Shown here piece by piece: positions 1 through 60,908 of a stretch of 60,908 bases of DNA; positions within the stretch are counted from its first letter, which is position 1; every line of letters starts with the position of its first letter. Source of the stretch: Nautiliaceae bacterium. Its GTDB lineage: Bacteria; Campylobacterota; Campylobacteria; Campylobacterales; Nautiliaceae. A program made the translations under genes and the position numbers. Location: the NCBI GenBank assembly GCA_027062285.1, contig JAMOTL010000007.1, forward strand, positions 1 through 60,908, read 5' to 3'. The notes below the pieces were generated by a model. The model ran no database searches and had not been told where the DNA came from. It worked only from the letters and a program-made list of their open reading frames with translations.

Positions 1-90
1 CTGTTTTTTCCTCAAAATAAATATTTAATTTATTTTGGGCTTTAATATGATATACGCACTTATTGCGTTTGTAGTGTTTTTATTTATATC

Positions 91-112
91 AAAAAGAGGT
101 TTAAAAAACCTC
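91..112 (-). terminator. Rho-independent terminator of gltX
   Basis: Minus strand reads GAGGTTT-TTT-AAACCTC-TTTTT; 7-bp perfect stem followed by T5; overlaps the gltX stop codon (101-103). Confidence 0.7.
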
Positions 113-1486
113 AAATTTGGCAAGAAGTGATGAGATTCTTTTTTTGACTTCCTCTTTTCCAAGAACGCTTAAAAGTGCCGCTAAATCAATTCCTTTTGTA
201 TCTCCTACCATTGCAATTCTAAGCGGCGGCATTAGGAATTTCGGCTTAATGCCTTTAATTTTTAAAAACTCGTCCATAACATCGTGCCAATCAGGTGGAA
301 GTTTTGGGTCTTTATCGTTTAAAAAGACCAAAAATTCTCTTAGATTACTTAATACTTCGTCTTTAAGGAATTTTTTAACCGCTTTTTCGTTATATTCACT
401 TGGAGGCGTCAATATTTTTTCAATCTCTATTGCCATTTCTTTAAGGGTTTTTACTCTTTCTTTAAGCTCATCAATTAAAATCTCTTTTCTGTCATGGTCA
501 ATTATATCAACTCCAAAATCATCCCTTAAAAGCTTTTCAAGTCTTTCGTTTGGAGAGTTTTTAATATAATGGGAATTCAGCCAGTCAAGTTTTTCTTTGT
601 TAAAGCGGCTTGGGGCTTTATTGATGTCTTTTGGGTCAAAAAAATTTATCATCTCTTCAATACTGAAAATCTCCTGGTCTTTGTGACTCCAGCCAAGGCG
701 CACTAAAAAGTTTAAAAGAGCTTCAGGCAGATATCCTTCACGCTTATATTCCATAACATCCACCGCCCCGTCACGCTTACTCATTTTAGCGCCTTTTTCG
801 TTGTGAATCATAGGTACGTGATAAAAATTTGGCACATCCCAGCCAAACGCTTTATAAACAAGAAGCTGTTTAAATGTATTTCTGAGGTGGTCGTCTCCTC
901 TTATAATATCCGTCATTCCCATTTCATGGTCGTCAATCACTACGACAAAATTATAAGTAGGAGTCCCGTCACTTCTTGCTATTACGAAATCTTCTATTTC
1001 TTTGGCATCCACGCACTGTTCGCCTTTTACCCCGTCTTCAAAACATATTTTCCCGCTTAAAGGCGCTTTAAATCTGATTACATAAGGCTTATCAAGCTCC
1101 CCTTTAAAATCCCTGTATTTTCTGATATCAATAGGAGGCTCTTCACCTTTCATTTTGGCTTCTCTTATTTTTTCAAGCTCTTCTTTTGTCAGATAACACT
1201 TATAAGCAAGCCCTTTTTCTAAAAGCTCATCAATATATTTTTTATAAACGTCAAATCTCTCACTTTGAAACACAACTTCATCATCCCATTTCATTCCAAC
1301 CCAGTTAAAAGCCTTTAAAATCGCATCCACCGCCTCTTGTTTATTACGGCTAAGGTCTGTATCTTCAATTCTAAGTCTAAATTTTCCGTTGTTTTTCCTA
1401 GCCCAAAGCCAGTTAAAAAGAGCCGTCCTTAACCCGCCTATATGTAAATAACCAGTTGGTGATGGTGCAAAACGAGTAACTACCAT
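101..1486 (-). CDS. gltX: Glutamyl-tRNA synthetase
   Basis: N-term TRFAPSPTGYLHIGGLRTALFNWLWAR and KMSKRDGA class I aaRS motifs. Confidence 0.96.
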   Translation of the reverse strand: MVVTRFAPSPTGYLHIGGLRTALFNWLWARKNNGKFRLRIEDTDLSRNKQEAVDAILKAFNWVGMKWDDEVVFQSERFDVYKKYIDELLEKGLAYKCYLTKEELEKIREAKMKGEEPPIDIRKYRDFKGELDKPYVIRFKAPLSGKICFEDGVKGEQCVDAKEIEDFVIARSDGTPTYNFVVVIDDHEMGMTDIIRGDDHLRNTFKQLLVYKAFGWDVPNFYHVPMIHNEKGAKMSKRDGAVDVMEYKREGYLPEALLNFLVRLGWSHKDQEIFSIEEMINFFDPKDINKAPSRFNKEKLDWLNSHYIKNSPNERLEKLLRDDFGVDIIDHDRKEILIDELKERVKTLKEMAIEIEKILTPPSEYNEKAVKKFLKDEVLSNLREFLVFLNDKDPKLPPDWHDVMDEFLKIKGIKPKFLMPPLRIAMVGDTKGIDLAALLSVLGKEEVKKRISSLLAKFEVF

Positions 1487-2643
1487 TAACTATCCTTTTT
1501 TTGAAATTGTAACTTATTTATAAATTTTACGCCAAACATTACAATAATTACCTCTAAAACAGCCGTTATTACTAAGATAATATATTCTCTTTCCTCAATA
1601 TAATGATTTAATTTTGCCAAAGTTGCAGTCGCTATCAGTAAAGTAAGAGGCATAGAAAGTGAAAGGCCAAAAAGAATACTTCTTTTTAGCCCTATATCTT
1701 TTATAAAAACAAAAGCGCTAAGAACTCTTATTCCAATCATTACAAATGTTAATATTAAAATATCTTTTAGCATATCCAAACTAAAACGGCTTAAATCAAT
1801 ACTGCTTCCAACATGAACAAAAAATATCGTAATTAAAAACCCAAAACCAAGAGGAGCCAATTTATGTTCAAGTTTATGATTATGGTCAAAAAAGGTTCTT
1901 AAAAACACCCCAACAACAAACGCCCCTAAAACAACATCAATTTTTAATATCATCATAACCGCAATCATAATAAAAAAAAGACTCATAGCAATTCTTACAT
2001 CCTGATGATACTTATCAATTCCTGGCATTAAAGAGTGTTTAAGGTTTGGATACCACCAAAGAAGAGTTCTGAATAAAACAAAAACAACCCCCATTAACAC
2101 CAAGACCCCAATCAAAATAAAAATATTTATCAAAAGCTCTTTTGACAAAGAATATTCAAGATATTCACTTAAAATAGTTAAAAACAAAATTGATAAAAGC
2201 TCTCCTAAAACCCCAATTTTCAACGCCAAATCCAGCCATATCGTTTTGCCAATTTCCTGTTGAATTGCAAGTAAAAGACCAACAGATATAAGAGAAAAAA
2301 CAATTACATAAATAAAATTAAGAGAACTTAAAAAAACTATTAAAAATGCAAGCTGATATAAAAAAACCAAAAACATTATCCCTTTTTTTATAATTTTCCT
2401 ATCAAGTTTTAAAAGTTCTTTTAAATTAACCTCCATTCCCGCTAAAAGCATTAAAAACAAAAAACCGACTTCTGCTAAAAGCTTAAAATAGTGATTGTGA
2501 TGGTCTATTAAATGAAAAGCCCCAAAAACAATACCAAGTACTATTTCAACCACAGAAATTGGAAATTTCAGTTTATTACTTAAAAAAGGAGAAATTAAAA
2601 GAATAAGAGAAAGAGATATCATAAGTTTAATTTCAGCACTCAT
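1486..2643 (-). CDS. Cation:proton antiporter (Kef/NapA-type, CPA2-like membrane protein)
   Basis: Multi-TM protein with ISVVEIVLGIVFGAF and LGAFVVGVFLR motifs typical of Na+/H+ exchanger family. Confidence 0.8.
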   Translation of the reverse strand: MSAEIKLMISLSLILLISPFLSNKLKFPISVVEIVLGIVFGAFHLIDHHNHYFKLLAEVGFLFLMLLAGMEVNLKELLKLDRKIIKKGIMFLVFLYQLAFLIVFLSSLNFIYVIVFSLISVGLLLAIQQEIGKTIWLDLALKIGVLGELLSILFLTILSEYLEYSLSKELLINIFILIGVLVLMGVVFVLFRTLLWWYPNLKHSLMPGIDKYHQDVRIAMSLFFIMIAVMMILKIDVVLGAFVVGVFLRTFFDHNHKLEHKLAPLGFGFLITIFFVHVGSSIDLSRFSLDMLKDILILTFVMIGIRVLSAFVFIKDIGLKRSILFGLSLSMPLTLLIATATLAKLNHYIEEREYIILVITAVLEVIIVMFGVKFINKLQFQKKDS

Positions 2644-3457
2644 TAGCTACTTTTATCCCCCTTTTTAATAAAATTTCCAAATCTTTATCAGCCCTTTCCC
2701 CTTTAGTTGTCAAATAATCACCTATAACTATAGAGTTAGCTCCGGCTTTAATCCCTTCAAACCATTCACTTGCAAATACAACTTCTCTGCCTCCTGCTAA
2801 CATTATTACAGCATCAGGAAAATTTGTTCTAAAAGTTTTAATAATTTTTAATGCCATATCTTTTGTATGAGTGGCTCTTAAAGGAAGTCTCTCATTTTCT
2901 ATAAAAAAGTTTATCGGTATTCCATCGGGGTTTAACTTTTTAAGAGAATTTAAAAGAGAAATCCTATCTTTTTCACTCTCTCCCATTCCAAAAATACCAC
3001 CGCTGCAAAGTTTAAGACCAACGCTTTTTACATTTTCACAGGTTTCAAACCTTTCATCCCAGCTGTGAGTAGAACAGATTTTAGGATAATATTCGCGACT
3101 TGTTTCAAGATTGTGATTATAAATTTTAACTCCAACTTTTTTTAACTCTTTTAATGATTCCTTACTTGCTGTTCCGTTACACGCAATAATAGAAATATCA
3201 ACTTCTTTTAAAACAGCCTTTGTAGCACGGCAAACATACTCAAGCGTTTTATCATCAAGCCCTTTCCCACTTGTAACCAGACAAAAACCAGAGGCTCTGT
3301 TTTTTTTTGCAAGCTTTGCCTCATTTACAATTGTTTCAATACTTTTTTGCCTAAATCTCTCAATATCCGCCCCCCATTTTACACTTTGGGTACAAAATTT
3401 ACAATCTTCCCTGCAAGCACCTGAACGGATGTTTGAAATAGCACAAAGATATATCAC
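2633..3457 (-). CDS. bioB: Biotin synthase (radical SAM)
   Basis: SNIRSGACREDCKFCTQS (CxxxCxxC), CSGGIFGMGES motifs. Confidence 0.93.
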   Translation of the reverse strand: MIYLCAISNIRSGACREDCKFCTQSVKWGADIERFRQKSIETIVNEAKLAKKNRASGFCLVTSGKGLDDKTLEYVCRATKAVLKEVDISIIACNGTASKESLKELKKVGVKIYNHNLETSREYYPKICSTHSWDERFETCENVKSVGLKLCSGGIFGMGESEKDRISLLNSLKKLNPDGIPINFFIENERLPLRATHTKDMALKIIKTFRTNFPDAVIMLAGGREVVFASEWFEGIKAGANSIVIGDYLTTKGERADKDLEILLKRGIKVANEC

Positions 3458-4005
3458 TCTTTACCTCCGGAAATAAAAAATTCTTTTACCTTGCTTTTCC
3501 ACTCAGTTGTCTTTATTTTCCTATAAAACAAAGTTACTACATATTTGTCTTTTTTAATATCTAAAGTCATACAACTGCTAAAACCTGTATCCCTCGCACA
3601 CACTTCTCCGGGATTTAATATCAAATTTTTACCGTTAAACGTAATATCCACTTCATGTGTGTGACCATAAACAATAATATCTGTATCAAGCGGAAAAATA
3701 TATTTTGGATAGTGCATAAGTTTCCACGTTTTACCAGCAAGTTTAAAATAAAAAGGCTCCGTTACAAGTTCATATTTATCAACAACACTGTAAAGGTGAT
3801 AGTCATTATTTCCAAGGACTGCCACATATCTTAAATTTTTACTCTCAATATATTCAAGTATCTCTTCTTTTACTATATCACCTGCGTGAATTAAAAACTC
3901 AATACCTTTATCTACCAATAAATCTATAGCTTTTTTAGCTCGCCCCACTTTTTTGTGAGTATCGCTGATAATCCCTACTCTCATTTTTCCTCTCTTTTCT
4001 TGCAT
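3454..4005 (-). CDS. YfcE/MJ0936-type metallophosphoesterase
   Basis: GIISDTHKKVG, HAGDIV, GNND, YGHTHE, NPGEV motifs. Confidence 0.88.
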   Translation of the reverse strand: MQEKRGKMRVGIISDTHKKVGRAKKAIDLLVDKGIEFLIHAGDIVKEEILEYIESKNLRYVAVLGNNDYHLYSVVDKYELVTEPFYFKLAGKTWKLMHYPKYIFPLDTDIIVYGHTHEVDITFNGKNLILNPGEVCARDTGFSSCMTLDIKKDKYVVTLFYRKIKTTEWKSKVKEFFISGGKE

Positions 4006-6155
4006 TTAATACATTCATATACTTCTTTACCTCTGTAAGTACGCTCAGCCATTAAATATCCACACTCCGGACATTTTTTATTTACAGGTCTAAATTTTGA
4101 GATGAATTTACACTCAGGATAATTAGCACACCCGTAAAATTCACCCCTTGGACCTTTTCTTTTTATAATATCGCCCCCACATCCAGGACATTTTACATCT
4201 TTAATAACTTCTGGCGGGTTTAGGGGTTTTGTGTTTTTACATTCCGGATAATTACTGCAGGCTAAAAATTCCCCTTTTTTCCCTCTTTTTATCACCATAT
4301 CAGCACCACACTTTTCACATTTAACATCCACTTTTTTTTCTTCTTTTTCAATAGGACGCGTATATTTACATTTTGGAAAATTACTACACGCAATAAACTC
4401 TCCAAATCTTCCCTTTCTAATCACAAGGGGATTTCCGCACTCAGGACAAAGCTCACCTATCGGTTTTGCAATTTTTTGTGAAGGGATTTCTTTTTCCCCT
4501 TTTTGAATAAGTTCCATAAAAGGATGATAAAACTCTTTTAACATCTCCTGCCAGTCTTTATTTCCACTGGCAATTAAATCAAGCATCTCTTCCATATTGG
4601 CAGTAAAATTTGCATCCACAATATCAGGAAAATGCTTCTCAAGCACCCCTATTACATTAAAAGCCGTTTCTGTCGGATAAAGCTTTTTCTCTTTTAACTC
4701 TACATAATCCCTATTTTGCAAAAGTGTAATTGTAGGTGCATATGTCGATGGACGACCGATTCCAAGAGTTTCAAGTTTTTTAATAAGACTTGCTTCAGTG
4801 TATCTCTCAGGCGGTTTTGTAAAATGCTGAATGGCTTTTACATCTTCTGGTTTTAATTTTTCTTTTTCTTTAAATTCAGGCAACAAAGTATCGGCGCTTG
4901 GCTTTCCATATACTTTGTAAAACCCTTCAAATATAAGCTTTTTACCACTTATTTTAAATTCTCCTTTTTCATTTGTAAGGTAGATATTTTGAGTCTCAAA
5001 CTTAGCATCTTTCATCTGAGATGCCAAAAACCTGCTGTAAATTAAAGTATAAAGTTTCAGCTCATCTTTTGTAAGATAGTTTTTTAAATCATCAGGTGTA
5101 AGTCTTACATCCACAGGTCTTATAGCTTCATGGGCTTCCTGGGCGTTTTTTGCTTTTTTATCGTATGTTTTAGGCTCTGCATACTCATCTCCAAACATTT
5201 TTTTAATAAATTCCACAGCAGCTTCTTGTGCCTCTTTTGCAATATTTAGACTGTCTGTTCTCATATATGTAATAATACCGGTCTCTCCAACGGGAGTTTT
5301 TACCCCTTCATAAAGCTTTTGGGCAATCTGCATTGTTTTTCTTGGAGAAAAACCAAGCTCACTGCTTGCAACCTGCTGTAAAGTTGATGTCATAAAAGGA
5401 GCGGGTGATTTGGAAGTGGTGATTTTCTTTTCGATTTTACTCACTTCATATGTAAGAGGCTTTAATTCTTTTACAATTTCTTCCGCCTGTTGTTTATTTG
5501 AAATATCGAATTTATCAAGCTTTTTACCGTGATATTTGATTAAACTGCCCTCGGTCTTTTTAAAAATCCCCTCTATTGTCCAGTATTCTTTTGGTTTAAA
5601 CGCTTTAATTTCTCTTTCTCTATCCACTACAAGCTTAAGCGCCGCACTCTGAACTCTTCCGGCACTAAGTCCTTTTTGAATTTTTTTGTTTAATAAAGGA
5701 GAGAGCTTATATCCTACAATCCTGTCAAGAAGTCTTCTTGCCTGCTGAGCGTTTACGCGGTTTATATCAAGCGTTCTTGGATTTTCAAGAGCGTTTTTGA
5801 TTGCCGTTTTTGTAATTTCATGAAATACTATTCTTGGAAGTTCGTCAGGTTTTTTACCTATTACGTGGGCTATATGAAACCCAATAGCCTCCCCTTCTCT
5901 GTCCTCATCCGTGGCTATATAAACAATATCGGCTTTTTTAGCTTTTTCTTTCAGTTCTTTTGCCGTAGCCTGATGGTCTTTTGTAACTCTGTATTGAGGA
6001 ATAAATTTATCTTCTTCTATTTTAATACCAAAAGAAGTTTTTGGCAAATCCCTTATATGACCTTTACTGGCTATTACATCGTAATCTTTGCCTAAAAAAT
6101 TTTTAATGGTTTTTGCTTTTGCCGGAGATTCGACTATTATTAATTTTTTTCCCAT
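3981..6155 (-). CDS. topA: DNA topoisomerase I
   Basis: N-term KKLIIVESPAKAKTIKNFLG, YMRTDS active-site region, C-terminal CPxCG zinc-finger repeats. Confidence 0.97.
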   Translation of the reverse strand: MGKKLIIVESPAKAKTIKNFLGKDYDVIASKGHIRDLPKTSFGIKIEEDKFIPQYRVTKDHQATAKELKEKAKKADIVYIATDEDREGEAIGFHIAHVIGKKPDELPRIVFHEITKTAIKNALENPRTLDINRVNAQQARRLLDRIVGYKLSPLLNKKIQKGLSAGRVQSAALKLVVDREREIKAFKPKEYWTIEGIFKKTEGSLIKYHGKKLDKFDISNKQQAEEIVKELKPLTYEVSKIEKKITTSKSPAPFMTSTLQQVASSELGFSPRKTMQIAQKLYEGVKTPVGETGIITYMRTDSLNIAKEAQEAAVEFIKKMFGDEYAEPKTYDKKAKNAQEAHEAIRPVDVRLTPDDLKNYLTKDELKLYTLIYSRFLASQMKDAKFETQNIYLTNEKGEFKISGKKLIFEGFYKVYGKPSADTLLPEFKEKEKLKPEDVKAIQHFTKPPERYTEASLIKKLETLGIGRPSTYAPTITLLQNRDYVELKEKKLYPTETAFNVIGVLEKHFPDIVDANFTANMEEMLDLIASGNKDWQEMLKEFYHPFMELIQKGEKEIPSQKIAKPIGELCPECGNPLVIRKGRFGEFIACSNFPKCKYTRPIEKEEKKVDVKCEKCGADMVIKRGKKGEFLACSNYPECKNTKPLNPPEVIKDVKCPGCGGDIIKRKGPRGEFYGCANYPECKFISKFRPVNKKCPECGYLMAERTYRGKEVYECIKCKKREEK

Positions 6156-6244
6156 AAACTGTAAGCCTTTTTTTTGGCGCTATTATATCAAAGTTACAAA
6201 AACCAAAAGCTAAAACTTAATAAAATATAAACAATAGAAAAAGA

Positions 6245-7363
6245 CTAGCTTAGCCTGTCTCTGAAATCTTCGAAGTGAAATTCCCTTGTAGTCCAAAGCG
6301 AGCCGTCTTTTCTTTTTATAATGATACTTGGAATTTTAATCCCGTTAAAAGCCGTGTTTTTTACCATCGTATAAATAGCCATATCTTCAAAAATCACTTT
6401 ATCTCCGATTTTTAAGGGCTCATCAAAGCTGTAATCCCCTATAACATCTCCCGCAAGACAAGTAACTCCCCCGAGGCGGTAAGTGTATTTCTTCTCCCCC
6501 GGTTTTCCGGCACCCCTTACATTCGGGCGGTAAGGCATGGCAAGAACGTCTGGCATATGAGCTTCGGCCGAGGTGTCAAGAATCGCTATTTTCATTCCGT
6601 TATCGATAATATCAAGCACCTCAGCCACTAAATATCCGGCATTAAGCCCGACGGCTTCGCCCGGTTCAAGATATACGTCTTTAATATTAGGATATCTGGT
6701 TTTAAACTCTTTTATTATTTTTATAAGGTTATCTACGTTATACCCTTCACGGGTAATATGATGGCCTCCTCCGAAATTCACCCATTCCATGTCTTTAAGA
6801 TATTCCCCAAATCTCTTTTCAAATCCTTCAAGGGTTTTTTCAAGAGCGGTATCAAGCTGTTCGCACAGTGCGTGAAAATGAAGACCGCTGACATTTTTTA
6901 ATCTGTCGGCTTTAAAATTTTCCTTTGTAATTCCAAGGCGGCTATACGGAGCGCACGGGTCGTATAAAGGTACGGGTGAACTTGACACCCCGGGATTTAC
7001 CCTAAGTCCTATTAAAGCTTTATTCTTTACCCTCTCCTCAAATCTCTCAAGCTGATTAAAACTGTTAAAAACAACCGTATGGGAAATATCGGCCACTTCG
7101 TCGATTTCGTCTTCTTTAAAAGCAGGACAGTAAGTATGTACTTCCCACGGTTTCATTTGAGCTAGTTTTGCTTCCCAAAGACCGCTAGCCGTAGCACCTG
7201 CCAAGTATTTTTCAAGTAAATCAAATGTAGCCCATGTAGCATAGCCTTTTAAAGCAACCAAAATTTTACAACCCGCTTCTTTTTGAACCCTCTCAAGGAC
7301 CTTAAGATTTTTCTCCAGCAGTTCTTCTTCGATAACATACGCAGGCGTTTTGATATTTTCCAT
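6245..7363 (-). CDS. nspC: Carboxynorspermidine/carboxyspermidine decarboxylase
   Basis: PLP alanine-racemase-fold decarboxylase; KTPAYVIEEELLEKNL, HFHALCEQ, WVNFGGGHHITREGY motifs. Confidence 0.92.
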   Translation of the reverse strand: MENIKTPAYVIEEELLEKNLKVLERVQKEAGCKILVALKGYATWATFDLLEKYLAGATASGLWEAKLAQMKPWEVHTYCPAFKEDEIDEVADISHTVVFNSFNQLERFEERVKNKALIGLRVNPGVSSSPVPLYDPCAPYSRLGITKENFKADRLKNVSGLHFHALCEQLDTALEKTLEGFEKRFGEYLKDMEWVNFGGGHHITREGYNVDNLIKIIKEFKTRYPNIKDVYLEPGEAVGLNAGYLVAEVLDIIDNGMKIAILDTSAEAHMPDVLAMPYRPNVRGAGKPGEKKYTYRLGGVTCLAGDVIGDYSFDEPLKIGDKVIFEDMAIYTMVKNTAFNGIKIPSIIIKRKDGSLWTTREFHFEDFRDRLS

Positions 7364-7445
7364 ATATATCCTTTTTTAATGAAATTTTATCTAAATTTGT
7401 AGTATAAGAACTTTAATGATAAAATTTCATTAAAAAGGAGAAACG

Positions 7446-8033
7446 ATGAAAAAAACTTTATTACTATTGGGAAGTGCTGCACTAATTGCTTTTACAGGAT
7501 GTGCTAATAAACAACAAACAAAACCTCAAACACCGTCTTGTCAAATCGATGGAACCAAAGCTCCTAAATGGGTTTGTATGCCAGAAGATGTTGAAGGCGG
7601 AATTGTAGCAGTAGGCTCTGCTCCAAAAAACGCGGCAGGAGACATTCAATTTCAAAGAGAAGAAGCGATGGCAGCTGCAAGAGATGCTTTAGCTAGAAGA
7701 CTAAGCGTCAAAGTTAAAAATATGTTTAAACAATTTAAGGCAACTACTGGAGCTGGTAACAATCAAACATTTGAAAAAGCTACTCAAAGTGTATCAAAAC
7801 AACTATCTTCAAAAATATTAAGAAATTCTAAACAACTAAATATGTGGATATCTCCAAAAGGTACAATGTATGTTCTAGTTGGAATTCCTAATCAAGAAGA
7901 ACTAAAAGAAGAAGTTAAAAATGCTGTTAAAACTTCTTTAAAAAATGACCAAGCTTTATATCAAAAGTTTTTATCTAAAAAAGCTCAAGAAGAATTAGAC
8001 AAAGCAATTGAAAAAGAGTTTGGAGGAAATTAA
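7446..8033 (+). CDS. LPP20-family lipoprotein
   Basis: Signal peptide with lipobox (FTGC), LPP20-like core (APKWVCMPEDVEGGIVAVGSAP...REEAMAAARDALARRL). Confidence 0.75.
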   Translation: MKKTLLLLGSAALIAFTGCANKQQTKPQTPSCQIDGTKAPKWVCMPEDVEGGIVAVGSAPKNAAGDIQFQREEAMAAARDALARRLSVKVKNMFKQFKATTGAGNNQTFEKATQSVSKQLSSKILRNSKQLNMWISPKGTMYVLVGIPNQEELKEEVKNAVKTSLKNDQALYQKFLSKKAQEELDKAIEKEFGGN

Positions 8034-8443
8034 TGAAGAAATTTTTTTTTCTTCCTTTTATTATCTTTTTAGGATGTCAAAATCCTATCAAACAAAAAGC
8101 TGATACAAATAATCTTTGTAATCCTGAATTTTTTTACAATTATGCTACGAAACATCCAAATAAAATAATAGGTATTGGAATATCAAAACCTGTATTATAC
8201 GGAGGAGAAAATAAACAAAGGAAAATAGCCATTTCTAAAGCTTTAAATGAAATTGCTTTACAAAAAGAAGTAAAAATTTCATCTATGATTTCATCATCTG
8301 CTTCAAAACAAGGATATCAAATAAATAAAAATTTTAAAACTTACTCGTTACAATCTATTTCTGGGAAAACTATAAAAGCAAAAATTATAAAAGCATGTAA
8401 AGCAAAAGATGGAAAATACTATGTATTAATGGAAACATATTAA
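8033..8443 (+). CDS. Putative LPP20-like lipoprotein
   Basis: Lipobox (FLGC), IIGIGISKP...KQRKIAISKALNEIALQ resembles the preceding LPP20-like protein. Confidence 0.6.
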   Translation: MKKFFFLPFIIFLGCQNPIKQKADTNNLCNPEFFYNYATKHPNKIIGIGISKPVLYGGENKQRKIAISKALNEIALQKEVKISSMISSSASKQGYQINKNFKTYSLQSISGKTIKAKIIKACKAKDGKYYVLMETY

Positions 8444-8453
8444 AGGTAATATT

Positions 8454-9665
8454 ATGAAAAAAATAATATTTTTAGTAATTTTTATATATTTATCAGCTCA
8501 AGATTTTAATAGTTTTAAAACAAGCCATTATAAAAATTTTAATATTTATACTAATTCTTTAGAAAAAGAGTTTCAAGAATACAAAAAAATTATAGAAGAG
8601 GAATTTCAAAAATACAAAAAAGAAATAAGTAAATATTGGCAAAAACCTCTACTTACAACAAAAAAGGAATTTGTAGAATATTCAAAAGATAAAAAAATTA
8701 GAAAAAGAATAGATTTTGAAAACTCAAAAATAAAAATAGAAGTAATTGCTAAATCTGAACAAGAAGCTGAACAAAAAGCAAAGAAAGCTCTGGCACTACT
8801 TAGTATAGAAACCACAAAAGAAGCGTTTGAAAAAAACCCTGCATTAAAAAAAATAGAAAATAAACTAAAAAAAATAGCCCTCTCTAAGCCTCCAAACAAT
8901 ACCCCTATAATAGCAGACGTAATTTACAAAAAACCTCCTACAATAAAAGAGATAAAATTTTTTACACAAAACAGCATAAAACAAGCAAAAACAGATATAA
9001 AATCTTCAAAATTACCAGATAAAAAAGTCTATTCTTACACAATTTCTCTTCCTAAAAAGATATATCTCATAAAAGCTAAAAACTTAAAACCTATAGTTAG
9101 TGAAAAATCAAAAAAATTTGCCCTCTCTCCTGCTTTAATCTATGCAATAATAGAAACCGAAAGCAGCTACAACCCAATGGCAAGAAGTTATGTTCCAGCT
9201 TTTGGACTTATGCAAATAGTGCCTCAAAGTGCAGGAAAAGACGCTTATAAAATGCTTTTTGGAAAACCAAAACTGTTAAGCCCTGGATATTTATACAACG
9301 AAAACAATAATATCCTAATAGGAAGTGCTTATTTAAAAAAGCTCTATTATATCTACTTTAAAGACATAAAAAACCCCCTAAGCAGGCTATATCTTACAAT
9401 AGCTGCTTATAATACAGGTCCTGGAAACGTAGCTTGTGTATTTAATTCAACTAATAAAGATTATAAAGGAAATACTCTTTGTTATAGATATAGAGGTGAT
9501 TATTCAATAAAAAAAGCAGTTGCCAAAATAAATGCTCTCTCACCTCAAGAAGTATATGAAAAACTAAAAACCGATTTAAGATATGAAGAAGCAAGACACT
9601 ACATACAAAAAGTAAATCAAAAGCTAAGAAAATATTTTATTGCAATAAAAGAGGGGAAAATCTAA
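8454..9665 (+). CDS. Membrane-bound lytic murein transglycosylase, MltC-like
   Basis: SLT motifs ETESSYNPMARS, FGLMQIVP, AAYNTGPGNV; N-terminal DUF3393-like region. Confidence 0.85.
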   Translation: MKKIIFLVIFIYLSAQDFNSFKTSHYKNFNIYTNSLEKEFQEYKKIIEEEFQKYKKEISKYWQKPLLTTKKEFVEYSKDKKIRKRIDFENSKIKIEVIAKSEQEAEQKAKKALALLSIETTKEAFEKNPALKKIENKLKKIALSKPPNNTPIIADVIYKKPPTIKEIKFFTQNSIKQAKTDIKSSKLPDKKVYSYTISLPKKIYLIKAKNLKPIVSEKSKKFALSPALIYAIIETESSYNPMARSYVPAFGLMQIVPQSAGKDAYKMLFGKPKLLSPGYLYNENNNILIGSAYLKKLYYIYFKDIKNPLSRLYLTIAAYNTGPGNVACVFNSTNKDYKGNTLCYRYRGDYSIKKAVAKINALSPQEVYEKLKTDLRYEEARHYIQKVNQKLRKYFIAIKEGKI

Positions 9666-10861
9666 ATCACCCTCTCATAAACAAACACATCAACCATTTC
9701 ACCGGCATCAAGGTTATATAAACCTTCAGGAAGGCACATAAGGGCTTTATTATTAATAAGGTTTGTCAAAATTCCGCTGCTTCCCTGTTTTTTTCCAAAA
9801 GTATCCACATAAAATTCACCATCTTTATATTCGATATTCACAGCCACAAACTGATACTTGGCAAATTTTTTCTCAAACGGGTGAGAGAGTCTGGCTTTTA
9901 TTTTTCTTAGAACTTTTTTTCCTTCAAGAGATTCTAAAATAGGCACTACATAAAGTAAAAACGTAACAAAAGAGCTGTAAGGAAACCCCGGAAGAGATAC
10001 GATATATTTATCCCCTGCGCGTGCGAGCATTACCCATTGCCCCGGTTTTATATTCACGCCGTGAAACAAAACTTCAAATTCTCCCACTATCTCTTTTACA
10101 AAATCAAAATCCCCCACACTGACTCCCCCGGTAGTCACTACAACATCGCTGTTTTTAAGGGCTTCAACTATTTTTTCTTTTATTGCTTTTTTATTATCAC
10201 CCGCAATGCCGAGATTGTGAGCTTCAAAACCGAAATTTCTGCCAAGGGCCGTTAAAGTATAATTATTCGAACTTCTGATTTGCCCCATTTTATACTCTTC
10301 ATCCAAATCAACAACCTCTTCTCCTGTGGCAAGCACGGATACTACAGGCTTTTTAACAACACTTACAACCGGTACTCCAAGGGATGCCAGCACTCCGATT
10401 TCACCCGGCTTTAACAAAGTCCCTTTTTTTATTAAAACTTCACCTTTTTTAAAATCTTCCCCTACGGGTCTTACGGAAAAACCTTTTTGGACTTTTTTTA
10501 TTACTTTTAAAATATCTCCGCTTACTTCAACATTTTCAATCGGCACAAGCGTATCGGCCCCTTTTGGCATAAACGAGCCCGTATAAGTTTTAACGGCCTC
10601 TCCTTCTTTTATTTCGTCATATTCAAAAGTACCCGCGGGATTTCGTCCTATAATTTTAATTTCTTTACCGATATCTTCATATTTTACGGCATACCCGTCC
10701 ATTGAGGCTGTTGGCATATAAGGATTGTCGTATTTTGCTACAACATCCTCCGCCAGCACTCTATTTAATGCATTTTCCAAAAATACCCTCTCACTTGATT
10801 TACACTGCGGCAAATTGTTATTTAAAATCTTTATAGACTCTTCAAAACTTATATGCGCCAT
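9662..10861 (-). CDS. moeA: Molybdopterin molybdenumtransferase
   Basis: PTASMDGYAVKYED, VPIENVE, TTGGVSVGDFDFVKE, LPGFPYSSFVTF motifs. Confidence 0.93.
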   Translation of the reverse strand: MAHISFEESIKILNNNLPQCKSSERVFLENALNRVLAEDVVAKYDNPYMPTASMDGYAVKYEDIGKEIKIIGRNPAGTFEYDEIKEGEAVKTYTGSFMPKGADTLVPIENVEVSGDILKVIKKVQKGFSVRPVGEDFKKGEVLIKKGTLLKPGEIGVLASLGVPVVSVVKKPVVSVLATGEEVVDLDEEYKMGQIRSSNNYTLTALGRNFGFEAHNLGIAGDNKKAIKEKIVEALKNSDVVVTTGGVSVGDFDFVKEIVGEFEVLFHGVNIKPGQWVMLARAGDKYIVSLPGFPYSSFVTFLLYVVPILESLEGKKVLRKIKARLSHPFEKKFAKYQFVAVNIEYKDGEFYVDTFGKKQGSSGILTNLINNKALMCLPEGLYNLDAGEMVDVFVYERVI

Positions 10862-10872
10862 TTTTACTCCTT

Positions 10873-10960
10873 AAATGTAAAATTGAAAATGTAAAATGGA
10901 AAATGAAATATATTTAAATTGCATTAATTTTACATTTTCCATTGTCCATTTTCCATTAAT
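10873..10960. repeat. Heptad-phased imperfect inverted repeat
   Basis: AAATGTA/AAATTGA/AAATGTA/AAATGGA/AAATGAA followed by an inverted arm TTTTACATTTTCCATTGTCCATTTTCCATTAAT. Confidence 0.75.
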
Positions 10961-11384
10961 TAAGTATTCCCGCACCCGGAAGTTTTTTCGCTCTGTCTTT
11001 TGCAAAAATTCTCTTTCCGTTAATTAAATCATATTTCCAAATAGGCGCGTTTGCTTTAAAATCTTCTACAAATTCTTCTAAATATTTAAAGCCCTCGCGT
11101 CTGTGTTTTGTAAATACGGCACATAAAAAACTCGTCTCCCCTACCATAACATCACCGAAACTGTGAGCCATCATAATTTTCGCTTCTTTTAGATTTTGCC
11201 ATTTTTTAAACCACTCATTTAGCATCGGAAGATACAAATCAAAACTCAGCCCCTCAATTCCGTTATCCGGTCTTACAATTCCGATAAACGGAATCATAGC
11301 CCCATAACCCTCAAGCTTGCACTCCTCATACCATCTCTCAAGCGTTTCTATTACGGGAATTCCGCCTTTAAAAATTTCTACCAT
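10956..11384 (-). CDS. moaE: Molybdopterin synthase catalytic subunit MoaE
   Basis: GAMIPFIGIVRPDN, KIMMAHSFGDVMVGETSFLCAVFTKHRREGFKYLEEFVEDFKANAPIWKYD. Confidence 0.9.
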   Translation of the reverse strand: MVEIFKGGIPVIETLERWYEECKLEGYGAMIPFIGIVRPDNGIEGLSFDLYLPMLNEWFKKWQNLKEAKIMMAHSFGDVMVGETSFLCAVFTKHRREGFKYLEEFVEDFKANAPIWKYDLINGKRIFAKDRAKKLPGAGILN

Positions 11385-11385
11385 C

Positions 11386-11607
11386 TCAGCCTCCGCAAAC
11401 AGGCGGCAGAATTACCACCCTGTCTCCATTTTTAAGCTCAACATCCAAATCCTGGACAATTTTATCATTTACCGCCACCGCACTGTTTTCAAGCCAGGGC
11501 TTTAAAGAATCGTCTTTATTTAAAATTTCTTTTAATTCTTTTAAAGACCCCGCCTCCACTTCCACAGGCTTTTTTCCTATCGGACCTAAAAATTCAACTT
11601 TTACCAT
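11386..11607 (-). CDS. moaD: MoaD/ThiS-family sulfur carrier protein
   Basis: Small ubiquitin-like protein ending VVILPPVCGG (C-terminal GG), next to moaE. Confidence 0.85.
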   Translation of the reverse strand: MVKVEFLGPIGKKPVEVEAGSLKELKEILNKDDSLKPWLENSAVAVNDKIVQDLDVELKNGDRVVILPPVCGG

Positions 11608-11646
11608 ATCTTTCCTTTATGTTAAAATTCCAATAAAAAGGCTCAT

Positions 11647-12267
11647 ATGTTAGGACATATTGATTACTTAAACCTTTTGCCATTTTATCAATTTTTGAAA
11701 AAAAAGAATATAAAAATTAAAAAATCCTACCCTTCTAAAATAAACGAATGGTTTGAAAAAGGAAAAATTGACGCAGCTTTTATCTCTTCGATTAAAGGAA
11801 AAAACAAAAAATGTTTTCCCGTTGGAATTGCAGCAAAAAAAGAAGTAAGAAGCGTTCTTTTATGTAAAGGGGAAGGAGAAGATTATGAATCTGCCACTTC
11901 TAACGTTTTGGCAAAAATTTTACAAAAAAAAGGAAAAGTGGTAATAGGCGATAAAGCGTTAAAAGAAAAAAACTGCGAAGATTTGGCAAAACTCTGGTAT
12001 GAAGAATATAAACTACCTTTTGTTTTCGCTCTATTTTGCGTTAATAAAGATTATAAAAAATACGAAAAACTTATTAATGAATTTTTAAAGCATAAACAAA
12101 AAATCCCTTATTCGACTTTAAAAAAATATGCCCAAAGAATAGGAATTACTCCAAAAGAAGCAAGAGAATATCTTGATAAGATAATTTATTACAGACTCGG
12201 ATGGAGAGAAAAAAAAGCGTTAAAACTTTTTTGGAAAAAAGCCCGGGAACTTACCAAAAATTATTGA
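11647..12267 (+). CDS. mqnA: MqnA-like menaquinone biosynthesis protein (futalosine pathway)
   Basis: N-term LGHIDYLNLLPFYQFL, GKIDAAFISSI, VVIGDKAL, periplasmic-binding-like fold of the MqnA/MqnD family. Confidence 0.8.
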   Translation: MLGHIDYLNLLPFYQFLKKKNIKIKKSYPSKINEWFEKGKIDAAFISSIKGKNKKCFPVGIAAKKEVRSVLLCKGEGEDYESATSNVLAKILQKKGKVVIGDKALKEKNCEDLAKLWYEEYKLPFVFALFCVNKDYKKYEKLINEFLKHKQKIPYSTLKKYAQRIGITPKEAREYLDKIIYYRLGWREKKALKLFWKKARELTKNY

Positions 12268-13334
12268 TAAATTTTTTTTATATATTCCATTTTTCTTGTC
12301 ATATTCAAAAGCAGCATATCAGCAACAACGCAAGCGGCCATCGCCTCAGCCACTACGCTGCCTCTAACCGCCACAATCGGGTCATGACGCCCTTTTAGAT
12401 TCACTTCCACTTCATTTCCGTATATATCCACGGATTTTTGAGGTTTAAAAATTGAGGGAGTCGGTTTAAAATATATTTCAAGCACCACCTCTTCACCGTT
12501 GCTTATACCTCCAAGTACGCCTCCAGCGTTATTGCTTAAAAAACCCTCTTTACTTATTTCATCGTTGTTTTCCGCTCCTGTAAGTTTATGAGCTTCGGTA
12601 TTGCCTATATATATCCCTTTTACTGCGTTTATGCTTAGCATCGCACTTGCTAAAATATTATCAAGTTTATAATATATCGGTTCTCCAAGCCCTACGGGGA
12701 GGTTTTTTATTTTCAGTTTTACAACACCTCCTAGGGAATTATGCTCTTCGCGGGCTTTATCTATAATTTTTATCCACTCTTTTTCCGCATTTTTATCAAG
12801 AGCAAAAAGCGGAGAAGTTTTGGCATATTTAAAATCTTCTTTTTTCGCTCTTATTCCCCCGATTTCAACAGTTCCAGCCTCTATTTCTATATTCAGCTCT
12901 TTTAAAATCATTTTAGCAACAGCTCCCGCAGCCACCCTTGCGGCAGTCTCACGAGCAGAACTTCTGCCCCCACCTCTGTAATCTCTTATGCCGTATTTGT
13001 GAAAATATGTAAAATCGGCATGACCCGGGCGGAAAATGTCTTTTATGTTTGAATAATCCCTGCTCTTTTGGTCTTTATTGAAAATCACGATTGAAATTGG
13101 AGTACCGGTTGTTTTACCTTCAAAAACACCGCTTAAAACCTCAGGAGTATCAAGCTCTTTTCTTTGAGTGGCAAATCTGTTTTTACCCGGTCTTCTTCTC
13201 TCAAGTTCATCTCTTAAAAACTCTTCATCAAAATTCACCCCAGCAGGCACACCGTCAACCACAACCCCGATAGCTTTTCCGTGTGATTCACCAAAAGTCG
13301 TAAACCTGAATATTTCTCCAAAACTGTTAAACAT
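12261..13334 (-). CDS. aroC: Chorismate synthase
   Basis: FRFTTFGESHGKAIG, DYRGGGRSSARETAARVAAGAVAK, NNAGGVLGGISNGE. Confidence 0.97.
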   Translation of the reverse strand: MFNSFGEIFRFTTFGESHGKAIGVVVDGVPAGVNFDEEFLRDELERRRPGKNRFATQRKELDTPEVLSGVFEGKTTGTPISIVIFNKDQKSRDYSNIKDIFRPGHADFTYFHKYGIRDYRGGGRSSARETAARVAAGAVAKMILKELNIEIEAGTVEIGGIRAKKEDFKYAKTSPLFALDKNAEKEWIKIIDKAREEHNSLGGVVKLKIKNLPVGLGEPIYYKLDNILASAMLSINAVKGIYIGNTEAHKLTGAENNDEISKEGFLSNNAGGVLGGISNGEEVVLEIYFKPTPSIFKPQKSVDIYGNEVEVNLKGRHDPIVAVRGSVVAEAMAACVVADMLLLNMTRKMEYIKKIYQ

Positions 13335-13343
13335 ATATTACCT

Positions 13344-14039
13344 TTAAATATTTAGTTCTTTCTTAAGCTTTTCTATCGTTAGCCTCGCACCCTCTTGCTG
13401 GGCTGTTTTTTTACTTTTTCCTTTTGCCCTTGCATACTCTTTATCGTTAATAAACACGCCTATTTCAAACTCTTTTTTATGATCGGGTCCGGTAGCGCTT
13501 ATAAGCCTGTATTCAGGAACTACTCCGAAATGAGCCTGCGTAATTTCCTGAAGTGTTGTTTTATAGTCTTTTAAAAGTTCTTCCGGGGTAATTACCGGAA
13601 ATTCTTCTTTTAGTAATCTTAACGCCACTTCTTTTGCTTTATCAAAACCCGCTTCAAGATATAAAGCCCCTATCAAAGCTTCAAAAGCACTTGAGAGAAT
13701 TGAAGGTTTTTCACGACCTCTATTATTTTCTTCGGCAGGTGATAAAAAAAGATATTTGCCAAGATTCAGCCTTTTGGCAAGCCTCGTAAAAGAATCTTCG
13801 TTTACAAGTGCCGCTCTTAACTTAGAAAGTATCCCTTCTTCCGCATTCGGAAAAAGATGATAAAGATACTCCCCCACTATCAAATCCAAAACGGCGTCAC
13901 CTAAATACTCCAGTCTTTCATTGTTAAAGTCTTTTGTGTAACTTCTATGTGTCAGAGCCTCGGTTAAGAGTTTTTCGTCCTTAAACTCATACCCCAAGCT
14001 CTTTTGTAATTCTTCAGCTACCATTTGTAATCCTTTCAT
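13344..14039 (-). CDS. rnc: Ribonuclease III
   Basis: NERLEYLGDAVLDLIVGEYLY signature and C-terminal dsRBD. Confidence 0.95.
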   Translation of the reverse strand: MKGLQMVAEELQKSLGYEFKDEKLLTEALTHRSYTKDFNNERLEYLGDAVLDLIVGEYLYHLFPNAEEGILSKLRAALVNEDSFTRLAKRLNLGKYLFLSPAEENNRGREKPSILSSAFEALIGALYLEAGFDKAKEVALRLLKEEFPVITPEELLKDYKTTLQEITQAHFGVVPEYRLISATGPDHKKEFEIGVFINDKEYARAKGKSKKTAQQEGARLTIEKLKKELNI

Positions 14040-14838
14040 ATGTTTTTGGTATCAAGTTAATACTTTCTGGTTTAAATTCTATTAAAGAATTAATATCTAA
14101 AAATTGCGGTTTACTGCTTAAATAAAAAAATAAAAAATGAACTAACGCAGCTTTAGGATCTTCACATTTATCACATTCCGCTTTTTTTAAAACAGATCCT
14201 TTTTCATCTTCAAGACCCCAAAGTTCGGCAATTGTGGCAGCTATATCAAAAAGGGTAACCCCGGTCATTCTTTTTAAAAGCGTTCCGTACTCTAAAGGGG
14301 CTGAATTCATAATAATTTCAACCTGCTCTTTTTTATCTCCGAGTAAAGAATCGCAAACACAAACAGCTGCTGGAACTATAGCCCCTACTTCCGCATATTT
14401 TTTGTATTCGCTTTCTCCGAATTCATATTTCATATATTTTTCATATTCGCTCATAAAGCTTGCTTGAAAATCATGAAAAGGAATATTAAAAATCTTCCAT
14501 TCCTTCGGCTGTAAAAGAGATACAAGATATGAATACACTAAGCTTTTTGCCATCTCAAGTCCAATCATGGAAAAAAGCTGTACAATATCCTCAACCCTGT
14601 TTGGAAGAGAAAAGTAAGCAGAATTTACCACTGTTTCAATCTGTTTTTTTAGTACCAAATCCTTATCCGCTTCCATTGCCGCTTTTTTTAACTCACCTTG
14701 CTTTAAATATTGAAGGCAGTTTTTTACACTCTCAGGAACAGGAGGTATCTCTTTTAGATATTTTTTTATCTCTTCTTTAGTTATCAGCACTCTTTCTCCT
14801 TGAAGCTTCCTCTTTCGCAATTTTATCACAAATTTCAT
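14014..14838 (-). CDS. HDOD-domain protein (start uncertain; overlaps rnhA)
   Basis: [15 protein letters not shown]...[34 protein letters not shown] resembles HDOD domains; true start probably downstream of the ORF start. Confidence 0.7.
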
Positions 14839-15208
14839 TTTCCCTATGACCGGAATGTCCTTTTACCCAGATAGTATTGATTTTGTGAGGTTGGCTGTAT
14901 CGTAAATATTCTTTCCAAAGATCGGGATTTTTAACGTTTTTAAAATCTTTTTTTATCCAATTACCAAGCCACTCGCTTATTCCCTTTAAAACATAGGTGG
15001 AATCGGCATATAAATCAATCTCACAGGGTTCTTTTAAAGCTTTCAGTGCCTCGATTACGGCTGTTAATTCCATTTTATTGTTTGTAGTATGTTCATCTCC
15101 TCCTTTTAAAATCTTTTCGTGATTCTTATATCTTAATATCGCACACCATCCCCCCGGACCGGGATTTCCAAGAGAACTCCCGTCCGTAAAAATTTCCACT
15201 TTCTTCAA
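14777..15208 (-). CDS. rnhA: Ribonuclease HI
   Basis: [63 protein letters not shown]. Confidence 0.95.
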
Positions 15209-15314
15209 ATTGTTACCTTTTGATATTTTTTATTAACAAATAAAAGAGTTATTTTATCTTTTTTAAATTTTTTTGTTATAATATTTTTACAAATTTTATC
15301 AAAAGGAGGCATAA

Positions 15315-15701
15315 ATGCCAAAAATTAACAGATATCAAGATATTTCTCAAATCGACAGAGAAGCTAAAAAAGATTACATCGATAGACATTCACCGTTTAT
15401 AATTTGTGAAAATACAGCAAAAAAAGGTGAAAAATTTAAAGTAAAAGTAAAAGTTGGTAACGAATATACACATCCTGAAGATTATGATCATCATATCGCC
15501 TATGTTCAACTTTGGGACGGAGAAACTCTTTTAGCTCAAGCAAACTTTTTCCCTGAAACATATGCAAATCAAAAAACGCACGTTGAAGTTGATTTTTACA
15601 TCATTCCTTCAAAAAGTAAACTAAAACTAACTGCTATGGCTTACTGTACTAAACACGGCCTATGGGAAAGCGATCCGAAAGAAGTTACAGTTACAGAATA
15701 A
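15315..15701 (+). CDS. Superoxide reductase (neelaredoxin, class II SOR-like)
   Basis: KDYIDRHSPFI, HPEDYDHHIAYVQLW, AYCTKHGLWES Fe-ligand motifs (His4Cys). Confidence 0.85.
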   Translation: MPKINRYQDISQIDREAKKDYIDRHSPFIICENTAKKGEKFKVKVKVGNEYTHPEDYDHHIAYVQLWDGETLLAQANFFPETYANQKTHVEVDFYIIPSKSKLKLTAMAYCTKHGLWESDPKEVTVTE

Positions 15702-15832
15702 TCTTTCTTCTCTTTTTTATCCCTTTCCCCTTTTTTTATCTCTTTTTTCCGTAAAATTTAATAATTTTCGATAAATGAATACTCATATGTTAATTAAATT
15801 TTAAACAATTATTAATTTTTCATTAATTTTTC

Positions 15833-15861
15833 TTGACTGGGATTTTATTTTGATATATAAT
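15833..15861 (+). promoter_or_regulatory. Predicted sigma70 promoter of the cyd operon
   Basis: TTGACT (15833-15838), 17-nt spacer, TATAAT (15856-15861); preceded by tandem ATTAATTTTTC x2 (15811-15832). Confidence 0.75.
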
Positions 15862-15886
15862 TTTTGGTAGCCTCGAAGGAGGGCTT

Positions 15887-16117
15887 ATGTTAAAACGAAT
15901 TTTATTCTTTTACATAGACGGGTTTAAAAACCTATCTGATCTGGGGCGCAAGCTTTGGGTGATTATCATTATCAAATTGGTTGTAATTTTTGTAGTACTG
16001 AAAGTTTTCTTTTTCCCTACTATTCAGTCAAAAATTAAAGGAGAAGAAAACTTAAAAGATTTGTATGTAAAGCAACTTACAAAAATTACAACCAGCAAAC
16101 AAAAAAAGGAGGAATAG
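15887..16117 (+). CDS. DUF4492-like small membrane protein upstream of cydA
   Basis: 76 aa, one TM, located directly upstream of cydA; resembles DUF4492 proteins found next to bd oxidases. Confidence 0.65.
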   Translation: MLKRILFFYIDGFKNLSDLGRKLWVIIIIKLVVIFVVLKVFFFPTIQSKIKGEENLKDLYVKQLTKITTSKQKKEE

Positions 16118-16118
16118 C

Positions 16119-17714
16119 ATGAATGTTGACTTAACCATGCTTGAGTGGGCAAGAGCCCAATTTGCGATGACTGCTTTATTCCATTTCTTTTTCGTACCAT
16201 TTACACTGGGAATGTCGTTTATCGTAGCATTCTTCGAAACGATTTACGTAAAAACAGGTAAAAAAGAATGGAAAGAAATAACACAGTTTTGGCAATTAAT
16301 TTTCGGTATTAACTTCGCACTCGGTTTATCTACTGGTATTATTCACGAATTTGAGTTCGGGACTAACTGGTCTACATACTCATGGGTTGTAGGTGACTTA
16401 TTCGGAGCACCTTTGGCAGTTGAAGGTATTGTGGCGTTCTTTATGGAAGCTACATTTGCGGCAATTTCATTCTTTGGATGGAAAAGAGTCAGCAAAGGTG
16501 TTCACTTAGCATCTACCTGGCTACTTGCAATAGGTTCAAACCTTTCAGCGCTTTGGATTCTTATCGCTAACGGATTTATGCAACATCCAAGCAACGAGTT
16601 CGGTTTCTTCAACATAGAAACTTCAAGACTTGAAATGAGTGACTTCTGGACACTAATTGTGCAACCGGTGGCTCAGGTTAAATTCTTACACGTTGTAACT
16701 GCGGGATACACACTTGCGTCTATTTTCGTACTGGGTATTTCCGCTTTATACTTATTAAAAGGTAAACATAAAGATTTCGCTAAAAAATCAGCGGCTGTAG
16801 CAGCGGCATTCGGTTTAATTTCATCAATTTTCGTAGCTGTAATAGGTGATGAGCATGCTTACGAAGTAGCTAATACTCAGCCTACAAAAATAGCTTCTGC
16901 GGAAGGACTTTACGTAGGTGAAAAAGGGGCACCAATCGTAGCAATCGGTATTCCTAAAAATCTTAAAGCTACTGAAGTAACAAGCAACGAAGAAGGTTTC
17001 GTATTCAAAATCGAACTTCCTAAAATGTTATCACTTCTTGGTAAAAGAGACCCTAACGCCTACGTACCAGGCCTTAAAGATTTAATTGAAGGAAATGAAG
17101 AATATGGAATTTGGCCTCTAAGCAAACTTGCTCAAATTGGTAAAGAAGCTAGAGAAGATTTATTCAAATATCATGAAGCTAAAAAAGCTGGTGATAAAGC
17201 TGGAATGGAAGCTGCAAAAGCAGATTTCTATAAAGTTGTATGGGAAGACAAAGAAAAAGGTATTTCACTTACAAAAGCTGATCTAATCGGTTATGGATAT
17301 TTTGCTAATTCAAATGTAAGTCCAGATTTAATTTATCCGCCTGTACCACCTGTATTTTATGCATTCCACATTATGGTCGGACTTGGATTCTGGTTCATTT
17401 TACTATTCTTTATGAGCTGGATATCTATAGTAAAAGGTACATTCGAAAACAATACACTTGTTCAAAAACTGGCTGTAATTTCTGTACCTCTTCCATGGAT
17501 TGCTACAAGTTTCGGTTGGATGACAGCGGAAATCGGAAGACAGCCATGGACAGTATTCGGAGTACTTCCAACAGCTGAATCAGTAACACCAATTGCTTTA
17601 CAAAACGTTCAAGCAACATTCTTTTTATTCTTAACAGCTTTCGTAATTCTTGGTATTGCTGAACTTAAAATCCTATTTACGGTCGTTAAATCTGGACCAA
17701 AAGGAGCGCACTAA
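16119..17714 (+). CDS. cydA: Cytochrome bd ubiquinol oxidase subunit I
   Basis: RAQFAMTALFHFFFVPFTLG, FGINFALGLSTGIIHEFEFGTNWS, GWMTAEIGRQPWTVFGVLPT. Confidence 0.96.
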   Translation: MNVDLTMLEWARAQFAMTALFHFFFVPFTLGMSFIVAFFETIYVKTGKKEWKEITQFWQLIFGINFALGLSTGIIHEFEFGTNWSTYSWVVGDLFGAPLAVEGIVAFFMEATFAAISFFGWKRVSKGVHLASTWLLAIGSNLSALWILIANGFMQHPSNEFGFFNIETSRLEMSDFWTLIVQPVAQVKFLHVVTAGYTLASIFVLGISALYLLKGKHKDFAKKSAAVAAAFGLISSIFVAVIGDEHAYEVANTQPTKIASAEGLYVGEKGAPIVAIGIPKNLKATEVTSNEEGFVFKIELPKMLSLLGKRDPNAYVPGLKDLIEGNEEYGIWPLSKLAQIGKEAREDLFKYHEAKKAGDKAGMEAAKADFYKVVWEDKEKGISLTKADLIGYGYFANSNVSPDLIYPPVPPVFYAFHIMVGLGFWFILLFFMSWISIVKGTFENNTLVQKLAVISVPLPWIATSFGWMTAEIGRQPWTVFGVLPTAESVTPIALQNVQATFFLFLTAFVILGIAELKILFTVVKSGPKGAH

Positions 17715-18910
17715 TGACATGGGCACCAATTACAGTGGACGCGACACATTTTTATCTACAAGTTTATTGGTGGATAATAATTGCCGTTCTTGGAGGACTT
17801 TTCTTACTTATGACATTCGTTCAGGGTGGACAAACACTTTTTCATGTAGCTAAAGATGAAATGGAAGAGAGAGCTTTGGTAAACTCTCTTGGTAGAAAAT
17901 GGGAATTAACATTTACGACATTGGTACTTTTTGGTGGTGCTCTTTATGCGGCATTTCCACTATTTTATTCAATTTCATTCGGTGGTGCTTATTGGGTATG
18001 GATGCTAATTCTATTCGCATTCGTACTTCAAGCCGTATCATATGAATATATGAATAAACCAAACAATCTTATAGGTAAAAACGCTTACAAATTTTTCTTA
18101 TATTTTAACGGTGTTATCGGTGTAGTTTTATTCGGTGCGGCAGTTGGTACATTCTTTACAGGAAGTAATTTCTCATATGATCCTGTAACAAGAATCTTAC
18201 AATGGGGAACTGCACCTGACGGATTCAATCTAAGAGGTCTTGAAGCGGCAATCGATTTTAAACATGGAGCTTGGTTCAATCTTGCAATGGGTGTTTTATT
18301 GTTCGCTATGGCAAGAATTCTTGGAGCACTTTGGTTGATCAACGATGTTGATAATAATGAATTTTCTGAATTAATCGAAAGATTAAGAGGAACTGTAAAA
18401 AGATGTTTTATCGTATTGCTTGTAGCTCTTTTAGTAGTTCTATTCGGTCTTTTAACAATGAAAGGCTATGCGTATGATATTCACGATCCTACTGGAAAAG
18501 TTTATCTTGAAGATGGCAAATATCTTCACAATTTATTATCATTCGGAGCACTTCCGTTAATTGTTTTCTTAATCGGACTTGTTTTGTATGTATGGGGAGT
18601 ATTGGCAACTTTAAAAGGTTCAAACAAAGGTATATGGTTTAGCGGACTTGGTACAGTATTAATCGGTATCATCGTTATCTCAATTGCGGGATTTTTCGGA
18701 ACACCTTTTTATCCTAGTTACGCAGATTTACAAAGCAGTTTAACAATTCAAAACAGTTCTGGTTCTAAATATGCTCTTATGGTTATGGCATGGGTATCAG
18801 TAGCCGTACCGTTTGTTCTTGGATACATCATTTGGGTATGGTACCAAATGAAAAAAGGCGGTCCAATTACAAAAGAAGAAATTCAAGATCCAGAATCTCA
18901 TGCATATTAA
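17714..18910 (+). CDS. cydB: Cytochrome bd ubiquinol oxidase subunit II
   Basis: Follows cydA; VYWWIIIAVLGGLFLLMTFVQGGQTLF, NSLGRKWELTFTTLVLFGGALYAAFP. Confidence 0.94.
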   Translation: MTWAPITVDATHFYLQVYWWIIIAVLGGLFLLMTFVQGGQTLFHVAKDEMEERALVNSLGRKWELTFTTLVLFGGALYAAFPLFYSISFGGAYWVWMLILFAFVLQAVSYEYMNKPNNLIGKNAYKFFLYFNGVIGVVLFGAAVGTFFTGSNFSYDPVTRILQWGTAPDGFNLRGLEAAIDFKHGAWFNLAMGVLLFAMARILGALWLINDVDNNEFSELIERLRGTVKRCFIVLLVALLVVLFGLLTMKGYAYDIHDPTGKVYLEDGKYLHNLLSFGALPLIVFLIGLVLYVWGVLATLKGSNKGIWFSGLGTVLIGIIVISIAGFFGTPFYPSYADLQSSLTIQNSSGSKYALMVMAWVSVAVPFVLGYIIWVWYQMKKGGPITKEEIQDPESHAY

Positions 18911-18913
18911 GGA

Positions 18914-19132
18914 GTGAGAATGAAAAAATTAATTACACTTTTAATGGTATTTTTCGGAAGCCTTTTAATGGCTTCTGATAAATTAATGCCAAACGGGATT
19001 GATCCTGAAGTTCATAAAATCGATACGACATGGGGAGTTATTCTATTTTTTATGTGGCCTATTTTAATCATAGTTAGCTATAAATTCGTAGAATTTACTC
19101 TTAAAAAATCAGGTCTTGAAAAAGATCTTTAA
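18914..19132 (+). CDS. Small single-TM protein following cydB (function unknown)
   Basis: 72 aa; signal-like N-terminus then one TM (TTWGVILFFMWPILIIVSYKFVEF); 3-nt spacing from cydB. Confidence 0.65.
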   Translation: MRMKKLITLLMVFFGSLLMASDKLMPNGIDPEVHKIDTTWGVILFFMWPILIIVSYKFVEFTLKKSGLEKDL

Positions 19133-19233
19133 TCTCCCTTTTCTTTTTTTCTTTTAATAATCTTTTTCCTCTACTTCTCTCAGATTTTGTTATAATTACA
19201 TTCCAGACAACCACATTTAAGTAGGAGAAAATT

Positions 19234-20811
19234 ATGATAAAAGAACTTGATAAGATTGGTATAAAAGCCGATAAAATCATTCACAATCCAAGTTATGATA
19301 AAATAATTGAAGATACTCTAAAAAGAGGTGAAGTCGTAGAAACTGCTAGCGGAGCCACAGCTGTAGATACAGGGGAATTCACAGGAAGAAGCCCAAAAGA
19401 TAAATACTTCGTAAAACAACCTCCAAGCGAAAACTTCATAGCATGGGGAAATATAAACCAACCGATAACTCCGGAAACTTTTAAAAAACTAGAAAATTTT
19501 ACCAAAGAAGAACTTTCAAAACATGAAGAATTATACGTTATAGATGTATTTGTCGGAGCAAGTAAAGAATCAAGACGTGCAATAAGATTCGTAACTCCTA
19601 TTGCCTGGCAAGCTCATTTTGTTATGAATATGTTTATTTTGCCTACTGAAGAAGAACTTAAAAACTTCAAACCTGATTTTACTTTCTTAGTAGCCGGTCC
19701 GGCAAGATATCCGAACTGGAAAGAAGAAAATTTACATAGTGATATATTTGTAGCATTTAACGTTGAAGAAAATAAAGCTGTAATGAGCGGGACCCTTTAT
19801 GGAGGAGAGCTTAAAAAAGGTATTTTTACAATGATGAATTATTGGCTTCCTCTTGAAGGAAAACTATCCATGCACTGCTCTGCAAATGTTGGTGAAGAAG
19901 GCGATGTTGCTTTATTCTTCGGACTGTCAGGAACAGGAAAAACAACATTATCAACCGACCCGAAAAGAAAACTTATAGGTGATGACGAACACGGTTGGGA
20001 TGATAAAGGTGTGTTTAACTTTGAAGGCGGATGTTACGCAAAAGTAATTAATCTTGACAAAGAGAGCGAACCGGAAATTTATAACGCAATCAGAAGAGGC
20101 GCTCTTCTTGAAAACGTAGTTATAAAAGAAAACGGAGAAGTTGATTATACTGATGGAAGTAAAACCGAAAATACAAGAGTTTCATATCCTATAGAACATA
20201 TTGAAAATCACGAATGCACTCTTCAAGGCGGACATCCTAAAAATATTATATTCTTAACAGCAGACGCATTCGGAGTACTTCCACCGGTATCAAAACTCAC
20301 AAAAGAACAGGCAATGTATTATTTCCTAAGCGGATATACGGCAAAAGTAGCCGGAACGGAAAGAGGCATTACTGAACCGGTAGCAACGTTTAGTGCATGT
20401 TTTGGTGAGCCATTCCTTCCACTTCATCCAACAGTTTACGCAAAACTTCTTGGAGAAAAGATAGATAAACACGGAGTAAATGTTTATCTTGTAAATACAG
20501 GATGGACTGGCGGACCTTATGGAGTTGGAAAAAGAATGAGTATTAAAGATACAAGAGCTTGTATCAACGCAATTCTTGACGGAAGCATTAACAATGCGGA
20601 ATTTGAAACTCTTCCGGTATTTAATTTGGCAATTCCAACAGAACTTCCTGGAGTAAATACACAAGTATTAAATCCAAGAAATACATGGGAAGATAAAGAA
20701 GCATACGACAAACAACTAAGAAAACTTGCTGAAATGTTTATTGAAAACTTCAAAAGATACGAAGACGTACCTGAAGGAAAAGAATACGAAAAAGCCGGTC
20801 CTAAACTGTAA
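19234..20811 (+). CDS. pckA: Phosphoenolpyruvate carboxykinase (ATP)
   Basis: [45 protein letters not shown]. Confidence 0.97.
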
Positions 20812-20857
20812 ACTATTAGAGATTCTCTCTTTTTTCTTTCTTTTTTTATTTGCAATA

Positions 20858-21955
20858 ATGGACGATTTTATACGGTATTTTTTAATAATTCCAATAATTC
20901 TTTTTCTTTTTTTCATTTATAAAAAATTAAAATTAATTGTTTTAATGTTTTTGTTAATAACAGTAAGTTTAATTGATAAAAGCACTTTAAAAATATATTA
21001 TCCCATTATAGATAAAACTTTTGTTTTAAAAAAAGAATTATGCCTTGAAAAATTAAACAACTATATCGGAACATATCAGCCAATAGACTGTAAAGGTATT
21101 AAACTTCCCAAAAATACTCCGGTTACCGTTAAACGTGTCATTAAAAACAAATTTTTTATATTTCCGTCCTATTTTTTAATTTTAAAAACTCCATATGACG
21201 AGAAAATTAAAGAAAAACTCCAAGTGAAAGAGATAAAAGTATTTGCCAACTCTTTTTTATCTGAAATCGGAAAATTAAAAAACATTAAAATATCTAACTT
21301 TTTTCAAAACAATTCTTTAATTATTTTTTTTTATTTTCTCTACTTAGTTTTAATTGTTTCCTATATAAATATACCTCTACTTTTAAAAACAATTACTTAT
21401 TTTATTGCTTATTATTATATTTTGTTATCAGCTATAAATGACGGATTTAGTTCTTTTTTATTAGGAATACCTTTTTTAATCTTTGTAATATTCGAAATTT
21501 TCAAAAACAAAGGGCTTGTTAAATATTTAAATATATTTATTCTCATTTTATTTTTAATACTGTTAATCAGCGATAAATCTAAAAACAGCTTTATTTATCC
21601 GCTAGTAAATAAAGAAATCACTTTAAAAAAAGATTTAAAATATGAAATTAAAAATGGATATTTAGAATTTTCAACAGACTCGAATAAAACTTTAAAAAAC
21701 AAAACAATTAAATTTATTTCTCAAAAAGTAGCAAACTATGCTGATATTTCAACTAATTACGTTTATGAAATTAAACTCGACAATAAAAAACTTTTGATGA
21801 ATGAAGGAGATGTAATTTTATTTTTAAAATATGAAAACATTCCTTATCCTCATTCAATCACAAACTCCCCACTTTTTTATTTTAGCTTCTATATTTTAAT
21901 TTATCCTTTCGTTTTATTGTTATTTATATTTTTAATAAGATTTTTAAAAGAATAG
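20858..21955 (+). CDS. Membrane protein of unknown function with two similar halves
   Basis: Internal ATG at 20858 (MDDFIRYF) is more plausible than the 20726 ORF start, which overlaps pckA; several TM segments. Confidence 0.6.
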   Translation: MDDFIRYFLIIPIILFLFFIYKKLKLIVLMFLLITVSLIDKSTLKIYYPIIDKTFVLKKELCLEKLNNYIGTYQPIDCKGIKLPKNTPVTVKRVIKNKFFIFPSYFLILKTPYDEKIKEKLQVKEIKVFANSFLSEIGKLKNIKISNFFQNNSLIIFFYFLYLVLIVSYINIPLLLKTITYFIAYYYILLSAINDGFSSFLLGIPFLIFVIFEIFKNKGLVKYLNIFILILFLILLISDKSKNSFIYPLVNKEITLKKDLKYEIKNGYLEFSTDSNKTLKNKTIKFISQKVANYADISTNYVYEIKLDNKKLLMNEGDVILFLKYENIPYPHSITNSPLFYFSFYILIYPFVLLLFIFLIRFLKE

Positions 21956-22001
21956 TTGCTTTTTTTAATGAATTTTTATATAATTTCAATCCGATAATTA
22001 T

Positions 22002-22078
22002 GCGGGCTTAGCTCAGTTGGCTAGAGCGCCACCTTGCCAAGGTGGAGGTCGCGGGTTCGAGTCCCGTAGCCCGCTCCA
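22002..22078 (+). tRNA. tRNA-Gly(GCC)
   Basis: Cloverleaf with 7-bp acceptor GCGGGCT/AGCCCGC, anticodon loop TTGCCAA, TTCGAGT, encoded CCA. Confidence 0.97.
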
Positions 22079-22102
22079 GTAAATTCAAAGCTTTGAATTT
22101 AC
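22079..22102. repeat. Perfect 24-bp palindrome between tRNA-Gly and tRNA-Cys
   Basis: GTAAATTCAAAG|CTTTGAATTTAC. Confidence 0.95.
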
Positions 22103-22104
22103 AT

Positions 22105-22179
22105 GGCGCCATAGCCAAGTGGCTAAGGCAGGGGCCTGCAAAGCCCTGATCCCCGGTTCGAATCCGGGTGGCGCCTCCA
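22105..22179 (+). tRNA. tRNA-Cys(GCA)
   Basis: Acceptor GGCGCCA/TGGCGCC, anticodon loop CTGCAAA, TTCGAAT, encoded CCA. Confidence 0.96.
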
Positions 22180-22222
22180 TTAAGCTTATTTTAAGAAAGT
22201 TATGATAAACTTTCAACCTCAA

Positions 22223-22310
22223 GCCCGGGTGGCGGAACTGGTAGACGCAAGGGACTTAAAATCCCTCGGGCATTTCGCCCGTGCCGGTTCGAGTCCGGCC
22301 CCGGGCACCA
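22223..22310 (+). tRNA. tRNA-Leu(TAA)
   Basis: Acceptor GCCCGGG/CCCGGGC, anticodon loop CTTAAAA, long variable arm, encoded CCA. Confidence 0.96.
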
Positions 22311-22344
22311 CTTACTTATATCTAAGTTCTCAATCTTTTTGTAT

Positions 22345-22434
<90 letters not shown>

Positions 22435-22566
22435 CTGATAGACACTCTCTACTTTTTAACATTTTGTTTTTTCATAACATATAAAAATATACTATTAAAA
22501 TAATAAAACATAACAATTTTTTAATTTTCATTTAATGTTAAATTATCTTTTGTTATAATTCTTCTT

Positions 22567-23628
22567 ATGAACAATAAAAAAAACAACTTAGGTACTTTTA
22601 GATATAATCTTACAATTATAAGTAGTTTTATAGCTATTTTAATAGCTTCTATTTTTTTATTTTTAAGGCTTTTCAATATTCTTCCGCAAGATTACAAAAC
22701 AATAATCGCCATATGTATTTTCCTGACAATTACCGGATCACTTCTTTTTATTATGAAATACTTTACGAAATATTTTTATATTACACAAAAAATTGCCTTT
22801 GTTTTTATAAATTTTGTTCTATTTGCCATTGCTTATATCACGCAGAATGTAATAGTTTTAATTTGGCTTTCTTTTTTAATAATGGTAGTTTCAGTTACTT
22901 CAGATAAATTCTTTTTATTTTTTTTGAGTATTTTGATTTCACTTGAAATGCTATTTGCAGAATTTATATATCCTCCCTTGCACGCACCGTTATTTATAAA
23001 ATTAGTTATTTTTATATCATTTATAGCTTTTAGTATTTTAGGTTTTTTAATTTCTCAGCAATTAGAAAAATTCGCATATGAAAACGAAGCCCAAAAAGCA
23101 CTACTTGAAAAAATGACTCTTATAGATTTTCTCACAGAAACATATAACAGAAGAGCTTTTTTTAAACTTGCAAATACGCTTATAGGAGATGCTTTAAGAA
23201 ATCATCAACAATTAGGAATTATAATGCTTGATATAGACCATTTTAAGAAAATAAACGATACATACGGTCACCACATAGGGGATGTAGTTTTAAGAGATTT
23301 TTCATTAATGATTAAAAACAACATAAGAGAAAATGACCTGTTTGCAAGAATCGGCGGTGAAGAGTTCGTGATATTAACAAAAATAAATAACATCAGTCAT
23401 CTTTATAATATGTGTGACAAGATTTTATATATAACAAACAATTTAATTATAAAAGAAAACGACATTATATTGAAAATAACCATAAGTATTGGATGCTATA
23501 TATTCGATCCATTGGAAGAAAACTTGGAAAGTGCGTTAAATAAGGCTGATATAGCATTATATGAAGCTAAAAAAACCAGAAATACTTTTGTTATATTTCC
23601 GGACCTCAAAAAAAAATTTATTTCCTAA
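22567..23628 (+). CDS. Membrane-anchored diguanylate cyclase (GGDEF)
   Basis: N-terminal TM segments; DFLTETYNRRAFF, LDIDHFKKINDTYGHHIGD, ARIGGEEFVIL. Confidence 0.9.
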   Translation: MNNKKNNLGTFRYNLTIISSFIAILIASIFLFLRLFNILPQDYKTIIAICIFLTITGSLLFIMKYFTKYFYITQKIAFVFINFVLFAIAYITQNVIVLIWLSFLIMVVSVTSDKFFLFFLSILISLEMLFAEFIYPPLHAPLFIKLVIFISFIAFSILGFLISQQLEKFAYENEAQKALLEKMTLIDFLTETYNRRAFFKLANTLIGDALRNHQQLGIIMLDIDHFKKINDTYGHHIGDVVLRDFSLMIKNNIRENDLFARIGGEEFVILTKINNISHLYNMCDKILYITNNLIIKENDIILKITISIGCYIFDPLEENLESALNKADIALYEAKKTRNTFVIFPDLKKKFIS

Positions 23629-24765
23629 AACTTATTTTGCCAAGTTCTTGTGGGTAGTCTCTTTTTTGAGCAAGTTCACATGAAAGTCTTTCAAGTTCAT
23701 TTTCATCAAGTTTTAGTTTTTTGGGGGTTATATTATATTTTTCAAGCTCTTTTTTAATAACTTTTACCATTTCTATAATAGATGAAGCTTTTACTATTTC
23801 ACATTTTGCGTATCTATTTGCTATAAAAACTTCAGTGGCTCTCAGTTCCGAGTCGTTTCCGGGAATTTGCTGAGTACCAAAGAGCGGAGTTTTGGTGATT
23901 TTAGCATTTTTAAAGCCCGGAATAAATCTTGAGATATATTCAATAGCTTTTTTCGTCCTTTCATTTACCAATCTTTCATCCCATCCTTTTTCGATAATAT
24001 CTATAAACTTCTTAGGCATTTTTGGCTGTGACGAGTCGTCACTCTTAACAAGCCCGTCATCAAACAGAGTTGATTTTTCACTCATGTAATGAAGCTGAAA
24101 ATACTCTCCGGATACGGCGTAAACTGCCCAAGCCCTTTATCGGTACCTCTTATTCCAAGAAATATAATTTCAGGCCAAAACTCTTCCTCATTTTTCCATT
24201 TGGTTACATAAGTCGCTTTAAATTCTACAAATCTCTCTTCTTTAAATCCTGCCAAATCATCTATTTTACCGCTCTCAAATCCGGCGGCGTTTATCAGATA
24301 ATCAAATACTTCTTTTTTTATTTCACCGTTTTGTCTGTATTCAATCTCCCATTTCTCTCCTGCCCTTTTTACATCTTAAAAGAATATGAGCGCTTGCGGC
24401 TATTCCAAATACGTTTAACCCGAACTCTTTTACAAGAATCACCGGTTCTTTTATAGCTTTCAAATCAACATTTCTTGCTAAAACACTCATCCAGTCTTCA
24501 TTTGTTTTCGGATATTTTACAAATCTATTTTTAAGTTTTTTTATCTTTTCTTAAGTAAATCGATTGACTATTTTAAAAGCTGTAAACGCTGCTCTAGAGA
24601 TATTTCAGGATAAAGGTTTCCTCCGACGTGTAAATGACACATAGGAGGCCCGGATACCAAAGAATTCTTTTTTTCAAAAACAGTAACGTCATAGCTTTTT
24701 TCTTTTAAATATATACCGGCTCCACATCCCGCTATTCCTGCTCCGATTATCGCTATTTTACCCAT
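23618..24765 (-). pseudogene. Frameshifted FAD-dependent oxidoreductase pseudogene
   Basis: N-terminal dinucleotide-binding fragment MGKIAIIGAGIAGCGAGIYLKEKSYDVTVFEKK (24568-24765) and C-terminal fragment (23618-24085) joined by residues readable only in shifted frames (e.g. EVFDYLINAAGFESGKIDDLAGFKEERFVEFKATYVTKWKNEEEFWPEIIFLGIRGTDKGLGQFTPYPES). Confidence 0.85.
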
Positions 24766-25411
24766 TTATAGCCTTTAATTGAGATAATTCGTTTATCACA
24801 AAATCGGCTCCTAAGCTTTTTATATCAACTCCCTGAGAATATCCGTGCGTAATTGCTACGCTTTTTATTCCCGCGGCTTTAGCGGCTAAAATATCGTTTT
24901 TGCTATCCCCTACCATTATCGCATTTTCTTTTGAAGTTCCAAGCCTCTCACACGCCACCAATAAAGGCAGAGGAGAAGGCTTTTTTTCACTTAAAGAGTC
25001 TCCTCCCAAAATCAGTTCAAAATACTTTTCAATTCCAAGCTCTTTTAAAATAGGAGATACAAATTCATACGGTTTATTGGTAATAATAGCCTTTTTTTTA
25101 TCTTTAAAATATTTAAGTATCTCTTTTGCTCCCGGATATAGCTTCGTATTCACGCAAAGATTATTTTTATAATGTTCCATAAATATTTTATATGCTTTTT
25201 TATATTCGTCTTCATTTATATCTTTAATCTCCATCCCTCCGCTTAGGGCTCTTTTTACCAATATACTAGCTCCGTTACCCACCCATGTTTTTATTGTTTC
25301 ATGCTCAAATTCTTGTTTTCTTAATTCTTTTAACATATAATTTATTGAAACTGCCAAATCATCGCCGCTGTCTATTAACGTTCCGTCCAAGTCAAATAAA
25401 ATCGCTTCCAC
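24758..25411 (-). CDS. HAD-family phosphoglycolate phosphatase-like hydrolase
   Basis: LFDLDGTLIDSGDDLA, KPYEFVSPIL, MVGDSKNDILAAKAAG. Confidence 0.88.
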   Translation of the reverse strand: MEAILFDLDGTLIDSGDDLAVSINYMLKELRKQEFEHETIKTWVGNGASILVKRALSGGMEIKDINEDEYKKAYKIFMEHYKNNLCVNTKLYPGAKEILKYFKDKKKAIITNKPYEFVSPILKELGIEKYFELILGGDSLSEKKPSPLPLLVACERLGTSKENAIMVGDSKNDILAAKAAGIKSVAITHGYSQGVDIKSLGADFVINELSQLKAING

Positions 25412-26177
25412 TCACTTCCTTTAGTGCTCTATTTAATATTTTAACGATATCGGGATGTTCGTAAATAAATCCGTGACGGATATTATCAAAATAGATTACT
25501 CTTTTGAGATTTTTTATATGTTTAAGTAAATTTTCAAGTGATTTTTGAGGAATAATATCATCATGTTTTAAAGCCACAACCACTACGGGAGCATTAGTTT
25601 TTGAAATAAACTCATATTCCTTAAATTTATGTTTTAACAATAAAGAAACTGGAAAAATAGGATATCTTAACTTCGCTATATTTTCGATACTGTCAAAAGG
25701 AGTAATTAACACCACGCCTTTTACGTCTCTTTTTGAAGCTACAAAACTCGCTACCGCCGTACCAAGACTTCTACCCATAACAATATCGGGTTTATATTTA
25801 TCATATATTTCAAGCGCGTATTTTAAAATACACTCTTCACATGGTTTTCCTTCACTTCCTGCGTATCCAGGATAATTAAAACCTAAAAAATTATAATTTT
25901 TAAGTTTCGGAGCTATATTATCAATAAATTCTATTACATTATTGGCGTTACCGCTAAAATAAAGCACAAGAGGAGCATCTTTTTTATTTTCAAGATAAGC
26001 CCCTTCAAGATTTATCCCGTCAGTAGTGGTAAAAAAGATTTTTTTGGCAGTTTTTGGAGAATACTCTTTTGCGTAGTGTCGTTGAAATACTTTTTTATCT
26101 TGAATTAAATATAAATAAAATGCCCCTATGAAATAAATGAAAAATAAGAAAAAAACGAAATAAAAAAGAACTTTCAT
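25392..26177 (-). CDS. Alpha/beta hydrolase (BEM46/ABHD13-like)
   Basis: LYFSGNANNVIEF, FNYPGYAGSEGKP, MGRSLGTAVA nucleophile elbow. Confidence 0.8.
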   Translation of the reverse strand: MKVLFYFVFFLFFIYFIGAFYLYLIQDKKVFQRHYAKEYSPKTAKKIFFTTTDGINLEGAYLENKKDAPLVLYFSGNANNVIEFIDNIAPKLKNYNFLGFNYPGYAGSEGKPCEECILKYALEIYDKYKPDIVMGRSLGTAVASFVASKRDVKGVVLITPFDSIENIAKLRYPIFPVSLLLKHKFKEYEFISKTNAPVVVVALKHDDIIPQKSLENLLKHIKNLKRVIYFDNIRHGFIYEHPDIVKILNRALKEVSGSDFI

Positions 26178-26200
26178 AATATTCCTTAAAGAAAAAGGGA

Positions 26201-26980
26201 TTAAAACTCTATTAATCCCTCAAGAGGAGAAGAAGCCGTAGCGTAAGGTTTTTTCGGAATTCTTCCCGCTTTATATGCCATTCTTCCGGCAATTACAGCA
26301 TGTTTCATAGCTTCAGCCATTCTTATTGGGTCTTTTGCCTGAGCAATTGCCGTATTAGTTAAAACTCCATCTGCTCCTAGTTCCATAGCTACACTCGCAT
26401 CACTTGCCGTACCTATTCCGGCATCAACAATTACCGGCACGTTTACAGCGTCTTTTACGAATACAACGTTATATCTGTTTTGAATACCAAGACCGCTTCC
26501 AATAGGAGCCGCAAGAGGCATTACAGCTGCAGCACCAGCATCTTCAAGTCTTTTTGCCATAATCGGGTCATCGTTTGTATATGCCATAACAGTGAAATCT
26601 TCTTTTGCCAAAACTTCACAAGCTTTTAAAGTTTCCATTACATCAGGATACAGAGTTTTTTTGGTATCACCGATTACTTCAAGCTTTATAATATCAATAC
26701 CTGTCGCTTCTCTTACTAATCTAAAAAGCGTAATAGCCTCTTCAGCCGTTGTACATCCTGCTGAATTCGGAAGAATCTGAACGTCCGTATCTTTAAAATA
26801 ATCCATAAGGTTTTCTTCATTCGGATCTAAAATATTCACTCTTCTAACAGCCACCGTAATCATTTCAGCACCACTCGCAAGGGTTGCGTCACGCGTAGTT
26901 TTAAAATCAGGATATTTCCCGCTTCCTACAATTAATCTACTTGTAAATTCATATTTACCTATTTTTAAAATATCAGCCAT
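26201..26980 (-). CDS. thiG: Thiazole synthase
   Basis: [57 protein letters not shown]. Confidence 0.96.
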
Positions 26981-28040
26981 TATTTCTCCTTATTTTTATA
27001 TAATCCCAAATTTCCTTATCTCCAAAAAGTCCGCGTCTAGCAAATAACATCAACAATAATAATAATAAACTAAATACTACCATTCTAAGTCCTGGAATAC
27101 CGTGAATAGGTCCTAAATGCCATGCCGTTTCATCTAGAGGTCTTAATACTTCCATACCTCCGATAAATAAAAATGTTCCTAAAATAGCACCGCTCATACT
27201 TCCAAGACCGCCCAATACTATAATAATTAAAAGCTGGAATGTCAACATAAATGTAAACTGATCAGGTGAAATAGATCCAATACTACTTGCCATAAGCCCT
27301 CCGCCAATTCCTTCAAAAAACGCACTGGTCATAAAAGCGGATGTTTTAGTCCAAAAAGTATTTACACCCATAGCAAGAGCGGCGTCTTCGTCGTCTCTTA
27401 CAGATTTCATCGCTCTTCCGAATTTTGAATATACGATATTATAAATAAGAATTACGGTAATTAAAGTCGCAACTCCAATCCAAAAATAACTTGCAAAAGG
27501 AGGAATGGAATCAAGTCCCATCGAACCGTTTGAAATTTGAGGATTGTTAATTAAAAAGATTCTAATAATAAACCCGAATCCAAGGGTTACGATAGCTAAA
27601 TAATCCCCTCTTACCCTAAACACAGGAAAAGCCAAAGTAAGAGCCACAAGAGCTGCAACTATGCCGCTTATTAAAAGCGCGAAAAACGGATTTGGCAAAA
27701 ATACGTCTCTAATGAGCGGAAGAGGCTCCGCTAACATATACATCTCTTCTTTAAGTTCGGGAGAAAGCATCAAAATAGCAGTAACATACGCACCGATTGC
27801 CACAAACCCGTTAGGCTCCAATGAAAACTGACCGGTTACACCGTTTATGAGGTTATAACTGACTGCCAAAATAATAAAAATATAAATATTCCCAAGTACC
27901 GTAATAGTATAATCGCTGAAAATTTTAGGAGATACGTATAAAAATGCTAAAAATACAGCGGTTACTATTCCAATCAGGGCAAAATACTGCCCAGGCGTCA
28001 TTGTCTTCACGTTCCACTTTTTCATTTTCGATTCTCCCAT
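26973..28040 (-). CDS. livM: Branched-chain amino acid-type ABC transporter permease (LivM family)
   Basis: LivM-like: [40 protein letters not shown]. Confidence 0.88.
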
Positions 28041-28043
28041 AGC

Positions 28044-28985
28044 TTAAAATCTTTGTCTTTCGAAATCTATACCCATTATTCCGGTAGGTTTAAATAAAAG
28101 AACGAAAATCAGCAAAATAAACGCAAACGCATCTTTCCAACCTCCAAGTTCCGGCAAAAATCCGGGAATAGCTACTTCTACGAATCCTAAAATAAATCCT
28201 CCTATAACAGCTCCCGTAACACTTCCGATACCACCGACAACAGCTGCGGCGAATGCTTTTAATCCTACAAGAACCCCCATATACGGGTCAATACTAGGAT
28301 ATGCCATAGCATAGGCCACACCACCTATCGCCGCCAACGCAGAACCCAAGGCAAAAACAAACGCGATAATTTTATTTGAATCCGCACCCATAAGTTTTAC
28401 CGTCTGAATATCAAAAGCCAAAGCCCTAATAGCAATTCCGACTTTTATTTTAAATAAAATAAACAGCACTAAACCTAATAAAAGCAAAGTGATAATAGGT
28501 ACTAAAATAGTGAGAATAGGCACAGTCACATCACCAAAGTGAAGTACTTGAGAAAACCATTTAGGAAAATAAAAAGACTGATAATTTCCTCCGAAATATT
28601 GATTAGCTATAACGTTAAATAAAGATTCCAAGAAAAACGAAATACCGATAGCGGTAATCAAAAGAGAAATTTTAGGAGCGTTTTTATCTAAAAGAGGCTT
28701 ATATGCCGTTACATAAGTCAAAACTCCTATAAATGCCGTTAGAATAATTGAAAATCCCACAGCAGTTAAAAAAACGGGCATTGTTACGTTTTCAAATTTC
28801 CAGCCCGTCAAAAGCCCGACAAAAATAAATGCCAAAAACGCTCCTACCATCATAATGTCACCGTGAGCGAAGTTAATAAGTCTAAGAACTCCATATACAA
28901 GCGTATATCCTATAGCAATCAGAGCATACATACTGCCAAGAGAAAATCCGTTTACCACCTGTTGGATTATAAAACTAAAATCCAT
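28044..28985 (-). CDS. livH: Branched-chain amino acid-type ABC transporter permease (LivH family)
   Basis: LivH-like: VNGFSLGSMYALIAIGYTLVYGVLRLINFAHGDIMM, VVGGIGSVTGAVIGG. Confidence 0.9.
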   Translation of the reverse strand: MDFSFIIQQVVNGFSLGSMYALIAIGYTLVYGVLRLINFAHGDIMMVGAFLAFIFVGLLTGWKFENVTMPVFLTAVGFSIILTAFIGVLTYVTAYKPLLDKNAPKISLLITAIGISFFLESLFNVIANQYFGGNYQSFYFPKWFSQVLHFGDVTVPILTILVPIITLLLLGLVLFILFKIKVGIAIRALAFDIQTVKLMGADSNKIIAFVFALGSALAAIGGVAYAMAYPSIDPYMGVLVGLKAFAAAVVGGIGSVTGAVIGGFILGFVEVAIPGFLPELGGWKDAFAFILLIFVLLFKPTGIMGIDFERQRF

Positions 28986-28987
28986 CG

Positions 28988-30493
28988 TTATACCTTTATA
29001 TCTTGCTTATCTAAAAAACTGAATTTCAAATTTTCTTCCGCATTTTGAGATTTGTCAAATTCCTTAACACCGTACCTCGCATCCGTTTTCATCTCTTTAC
29101 TTCCGCAATAAGGATGATTTTTGAGTTCATTGGTAACTTCAGAAAGTTTTTTCTGTGCGTTATCAGCTTCTGTGAACGGCATTACAATAAAAAATGTATT
29201 TTTATCTCTTATGATAATATCCGAACTTCTAAAACGGTTTTGTAAAAGTTTCGCAGCTTCTCTTAAAATACATTCCTGATAAAGCTTTCCTATCTTTTTA
29301 TCATCCAGCATAATTTCTATTTTTCCTATAGAAACAGGAAATTTATGTCTCATAGCCTGTTTAAAAATTTTAGACTCGAGTATAGGCAGATATTCTTTTG
29401 TAAATACCCCTGTGAGGGAATCTATAATTGGATTTTGAGAACCTATTTGAACGTTTCCTATCATTCCTCTTTCTATAGCGATTGAAAGAAGATTATAAAG
29501 CCTGTTTATCAATGAATTTAAAAATTCTTTTTCTTCTTCTTTAAGTTCCGAATTAGAACCTATAGAAATTACTATTTCGGCATTATTGTTTTTAAATCCT
29601 TTAAATACATATTTTTTTGCTTTTTTTTGTCCCATTTCATATTCAATATCATCATTTATCGATACTTTCAGACTAGCAATTGTCGGCATTACTCCTTTAA
29701 GACTCTCAAAAAGATTTTGTAAAGCCTCTTCAAGAGGTAAATAGATAAGATCCTTATAAAGGGTAGACATAACTTCTTCCATAGCTTCTTCGAAACTTTT
29801 TGATTTTTTAATAGAAAGAAGTTCATCTTTTGCTTTTTCTATAAATTCACCTTCAAGAACGCTTCCGTATTTAGGAACAACAAGCTCTAAATCTTCAGGA
29901 AGATTTTTTATGGCTCTTTTCATATATTCTACCGGCAAATAAAGCTGATGGAATGTTTTTAACGCATAAAGATAAAGAGGTTCTTTATCTACAAACAGTT
30001 GAAATTTATTTTTAACGGCACTGAAAAGTTCGCTACTAAAAAGCGTTTTGTTTTCTTTATCATATGTACAAAAACTTCCCGCAAAATAATTAAACGGCGT
30101 AAAAATAAACTCAAGTTCTCTGTTTTTAAGCTTCAATTTCCAATCATTTTCATCAATGATATAAACAGGCATATCCAAATCGAATTTATTTAAAAATACC
30201 GAAATCTTCCAATGCGTTACTAACGTAACATCAGGTATCAATTTTTTAATAGAGTCTAATATTTTAACCGTATCAGGCTCATAATTTTGCACTACAACGT
30301 ATTTAATATTCGATAAATCCATAATTTTAGACACTTTATCCACCAAACACTCGGCTTGAGTCCAGGCAGGGTCTATTAAAACTCCCACATCTTCGTCTCT
30401 ATACAAATAGACGTTTTGATTCAATAATTTTACGGAATCACACCCTACCCAATAAACATTTTCGTTTAATTTTACAGGTACTTCAAATCCCAT
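28988..30493 (-). CDS. FDP/ODP-like metallo-beta-lactamase-fold protein fused to a degenerate GGDEF domain
   Basis: N-terminal MBL-like fold (NVYWVGCDS..., NYEPDT, FAGSFCTYDKENKTLFSSELF); C-terminal DSLTGVFTKEYLPILE... with RDKNT where GGDEF is expected. Confidence 0.7.
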   Translation of the reverse strand: MGFEVPVKLNENVYWVGCDSVKLLNQNVYLYRDEDVGVLIDPAWTQAECLVDKVSKIMDLSNIKYVVVQNYEPDTVKILDSIKKLIPDVTLVTHWKISVFLNKFDLDMPVYIIDENDWKLKLKNRELEFIFTPFNYFAGSFCTYDKENKTLFSSELFSAVKNKFQLFVDKEPLYLYALKTFHQLYLPVEYMKRAIKNLPEDLELVVPKYGSVLEGEFIEKAKDELLSIKKSKSFEEAMEEVMSTLYKDLIYLPLEEALQNLFESLKGVMPTIASLKVSINDDIEYEMGQKKAKKYVFKGFKNNNAEIVISIGSNSELKEEEKEFLNSLINRLYNLLSIAIERGMIGNVQIGSQNPIIDSLTGVFTKEYLPILESKIFKQAMRHKFPVSIGKIEIMLDDKKIGKLYQECILREAAKLLQNRFRSSDIIIRDKNTFFIVMPFTEADNAQKKLSEVTNELKNHPYCGSKEMKTDARYGVKEFDKSQNAEENLKFSFLDKQDIKV

Positions 30494-30535
30494 GACTTCC
30501 TCTTTTTAATTTTTTTTTATACTACCATAAATTAC

Positions 30536-30567
30536 TTATGAATACAAACGATAATTTGTATTCATAA
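30536..30567. repeat. Perfect 13-bp inverted repeat (hairpin) downstream of livK-like gene
   Basis: TTATGAATACAAA-CGATAA-TTTGTATTCATAA. Confidence 0.95.
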
Positions 30568-30591
30568 ATACCCCGGAAAAAGGGGTGAAGA

Positions 30592-31734
30592 TTAAGGCTT
30601 AACCAATTCTACGAATTCTGTTCTTCCGTCTACGATTTTTTCGATAACCGCAGGTTTATTTACAGGGTTACCGGTTTTAGGATCGATTGTTAGATATCCA
30701 GTAACAGCTTCAAGGTTTTTAGTATGTCTGATTGCGTTGTTTACGCATTTTTTGAATTGAGCAGTATTTTCAGAGTTAGCTTTTGTGTTACATTGTTTTA
30801 CAGCGTTATAGATCAGTAAGTATCCATCAGCACCAGTTGCCGCGAAAGCACTTGGAAGTCTTCCATATTTAGCTTTGAAATCTTTAATAAACTGAGCTGA
30901 TAATGGGGTTGGAGCTTTTGCCGCGTCAAAATGGTCGGTATACATAACTCCGTTTGCCGCTTTTCCAGCTAGTTTTTTAAGCAGTCCCGGGTCTGCGATA
31001 CCGTCACCACCCATTACAGGAGCTTTCACTCCGGCAGCTCTAAGTTGTCTTAAGAACAAACCTTCTTCTGGTGCGTAAATAGGCGTATAGATGAATTTAG
31101 GGTTAAGTTTTTTAATTTGCGCCACTTGCGCGTTAAAATCTTTGTCACCTGTGTTGATGTAAAGAGTTTTAAGGATTTTTCCTCCGCCTTTTCTATATGA
31201 ATTCATAAACGCTTTAGCAAGTCCTACAGAGTAATCCTGTTTCATATCAAATACCACTACAGCATTGTCAAGTCCGTGTTTTAAAGCGTATTTAGCCGCT
31301 ACAGTTCCTTGGAAATCATCGGTAAAACATGCTCTTGTGATGTATTTTGAGTTTTTAGTAACTCTTGGGTTTGTCGCGATTTGAGTTACTGTTGGAGTTT
31401 GAGTTTGATCAGCAAATCTTTTTACGGCAAGTGCCATAGAAGATGCCAACGGTCCCTCAACCGCTACAACGTTTTCACCGCTTACAAGTCTTTTATATCC
31501 GTTAACAGTTTGAATTTTGTCAAATTGATTATCTACGATTACAAGTTTGATAGTATCACCATTTGGAAGTTTATTGTATTTTTCGTGAGCCAGTTTAATA
31601 CCGTCAAGTGTTTTTTGTCCGAATGCCGCAATCGGACCTGTTAGAGGTTGTAAAATACCTACTTTAATCTCTTTTGCCATAAGTGTCGAAGCAACTAATG
31701 CGCTTAAGCCTAATGCTAAAAGTTTCTTTTTCAT
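30592..31734 (-). CDS. livK: Branched-chain amino acid-type ABC transporter substrate-binding protein
   Basis: Signal peptide, IKVGILQPLTGPIAAFGQKTLDGIKLA, type I periplasmic-binding fold. Confidence 0.88.
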   Translation of the reverse strand: MKKKLLALGLSALVASTLMAKEIKVGILQPLTGPIAAFGQKTLDGIKLAHEKYNKLPNGDTIKLVIVDNQFDKIQTVNGYKRLVSGENVVAVEGPLASSMALAVKRFADQTQTPTVTQIATNPRVTKNSKYITRACFTDDFQGTVAAKYALKHGLDNAVVVFDMKQDYSVGLAKAFMNSYRKGGGKILKTLYINTGDKDFNAQVAQIKKLNPKFIYTPIYAPEEGLFLRQLRAAGVKAPVMGGDGIADPGLLKKLAGKAANGVMYTDHFDAAKAPTPLSAQFIKDFKAKYGRLPSAFAATGADGYLLIYNAVKQCNTKANSENTAQFKKCVNNAIRHTKNLEAVTGYLTIDPKTGNPVNKPAVIEKIVDGRTEFVELVKP

Positions 31735-31783
31735 TCACTCTCCTTTTATGTTAAAATTATCCAATTAATATTATATCAAATAA

Positions 31784-33052
<1,269 letters not shown>

Positions 33053-33060
33053 GGAAATAA

Positions 33061-35232
33061 GTGGCGGAAGAAAACGTAGTAATCATTGAACCGGATGAAG
33101 AAAAAAAGAAGAAGTTTCCTTTAATTATCATTATCCTTCTTCTTTTGATTTTGATTCTTCTTTTGGTTTTATTAGCCGTTGTAGTTGTTAAGAAGAAAGA
33201 AAAAAAGAAAACTAACGATATTAACATCGAAAAAATCGTAAAAAAACTTGAGAAAAAAAACATTCCAAAAGACGAATTAAATATTTTGGTAAAAAAAGCC
33301 ACTATTCTTTACAAAACCGGACAAAAAGAAAAAGCTCTCAAAATTCTAGAAAAAATCGCCGAGTTTTCAAAAGCCCTCTCCTATTATAATCTCGGAGTTA
33401 TTAAAATTGAAGAAAAAGATTATAAAACGGCCCTTGAATATTTTAAAAAAGCAATCTCAAATAAGCAAAACAGAACAATAAGCGCCATAAATGCGGCTTT
33501 TTGCGCCCTAAAACTTAAAAACTACGAACTTTTTGATTATTACAGGAATTTGGCTTATACTTTTTTGCCCGAAATAGCCACAAATAAAAACTACCCTTAT
33601 TACTACGCTCTTGTAATGTATTATCTGGGATATGAATACGAAACTATTCCTGCTCTTAAGAAAAAAACGGACTTCGAGGAAGAGTCAAAAGAGCTTTTGG
33701 GAACAGTGTTTGACTACTACAACGACCCGTATCAGGCAAAAAATTTAATAAAAGACCCTCTTTACAAAGGATTCAACTACGCAAAAGCAGGAGAATATTA
33801 CCTCGCAAAAGAATATCTATCCCGCACAAACAACAAAAAAGGCGAATTCGCTCTTGGACTTGTCGATTTGAAAATAGGAGACTTTAAAGAAGCGGCTAAA
33901 ATATTTAAAAAATATAAAAACGAAAACATCTATCCTATAATCGTTTTTTTAAAACCTTCCCTTTTTGATATAAAACAGGCTCAAAAAGAATTTCAAGAAA
34001 GTTTTCTTAAAAATAGAGAAGACTTTTATGATCTGTTTTTCTATTTCGCTCCTTATAAAGTTTATAACATAAATCAAACTATAAACTATTTGAAAAAAGG
34101 AATAGCCGGCATTCCTATAGGAAGTATCGAAGAAGCTAAAACATATCTAACAAAAAGCGCCAACTATTCTTCCATGAATCTTAAAATTTCAAAAGCCATA
34201 AAACTTGCCCTAAACGGCCATATATTTTTAGCCAATCAGGAGTTTAGAAAACTTCTTAAAAACAATAACACATATATTTTGCATTATAACACGGCTTTAA
34301 CTTACGCTCAGCTTGGAGATTATCTAAACGCATACAGACATTTTCTAAAAGCTTATCATCTAAATCCGTATGATTTAAAAACAGGAATCCTCGCTTTGTA
34401 CGCTGCCGCAAAAACCCATATCAAAAACCCTCATCTCATAGCACTTATAAAAGAAGACTTAAACGACAACACTCCTCTGGAAGATGCGATGCTTAGCCTC
34501 TATCTCAATGACAGAATAAAAATGGTGGCTTTTTTACAAAAAAATCAAAAAAACAAACCTTTTTGGCTTTTGACAAAACTGAGTATTAAGGCACTTTACA
34601 ACAAAGACTACTCTTATGAAGCTCTACAACTTAAAAGTATATTCGATAAAGACATAATAGCAAATCTTTTATATTTTTACGCAAACAATAAAAATCTTCC
34701 TATTCAAAAACTGGCACAAAACTATCAGAGTTTCTTTTTACATATCAAAAATCACGTCAATCTAAACGACTTTTATTATGGTGCCAAAATAGCAAGGGAC
34801 TGGTATTTTGATTTCGCCAAAATATCAGGACTTATGTATAGAGTGAGATTACAACTTCTAAAAAAGGCAAAAACCGAAACATTTGACATTATTCCGGTAT
34901 TAAAAAGACTCGCATATGCTGATTTTTATACAAAACATTTCGAAGAAGCTTATACTATCTACAACGACCTCATAAACAATAAAAACGTAACTGATCCAGA
35001 AACTCTCTATCTCGCGGCAGTCACGGCAATAGCTGCCAATCATCACGCAAACGCCGTGGCTTTAATGGAACTTGCCAAACTTAAAAATCCAAACTTTTTA
35101 GAAGCAAGATACGGACTTGGCCTTTTATGGCAAGAGAGCGGAAATCTTAACGCTGCCAGCATCCAATATTCAAAAATAGATAACGGATTTAAAAGTAAAT
35201 TTTTTGATTTTAATTTAAAACCGATAAATTAA
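33061..35232 (+). CDS. TPR-repeat membrane-anchored protein (GTG start)
   Basis: N-terminal TM (FPLIIIILLLLILILLLVLLAVVVV) and repeated TPR-like units (ALSYYNLGVIKIEEKDYKTALEYFKKAI). Confidence 0.75.
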   Translation: MAEENVVIIEPDEEKKKKFPLIIIILLLLILILLLVLLAVVVVKKKEKKKTNDINIEKIVKKLEKKNIPKDELNILVKKATILYKTGQKEKALKILEKIAEFSKALSYYNLGVIKIEEKDYKTALEYFKKAISNKQNRTISAINAAFCALKLKNYELFDYYRNLAYTFLPEIATNKNYPYYYALVMYYLGYEYETIPALKKKTDFEEESKELLGTVFDYYNDPYQAKNLIKDPLYKGFNYAKAGEYYLAKEYLSRTNNKKGEFALGLVDLKIGDFKEAAKIFKKYKNENIYPIIVFLKPSLFDIKQAQKEFQESFLKNREDFYDLFFYFAPYKVYNINQTINYLKKGIAGIPIGSIEEAKTYLTKSANYSSMNLKISKAIKLALNGHIFLANQEFRKLLKNNNTYILHYNTALTYAQLGDYLNAYRHFLKAYHLNPYDLKTGILALYAAAKTHIKNPHLIALIKEDLNDNTPLEDAMLSLYLNDRIKMVAFLQKNQKNKPFWLLTKLSIKALYNKDYSYEALQLKSIFDKDIIANLLYFYANNKNLPIQKLAQNYQSFFLHIKNHVNLNDFYYGAKIARDWYFDFAKISGLMYRVRLQLLKKAKTETFDIIPVLKRLAYADFYTKHFEEAYTIYNDLINNKNVTDPETLYLAAVTAIAANHHANAVALMELAKLKNPNFLEARYGLGLLWQESGNLNAASIQYSKIDNGFKSKFFDFNLKPIN

Positions 35233-35280
35233 TACCCGTTTAATCTTATTTAAGGATAATAAAATAAAAAAAGGGTCATA

Positions 35281-36015
35281 ATGGGATTTTCTTCAAAAGA
35301 TTTTAAAACTTCGACAAATAATGCATATTATCATCAAAGCACACACACTCAAGAACACGCGATAACCGATATAAATGCTTTTGTAAAAAGAACATATCAA
35401 CTACTTGCCGGAAGTCTCATCGCAGGTGCGGTAGGAGCATACGTTGGGCTCGGCTTTGTAAACAGTATGATTAATCCCTCAACAGGCGGATTAACTTTTA
35501 CTTATTGGGGAGCTGTTATTTTAGAATTCATACTGCTTTTCGGGCTTTTTGCAGCAAAAAACAAAACTCCTCTTAATTTAGTACTACTTTTTGCTTTTAC
35601 GTTTTTAACCGGATTTACTTTAGCGCCTACTTTAGCTTTATTTATCAGTAGAAATATGGGATATGTGATTGGAGAAGCGTTTGGGCTTACAGCAGTGGCA
35701 TTTGGAGCTCTTACTATTTTTGCCATGAATACCAAAAGAGATTTTACTACCATGGGCAAAATGCTGTTTATTACATTAATTGTCCTTGTAGTTGCGGCAA
35801 TAGTCAACATTTTCTTACAACTTCCTATGCTTCAGTTAATCATAGCATCAGTCGGAGCCGTACTTTTTAGTATGTTTATTCTTTATGACACTCAAAATAT
35901 CATTAGAGGAAACGTTTCAAGCGAAATAGAAGCTGCCGTAAGTTTATATCTTGATTTTCTAAATCTATTTGTTTCTTTATTACAGATTTTAGGATTTTTA
36001 AATAGTGAAGAGTAA
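35281..36015 (+). CDS. Bax inhibitor-1/YccA family membrane protein
   Basis: 7-TM protein, FVKRTYQLLAGSLIAGAVGAYVG, ILYDTQNIIRG, YLDFLNLFVSLLQILG. Confidence 0.9.
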   Translation: MGFSSKDFKTSTNNAYYHQSTHTQEHAITDINAFVKRTYQLLAGSLIAGAVGAYVGLGFVNSMINPSTGGLTFTYWGAVILEFILLFGLFAAKNKTPLNLVLLFAFTFLTGFTLAPTLALFISRNMGYVIGEAFGLTAVAFGALTIFAMNTKRDFTTMGKMLFITLIVLVVAAIVNIFLQLPMLQLIIASVGAVLFSMFILYDTQNIIRGNVSSEIEAAVSLYLDFLNLFVSLLQILGFLNSEE

Positions 36016-36400
36016 TCTTTTTCGCACCTGCGATGCTAATTTAAATAGATTTAAAGAAGGTATTCGTGTCGTAGAAGATATCCTGCGATACGAATTCAAT
36101 TCCCCACTTGCTAAAGAATTAAAAGAACTTCGTCATATTAAAGTTCCGAATTACGAAGAAATAATAAAATACAGAGACTCTCTAAATGATATACTAAAAT
36201 CTTCTACAAAATCGGAGCTTAAAAGAAACTCCTTGAAAGATATAATTATTTCAAATTTAAAAAGAGCACAAGAAAGCTCCAGAGTATTGGAAGAGATTTA
36301 TAAATTAATAGATATAAATACATCAGAAGAATTTAAAACGGCAAGATATAAACTCTATAACCTCGAAAAAGAGATTTTGGAATTAATACAAGACATATAA
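36005..36400 (+). CDS. ThiD2-like protein (thiamine biosynthesis-associated)
   Basis: FRTCDANLNRFKEGIRVVEDILRYE resembles the N-terminal ThiD2 domain found fused to some ThiE proteins. Confidence 0.65.
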   Translation: MKSNLFRTCDANLNRFKEGIRVVEDILRYEFNSPLAKELKELRHIKVPNYEEIIKYRDSLNDILKSSTKSELKRNSLKDIIISNLKRAQESSRVLEEIYKLIDINTSEEFKTARYKLYNLEKEILELIQDI

Positions 36401-36838
36401 TTTCGTTTCTTCGAACTCTATCCTCTCTTTCAAAGCCTTACCTAATTTTTTATAATCATGAAAAAACTCGTTTTTTTTATTTTTTATTGTCTCTTTTGTT
36501 GAATAAATTAATAAAAATTTTTCAAGCATTTTAGTTATTTTATTCATTTTTTCTTTTGTTTCATTTATAAAATTCAATATACTTTCGTATCCGTCATATT
36601 TTTTAATTAACTTGTCATAAAGATAATTGTCCTCAAATAATACATGTTTTTTATATTTATAAAAAAATTTATTTAAAAGCTTTATTACATCTTCAATATT
36701 TCTTTTATTAAATTTTGTTTCGATTTGTTGATATAGTTTTACTAATTCTTTATGTTCTTTTTCCAGATCTTTAATAAGACTCACTTGTGAGTTTTTTCTA
36801 AAAAACAATATAATTTTCCTAAAAAGATAAAAATTCAT
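36383..36838 (-). CDS. Hemerythrin-like (HHE) protein
   Basis: LEKEHKELVKLYQQIE, KKHVLFEDNYLYDKL, RIEFEETKLYVLY pattern. Confidence 0.55.
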   Translation of the reverse strand: MNFYLFRKIILFFRKNSQVSLIKDLEKEHKELVKLYQQIETKFNKRNIEDVIKLLNKFFYKYKKHVLFEDNYLYDKLIKKYDGYESILNFINETKEKMNKITKMLEKFLLIYSTKETIKNKKNEFFHDYKKLGKALKERIEFEETKLYVLY

Positions 36839-36907
36839 CTTCTACCCCCTTTTTCATCTTTTATTTCTCCAAAAAATATTATATAATTTTTTTTGTAAAA
36901 ATTAAAA

Positions 36908-36983
36908 GGGGACATAGCTCAGCTGGTAGAGCACCACGCTGGCAGCGTGGGGGTCACGGGTTCGAGTCCCGTTGTCTCCACCA
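36908..36983 (+). tRNA. tRNA-Ala(GGC)
   Basis: Acceptor GGGGACA/TGTCTCC with G3:T70, anticodon loop TGGCAGC, TTCGAGT, encoded CCA. Confidence 0.96.
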
Positions 36984-36987
36984 CTAC

Positions 36988-38004
36988 TTAAATTACCTCA
37001 TAAATATAACTATTTTTACCCTCATCAAAAACCATTAAATAATTATTTATTTTGTCAGTTACTTCAATATCAGCGTTTTTACCCAAAACAAGCAAATAAA
37101 ACTTGTCATTTTCAATTTTTTTATTTTCAAGTAATGTTTTATTAGTAATCATTTTATTATTTAATTTTAAATAAAAACTAAATCCAAAAGGGTCGGTTTT
37201 ACTCAACTCTTCCATATATTCAAAAGCTTTTTTTATAACCTCATCATCCTTGGCATAAAAACATAAGTTTTGAATTTTATACTCTTTAAATATTTCGTAA
37301 CCTTTCGAATAAGGACTATTCATAAAATTTTTAAGCCCTTTTTCGAATTCATCCTTTTTATTACTTTTAACAAAAACAAAATAGACCCTTGGAGAAATCG
37401 GCTTAAATTTTATTGCGTACAGATAATAATCCCCTTTGATTTTTTCTCTTATCTCATTCAATCTGTTTTTTATAAACAGGTCCTGTTTTATCCTTGGAAA
37501 GTGCTGATAAACAACCAAAATTTCACTATTTTCAAAAAATTTTTCTATTTCATCAAAAAATATGTATTTACCTCCCTTTTTATTACTTTTTTTAACGCTT
37601 TTAACTTCTATTCCGTTATCCGGGTCAACAAAAACCACACTACAGTTTTTTATACTATCAACGGCTCTTTTTATCCATTTTTCTCTTTTTTCAGTTTTTT
37701 TTTTAAAGCCATCTTCAATAAAATCACCAAAATACTTTATCTTCTGATTTTCAAAATATTCTTTTAATTTAGTTTCTAAATTTTTAATATCTCTTTTGGT
37801 ATTTGCTACATTTTCAAGCACACTTATAAGCTCTAAATCATTAAGTTTGGAATATTTATGATAGTCTTTATGTTTGCCGTCATTATTGTGTGTTTCATCG
37901 GGATAGAGATACCATACAACTCCTACACTCTTATTACCGAATAATCTTTTAATTAAAATAAATTTACTATAATCCTCAATATCCCCCGAATACCTGTTTT
38001 GCAT
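36988..38004 (-). CDS. Uncharacterised protein with N-terminal MQNRYxGDIxDY motif
   Basis: Start at internal ATG 38004 (MQNRYSGDIEDYSKF) preferred over ORF start 38028; GVVWYLYPDE, VVFVDPDNGIE, LVVYQHFPR motifs. Confidence 0.65.
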   Translation of the reverse strand: MQNRYSGDIEDYSKFILIKRLFGNKSVGVVWYLYPDETHNNDGKHKDYHKYSKLNDLELISVLENVANTKRDIKNLETKLKEYFENQKIKYFGDFIEDGFKKKTEKREKWIKRAVDSIKNCSVVFVDPDNGIEVKSVKKSNKKGGKYIFFDEIEKFFENSEILVVYQHFPRIKQDLFIKNRLNEIREKIKGDYYLYAIKFKPISPRVYFVFVKSNKKDEFEKGLKNFMNSPYSKGYEIFKEYKIQNLCFYAKDDEVIKKAFEYMEELSKTDPFGFSFYLKLNNKMITNKTLLENKKIENDKFYLLVLGKNADIEVTDKINNYLMVFDEGKNSYIYEVI

Positions 38005-38686
38005 TTTTTTCTCCTTTAAAAGTTTCAAAATCTTTTTTTATTTTTTCATCAAAAGGTAATAAAAAATATCCGCTTTCATCTCCTAAAATCATAGTTTTAT
38101 AGGGCGTATTTAAAAACATCTCCCCAAGCTTCCATGAAATATATGCATCAAGTTCATCATCAATATTTATTTTCATATCTTTAATTATTTTAAGCTCTTT
38201 TAATTCATCTACTATTTCTTTTAAAATTTCCTTTTTATTTTCCCCTTTTTTATATTGAAAGTTTTCTCTTTTACCTTTTAACCATATCCATATTGCTAAA
38301 GCAGGATGAACTTCTATTAGTTTTATTTTTTGGATATTTAAATCTTCTCTTTTTAATACAAGAGAGATATCTTCTCTTTTACAATATAATGAAGGATAAC
38401 CTATCACATACTCGGACATCAGCCAATGAGAACATCCGGCTATCGGCAATACAGAAACACCTGGTGGTAACTTTTTTTTATATCTAAAAAAATATTCAAC
38501 CGGCCTATAATAAAAATTAAAAGTTTTCATATCAAAACTTAAAGGCGCATCCCAGCAAATTAACGTATCTTTATCTAAAGACTCAATAAAACTTTTTAAT
38601 CTCTCCACATTGTATTTTTGGAAACTTTTCCCATCAAATACGACATTATCTTTTCTTGGTGCAGGGTCTATTCCATATATTTTCAT
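37976..38686 (-). CDS. DUF429-like predicted RNase H-fold protein
   Basis: KIYGIDPAP...KDTLICWDAPLSF...IEVHPALAIW...DDELDAYISWKLG acidic-residue pattern. Confidence 0.6.
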   Translation of the reverse strand: MKIYGIDPAPRKDNVVFDGKSFQKYNVERLKSFIESLDKDTLICWDAPLSFDMKTFNFYYRPVEYFFRYKKKLPPGVSVLPIAGCSHWLMSEYVIGYPSLYCKREDISLVLKREDLNIQKIKLIEVHPALAIWIWLKGKRENFQYKKGENKKEILKEIVDELKELKIIKDMKINIDDELDAYISWKLGEMFLNTPYKTMILGDESGYFLLPFDEKIKKDFETFKGEKNAKQVFGGY

Positions 38687-39210
38687 ATGTCTCCTTTTTT
38701 TAAAATATTACCATCCTTATCTAGCACAATATAATTATCAAACCAGTCACTTTTATAAATATAATTTTCTATTTTGCCCCACAGTTTTAATTTTCCTTTA
38801 TTTTCTAAATAGTGCCTTTTTACATAAAATTTTATATATTCAAGCTCTTGGTCTTTATTTTCAAAACTTCTTCTATCAATCAAAATATTTCTAACTCCTT
38901 CCATTGCGACTAGTGAAAATATCGGCTGAGACTTTTTTTGAAAATTAGTATTAACAAATAAACGTCCAGGTTTTTTACTTAGTTTTTCTCTAATCTTTTC
39001 AAAAAGCTTTAAATTTTTTTCATCCCCGCATAACTCTAATACTTTTTTTAAAAAGACTTCACTTCCTAAATGAAAATCGTATGAAAATTGATATCTTAAA
39101 AACTCCTCAATACCGTTTTGTTCTAGATATTCTATCTTTTTTAAACAAGGTCTTACATCAATATATCCAAGCTTTTTACATAAGCTGATTCTATCTTTTA
39201 TCTTTATCAC
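38683..39210 (-). CDS. Uncharacterised protein, first gene of three-gene cassette
   Basis: 175-aa ORF, 4-bp overlap with the next gene; no family recognised. Confidence 0.55.
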   Translation of the reverse strand: MIKIKDRISLCKKLGYIDVRPCLKKIEYLEQNGIEEFLRYQFSYDFHLGSEVFLKKVLELCGDEKNLKLFEKIREKLSKKPGRLFVNTNFQKKSQPIFSLVAMEGVRNILIDRRSFENKDQELEYIKFYVKRHYLENKGKLKLWGKIENYIYKSDWFDNYIVLDKDGNILKKGDI

Positions 39211-39292
39211 TCAATCTCCTTTTTATTAGAATAATACTTGTAAAAAGTGTTATATTATGTCGTTTTTGATAAAATAAGCAAAAAGGCTTCTT

Positions 39293-40201
39293 ATGAAAGC
39301 TAAAGAATATACTAAAACACTCTCAATTTTACTGGATTTAATTAATAGGTTTTATTTAGGAGAGCATTTAAGTACCTCGGACATAGAAAATTTATATAAA
39401 GTTTCAAAAAGAACCGCTCAAAGATATATAAATTATTTAAAAACTGCCGGATTTGATATTAAAAAAAAGAATAAAAAATACTATCTTAATACTTTAATTG
39501 ATTTGGAAAAAGAGACAATTTTTGAAGCTATTTTATCTATCGCCAAAAACGCGGGAATAGATGAAAACATATTGCCTCTACTTAATAAATTAAAACTAAT
39601 TCGCGAAGAAAACGTTTTTTATTCAAAACTTGATATTGAAAAAATAAAACCTTTAACGTTTAGAAAAATAGAAGAAGCCATCAAAAACAAAAAAATAATC
39701 AAAATGAAATATAAAATGAATAATAAACTCATAGATATGGATATAAAACCTCTTAAGATTTCCAATTTTGACGGATATTGGTATGTAAACGCTTTAAATC
39801 ATAAAAATGAATATAGAACTTATCATATAAAAAGTATAAAACATCTTGAAATCACGAATAAAACTTTTAATGTAAAAGAAAACATATTAAAAAATTTAGA
39901 TAAAGCGGTAAACAGCTGGTATAACCCTAATATCAAACCTTTTTTAGTAGAACTGTTTGCCGATGAAAACGCTACAAAATATCTTCAAAGAATTCCCCTC
40001 TCAAAAACCCAAAAAATCGTTAAAAATTCTAACGGTACTTCCACAATATATCTTGAAATAACTAATAAAAACGAAATAATTAGAAAACTTCTTATGTGGA
40101 TACCAAATTTGATAGTATTAGAGCCTAAATGGCTAAAAGAAGAAGTCGACAACCGTATAAAAGAATATATCAAATTAAACAAAAAGGATTTTTGTGTATA
40201 G
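39293..40201 (+). CDS. HTH + WYL-domain transcriptional regulator
   Basis: N-terminal HTH (YKVSKRTAQRYINYLKTAGF), WYL-like region (PLKISNFDGYWYVNALNHKNEYRTYHIKSIKHL) and a WCX-like C-terminus. Confidence 0.82.
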   Translation: MKAKEYTKTLSILLDLINRFYLGEHLSTSDIENLYKVSKRTAQRYINYLKTAGFDIKKKNKKYYLNTLIDLEKETIFEAILSIAKNAGIDENILPLLNKLKLIREENVFYSKLDIEKIKPLTFRKIEEAIKNKKIIKMKYKMNNKLIDMDIKPLKISNFDGYWYVNALNHKNEYRTYHIKSIKHLEITNKTFNVKENILKNLDKAVNSWYNPNIKPFLVELFADENATKYLQRIPLSKTQKIVKNSNGTSTIYLEITNKNEIIRKLLMWIPNLIVLEPKWLKEEVDNRIKEYIKLNKKDFCV

Positions 40202-41888
40202 TTTTAAAAAACTTCTAAAAGAGATAAAAAAATACAAACGAGAATTTATTTTAGCACAGATTATCGCTCTGATTGCTACGATTATTTCCATTCCCATACC
40301 TATGCTTATGCCTCTTTTAATAGATGAAGTTTTACTGAAAAAGCCCGGGTTTTGGACTGAGAGTATAAGTCATTTTTTCGGTGAGTGTTCGGCGTTTTGT
40401 TATGTAATGGTCACTCTTTTTGTGGTAGTCTTTTTAAGAGCGGCGTTTGTGGGACTTAATATTTTACAGACCTATTTTTTTGAAAAAATTACAAAAGACA
40501 TTACTTATAAAATCAGGATAAGAGTCCTAAATCACCTAAAACACCTCTCGATAAACGAATACGAAAACCTAAAAACAGGAGATATAGCAAGCCGCCTTAT
40601 CAGTGACGTAAACACGATTGAAGAATTTTTAATAAAATCCGTATCCAAATTCGTTATCTCTTTTTTGACTCTTATAGGAGTGGCGGCGGTGCTTTTATTG
40701 ATAAACTGGAAACTAGGACTTTTTATACTGTTTCTTAATCCTTTTGTAGTGGTATTATCCGGGAAAATTGCCAGAAAAGTAAAAAAATACAAACGCGAAC
40801 AAAACAAAACAATAAGCATTTTTCAAGAAGCTTTAATAGAAACGCTTGAGCTGTTTGAACAGATAAAAGCTTTCAATAAAGAAAACTACTTTTTCAAAAG
40901 ACTCTTTGAACTTGCGCGTGGGCTTAAAGAAAAATCATTTAATTTCAACTACAAAAGCGAAGCTTTCAGTAAACTAAGCTTTCTTATTTTTTTAATAGGA
41001 TTTGAAATATTCAGAGCCGCGGGAATCTTAGCCGTAGCGTATGACAGCTTATCAATAGGACTTATGCTTGCGGTTTACGGATATCTTTGGTTTATGATGA
41101 CTCCGATTCAGGAAATCATATCGATTCAATACGCGTATTTCGGAGCAAAAGCGGCTCTTGAGAGAATAAACGAAACCCTCTCACTCCCAAAAGAGCCTAT
41201 ATTTCCTCACAAAAAAGACCCGTTTAAAGATTTGGTAAACGTTGAGGTAAAAGACGTTTCATTCAAATATAAAGAGAGTGAGTGGATTTTAAAAAACGCT
41301 TCTGCTGTTTTTGAGCCTAAAAAAATTACGGCTCTTATCGGTGCAAGCGGCGGAGGAAAAACGACTCTTGCCAAAATCATCGCCGGATTTTTTACCCCGA
41401 ATGAAGGAGATGTTTTATATAACAATATAACTTATAAAGAAATAGGACTTGATAAAATCAGAGAGAACGTAAACCTGATACTCCAGGAGACAAGACTCTT
41501 TAACGACACCCTGCGTTTTAACCTAACCCTTGGTAAAGATTTTGATGAAAAAGAGATTTGGAAGGCTTTAAAGTTAGCCGAACTTGAAGAAGTTGTAAAA
41601 AAATGGCCAAAAGGGCTTGATACGTATGTGGGTAAAAACGGAGTGAAATTAAGCGGCGGACAAAAACAGCGCGTTGCAATCGCCAGAGCTCTTTTACACA
41701 AACCAAAAATTGTTATACTTGACGAATCAACTTCCGCTCTTGATATCGATACGGAAGAGAAAGTATTTAAAAACATAGAGCCGTTTTTAAAAAGCAGAAC
41801 ATCGATTATCATAGCCCACAGGGCTGAAACAATTGCAAAAGCCGACGAAATTTATATGATAAAAAATCGCTCGTTAATCAAGCTCTAA
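40194..41888 (+). CDS. ABC transporter, fused permease/ATPase (MsbA-type exporter)
   Basis: GTG start; Walker A GASGGGKTTLAK, LSGGQKQRVAIARALL, VILDESTSALD. Confidence 0.92.
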   Translation: MYSFKKLLKEIKKYKREFILAQIIALIATIISIPIPMLMPLLIDEVLLKKPGFWTESISHFFGECSAFCYVMVTLFVVVFLRAAFVGLNILQTYFFEKITKDITYKIRIRVLNHLKHLSINEYENLKTGDIASRLISDVNTIEEFLIKSVSKFVISFLTLIGVAAVLLLINWKLGLFILFLNPFVVVLSGKIARKVKKYKREQNKTISIFQEALIETLELFEQIKAFNKENYFFKRLFELARGLKEKSFNFNYKSEAFSKLSFLIFLIGFEIFRAAGILAVAYDSLSIGLMLAVYGYLWFMMTPIQEIISIQYAYFGAKAALERINETLSLPKEPIFPHKKDPFKDLVNVEVKDVSFKYKESEWILKNASAVFEPKKITALIGASGGGKTTLAKIIAGFFTPNEGDVLYNNITYKEIGLDKIRENVNLILQETRLFNDTLRFNLTLGKDFDEKEIWKALKLAELEEVVKKWPKGLDTYVGKNGVKLSGGQKQRVAIARALLHKPKIVILDESTSALDIDTEEKVFKNIEPFLKSRTSIIIAHRAETIAKADEIYMIKNRSLIKL

Positions 41889-42959
41889 AAATTTTTTAGC
41901 TCCTTTAAGCCTTGCGGTGTGCTTTTTTATCCAACCGTCAAACTCTTCCATTCCTTTGTTTTTACACATCGCAAAAAGCTCGTAATAAGAATGATTTGCA
42001 TATCTTTTTTTAAATTCTTTTTTAGGAAGTTTTATAGCTTTTTTGGCTTCTTTTTTTAAATCGTTGTATTTTTTTAAAAACTTCTTCTCAATTTCTATAA
42101 AATACTCATATTTTTCACTTTTTTTATTCAAGATATCCTTATACTCATGTTCTCTTTTTTCCAAAACGGCCGCAACTATTTCATGAGGTTGAATCTTACC
42201 AAGCAGTTTATGTCGTCTTAAATACTCTTTGGTTTTAACTTTAACAAATTGTAAATCTTCGAAAATTAAAACCCATCCTTCAATCCCTTTTTTAGTTTCA
42301 GCAAGTTTTATAAATTCTTCAAGACTTTTAACCTCAAATTCTTTTGCATATTTTATACCTCTTTTTTCAGCCTCTTTTTCAAATTCCAAATCATATTCTC
42401 CGGTATTCAAATCCCTTACCTGAATAAGTATCAAATCCTCTTTCCCATAATCCATAACTACTTGAGATTTAGGAGAAATATATTCGAATATCGGAATTTT
42501 GTTTTCTTTAAATTTATCTAAAATATACTGCTTTATATGAGGATTTTCAAGCATCATTTCATTTGCTCTTTTTGCCTGATACGCTTCAAAAGAAAGCTTC
42601 GTTTTAAAATAAATTTTCCCGTCAATCAAAACGGGCTGTAAAAGGCTTCCGTCAATTTTTTCTACTGCTTTAATTATTTTTTTATTTTTTAAATCTTCTT
42701 CCATCCATCCCGGTGCCTGATTAAGTTCAAAAAATTTATGAAGCGCTATAAACCTTCTCCACTCTTTATCTTTAACAAAAGTAAGCCCTCTTAATTCATA
42801 AGAACCTTTATCTTTAAATTTCTCAAACTCTTCAAATTTAGCCTGTTTATAGTGATAAATAGCTACTTGTTTATCTAAAAAAGCATCCTCTTTTCTAAAA
42901 AACTGCTTTGAATTTTCTACGATATAATCACACTCCTCTTTTGTAGGCAAATAAAACAT
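41874..42959 (-). CDS. T4 Rnl1-like RNA ligase
   Basis: Nucleotidyltransferase motif I EKIDGSLL preceded by ELRGLTF; IFEYISPKSQVVMDYG; EGWVLIF; FVKVKTKEY. Confidence 0.78.
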   Translation of the reverse strand: MFYLPTKEECDYIVENSKQFFRKEDAFLDKQVAIYHYKQAKFEEFEKFKDKGSYELRGLTFVKDKEWRRFIALHKFFELNQAPGWMEEDLKNKKIIKAVEKIDGSLLQPVLIDGKIYFKTKLSFEAYQAKRANEMMLENPHIKQYILDKFKENKIPIFEYISPKSQVVMDYGKEDLILIQVRDLNTGEYDLEFEKEAEKRGIKYAKEFEVKSLEEFIKLAETKKGIEGWVLIFEDLQFVKVKTKEYLRRHKLLGKIQPHEIVAAVLEKREHEYKDILNKKSEKYEYFIEIEKKFLKKYNDLKKEAKKAIKLPKKEFKKRYANHSYYELFAMCKNKGMEEFDGWIKKHTARLKGAKKFLELD

Positions 42960-43000
42960 AAAACAAAACCTTTAATATTTTTTAGTGTAATTATATCAAA

Positions 43001-43429
43001 TCACATGAGCTTTTTTATTTCTTTTTCTATTAAATATTTAGTAAGTTTTTCAAGAGCAAAATAAGATTCTCCAATATCAAAAAGCACCAATTCACTATTT
43101 TCAATAGCAATTATCGGATAATCTTTTCCGAAAAATTTTTTATAAAATCCAAAAACTTCTCCCGGCTTTATAATTTTTAAAATTTTTTCCTTATCTACTA
43201 CCGCCAATTTACCTTTTTTTAAATAAATAAAATCATAACTTTCCAATAAGTTTTTCTTTTTGAGAATTACTTTTTTAAAATATTTAACATTAAAAAGCTC
43301 CAAATCATCATTTAGTTTTATTCCCTTTTTATCTACCAAATTCAATAAAAACGCCGTCTCTTCAGGAGTATAAACAGTAAACAAATTCATTCTACAACCT
43401 TTAACATTTTTTGAAGATATATATACCAT
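43001..43429 (-). CDS. Small protein with possible cNMP-binding/cupin-like fold
   Basis: FIYLKKGKLAVVDKEKILKIIKPGEVFGFYKKFFGKDYPIIAIENSELVLFDI resembles cyclic-nucleotide-binding beta-barrels; start uncertain (MNLF... possible). Confidence 0.4.
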   Translation of the reverse strand: MVYISSKNVKGCRMNLFTVYTPEETAFLLNLVDKKGIKLNDDLELFNVKYFKKVILKKKNLLESYDFIYLKKGKLAVVDKEKILKIIKPGEVFGFYKKFFGKDYPIIAIENSELVLFDIGESYFALEKLTKYLIEKEIKKLM

Positions 43430-44190
43430 TCACTATTTTGAGCTTTGGAAACATCAATATTTTTTAAAAAATATTTAATAAAAGTTTTTGTAGAAAAGTC
43501 ACCATCAATATGAGAAGTCTCAAAAAACTTAACTACCGCCGAAGAATTTGAAGCTTTATGCCATAAAAGCTTGTCAAAGTAATAAAGTTTGACGTTTATT
43601 ATCTTTTCTAACTTTTTTAAATGAAGGTCTTTTAGTTTATTAAACTGTGGAAAAAATTTTAGCTCTTCTTCCTTTTCTAAACTTTCAAGCAAATCTTTTA
43701 ACTCATAAAATCTATCTTTGTTCTTGGAAAGCTCATATATCATATCTACATAGTTCTTTTTTACTTTTTTATATTCGCTAGAACCTTTTTCTAATGTTTT
43801 CAATTGCTCTTCAAGCTTTGAAATAGCCGAATTATACTCTTCCATTCGGATCTTAAGTTTTTCATACTCATCTTTTAAAGTCTTATATTCATTCTTTTTT
43901 TCCAAGTATTCCTGGTAAAATATAAGCTCAACATATTTCGTTTTGTTTTTTATACCTTTATAAAATGTATAAAGTGAATTCAAATCCTGATAAACTTTTC
44001 CCATCAAGTCATCGAGTATATGTTCATCAATCTCCATCAAAAAATTCGTTGCTGTATCTATAAATTTTTTTAATTCTATATAGTTTGCTTTCGGAAACTT
44101 AAACTTATTGGTAACTAAATATTCGAAATGAAAATCATTCACTTCTTTGATTTGCTGGAAGTATTTTTTTAAAAAATCCTCTAACACCAT
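43387..44190 (-). CDS. Coiled-coil protein of unknown function
   Basis: 267-aa ORF with a long Lys/Glu-rich heptad region; overlaps the following gene. Confidence 0.5.
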   Translation of the reverse strand: MVLEDFLKKYFQQIKEVNDFHFEYLVTNKFKFPKANYIELKKFIDTATNFLMEIDEHILDDLMGKVYQDLNSLYTFYKGIKNKTKYVELIFYQEYLEKKNEYKTLKDEYEKLKIRMEEYNSAISKLEEQLKTLEKGSSEYKKVKKNYVDMIYELSKNKDRFYELKDLLESLEKEEELKFFPQFNKLKDLHLKKLEKIINVKLYYFDKLLWHKASNSSAVVKFFETSHIDGDFSTKTFIKYFLKNIDVSKAQNSEWYIYLQKMLKVVE

Positions 44191-44273
44191 TTTCTACCCC
44201 CTTTTGTTTCTAATCGACATTTTGTAATCTTTTTTAAGTAATTGTGATAAAATAGCAATAAAAAAGGATGTCG

Positions 44274-45962
44274 ATGAGAAGTGACGAAATAAAAAAAGGA
44301 TGGCACAGAGCCCCTCACAGAAGTCTGCTTAGAGCATGCGGACTTAAAGACGAGGATTTTGACAAACCTTTTATCGGTGTGGCAAACAGCTTTATTGAAA
44401 TAATCCCGGGACACTTTTTCTTAAATAAATATGCGGAAATTGTAAAAGACGAAATCAGAAAAAACGGATGTGTTCCTTTTGAATTCAACACAATCGGTGT
44501 AGATGACGGAATTGCTATGGGTCATGACGGAATGCTTTACAGCCTTCCAAGTCGTGAAATTATCGCAAACTCTATTGAAACGGTTATGAACGCTCATAAA
44601 CTTGACGCACTTATTTGTATTCCAAACTGCGACAAAATTACTCCGGGTATGGTGATGGGAGCCCTTAGAGTAAACGTACCTACTATCTTCGTAACGGGTG
44701 GTCCTATGAGAGCAGGTCATCTGCCTGATGGTACTCCGATTGATTTGGCAACGGTATTTGAAGGGGTAGGAAAGTTTGAAAAAGGCGAACTGGATGAAGA
44801 AAAATTATATCAGCTTGAATGTCTGGCATGTCCTGGCGGCGGAAGCTGTTCTGGTATGTTTACGGCAAACTCTATGAATACCCTAATTGAAGCTATGGGA
44901 ATAGCTCTTAAAGGAAACGGAACTATCTTAGCACTTACGCCTGAGAGAGAAGAATTACTAAGAAAAGCTGCAAGAAGAATTTGTGAAATAGCAAAAGATG
45001 AAAAGCTTAGCGAACAATATAAAATTAGAAATATAATAAACGAAAAAGCAGTCCATAACGCGTTTGTAGTTGATATGGCAATGGGTGGAAGCAGTAATAC
45101 TGTACTTCACATGATGGCAATCGCAAAAGAAGCTGGAGTTGATTTTGACCTCCACAAACTAAATGAAATAGCAAAACACACTTCCCACATAGCAAAAATT
45201 TCCCCGTCTCTTCAGACGATACATATGGAAGATATCCATAGAGCCGGTGGAATGAGCGCGGTTATGAAAGAAATCAGCAAAAGAAGCGATACGATTCTTT
45301 ACCTTGACAACCCAGTAATCGAAGGCGGTACGGTAGCGGACAGAATCAAAGACGCCGAGGTTAAAGACTACACGGTTATTCATCCGGTAGATAACCCTTA
45401 CAGTGAAGTTGGAGGTTTAGCAATACTGTTTGGTAACCTCGCTGAAGAAGGATGTGTAATTAAAACAGCGGGAATTACAGGTGAGAGAAAATTTACGGGT
45501 AAAGCGGTTTGTTTTGATTCTCAACAAGAAGCAATAGAAGGAATTACCTCAGGAAAAGTAAAAGAAGGCGACGTGGTTGTCATCAGATACGAAGGTCCAA
45601 AAGGAGGACCAGGAATGCAGGAAATGCTGGCACCTACAAGTCTTATTATGGGAATGGGACTGGGCGATAAAGTAGCTCTAATTACTGACGGTAGATTTTC
45701 AGGTGCGACAAGAGGTCTTAGCATCGGTCACGTAAGCCCTGAAGCGGCTGAAGGTGGAATGATTGGTCTTCTTAAAGACGGAGACATTATAGAAATTGAC
45801 GTGGATAATTTCTCTATAAACGTTAAACTAAGCGATGAAGAAATCGAAAAAAGAAAAAAAGAATTCACTCCACTTAAAAAAGAAGTACCTGGACGCTGGC
45901 TGAAACAATACAGAGCCCTTGTTACAAATGCAAGCAACGGAGCTATCTTAAAAGCCGACTGA
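44274..45962 (+). CDS. ilvD: Dihydroxy-acid dehydratase
   Basis: [51 protein letters not shown] at 44274 fits the SD (AAAAAGG 44261-44267) better than 44268. Confidence 0.96.
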
Positions 45963-46011
45963 CCCTCTTTTCTTTTTTTTTTGATATACTTTCCCCAAAA
46001 ACGGAACTTAT

Positions 46012-46851
46012 ATGAAAAACCTTATAAATCAGGCACTAAAAACAGCTCTTTTAATAATAAAGCTCGTAATACCTTTTTATTTTTTAGCGGATATTTTAAT
46101 TTATTTTGGAATTCTTCAAAAGATATCTTTTATTTTTGAGCCCATTACTTCCATTATGGGATTAAATCCCGAAGTTTCGCTGTCAATTGCCGCAGGAGTG
46201 CTTTTTAATCTTTACGCAGCAATAGCTTTCGCCGCACCTCTTGGGCTGACTCCATATGAATGGACAATTCTTGGGCTTTTTTTGGGAATTGCTCACGCAT
46301 TGCCTGTGGAAAACGCTATTATGAAAAAGCTTGGAATGCCTCACTGGTATTCCACTCTTCTTAGAATCGGTGTAGGGATAATAGCTGTTATTATTTTTAG
46401 AGCTCTTCCTATTCACATAGAAGGTAAAACACTCCAAAAAGAGATAACACTTCCTGTTTATGATTCTTTTTGGCAAATGCTTGGGAACTCTTTATACAAT
46501 GCTTCCGTTTTGGCTATAAAAATCATCATTTTAATAACAATCATCATCTTCTTTATGCATTTTATCAAAGAAAAACTATTTAAAAACAAAAACCTTAGCG
46601 CCCCCTTTTCGATTATCACCGGAATAATTTTAGGGATTACTTATGGAGCGGGCATTTTAATTGCTGAGAAAAATCGTCTAAGTAAAAAAGAGCTGTTGTT
46701 TATAGGAACTTTTCTTATGATAGCCCATTCACTGATAGAAGACCCTCTTTTATTTGTGATTTTAGGAGCAAATTTTTGGGCACTGGTTATTATAAGAGTA
46801 ATTTTAGCTATTATTGTTTCTTATCTTGCCGTAAAATTTTATAAACGCTAG
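46012..46851 (+). CDS. Nucleoside-recognition (Gate)-domain membrane protein
   Basis: Multi-TM protein of YjiH/nucleoside-recognition type (AIAFAAPLGLTPYEWTILGLFLGIAHALPVENAIMKKLG). Confidence 0.65.
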   Translation: MKNLINQALKTALLIIKLVIPFYFLADILIYFGILQKISFIFEPITSIMGLNPEVSLSIAAGVLFNLYAAIAFAAPLGLTPYEWTILGLFLGIAHALPVENAIMKKLGMPHWYSTLLRIGVGIIAVIIFRALPIHIEGKTLQKEITLPVYDSFWQMLGNSLYNASVLAIKIIILITIIIFFMHFIKEKLFKNKNLSAPFSIITGIILGITYGAGILIAEKNRLSKKELLFIGTFLMIAHSLIEDPLLFVILGANFWALVIIRVILAIIVSYLAVKFYKR

Positions 46852-47345
46852 ACATATATTTCAAATTTTTGATTAAATAAATTATCAAAAAGCTCTTTTG
46901 CTTTTTTAAGCTCTTCTATACCTGCTTTTATACTTTTTAATACCTCATCAAAAGTATTTACTCCTTCTTGTTTTAACGCATTTAGATGGTTTTGATTTTT
47001 TATAGGCGGAAGATATGATTTTAATCTATTTGCGGCATTCTTTATTACTTTTTCATTTATATCTTTTTGTTTTAAAAATTCTTTAAGCATAGGTTTTATC
47101 TTTTTGAAAGCCTCTTTTATCTCTTTTATATCGTTTTCATCAAGCCCGTTACCCTCATAATGAAATTCATAACCGAACTGATGAGTAAGTGTTAGTTCTT
47201 GAGAAACAGAAGTTCTTGTTTTAGTAAAATGATTTTCAGCTTCAATAGAATCAAACATTTTTAAATCTATTTTATCTCCGCTGCTGGTAGTAAAAGAAAA
47301 ATTAAAATTAGCAGAATTTGAAGCATATTTGCAGATATTTAGCAT
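46848..47345 (-). CDS. Hypothetical protein
   Basis: 165-aa ORF between convergent neighbours; no family recognised. Confidence 0.5.
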   Translation of the reverse strand: MLNICKYASNSANFNFSFTTSSGDKIDLKMFDSIEAENHFTKTRTSVSQELTLTHQFGYEFHYEGNGLDENDIKEIKEAFKKIKPMLKEFLKQKDINEKVIKNAANRLKSYLPPIKNQNHLNALKQEGVNTFDEVLKSIKAGIEELKKAKELFDNLFNQKFEIYV

Positions 47346-47386
47346 AACAAGCCTTTTTATTTAAAATCGGCAAGGAAGAGAAAGAA

Positions 47387-47971
47387 TTAATCTTCTTCCT
47401 CTACTTCTATTGCCTGATATCTGTAAATTGTCGGATGGAATTTCAGACAATCTCCAGGAAGCCCTGCTTTTAAACATAAATGAGCAAAGAACAAATCAAA
47501 CATAGGAAGTTCTTCCCATACAGCCGGTAAAAAAGTCGCCTGATGATTACCGAGTTGCAGTATCACTCCATCAACACCCGGTCTTATTTTTCTTCTCAAA
47601 TCTTCGACATCTTCATATTCCACTTTTTCAGGAATAGTAAGAACGCTTACTTCAATTTTTACCCTATCAAACTCTTCAGGAGTTAGCGGTGGAAATCTCG
47701 GATCATCAAAAGCGGCCGCTTTTGCGTTTGCCACCACATCGTCAATCAACGGACGATATGGAAGAATCGAACCTATACATCCCCTTAAGTTACTTCCTCT
47801 TGGTTTATCTTTTAATTTTAATGTAACAAACGTAGCTCTTTTTTCCTCAAGCCACGGATATGTTTCCACCCATTCATCTCTATTTATTAATTTTTGCCCT
47901 TGAAACTCTTCTAAAATTGAAAGTCTTGCTAATTTTGGCAAGATTTTATATTTTTCTTTTAAATTTTCCAT
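47387..47971 (-). CDS. AMMECR1-domain protein
   Basis: FVTLKLKDKPRGSNLRGCIGSI...DDVVANAKAAAFDDPRFPPLTPEEFDRVKIEVSVLT. Confidence 0.88.
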   Translation of the reverse strand: MENLKEKYKILPKLARLSILEEFQGQKLINRDEWVETYPWLEEKRATFVTLKLKDKPRGSNLRGCIGSILPYRPLIDDVVANAKAAAFDDPRFPPLTPEEFDRVKIEVSVLTIPEKVEYEDVEDLRRKIRPGVDGVILQLGNHQATFLPAVWEELPMFDLFFAHLCLKAGLPGDCLKFHPTIYRYQAIEVEEED

Positions 47972-48013
47972 ATTCCCCTCCTCAAAAACTTTTATATATT
48001 ATATCACAAAATT

Positions 48014-50653
48014 TTAGCCAATACCACTAAACTCATTTATAAATTTCTTCATTTCATCAAGAGGCATAGGTTTAGCTATCAAATACCCTTGAATCACATC
48101 ACATCCGAGATTTTGCAATATTTCCATCTGCTCTTTTGTCTCAACACCTTCCGCCACCGTTTTTAGTCCGAGCTCTTTAGCAAGAGTAATTATAGTTTTC
48201 ACAAGAGCATAATCTTTTTTTGATTTTGTAATGTTTTTTATAAAACTCATATCGATTTTTAAAATATCAAAATCAAGTTCTCTTATATAAGTAAAAGTGG
48301 AATATCCTGTTCCGAAATCATCAATAGCAATCCTGAAATTTTTATTTTTTAAGATATCAAAAATTTCTCTTGTATATTCAATATCACTTGCTATCTCTCT
48401 TTCGGTCATTTCAATAGTAAGAGGAAATGAGGTAGTCTCGAAAAATTTATAAATATGGTCTTTATCTTTAAAAGAATGGGCTGAAAAATTAAAAGAGAGA
48501 GGAATTTTAAGTTCTTTTAAATAATAAGGGACTTTTTCATACATTTTTTCTTCTATATATTTTATAAGTCCGCTTTTCTCAGCATAATCAATAAAAAAAT
48601 AAGGAGAAATGATCTCATTTTCTTTAACAATTCTTATTAATGCTTCAGCCCCTATTATATTTTTAGTAGCTAAATCATAATACGGTTGAAAAAAATATTC
48701 AAATTCATCATTTTCCAATGCATGTATGATTATATTTTTAGCATTCATTAAATGTTCAACTTCTTCTTTTATAGCTGTATTATAAAGTTCATAACTGTTT
48801 TCCCCGTTTTTTTTAGCATATTCGAGTGCTATTGAAGCCTTTTCAATCAGCTCATGAATATCTTTAGCATCTTTTGGATAAACTGCTATTCCCATATTTA
48901 CACTTATATTCCCAAGTGTTTTTATCTTAGATATCAGTTTTTGAACCACATTCGCCAAATTAGAAATTTCATCCAGCTTCACTAAAAGTGCGAATTCATC
49001 GCTTCCTATTCTTGCTATTACATCCTCTTCATAGGAAAATGCTTCTAAAAATTCTGCAAATTTTTTTAAAAGCAAATCCCCGTAAATACTTCCTTTTATT
49101 TGATTTAAAGCTTTAAAGTTTCTGATATCAATTAAAATCAAAGCATATGTATTTTCTTTATTTAGATATTTGTTGGCATTAACAATAAATCCTTTTCTGT
49201 TAAGTAGTCCCGTCAATTCATCTTTTACCAATGAATCCTGAAGTTTTTTCTTTTCCGTAACATCAATACCAAGTGCCACAAAATATAATTCATCATCAAC
49301 CTCTACAGGAACGATTTTAAGCTGTAAGTAAAAATATTTTCCTTGTTTATTTTTTTCTATAAATAAATCTTCAAAAATTTCTTTATCTTCGAGTTTTTTC
49401 CATAATTTTTTATAAAACTCATCATCTTGATAACCTGATTTAAAAATTTTTGGAGTTTCACCTATTATTTCTTTTTTTGAATACCCGCTCAGATTTTCTA
49501 CAATATCATTTGCATATAAAATAGTTCCGTTTTTATCGGTAATCAATACCCATTGATAACTTTTTTCTATCGCTTCTTTTAACACATTTAAAAGCATCGT
49601 CTGAACGATATGATTATTGGCATATTCCACCATATGCTGAAGCTTTTTATATTCATCAAGCAGTTTGTCACTGAATTCATTTTTATATTTACTGAAAATA
49701 ACCATCTCCCCGTTATCTAAAGGAATATAAAGATAAGAACCTTTTACAAGGATTTCTCTACTGCTCCCTTTTAAATCAACCTCATCATCTCCATATAAAT
49801 AATTTTTATATTTCAAATATACTTTATATCCGCTTTTTTCTATTGCTTTTACAACACTGTTAAAAAAATCTTTTTTAGTGGAATGTTTTATTACATGTTC
49901 ACTTATTTCATCTATTATCTTTGAAAAAATTTCCCTTTTAACCGAATTGCTTACATCTACTAAAAGCGTCATTCCGGCATACTTACCATCGAAAATTATC
50001 GTATTCGTATAAGTATTAAAAAAGAAGCGCTTTTGATTATATACAAACTCTATATTTTCTCTCGAATGAAAAAATTCATTTCCTTTTTTTCTCTCTTTTA
50101 CATATTTAATTAACTCTTTTTCAGATACATTTTTTATCAAATCCGCTAAAGAAAGCTCATGTATTTTTTCACATGAAACACCCAGCACTTTACAAAAATA
50201 ATCATTAGCATATAAAATATTATCTCTAAAAATCAAAAATCCTACGTTTAAAGATTTTTTCAGACTTGTAATTAATATTTCATACTCTTTTTCTTTGCTT
50301 ACGTTTTCGTTAACACCTATACAATAAATTTTATTTTCATCTTTTTTTACTAATGTTATCCGTGTTTTTATAAAAAAGATTCTGCCGTCTTTTCCGTAAA
50401 ACCTATGTATGGTTTCAATATATTTTTTTTCGCCTCTTGCCAATTTCATTAATTCTGTATGATGATTTTTATAATCATTTTCAAACATATGTTTTTTAAT
50501 AAATTCAGGAGTAAAATCCTCTTGTGACCATTTAGTATATCCATCAAACTGCAAAAATTCAAATTTTTCAAGTGTTCCGGTTTTAAAGTTATACTCCATA
50601 TAATATATATTTGAAGCTATATTTTTCAAAATTTCTTCACATCTAAAATCCAC
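48014..50653 (-). CDS. PAS/GGDEF/EAL c-di-GMP signalling protein
   Basis: PAS-like repeats, DELTGLLNRKGFI, ARIGSDEFALL, GAEALIRI, IDDFGTGYSTF, AEGVETKEQ. Confidence 0.92.
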   Translation of the reverse strand: MDFRCEEILKNIASNIYYMEYNFKTGTLEKFEFLQFDGYTKWSQEDFTPEFIKKHMFENDYKNHHTELMKLARGEKKYIETIHRFYGKDGRIFFIKTRITLVKKDENKIYCIGVNENVSKEKEYEILITSLKKSLNVGFLIFRDNILYANDYFCKVLGVSCEKIHELSLADLIKNVSEKELIKYVKERKKGNEFFHSRENIEFVYNQKRFFFNTYTNTIIFDGKYAGMTLLVDVSNSVKREIFSKIIDEISEHVIKHSTKKDFFNSVVKAIEKSGYKVYLKYKNYLYGDDEVDLKGSSREILVKGSYLYIPLDNGEMVIFSKYKNEFSDKLLDEYKKLQHMVEYANNHIVQTMLLNVLKEAIEKSYQWVLITDKNGTILYANDIVENLSGYSKKEIIGETPKIFKSGYQDDEFYKKLWKKLEDKEIFEDLFIEKNKQGKYFYLQLKIVPVEVDDELYFVALGIDVTEKKKLQDSLVKDELTGLLNRKGFIVNANKYLNKENTYALILIDIRNFKALNQIKGSIYGDLLLKKFAEFLEAFSYEEDVIARIGSDEFALLVKLDEISNLANVVQKLISKIKTLGNISVNMGIAVYPKDAKDIHELIEKASIALEYAKKNGENSYELYNTAIKEEVEHLMNAKNIIIHALENDEFEYFFQPYYDLATKNIIGAEALIRIVKENEIISPYFFIDYAEKSGLIKYIEEKMYEKVPYYLKELKIPLSFNFSAHSFKDKDHIYKFFETTSFPLTIEMTEREIASDIEYTREIFDILKNKNFRIAIDDFGTGYSTFTYIRELDFDILKIDMSFIKNITKSKKDYALVKTIITLAKELGLKTVAEGVETKEQMEILQNLGCDVIQGYLIAKPMPLDEMKKFINEFSGIG

Positions 50654-50655
50654 AA

Positions 50656-50934
50656 CTAACTCCCACTTAGCTTTGCTTTTTGTTCCAAATTATAAAGCCA
50701 TACGAATACTTCGGCTACGGCTTGATAAAGCTCCGGCGGAATTTCATCATTATTTACTTTCAAAAGAGAATCTACAAGAAGTTCATTTTGAAAAAGAGGT
50801 ATATTAAATTCTTTTGCTTTTTGAATGATTTTTTTTGCTATTTCTCCTTTTCCTTTCGCTACTATCTTAGGAGCTAAATTTTCATAAGCTTTATATTTAA
50901 GTGCCGCCGCTTTTATATTTGTAAATTTTTTCAT
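50656..50934 (-). CDS. FlhB C-terminal-domain-like protein
   Basis: 92 aa; AALKYKAYENLAPKIVAKGKGEIAKKIIQKAKEFNIPLFQNELLVDSLLKVNNDEIPPELYQAVAEVFVWLY resembles the FlhB cytosolic domain. Confidence 0.8.
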   Translation of the reverse strand: MKKFTNIKAAALKYKAYENLAPKIVAKGKGEIAKKIIQKAKEFNIPLFQNELLVDSLLKVNNDEIPPELYQAVAEVFVWLYNLEQKAKLSGS

Positions 50935-51385
50935 ATTTCGGCCCCTTTTTTGTCAAAGTAGATTTATATAAATAAACATCAAACGGAACTTCAAACGTTT
51001 TATCATCCCATTTTTTAAGCTCTTCAAAAAATTTTTTATCTTTAATATTTTTAATTCTACATAAAGTTATATGAGGCTTAAAAGGCTTATCATCCTTTAT
51101 GTCAAAATAATTATTAATCTGTTTATTAACCTTATCGATATTCATACTATCGGCTTTTAAATATAAAACTTTATTCCCAAACATTCCTATTCCGTTAATT
51201 TTTATCTTCTCATCAGGAATTTCTAATGGGATCTGATATTTTTCAGGTTCATCTTCACCTATAAATTTGTGCGTTAAATGTAAATTCCAACCCTCTACCC
51301 ATTTTCCTTCCACAAATCTTCCTAAATCCTGTTTAATAACTCCATAAATGGGAAGAGTAACGGGAGTAGCTATAAAAAGTCTCAT
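50897..51385 (-). CDS. thpR: RNA 2',3'-cyclic phosphodiesterase (2H family)
   Basis: Two HxT motifs: HLTHKFIGE and HITLCRI. Confidence 0.85.
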   Translation of the reverse strand: MRLFIATPVTLPIYGVIKQDLGRFVEGKWVEGWNLHLTHKFIGEDEPEKYQIPLEIPDEKIKINGIGMFGNKVLYLKADSMNIDKVNKQINNYFDIKDDKPFKPHITLCRIKNIKDKKFFEELKKWDDKTFEVPFDVYLYKSTLTKKGPKYEKIYKYKSGGT

Positions 51386-51597
51386 TGAAATATCCTTGAA
51401 ATTATGTAAAAAATAGCACTTAACACAATACTGATAATAATCGAAGAAGTAATAGGAAAGTAAAATACGAAATTATCTTTTTTTATTACTATGTCACCCG
51501 GAAGATGAAAAAGCGGAAAATCCTTAAATAAGTACATTAAAAGCCCGATGATTATAAAAATAACCCCGATAAAAATAAAAATCTTAGCCATTTTCAC
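51382..51597 (-). CDS. DUF2905-family small membrane protein
   Basis: 71 aa; FPLFHLPGDIVIKKDNFVFYFPITSSIIISIVLS. Confidence 0.8.
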   Translation of the reverse strand: MKMAKIFIFIGVIFIIIGLLMYLFKDFPLFHLPGDIVIKKDNFVFYFPITSSIIISIVLSAIFYIISRIFQ

Positions 51598-51651
51598 GCC
51601 TTTTTTCTTATTATATCAAATTAGCTATAATTTCATTAAAAAAGGAATGTT

Positions 51652-52929
51652 ATGCCTATGACGATAACTGAAAAAATCTTCGCCGAGCATATAGGACGCG
51701 AAGTAAAGCCGGGTGAAATTATTATGTGTGATGTTGATATGACTATCGGTAATGATATTACCACTCCTATTTCAATAAGAGCTTTTGAAGAAAGCGGAGC
51801 CGAAAAATTAGCAAAACCGGACAATTTCGCAATAGTTTTAGACCATTTTATTCCTCCAAAAGATATAGCCAGCGCAAATCAGGCAAAAATTAATAGAGAA
51901 TTTGCTTACAAACACAATCTAAAAAACTTCTTTGATGAAAAAGATATGGGAATTGAACATAGATTATTGCCTGAAAAAGGTCTGGTAATTCCTGGAGACG
52001 TAATAATTGGAGCGGATTCTCACACATGTACGCACGGAGCTTTAGGGGCATTTTCAACAGGCATGGGTTCTACTGATATTGCTTTTTGTATGATTACGGG
52101 CAAAAGCTGGTTTAAAATTCCTGAGAGTATCAAAGTGGTATTTACAGGAAAAAGAGGCGAACACGTATATGGAAAAGATTTAATTTTAGAACTTATTAGA
52201 AGAATAGGAGTGGACGGGGCACTTTACAAAGCCCTTGAATTCACCGGAGACACTATTGAGAACCTTCCTATGGATGATAGAATGTCTCTTTGTAACATGG
52301 CGATAGAAGCCGGAGCGAAAAACGGAATTATCGCTTATGATAAAATCACCGAAGAATTTTTAAACGAAGTCAAAAAGTATAATCCTCTAAGAGCTGAGCC
52401 AAAAATACACTATTCAGACCCAGATGCCAAATATGCTCAAGTTATCGAAATTAACGTTGAAGAACTTGAACCTATGGTGGCATATCCGTATCTTCCAAGT
52501 AACGGAAAACCAATCTCTCAAGCCGTAAAAGACGATATCGAAATTCATCAGGTATATATCGGAAGTTGTACAAACGGAACTCTTAGTGACCTAAGAACGG
52601 CAGCTGAAATTTTAAAAGGCAAAAAAGTTCATAAAAAAGTAAGACTGATAGTAACGCCGGCTACTCAAAGAATTTATAAACAAGCCGAACACGAAGGCAT
52701 TATAGATACATTAATCGACGCCGGAGCGGTTGTGGCAAATCCAACATGTGGTGCATGTCTTGGTGGATATATGGGTATTTTAGGTGATGGTGAGAGATGC
52801 GTGGCTACTACAAACAGAAACTTTAGAGGTAGAATGGGAAGTAGAGAATCCGAAGTTTATCTAAGTAACGCCGCTGTTGCCGCAGCAAGCGCAATTGCCG
52901 GAAAAATAGCAGACCCTAGGGATTTATAA
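51652..52929 (+). CDS. leuC: 3-isopropylmalate dehydratase large subunit
   Basis: Aconitase-family: GADSHTCTHGALGAFSTGMGSTD, IGSCTNGTLSDLRTAAEIL, NPTCGACLGGYMG. Confidence 0.92.
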   Translation: MPMTITEKIFAEHIGREVKPGEIIMCDVDMTIGNDITTPISIRAFEESGAEKLAKPDNFAIVLDHFIPPKDIASANQAKINREFAYKHNLKNFFDEKDMGIEHRLLPEKGLVIPGDVIIGADSHTCTHGALGAFSTGMGSTDIAFCMITGKSWFKIPESIKVVFTGKRGEHVYGKDLILELIRRIGVDGALYKALEFTGDTIENLPMDDRMSLCNMAIEAGAKNGIIAYDKITEEFLNEVKKYNPLRAEPKIHYSDPDAKYAQVIEINVEELEPMVAYPYLPSNGKPISQAVKDDIEIHQVYIGSCTNGTLSDLRTAAEILKGKKVHKKVRLIVTPATQRIYKQAEHEGIIDTLIDAGAVVANPTCGACLGGYMGILGDGERCVATTNRNFRGRMGSRESEVYLSNAAVAAASAIAGKIADPRDL

Positions 52930-53013
52930 TCCCTTTTTTATTATTTTAAATTAACTGCTTAATTAATTTTATCTATTATCCTTTATTTAGTTACAGACGC
53001 TTTTGATTGGACG

Positions 53014-53039
53014 AAAAAAAGCCCGTTATTTAACGAGCT
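53014..53039 (-). terminator. Rho-independent terminator of the rhodanese-like gene
   Basis: Minus strand AGCTCGTTAAATAACGGGCTTTTTTT; 9-bp stem with one G:T-type pair, T7 tract; encloses the stop codon (53026-53028). Confidence 0.85.
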
Positions 53040-53499
53040 GAACTTTTACCGGTCCTAAATTAAGAGCGTTTTCAATAATTCCTCCGTCTTGAATCCATGC
53101 TTTAATTCCGCCTTTTAATACATATACGTTTTTAAATTTGTACCATTTCATAAGAGTAGCTGCTGCTAAAAGCGCTCTATGACCTGTTCTACAAACTACC
53201 ACATATTTCTTGTTAGGTTTTATTTTTCCTTTTTTTACCGCTCCATAAAGCACACCTCTTGGAACATGTATTGTTTCAATATAATCAATGTGTCCAGCTA
53301 AAAATTCCGCCGGCTCTCTTACATCTAAAATCTCGAATTTTTTATTCCCAGCCATCCATTTTTTAACTGTTTTTACATCTACAAAATGATTTCCGACTAT
53401 TTTAAGTGCCGCCTGCTTTTGCGCTTTTACACCCTCAAGAGGATTATAAGCAAATAAAAGTCCTACGCTCAAAAGTCCTGCTAATAGTAATTTTTTCAT
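53026..53499 (-). CDS. Exported rhodanese-like protein
   Basis: Signal peptide; FEILDVREPAEFLAGHIDYIETIHVPRG, VVCRTGHRALLAAATL. Confidence 0.85.
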   Translation of the reverse strand: MKKLLLAGLLSVGLLFAYNPLEGVKAQKQAALKIVGNHFVDVKTVKKWMAGNKKFEILDVREPAEFLAGHIDYIETIHVPRGVLYGAVKKGKIKPNKKYVVVCRTGHRALLAAATLMKWYKFKNVYVLKGGIKAWIQDGGIIENALNLGPVKVQLVK

Positions 53500-53570
53500 T
53501 CTCTCTCCTTTTTTTTATTATAATAGCATATTATTTAATTAACATTGATTTAAGTCAATAAAGGCGGTTT

Positions 53571-54539
53571 ATGAATTATCTTATACCTGAGTGGGAAAAA
53601 CAGAGTTTCGTCCAGCTTGTATTTCCACACAAAAATACGGACTGGGCATGCTGTTTAGAAGAAGCGATAAATACATTTAGTGAAATAGCCTACGCAATCG
53701 CCCAATATGAAAAAGTTTTAATTTGCTATGAAGATAAAAATACTATATCTCACCTAAAACACAAAAATTTTATCTTTCGTAAAATCAAAAATAATGATAC
53801 ATGGGCAAGAGATTTTGGGGCTATCAGCATAAAAAAAGATAATCAAGTAAAATTGCTTGATTTTAAATTCAACGGCTGGGGACTTAAATTTCCGGCAAAC
53901 TACGACAACCTCATTTCAAGAAAACTTTTTAATATCCATAAAAGTTACAATTTCGTACTGGAAGGCGGAAGCATTGATACAAACGGAAAAACTCTTCTTA
54001 CAACATCACAATGCTTGCTTGAGCCCAACAGAAACTATCCTATGACAAAAGAAGAGATTGATAAATTTTTAAAGCAAGAACTTTTTGTGGATAATATAAT
54101 ATGGCTAAATCACGGTTTTTTAGAAGGAGATGACACCGACTCTCATATTGATACATTAGCCAGATTTATAAATGAAAATACCATAGTCTACTGTTCTTGC
54201 AAAGATAAGAGTGATATTCATTATAAAGAACTTAAAAAAATGGAAGAAGAGCTTAAAAAGACCTCTTTTAATATTATTCCGATTCCGATTCCCAGCCCAA
54301 AATACTGGAACAATCACCGTCTTCCTGCCACTTACGCCAATTTCTTAATAATAAACCAAGCCGTACTTTTGCCAATCTATGAAGACAAAAAAGATAAATA
54401 CGTTTATGATCTATTTTGTGAAATATTCCCTGATAGGGAAATTGTCCCTATCAACGCAAATACTCTAATAAAACAGCACGGCTCGATACACTGTATAACA
54501 AAGGAGTATTTTAATGAAGATTTTATTAGCGCCCAGTGA
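53571..54539 (+). CDS. Agmatine deiminase-family protein
   Basis: NDTWARDFGAISI, LEGGSIDTNGKTLLTTSQCLL, HGFLEGDDTDSHIDTLARF, C-terminal HGSIHCIT. Confidence 0.88.
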   Translation: MNYLIPEWEKQSFVQLVFPHKNTDWACCLEEAINTFSEIAYAIAQYEKVLICYEDKNTISHLKHKNFIFRKIKNNDTWARDFGAISIKKDNQVKLLDFKFNGWGLKFPANYDNLISRKLFNIHKSYNFVLEGGSIDTNGKTLLTTSQCLLEPNRNYPMTKEEIDKFLKQELFVDNIIWLNHGFLEGDDTDSHIDTLARFINENTIVYCSCKDKSDIHYKELKKMEEELKKTSFNIIPIPIPSPKYWNNHRLPATYANFLIINQAVLLPIYEDKKDKYVYDLFCEIFPDREIVPINANTLIKQHGSIHCITKEYFNEDFISAQ

Positions 54540-55203
54540 GAGAAAATCTCTTGGAGGCGATAAAAAGTTTAATATTAAATCATTTCCAAAGTTAAATCCT
54601 TTTAGAGATGAAGCGATAAAAAAATATGAAGAATTTTTACAAAAAACGGATGATGTAAAAAACTTCGGAGATGATAAAACACCCGTAAAAACCCGCCCCT
54701 CAAAAGAAGCTATTTTAAGATACACGGGAGTTGCTTTTGAGTATCTTGATTATCCTTCCTTGTCAGACAAAGCAAAAGAATACTTAAATGAAAACCTGAT
54801 AATTTTTTCAAATCTTTTCGGAATTATAAAACCGCTTGATTTAATACCTCATTATACGTTAAAACAGGGAGCAAAACCCGGATTTGATATTTATAAATTT
54901 TACAAAGATAAAATAACGGAAATTTTAGATAAATACGATGAAGAGTACCTTGATTTAAGAGCAAAATTTTATGAAAAAATATATAAACCAAAAAAAGCCG
55001 TAACTTTTAAATTTATAAAAAATAATAAAGTTGTAAGCCACTTCGCAAAAGCATACAGAGGTACTTTAACACGACACATAGCCCTAAATAGACCAAAAAA
55101 TCTTGATGAAGTCTTAAAAATAGAATTCCCTGGTATTGAAATTAAAGAAATTCAAGAGAAAAAAGGAATAAAAGAGATTGTTTGTGAAATTATCGAAAAT
55201 TAA
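54514..55203 (+). CDS. yaaA: YaaA-family peroxide stress protein
   Basis: MKILLAPSERKS, RYTGVAFEYLDY, FSNLFGIIKPLDLIPHYTLKQG, SHFAKAYRGTLTRHIA. Confidence 0.85.
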   Translation: MKILLAPSERKSLGGDKKFNIKSFPKLNPFRDEAIKKYEEFLQKTDDVKNFGDDKTPVKTRPSKEAILRYTGVAFEYLDYPSLSDKAKEYLNENLIIFSNLFGIIKPLDLIPHYTLKQGAKPGFDIYKFYKDKITEILDKYDEEYLDLRAKFYEKIYKPKKAVTFKFIKNNKVVSHFAKAYRGTLTRHIALNRPKNLDEVLKIEFPGIEIKEIQEKKGIKEIVCEIIEN

Positions 55204-56071
55204 TTATTTCTTTTAAAATCTCTTCAAAAGGAAGAATTTTCACAGCCGCTCCAAGCTCCTTTGCCGCTTTTGGCATTCCATAAACAGCAGCACTTTCCTC
55301 GCTCTCAGCCAGGGTATAAGCCCCGGCCTCTTTTAAAGCTTTCATCCCCTCCGCCCCATCATCTCCTATACCGGTTAATAATACGGCCATTATTTTTTTA
55401 GGGTTCATAACTTCAAGAGCTGAAAAAAACATCTCATCCACACTCGGTACAAAAAATCTATTTTTAGCATTCGGCACTAATTTACAATAAACTTCTTCTT
55501 TTTTTCTAAAATGCAAATGCCATCCACCTTTTGCTATAATAAAAAATCCAGGTATCACCGGTTGTGAATTATCTGCCTCAACTACCCTTAATTTACTCAC
55601 ACTATCTAACCGAGCGGCAAATTTAGCCGTAAAATTAGCAGGCATATGCTGAACTACGCATACTGGATTTGGATAATCCTGAGGAAGAGACCTTGCTATT
55701 TTTTCTATAAGCCCGGGACCTCCGGTAGAAGAACCTATAAGAACATATTTATAATCCTCAATAGTAAAATCAAGCTTAACTTTTTTAACACTTTTTATTC
55801 CAAATCTTTCATTGATAATTTCCAAAAGTCTGTTTTTAAATTCATCTGATATAAAATCAGGTTTTGGCAAATCTTTGCCTATTTTTATAACATTCCCTTT
55901 TACATCAAATCCTTCATCTACAATAATTAAATCATATTTTTTTTTGTCAAAATCGCTATTTTTAAAAGTTTCCGGTTTAAATTTTTCGCTAAGAAATTTT
56001 TTTAGAGTAAGCCTTGTAACAGCCGAATCACTTACTATTGCTATTTTTTTTATAAACAAAACTCTCTCCAA
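55190..56071 (-). CDS. cheB: CheB-type protein-glutamate methylesterase with shortened receiver
   Basis: GSSTGGPGLIEK (Ser), VVQHMPANFTAKFAARLD (His), LLTGIGDDGAEGMKALKEAGAYTLAE (Asp). Confidence 0.85.
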   Translation of the reverse strand: MERVLFIKKIAIVSDSAVTRLTLKKFLSEKFKPETFKNSDFDKKKYDLIIVDEGFDVKGNVIKIGKDLPKPDFISDEFKNRLLEIINERFGIKSVKKVKLDFTIEDYKYVLIGSSTGGPGLIEKIARSLPQDYPNPVCVVQHMPANFTAKFAARLDSVSKLRVVEADNSQPVIPGFFIIAKGGWHLHFRKKEEVYCKLVPNAKNRFFVPSVDEMFFSALEVMNPKKIMAVLLTGIGDDGAEGMKALKEAGAYTLAESEESAAVYGMPKAAKELGAAVKILPFEEILKEIINFR

Positions 56072-56864
56072 TCTTTAGACTCTCAAAAAGTTTTACATCA
56101 CTCGGAATTCTTTCAGCATGTCCCAAAAACAAATATCCTTCATCTTTTAAAATAGAATAAAAAATAGCTAAAGTTTCCCTTTTAGATTTTTCATCAAAAT
56201 AAATAAGCATATTTCTGCTAAATATCACATCAAATACTCCAAGCTTTTTCATAGCATATTTATCTAAAATATTTATCACTTTAAAATTAACAACTTTTTT
56301 TAAAAAATCTTTAATTCTATAATTTCCCTTTTCTTCTACAAAATATTTTTTTATAAGCTCAGGAGGTAGTTTATGTACGCTCCTTGCAGAATAGATACCT
56401 TCTTTAGCTTTTTTTATCACATTAGAATCTATATCTATTCCAAGAAGTAAAAAGTCTCTTTTTTTAATTAGATTTCCTTCTTCAATCAGTAAAATAGCTA
56501 TGGAATAAAGCTCTTCTCCCGTAGAAACAGGAGCACATAAAATAGAAATTACTTCATTTCTGGGTCTTATTTTGTCAAGCGTTGGTAAAACATATTTTAT
56601 TAAAGTATCGAACTGATGTTTTTCTCTAAAAAAATATGTTTCATTTACTGTAAAAACATTTATAAATTCTTGTTTCAAGATAGAATTTTTTTTAAGTATT
56701 AAATCTTTAAAAAATTTATTAAAATCATTATAATCGAATCTTTCTAAAAGTTTTATTATTTTTCTTTCATAAATATTCCTAAGTTTATTATCTTCAACAT
56801 AAATTCCTATTTCATCATTAAGATAATTTCTGAGTTTTTTTAATTTAAACGCATCAATTTCCAC
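56028..56864 (-). CDS. cheR: CheR-type chemotaxis protein methyltransferase
   Basis: VNETYFFREKHQFDTL, CAPVSTGEELYSIAILL, DVIFSRNMLIYFDE, GYLFLGHAERI. Confidence 0.9.
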   Translation of the reverse strand: MEIDAFKLKKLRNYLNDEIGIYVEDNKLRNIYERKIIKLLERFDYNDFNKFFKDLILKKNSILKQEFINVFTVNETYFFREKHQFDTLIKYVLPTLDKIRPRNEVISILCAPVSTGEELYSIAILLIEEGNLIKKRDFLLLGIDIDSNVIKKAKEGIYSARSVHKLPPELIKKYFVEEKGNYRIKDFLKKVVNFKVINILDKYAMKKLGVFDVIFSRNMLIYFDEKSKRETLAIFYSILKDEGYLFLGHAERIPSDVKLFESLKIGESFVYKKNSNSK

Positions 56865-56865
56865 T

Positions 56866-57360
56866 TTATACCTCTTTTTTTAATTTTTTAGCATATTCTT
56901 CATCAAAAATTTCAAAAAATTCCATCGCCTTTTTTTTAATACCAATATCTTCGTTTTTAATTTTCTCTTTTAACCACTCACTGATATCCGGAATATATTT
57001 AAAAATATCTATCGCATCTTCTTTAAAACCGCTTTCATAAATTTTTTTGGCAAATTCCATATTTTTACAAGATTTAATATAGTTTTTTACTACGGAATAT
57101 CTAGAAAGAAGATGAATTAAAACATCTAAATCCTCTTCTCTTTTCAAACAAGGCAAATTAAAAAAAACATATTCTACTATTCTTTCATCGGGCAATTGTT
57201 TTAAAATATTTTTTAATAAAAAATAATACTCCTTATGATTTATCATATAATCAATAGCCTCAAACGTATCTTTTGAATAAGAGAAATCTTCAATAAACTT
57301 CCTTGCCTCATCAAATTCTTTAAAACGGTAAAAATTTTTTTCTTCAAATTTTTTAAACAT
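56866..57360 (-). CDS. Helical-repeat-like protein of unknown function in chemosensory cluster
   Basis: 164-aa ORF directly upstream of cheR; Leu/acid-rich helical pattern, no recognised family. Confidence 0.5.
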   Translation of the reverse strand: MFKKFEEKNFYRFKEFDEARKFIEDFSYSKDTFEAIDYMINHKEYYFLLKNILKQLPDERIVEYVFFNLPCLKREEDLDVLIHLLSRYSVVKNYIKSCKNMEFAKKIYESGFKEDAIDIFKYIPDISEWLKEKIKNEDIGIKKKAMEFFEIFDEEYAKKLKKEV

Positions 57361-58575
57361 TTACAAACCTTTTGGCCAATGTAAATTAAAAAGAGGAATC
57401 ATTTCCTCATTATAAATAACCACTCCGCCAATATAAGTATCGTTTTGAGAATAAATGATTTTTTCTTTTTCTACATAAATTAGATCTTTTATTCCACTTA
57501 TTAATAAAGCTTTTAATACTCCGTCTTTAAGAACTATAATTTTTGTGTCTTCCGAAATTTCTATTTTTTTTCCAAGAACTTTTTCTAAAGACAAGATAAA
57601 AGTAGCTCCTTCTTTTGTTGTCAAAATTCCTTTTACGTGAGGATTTTCGTTAGTAAAATTAAAATAAGTTTCATCAAAGTCCACAATCTCTAGAATATTA
57701 CTCATTTTTACCGCAAATTTTTCACCTGCTATATCAAGAACTAAAATTTCTACAACATCAGAAAATATCTTTTTTTGTTTTTTTGGTATAACAACCCCAT
57801 ATTTTTCTAATTTCATTTCCAAATATTCATTGTTAAAAACTTTAACTTCTTTATTATTGTAAATAAAATATCTATCAAGCATACCTGAGCCGCTTACTAT
57901 TTCGTTTTCTTCAATAAGAGCTATATCTATAATTTCATCCACTATAATTCCAAGAATTTTATCTTTTTCTATAATTAAAATATTTTTTAAAGAACATTCT
58001 TTATAAATTTTACTAAAAGGCAAAAGAGTAATTACAGCATCATTTAATAAAAAAACATCTTGACCTGTATATTCTTCTACTTTTCTTAAAATTTTAGTAT
58101 CTATTCCCAAAACTTCATCTTTACATTTAAATAACAAAAAACTTTCTTTTTTTTCAAGAATTTTATTTTTTTCTCTATTAAAAATATTTTTAAAAGTAGG
58201 AATTTCTATATTATTTAAAAACTCTAAATTTAAATTCCCTATAATTTCTCCGTTTTCTTCAAAAACTTCAATCAAAAAATTTTCTTTTTTCTCAAGATCA
58301 TCAATTTTAATTATTTCATCAATCAAAATAGCATAATCGTTATCTTCATAAACCATCGCAACAGCAGTGCTTGAATCTTCTTCCTCTATACCCCAAGCCT
58401 TTTTTAAAGAAATCAATGGATATACATAATTATTATATCTTACTATCCCCACTACAAACGGTGGTAAAGAAGGCAAGCGTAAGACATCTTCCACATCAAA
58501 AAAATGTTTAATTTTATCCATTTCAACGGCAAAATATTTATTAGCGACTCTAAATTTCAGAGCAGGTATTTTCAT
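57361..58575 (-). CDS. Protein with three CheW-like domains
   Basis: Three CheW-like blocks in 404 aa, e.g. LPPFVVGIVRYNNYVYPLISLKKAWG and ENPHVKGILTTKEGATFILSLEKVLG. Confidence 0.75.
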   Translation of the reverse strand: MKIPALKFRVANKYFAVEMDKIKHFFDVEDVLRLPSLPPFVVGIVRYNNYVYPLISLKKAWGIEEEDSSTAVAMVYEDNDYAILIDEIIKIDDLEKKENFLIEVFEENGEIIGNLNLEFLNNIEIPTFKNIFNREKNKILEKKESFLLFKCKDEVLGIDTKILRKVEEYTGQDVFLLNDAVITLLPFSKIYKECSLKNILIIEKDKILGIIVDEIIDIALIEENEIVSGSGMLDRYFIYNNKEVKVFNNEYLEMKLEKYGVVIPKKQKKIFSDVVEILVLDIAGEKFAVKMSNILEIVDFDETYFNFTNENPHVKGILTTKEGATFILSLEKVLGKKIEISEDTKIIVLKDGVLKALLISGIKDLIYVEKEKIIYSQNDTYIGGVVIYNEEMIPLFNLHWPKGL

Positions 58576-60464
58576 TGGTCATTCTTTACTAAATTTAATG
58601 ATATATTTCTTAATTGATTGGCATAAGCTTTCATTTCTTTAGAAATATTGAGAATAATACGAGCGGCTTCTTTCGATTCGCTGGCATTTTTTTTTGAAAT
58701 TTCTGCCGCTTCTTTTGTTTGCTTAGAAGCAAGTTCTATCTGCTCAAGTGCTACTTTCATTTCTTCTATGGATTTTTTTAACATTTCAACTTTTGAAATT
58801 ACACCTTTTAACGTTTTTAAATTAATATTAAATTCATTATTCATTTCTTTAATTTTATTTCTCTCATTTTCAAGCGTAAGAATAATATTATTAACTTCTA
58901 CTAAAATTTTATCATTCTCTTCATTAACCTTATCAATTATATCAATTACTTTGTCAAGATTTTCTTCCGAAGAATCAGCTAAATTCCTAATATCATGACT
59001 AACTTCGCTAAAACCTCTACCTTCTTCTCCTATTCTTACAGCTTCTACCGCACCGTTTATTGAAAGAGCTCCTATTTGCACTATAGCTAATTCTATTTTT
59101 CGGATGGCATTGTTTAATTTTTTTATTTTAGACTTAACGGTTGTTATATTTTCCTTTTCTTTTTTAGAAGATTCAATATTCGCCTCTGTTTCTTTTTCCA
59201 TATTTGTCAAATATTTAGATATTTCTTCGAACTTTTTATTTATATTAAAAAAATTATCGAAAATTTTTACTATATTATCAGTAGAGTTTTTAATAAATTC
59301 AACTGAATTATTTACTATAGAATATGATTTTTGAGCATCATTTTTTGATATCTCAGCAGCTTCTTCTATTTGGGAAAGAGCTTCAACCACTTCATTCATA
59401 GATTCTTCAAGTTGATTGATAGAATATCCCACCTCCTCGCTTGCCGTGGCAAGTTCCGTTTCATAATTTTCTTTTTTAGAATAGATAATCTGATTTAAAA
59501 TCTCAGCTGCTTTGTTAACTTCATTAAAAGCATTTACCTGAGCAGCTATTGTATTTGTAACTTCACTAACAGCACTAGCACTTTCTTCCGCCGCAGCCGC
59601 TATCGTTTCACTTGCTTGATGAAGATCTTCAATTTCTTCTACTACTTTTTTAATATCAGCTATTACAAGTTCTGAAAGATAAACTATTTCATCAATAGTT
59701 TTACCTATTTCTTTCATATCAGTAGCAAGTTTTAATGCTTCATCAGCTAATTGTTCAATATTTTCTTTTACTACTTTAATATTCTGATTAGAATGCTTTA
59801 TATTTTCTTGAATATCGTTTACAATTGATTTAATTTTATCAGCATAAGCACTTGATTTTTTAGCCATAGTTCTTATTTCACTAGCCATTACGGTAAAACC
59901 TCTTCCTCCATTTCCTGCTCTTGCAGCCTCTATAGCAGCATTTAAAGCTAATAATCCTGTCTTCTTACCAAGTTTAGTAATAAGTTCAATAGCATCGTTA
60001 ATCTGTTCACTGGATTTTAATAAATTCTCAGATTTATTAGCTATATCTTGAGCATTTAAAGAAGTATGTTTTAAACTTTCACTCGCTTCAATAAAAGAAT
60101 CAATAGCATTTAAAAGAGTGGATTTAAAAGATAAAATAATTTCTACTGTAGTATTTACTTCTGCTTCTAAAAATTTAGAATTTTGTTTAATTTCCGTTAC
60201 CGCGCTTAACGTCTCTTCACTAGCACCGGCACTCTCTTCTGCTGCTGCGGCTATTTGTTCCATAGTTCCCTTAAGTTCCTCAATAGCACTTAAACCCTCA
60301 CTGGATTTAGAAAAAAGAATTTCAGATAATTCTTCTACAGAATTTATTATATCTATATCAACACCATCATTTTTATCTTCATTTTTATAATTTATATTAT
60401 TATTTTCGTTTTCATTTATATTTATGTTATTATTTTCTTCAAATGCCACAAAACCCATTATCAT
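58572..60464 (-). CDS. Soluble methyl-accepting chemotaxis-type protein with two signalling tips
   Basis: KTGLLALNAAIEAARAGNGGRGFTVMASEIRTMA and GALSINGAVEAVRIGEEGRGFSEVSHDIRNLA; no TM segment. Confidence 0.88.
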   Translation of the reverse strand: MIMGFVAFEENNNININENENNNINYKNEDKNDGVDIDIINSVEELSEILFSKSSEGLSAIEELKGTMEQIAAAAEESAGASEETLSAVTEIKQNSKFLEAEVNTTVEIILSFKSTLLNAIDSFIEASESLKHTSLNAQDIANKSENLLKSSEQINDAIELITKLGKKTGLLALNAAIEAARAGNGGRGFTVMASEIRTMAKKSSAYADKIKSIVNDIQENIKHSNQNIKVVKENIEQLADEALKLATDMKEIGKTIDEIVYLSELVIADIKKVVEEIEDLHQASETIAAAAEESASAVSEVTNTIAAQVNAFNEVNKAAEILNQIIYSKKENYETELATASEEVGYSINQLEESMNEVVEALSQIEEAAEISKNDAQKSYSIVNNSVEFIKNSTDNIVKIFDNFFNINKKFEEISKYLTNMEKETEANIESSKKEKENITTVKSKIKKLNNAIRKIELAIVQIGALSINGAVEAVRIGEEGRGFSEVSHDIRNLADSSEENLDKVIDIIDKVNEENDKILVEVNNIILTLENERNKIKEMNNEFNINLKTLKGVISKVEMLKKSIEEMKVALEQIELASKQTKEAAEISKKNASESKEAARIILNISKEMKAYANQLRNISLNLVKNDQ

Positions 60465-60908
60465 TCCTTATATTAGTTTTAGTATATAAAAAATCGTAAA
60501 ATTTTAAATTTAATTAAGTCTATTTCTTCTTTATAAGGAAATTTTATTATTCTTATAACACAAAGTTATAATTTGATAACTCAACTATTAAATACTTTAT
60601 CTAACCAAAAATAAATATTATAATAAAATCAGAAAATTTATCACTAAATAAAAATAAGAAGCAACAATAAAATTAATATCAGGAAAATTATCAAAGAAAA
60701 CAAACATTTAAAATATAAGTAAAATAATTAAACTAAGTGAAATAAAAAAGTTTATAAAAAATAAATTTAGAATAAAAAGTGCCTCCAATAATGAACGCGA
60801 ATAAACGGAATATATAAGAGAAGATAAAAACATACAATAAGCCGGGAATAAAAAGACAATATAAGAACGAATAAGATTTAAGATAAAAAGAATTATTTTA
60901 GATATAGA

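Follow-up and report, generated by a model that had tools for sequence, protein, structure and literature searches.

Gene organization at the livK–livH locus

The window, by which we mean the whole 60,908-nucleotide stretch of DNA from a Nautiliaceae bacterium (genome G000 below), carries a liv operon in which a gene for a 501-residue protein lies between a livK-like gene and livH; gene neighbourhood confirms this placement, which had been proposed in the initial annotation. An open reading frame check shows that the gene reads from 30493 to 28988 on the minus strand. The features of the locus are as follows.

30592..31734, minus strand: livK-like binding protein (PF13458), first gene of the operon
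30494..30591, minus strand: tandem RNA hairpin between livK and the degenerate gene (z -5.2)
28988..30493, minus strand: degenerate ODP / GAF-like / degenerate GGDEF gene, whole (501 aa), with orthologues in G001, G005 and G002
29834..30493, minus strand: ODP-family metallo-beta-lactamase (MBL) domain, residues 1-220 (PF19583, 117.5 bits; fold match 6qrq)
29444..29833, minus strand: middle domain, residues 221-350, GAF-like by predicted topology only and the least conserved part
28991..29443, minus strand: degenerate GGDEF domain, residues 351-501 (profile and alignment)
28044..28985, minus strand: livH permease (PF02653), beginning 2 nt after the degenerate gene
26973..28040, minus strand: livM permease (PF02653)

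The Pfam ODP family PF19583 covers residues 25-209 (E 9e-34, 117.5 bits against a cut-off of 27.2). The GGDEF family PF00990 covers residues 358-487 as a marginal match, with 21.8 and 23.9 bits in two scans against a cut-off of 23.8, and TIGR00254 scores 28.6 bits against a cut-off of 37.4. The middle domain (221-350) has no Pfam match. Neither Pfam nor the structural model gave a match for the flavodoxin (FMN) domain of flavodiiron proteins, in whose place GAF-like and GGDEF-like regions are found. In the AlphaFold2 model (mean pLDDT 81.5, pTM 0.50), the MBL fold is followed by a middle unit of helices, four strands and a further helix, and then by a GGDEF-like domain. This middle unit, at about residues 230-341, separates the ODP and GGDEF halves and is GAF-like by predicted topology only. 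Relative to the intact paralogue, for which a stalk helix is predicted at residues 342-384, the stalk of the degenerate protein is predicted to be broken near residues 346-355, with a helix at 319-341 and then disorder. The best fold match in the PDB is the apo ODP 6qrq (6qrq_C, TM 0.79 by target length) and the second is a cyanobacterial Flv1 core. Profile, alignment and fold comparison together support the initial reading of an ODP-like protein joined to a GGDEF remnant and degenerate at both active sites; the minus-strand orientation, the GAF-like middle domain, the broken stalk helix and a kept RxxD motif (422-425) are features beyond it.

The gene is closely packed against livH. The gap between the two is 1-2 nt in G000, G001 and G005, and the junction sequence places the likely livH ribosome site, AAAGG, inside the last codons of the degenerate gene. 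The livG and livF genes are paired on another contig, apart from livK-livH-livM (G000:C107:62116-63568, equivalent to L106:4117-5569).

Loss of the di-iron ligands in the ODP half

The window protein and its three orthologues were aligned with 14 intact ODP-GGDEF proteins of the phylum, and the roles of the ligands follow from a comparison with ODPs and flavodiiron proteins of solved structure and from the general background on the two families. All three ligand histidines, invariant in the 14 intact homologues, are replaced identically in the four degenerate orthologues (H70N, H136Y and H209Y), at the following positions.

30272..30289, minus strand: QNYEPD (69-74) for the first ligand motif HHQDPD, with H70N, D72E and D74 kept (alignment)
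30086..30088, minus strand: Y136 for a ligand His (AHF to NYF), Tyr in the four orthologues and His in the 14 intact homologues
30029..30031, minus strand: E155 for the bridging Asp (SSD to SSE), with Asp retained in the G001 orthologue
29867..29869, minus strand: Y209 for a ligand His (PQHG to PKYG; alignment)

The substitutions listed in the initial annotation (in the first motif, at the lost His, in SSE and in PKYG) are thus real when read against the intact homologues. Chance match, frame artefact and sequencing error are excluded as sources of these changes, as the same His replacements occur in three orthologues of other assemblies, one of them a single contig. The di-iron set of three histidines and three carboxylates is incomplete, with every His gone and the carboxylates present as Glu or Asp: E72, where the substitution gives the Glu found in flavodiiron proteins, D74, and Glu or Asp at 155. 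Among eight histidines invariant in intact ODP domains only H94 and H182 remain, and residues of the second shell have changed too (H27N, H103K, W106L, H184L). Judged by its sequence, the protein is a homologue of ODPs and not a functional di-iron ODP.

One possible reading of this pattern is that the pocket has been re-made, with N70, E72, D74, Y136, E155 and Y209 holding another metal or a small molecule. In its favour, particular residues have become fixed (Asn, Tyr and Tyr in four of four orthologues) and every carboxylate is still acidic, where a drifting pocket would be expected to vary. However, the second-shell changes speak against it, as does the similarly stripped Flv1 core, which binds no metal (PMC7785958), and we consider a re-made sensor rather improbable. 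A fuller version, in which the rebuilt Asn/Glu/Asp/Tyr/Glu/Tyr pocket would sense its new ligand and signal to the co-expressed amino-acid transporter without a second messenger, is less probable again; if true, an ODP-cyclase would have given rise to a new class of sensor.

The GGDEF half has lost catalytic residues and kept RxxD

Across the four orthologues, the alignment shows loss of the metal-binding Asp of the GGDEF domain, of the NDTYGH segment and of the GGEEF loop. The Asp position of DID is occupied by E, E, L and N, and the loop at the GGDEF position varies between orthologues. The C-terminus is shortened; the C-terminal helix of the GGDEF domain is missing, as is the coiled-coil stalk. 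The aligned loop and the I-site motif lie as follows.

29192..29206, minus strand: DKNTF (430-434), aligned with GG[DE]EF (alignment)
29219..29230, minus strand: RSSD (422-425), the RxxD I-site motif, kept as R[SG]SD in four of four orthologues

The initial annotation had read RDKNT in place of GGDEF; the loss of the motif stands, but the aligned stretch is DKNTF and its R is the conserved Arg that precedes it. Of 41 conserved GGDEF columns, 10 are retained in all four orthologues, both I-site residues included; the chance of both surviving is (10/41)x(9/40), or about 5%, and the retention of RxxD is only suggestive as a sign of c-di-GMP binding. The I-site may be incomplete, since the degenerate protein lacks another Arg, at position 454, that the intact enzymes conserve. 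The window genome has about thirty other GGDEF matches, so c-di-GMP is probably made there.

The livK–livH slot across Nautiliaceae

Gene order at this locus across the family is livK-[X]-livH-livM-thiG, and the occupant of the slot X differs between genomes. The degenerate gene fills it in G000, G001, G005 and G002, four species of one genus, with two small PAS genes added in G002. An intact ODP-GGDEF gene is found there in G012, G014, G017, G018 and G019 (two genera), accompanied by a PAS gene in G017 and G018. The slot of G003 holds a PAS gene only, that of G016 an internally deleted remnant, and the family-wide slot comparison found it empty in G006-G011, G013 and G015. The liv link therefore predates the loss of activity, as intact ODP-GGDEF genes share the slot in relatives, and neither the liv location nor the fusion is the oddity it had seemed. 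Conservation of the gene in the liv operon of relatives, raised in the initial annotation, holds for the four species with a degenerate copy and the five with an intact one, but not for G003 and G006 of the same genus, which carry liv genes without the degenerate gene in the slot; the gene is therefore not needed for the transporter. As for the suggested role of sensor or scaffold, its link to transport is plausible, given the conserved liv place and the 2 nt to livH, whereas a link to redox state is weakened because the iron ligands are lost.

Small single-PAS proteins of 143-155 aa are encoded in the slot of several relatives (L043:9569-10462, L045:8636-9103, L046:8812-9243 and L091:4173-4622), in one case with no ODP gene beside them; genes for cytosolic sensors thus seem to have settled at this site repeatedly. 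The G016 remnant (L102:5354-5980, minus strand) has lost the ODP core and keeps a partial GGDEF half, still with GGEEF.

The window genome has a second, intact ODP-GGDEF gene at C31:38206-39831 (L044:8207-9832), beside a queA-like gene. Intact ODP copies away from the liv genes are also present in G003, G005 and G006, that of G006 running off the contig end; no other ODP protein was found in G001 (single contig) or G002 (99% complete). The intact paralogue in the window genome and G005 would permit the degenerate protein to serve as a regulatory subunit that dimerises with the ODP-GGDEF protein encoded elsewhere, and such pairing has been proposed for paired cyanobacterial flavodiiron proteins. 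Yet in G001 and G002 the only ODP protein is that of the degenerate gene, which disfavours this as a general role and excludes an obligatory pairing, and the stalk expected to mediate dimerisation is predicted to be broken; we regard a regulatory subunit as very unlikely. Elsewhere in the phylum (L054-L069), many ODP domains are fused to apparent histidine-kinase ATPase domains (C-terminal GTGLGL) and not to GGDEF.

Selection and descent

Pairwise counts between the degenerate orthologues gave pN 0.14-0.25 against pS 0.67-0.73 in the ODP domain and pN 0.26-0.38 against pS 0.54-0.69 in the GGDEF domain, with ratios that are rough because pS is near saturation. Identity between orthologues is 65-82% in the ODP domain, 43-61% in the GGDEF half and 22-46% in the middle, and the ODP domain, though the most constrained of the three, is less so than in intact copies. 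With pN well below pS, the reading as a pseudogene was rejected. The repeated loss of the slot gene in the family and the internally deleted remnant in G016 would suit a functionless gene in decay, its frame kept open only through coupling to livH. However, four species whose synonymous divergence is near saturation all retain an open frame, pN is far lower than pS in the ODP domain and in the GGDEF domain, and the new residues are conserved after a fast stem; coupling would keep a frame, not particular residues. Decay of this kind is accordingly highly improbable.

The stem of the four-species clade in the ODP tree is about 3 changes per site, with tips of 0.03-0.32 and support of 100/100. 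So long a stem means that the tree cannot place the degenerate clade, and descent from the slot gene, as the likeliest history, would rest on synteny, with gene replacement in the slot as the alternative. Likeliest of all is an ancestral ODP-cyclase in the slot that was lost several times and converted once. Rapid change along the stem, with the new residues conserved afterwards, is more readily explained by a change of function than by decay.

Well supported from sequence, then, are two sites that lack ligand or catalytic residues, the same replacements in four species, the same slot, and purifying selection, and we are highly confident that the gene encodes a selected pseudoenzyme derived from an ODP-cyclase. 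Selection in these vent-type bacteria still preserves a slot gene that has lost both active sites, and it therefore probably has a new, non-enzymatic job.

Possible roles of the pseudoenzyme

We propose that the ancestor was an O2-sensing diguanylate cyclase encoded between livK and livH, with an ODP sensor, a GAF-like relay, a coiled-coil stalk and a GGDEF output. In one clade of the genus the di-iron ligands and the cyclase active site would have been lost, and the gene then kept as a conserved pseudoenzyme that no longer reports O2. Through its kept RxxD I-site this protein would bind c-di-GMP produced by other cyclases and, as it is co-expressed with LivH and LivM, would act as a c-di-GMP-responsive adaptor on the transporter or on a neighbouring signalling partner. 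We hold this account, in-place conversion with c-di-GMP binding as the working step, tentatively, at somewhat under an even chance. For its parts, binding of c-di-GMP, suggested by the kept RxxD, is possible but open to real doubt, and LivHM as the target is on the unlikely side.

The degenerate protein might instead bind no metal and no nucleotide and serve as a structural adaptor, its ODP and GAF-like domains contacting LivHM, LivGF (encoded elsewhere) or another sensor as partner and its GGDEF half left over as an interface. That constraint is strongest in the ODP domain, where the metal site has been lost, suggests a conserved surface, and the loss of the stalk and C-terminal helices also agrees with such a role; against it, RxxD is kept in four of four orthologues. 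We take a structural adaptor to be a serious contender that nevertheless falls well short of probable.

Relation to known systems

Fusions of ODPs to signalling domains form a group already on record (Muok et al. 2019, summarised in PMC7319448). The degenerate protein shares Pfam family, fold and fusion to a signalling output with the ODPs of T. maritima (6qrq/6qwo) and T. denticola (6qnm/6r9n); unlike them it has all three ligand His replaced and an output domain that is inactive by sequence. Intact Campylobacterota ODP-GGDEF proteins (L044:8207-9832, and the slot gene L045:7021-8697) have the same domain order at about 30% identity, and intact copies occupy the same slot in five relatives. 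They keep HHQDPD, AHF, SSD, PQHG, the stalk helix and GGEE[FI], none of which is intact in the degenerate protein. Metal-free flavodiiron cores are known, as the MBL domain of Flv1 is without metal ligands (PMC7785958), and the cyanobacterial Flv1 cores (6h0c/6h0d) resemble the degenerate protein in having such a domain of the flavodiiron group. Flv1, however, works as part of an enzyme and includes flavodoxin and flavin-reductase domains, neither of which the degenerate protein has. A precedent for an RxxD receptor without catalysis is PelD, a non-catalytic GGDEF-like domain protein for which c-di-GMP binding has been shown (PMC2170427). In both proteins the GG[DE]EF motif is absent and RxxD kept, but binding by the degenerate protein is putative, PelD is without an ODP domain, and the degenerate protein has lost a further Arg conserved in intact relatives.

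Among open-access papers, we found none describing a conserved ODP-cyclase in which both halves are degenerate. What makes the case useful is that an O2-sensing cyclase has apparently become a pseudoenzyme while relatives keep the intact gene in the same slot, a series of losses surrounds it, and there are species with and without the intact paralogue. Together these offer a natural comparison of what a signalling enzyme is kept for after sensing and catalysis are gone, and of whether RxxD is by itself enough for a c-di-GMP receptor.

RNA hairpin after livK and neighbouring genes

The tandem hairpin is conserved in structure, with different arm sequence, in eight relatives. It occurs in nine of nine slots with a full-length gene, intact or degenerate (z -5.0 to -6.6); among nine slots without one, a strong fold is found in G015 only (Fisher p 4e-4 for hairpin against full-length slot gene, with kinship ignored). 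No Rfam family covers the hairpins. The element may serve as a partial terminator or 3'-end stabiliser and thereby allow livK to be expressed above the level of the sensor gene.

Further along the window on the minus strand, 36383-36838 encodes a stand-alone hemerythrin-domain protein, another possible O2 or iron protein. Near the same locus, three adjacent open reading frames on the minus strand (36988-39210), two without a Pfam match and one a borderline DUF429, adjoin a WYL-domain regulator (39293), and parts of the set recur near the same locus in G002 (L043:14444-16757).
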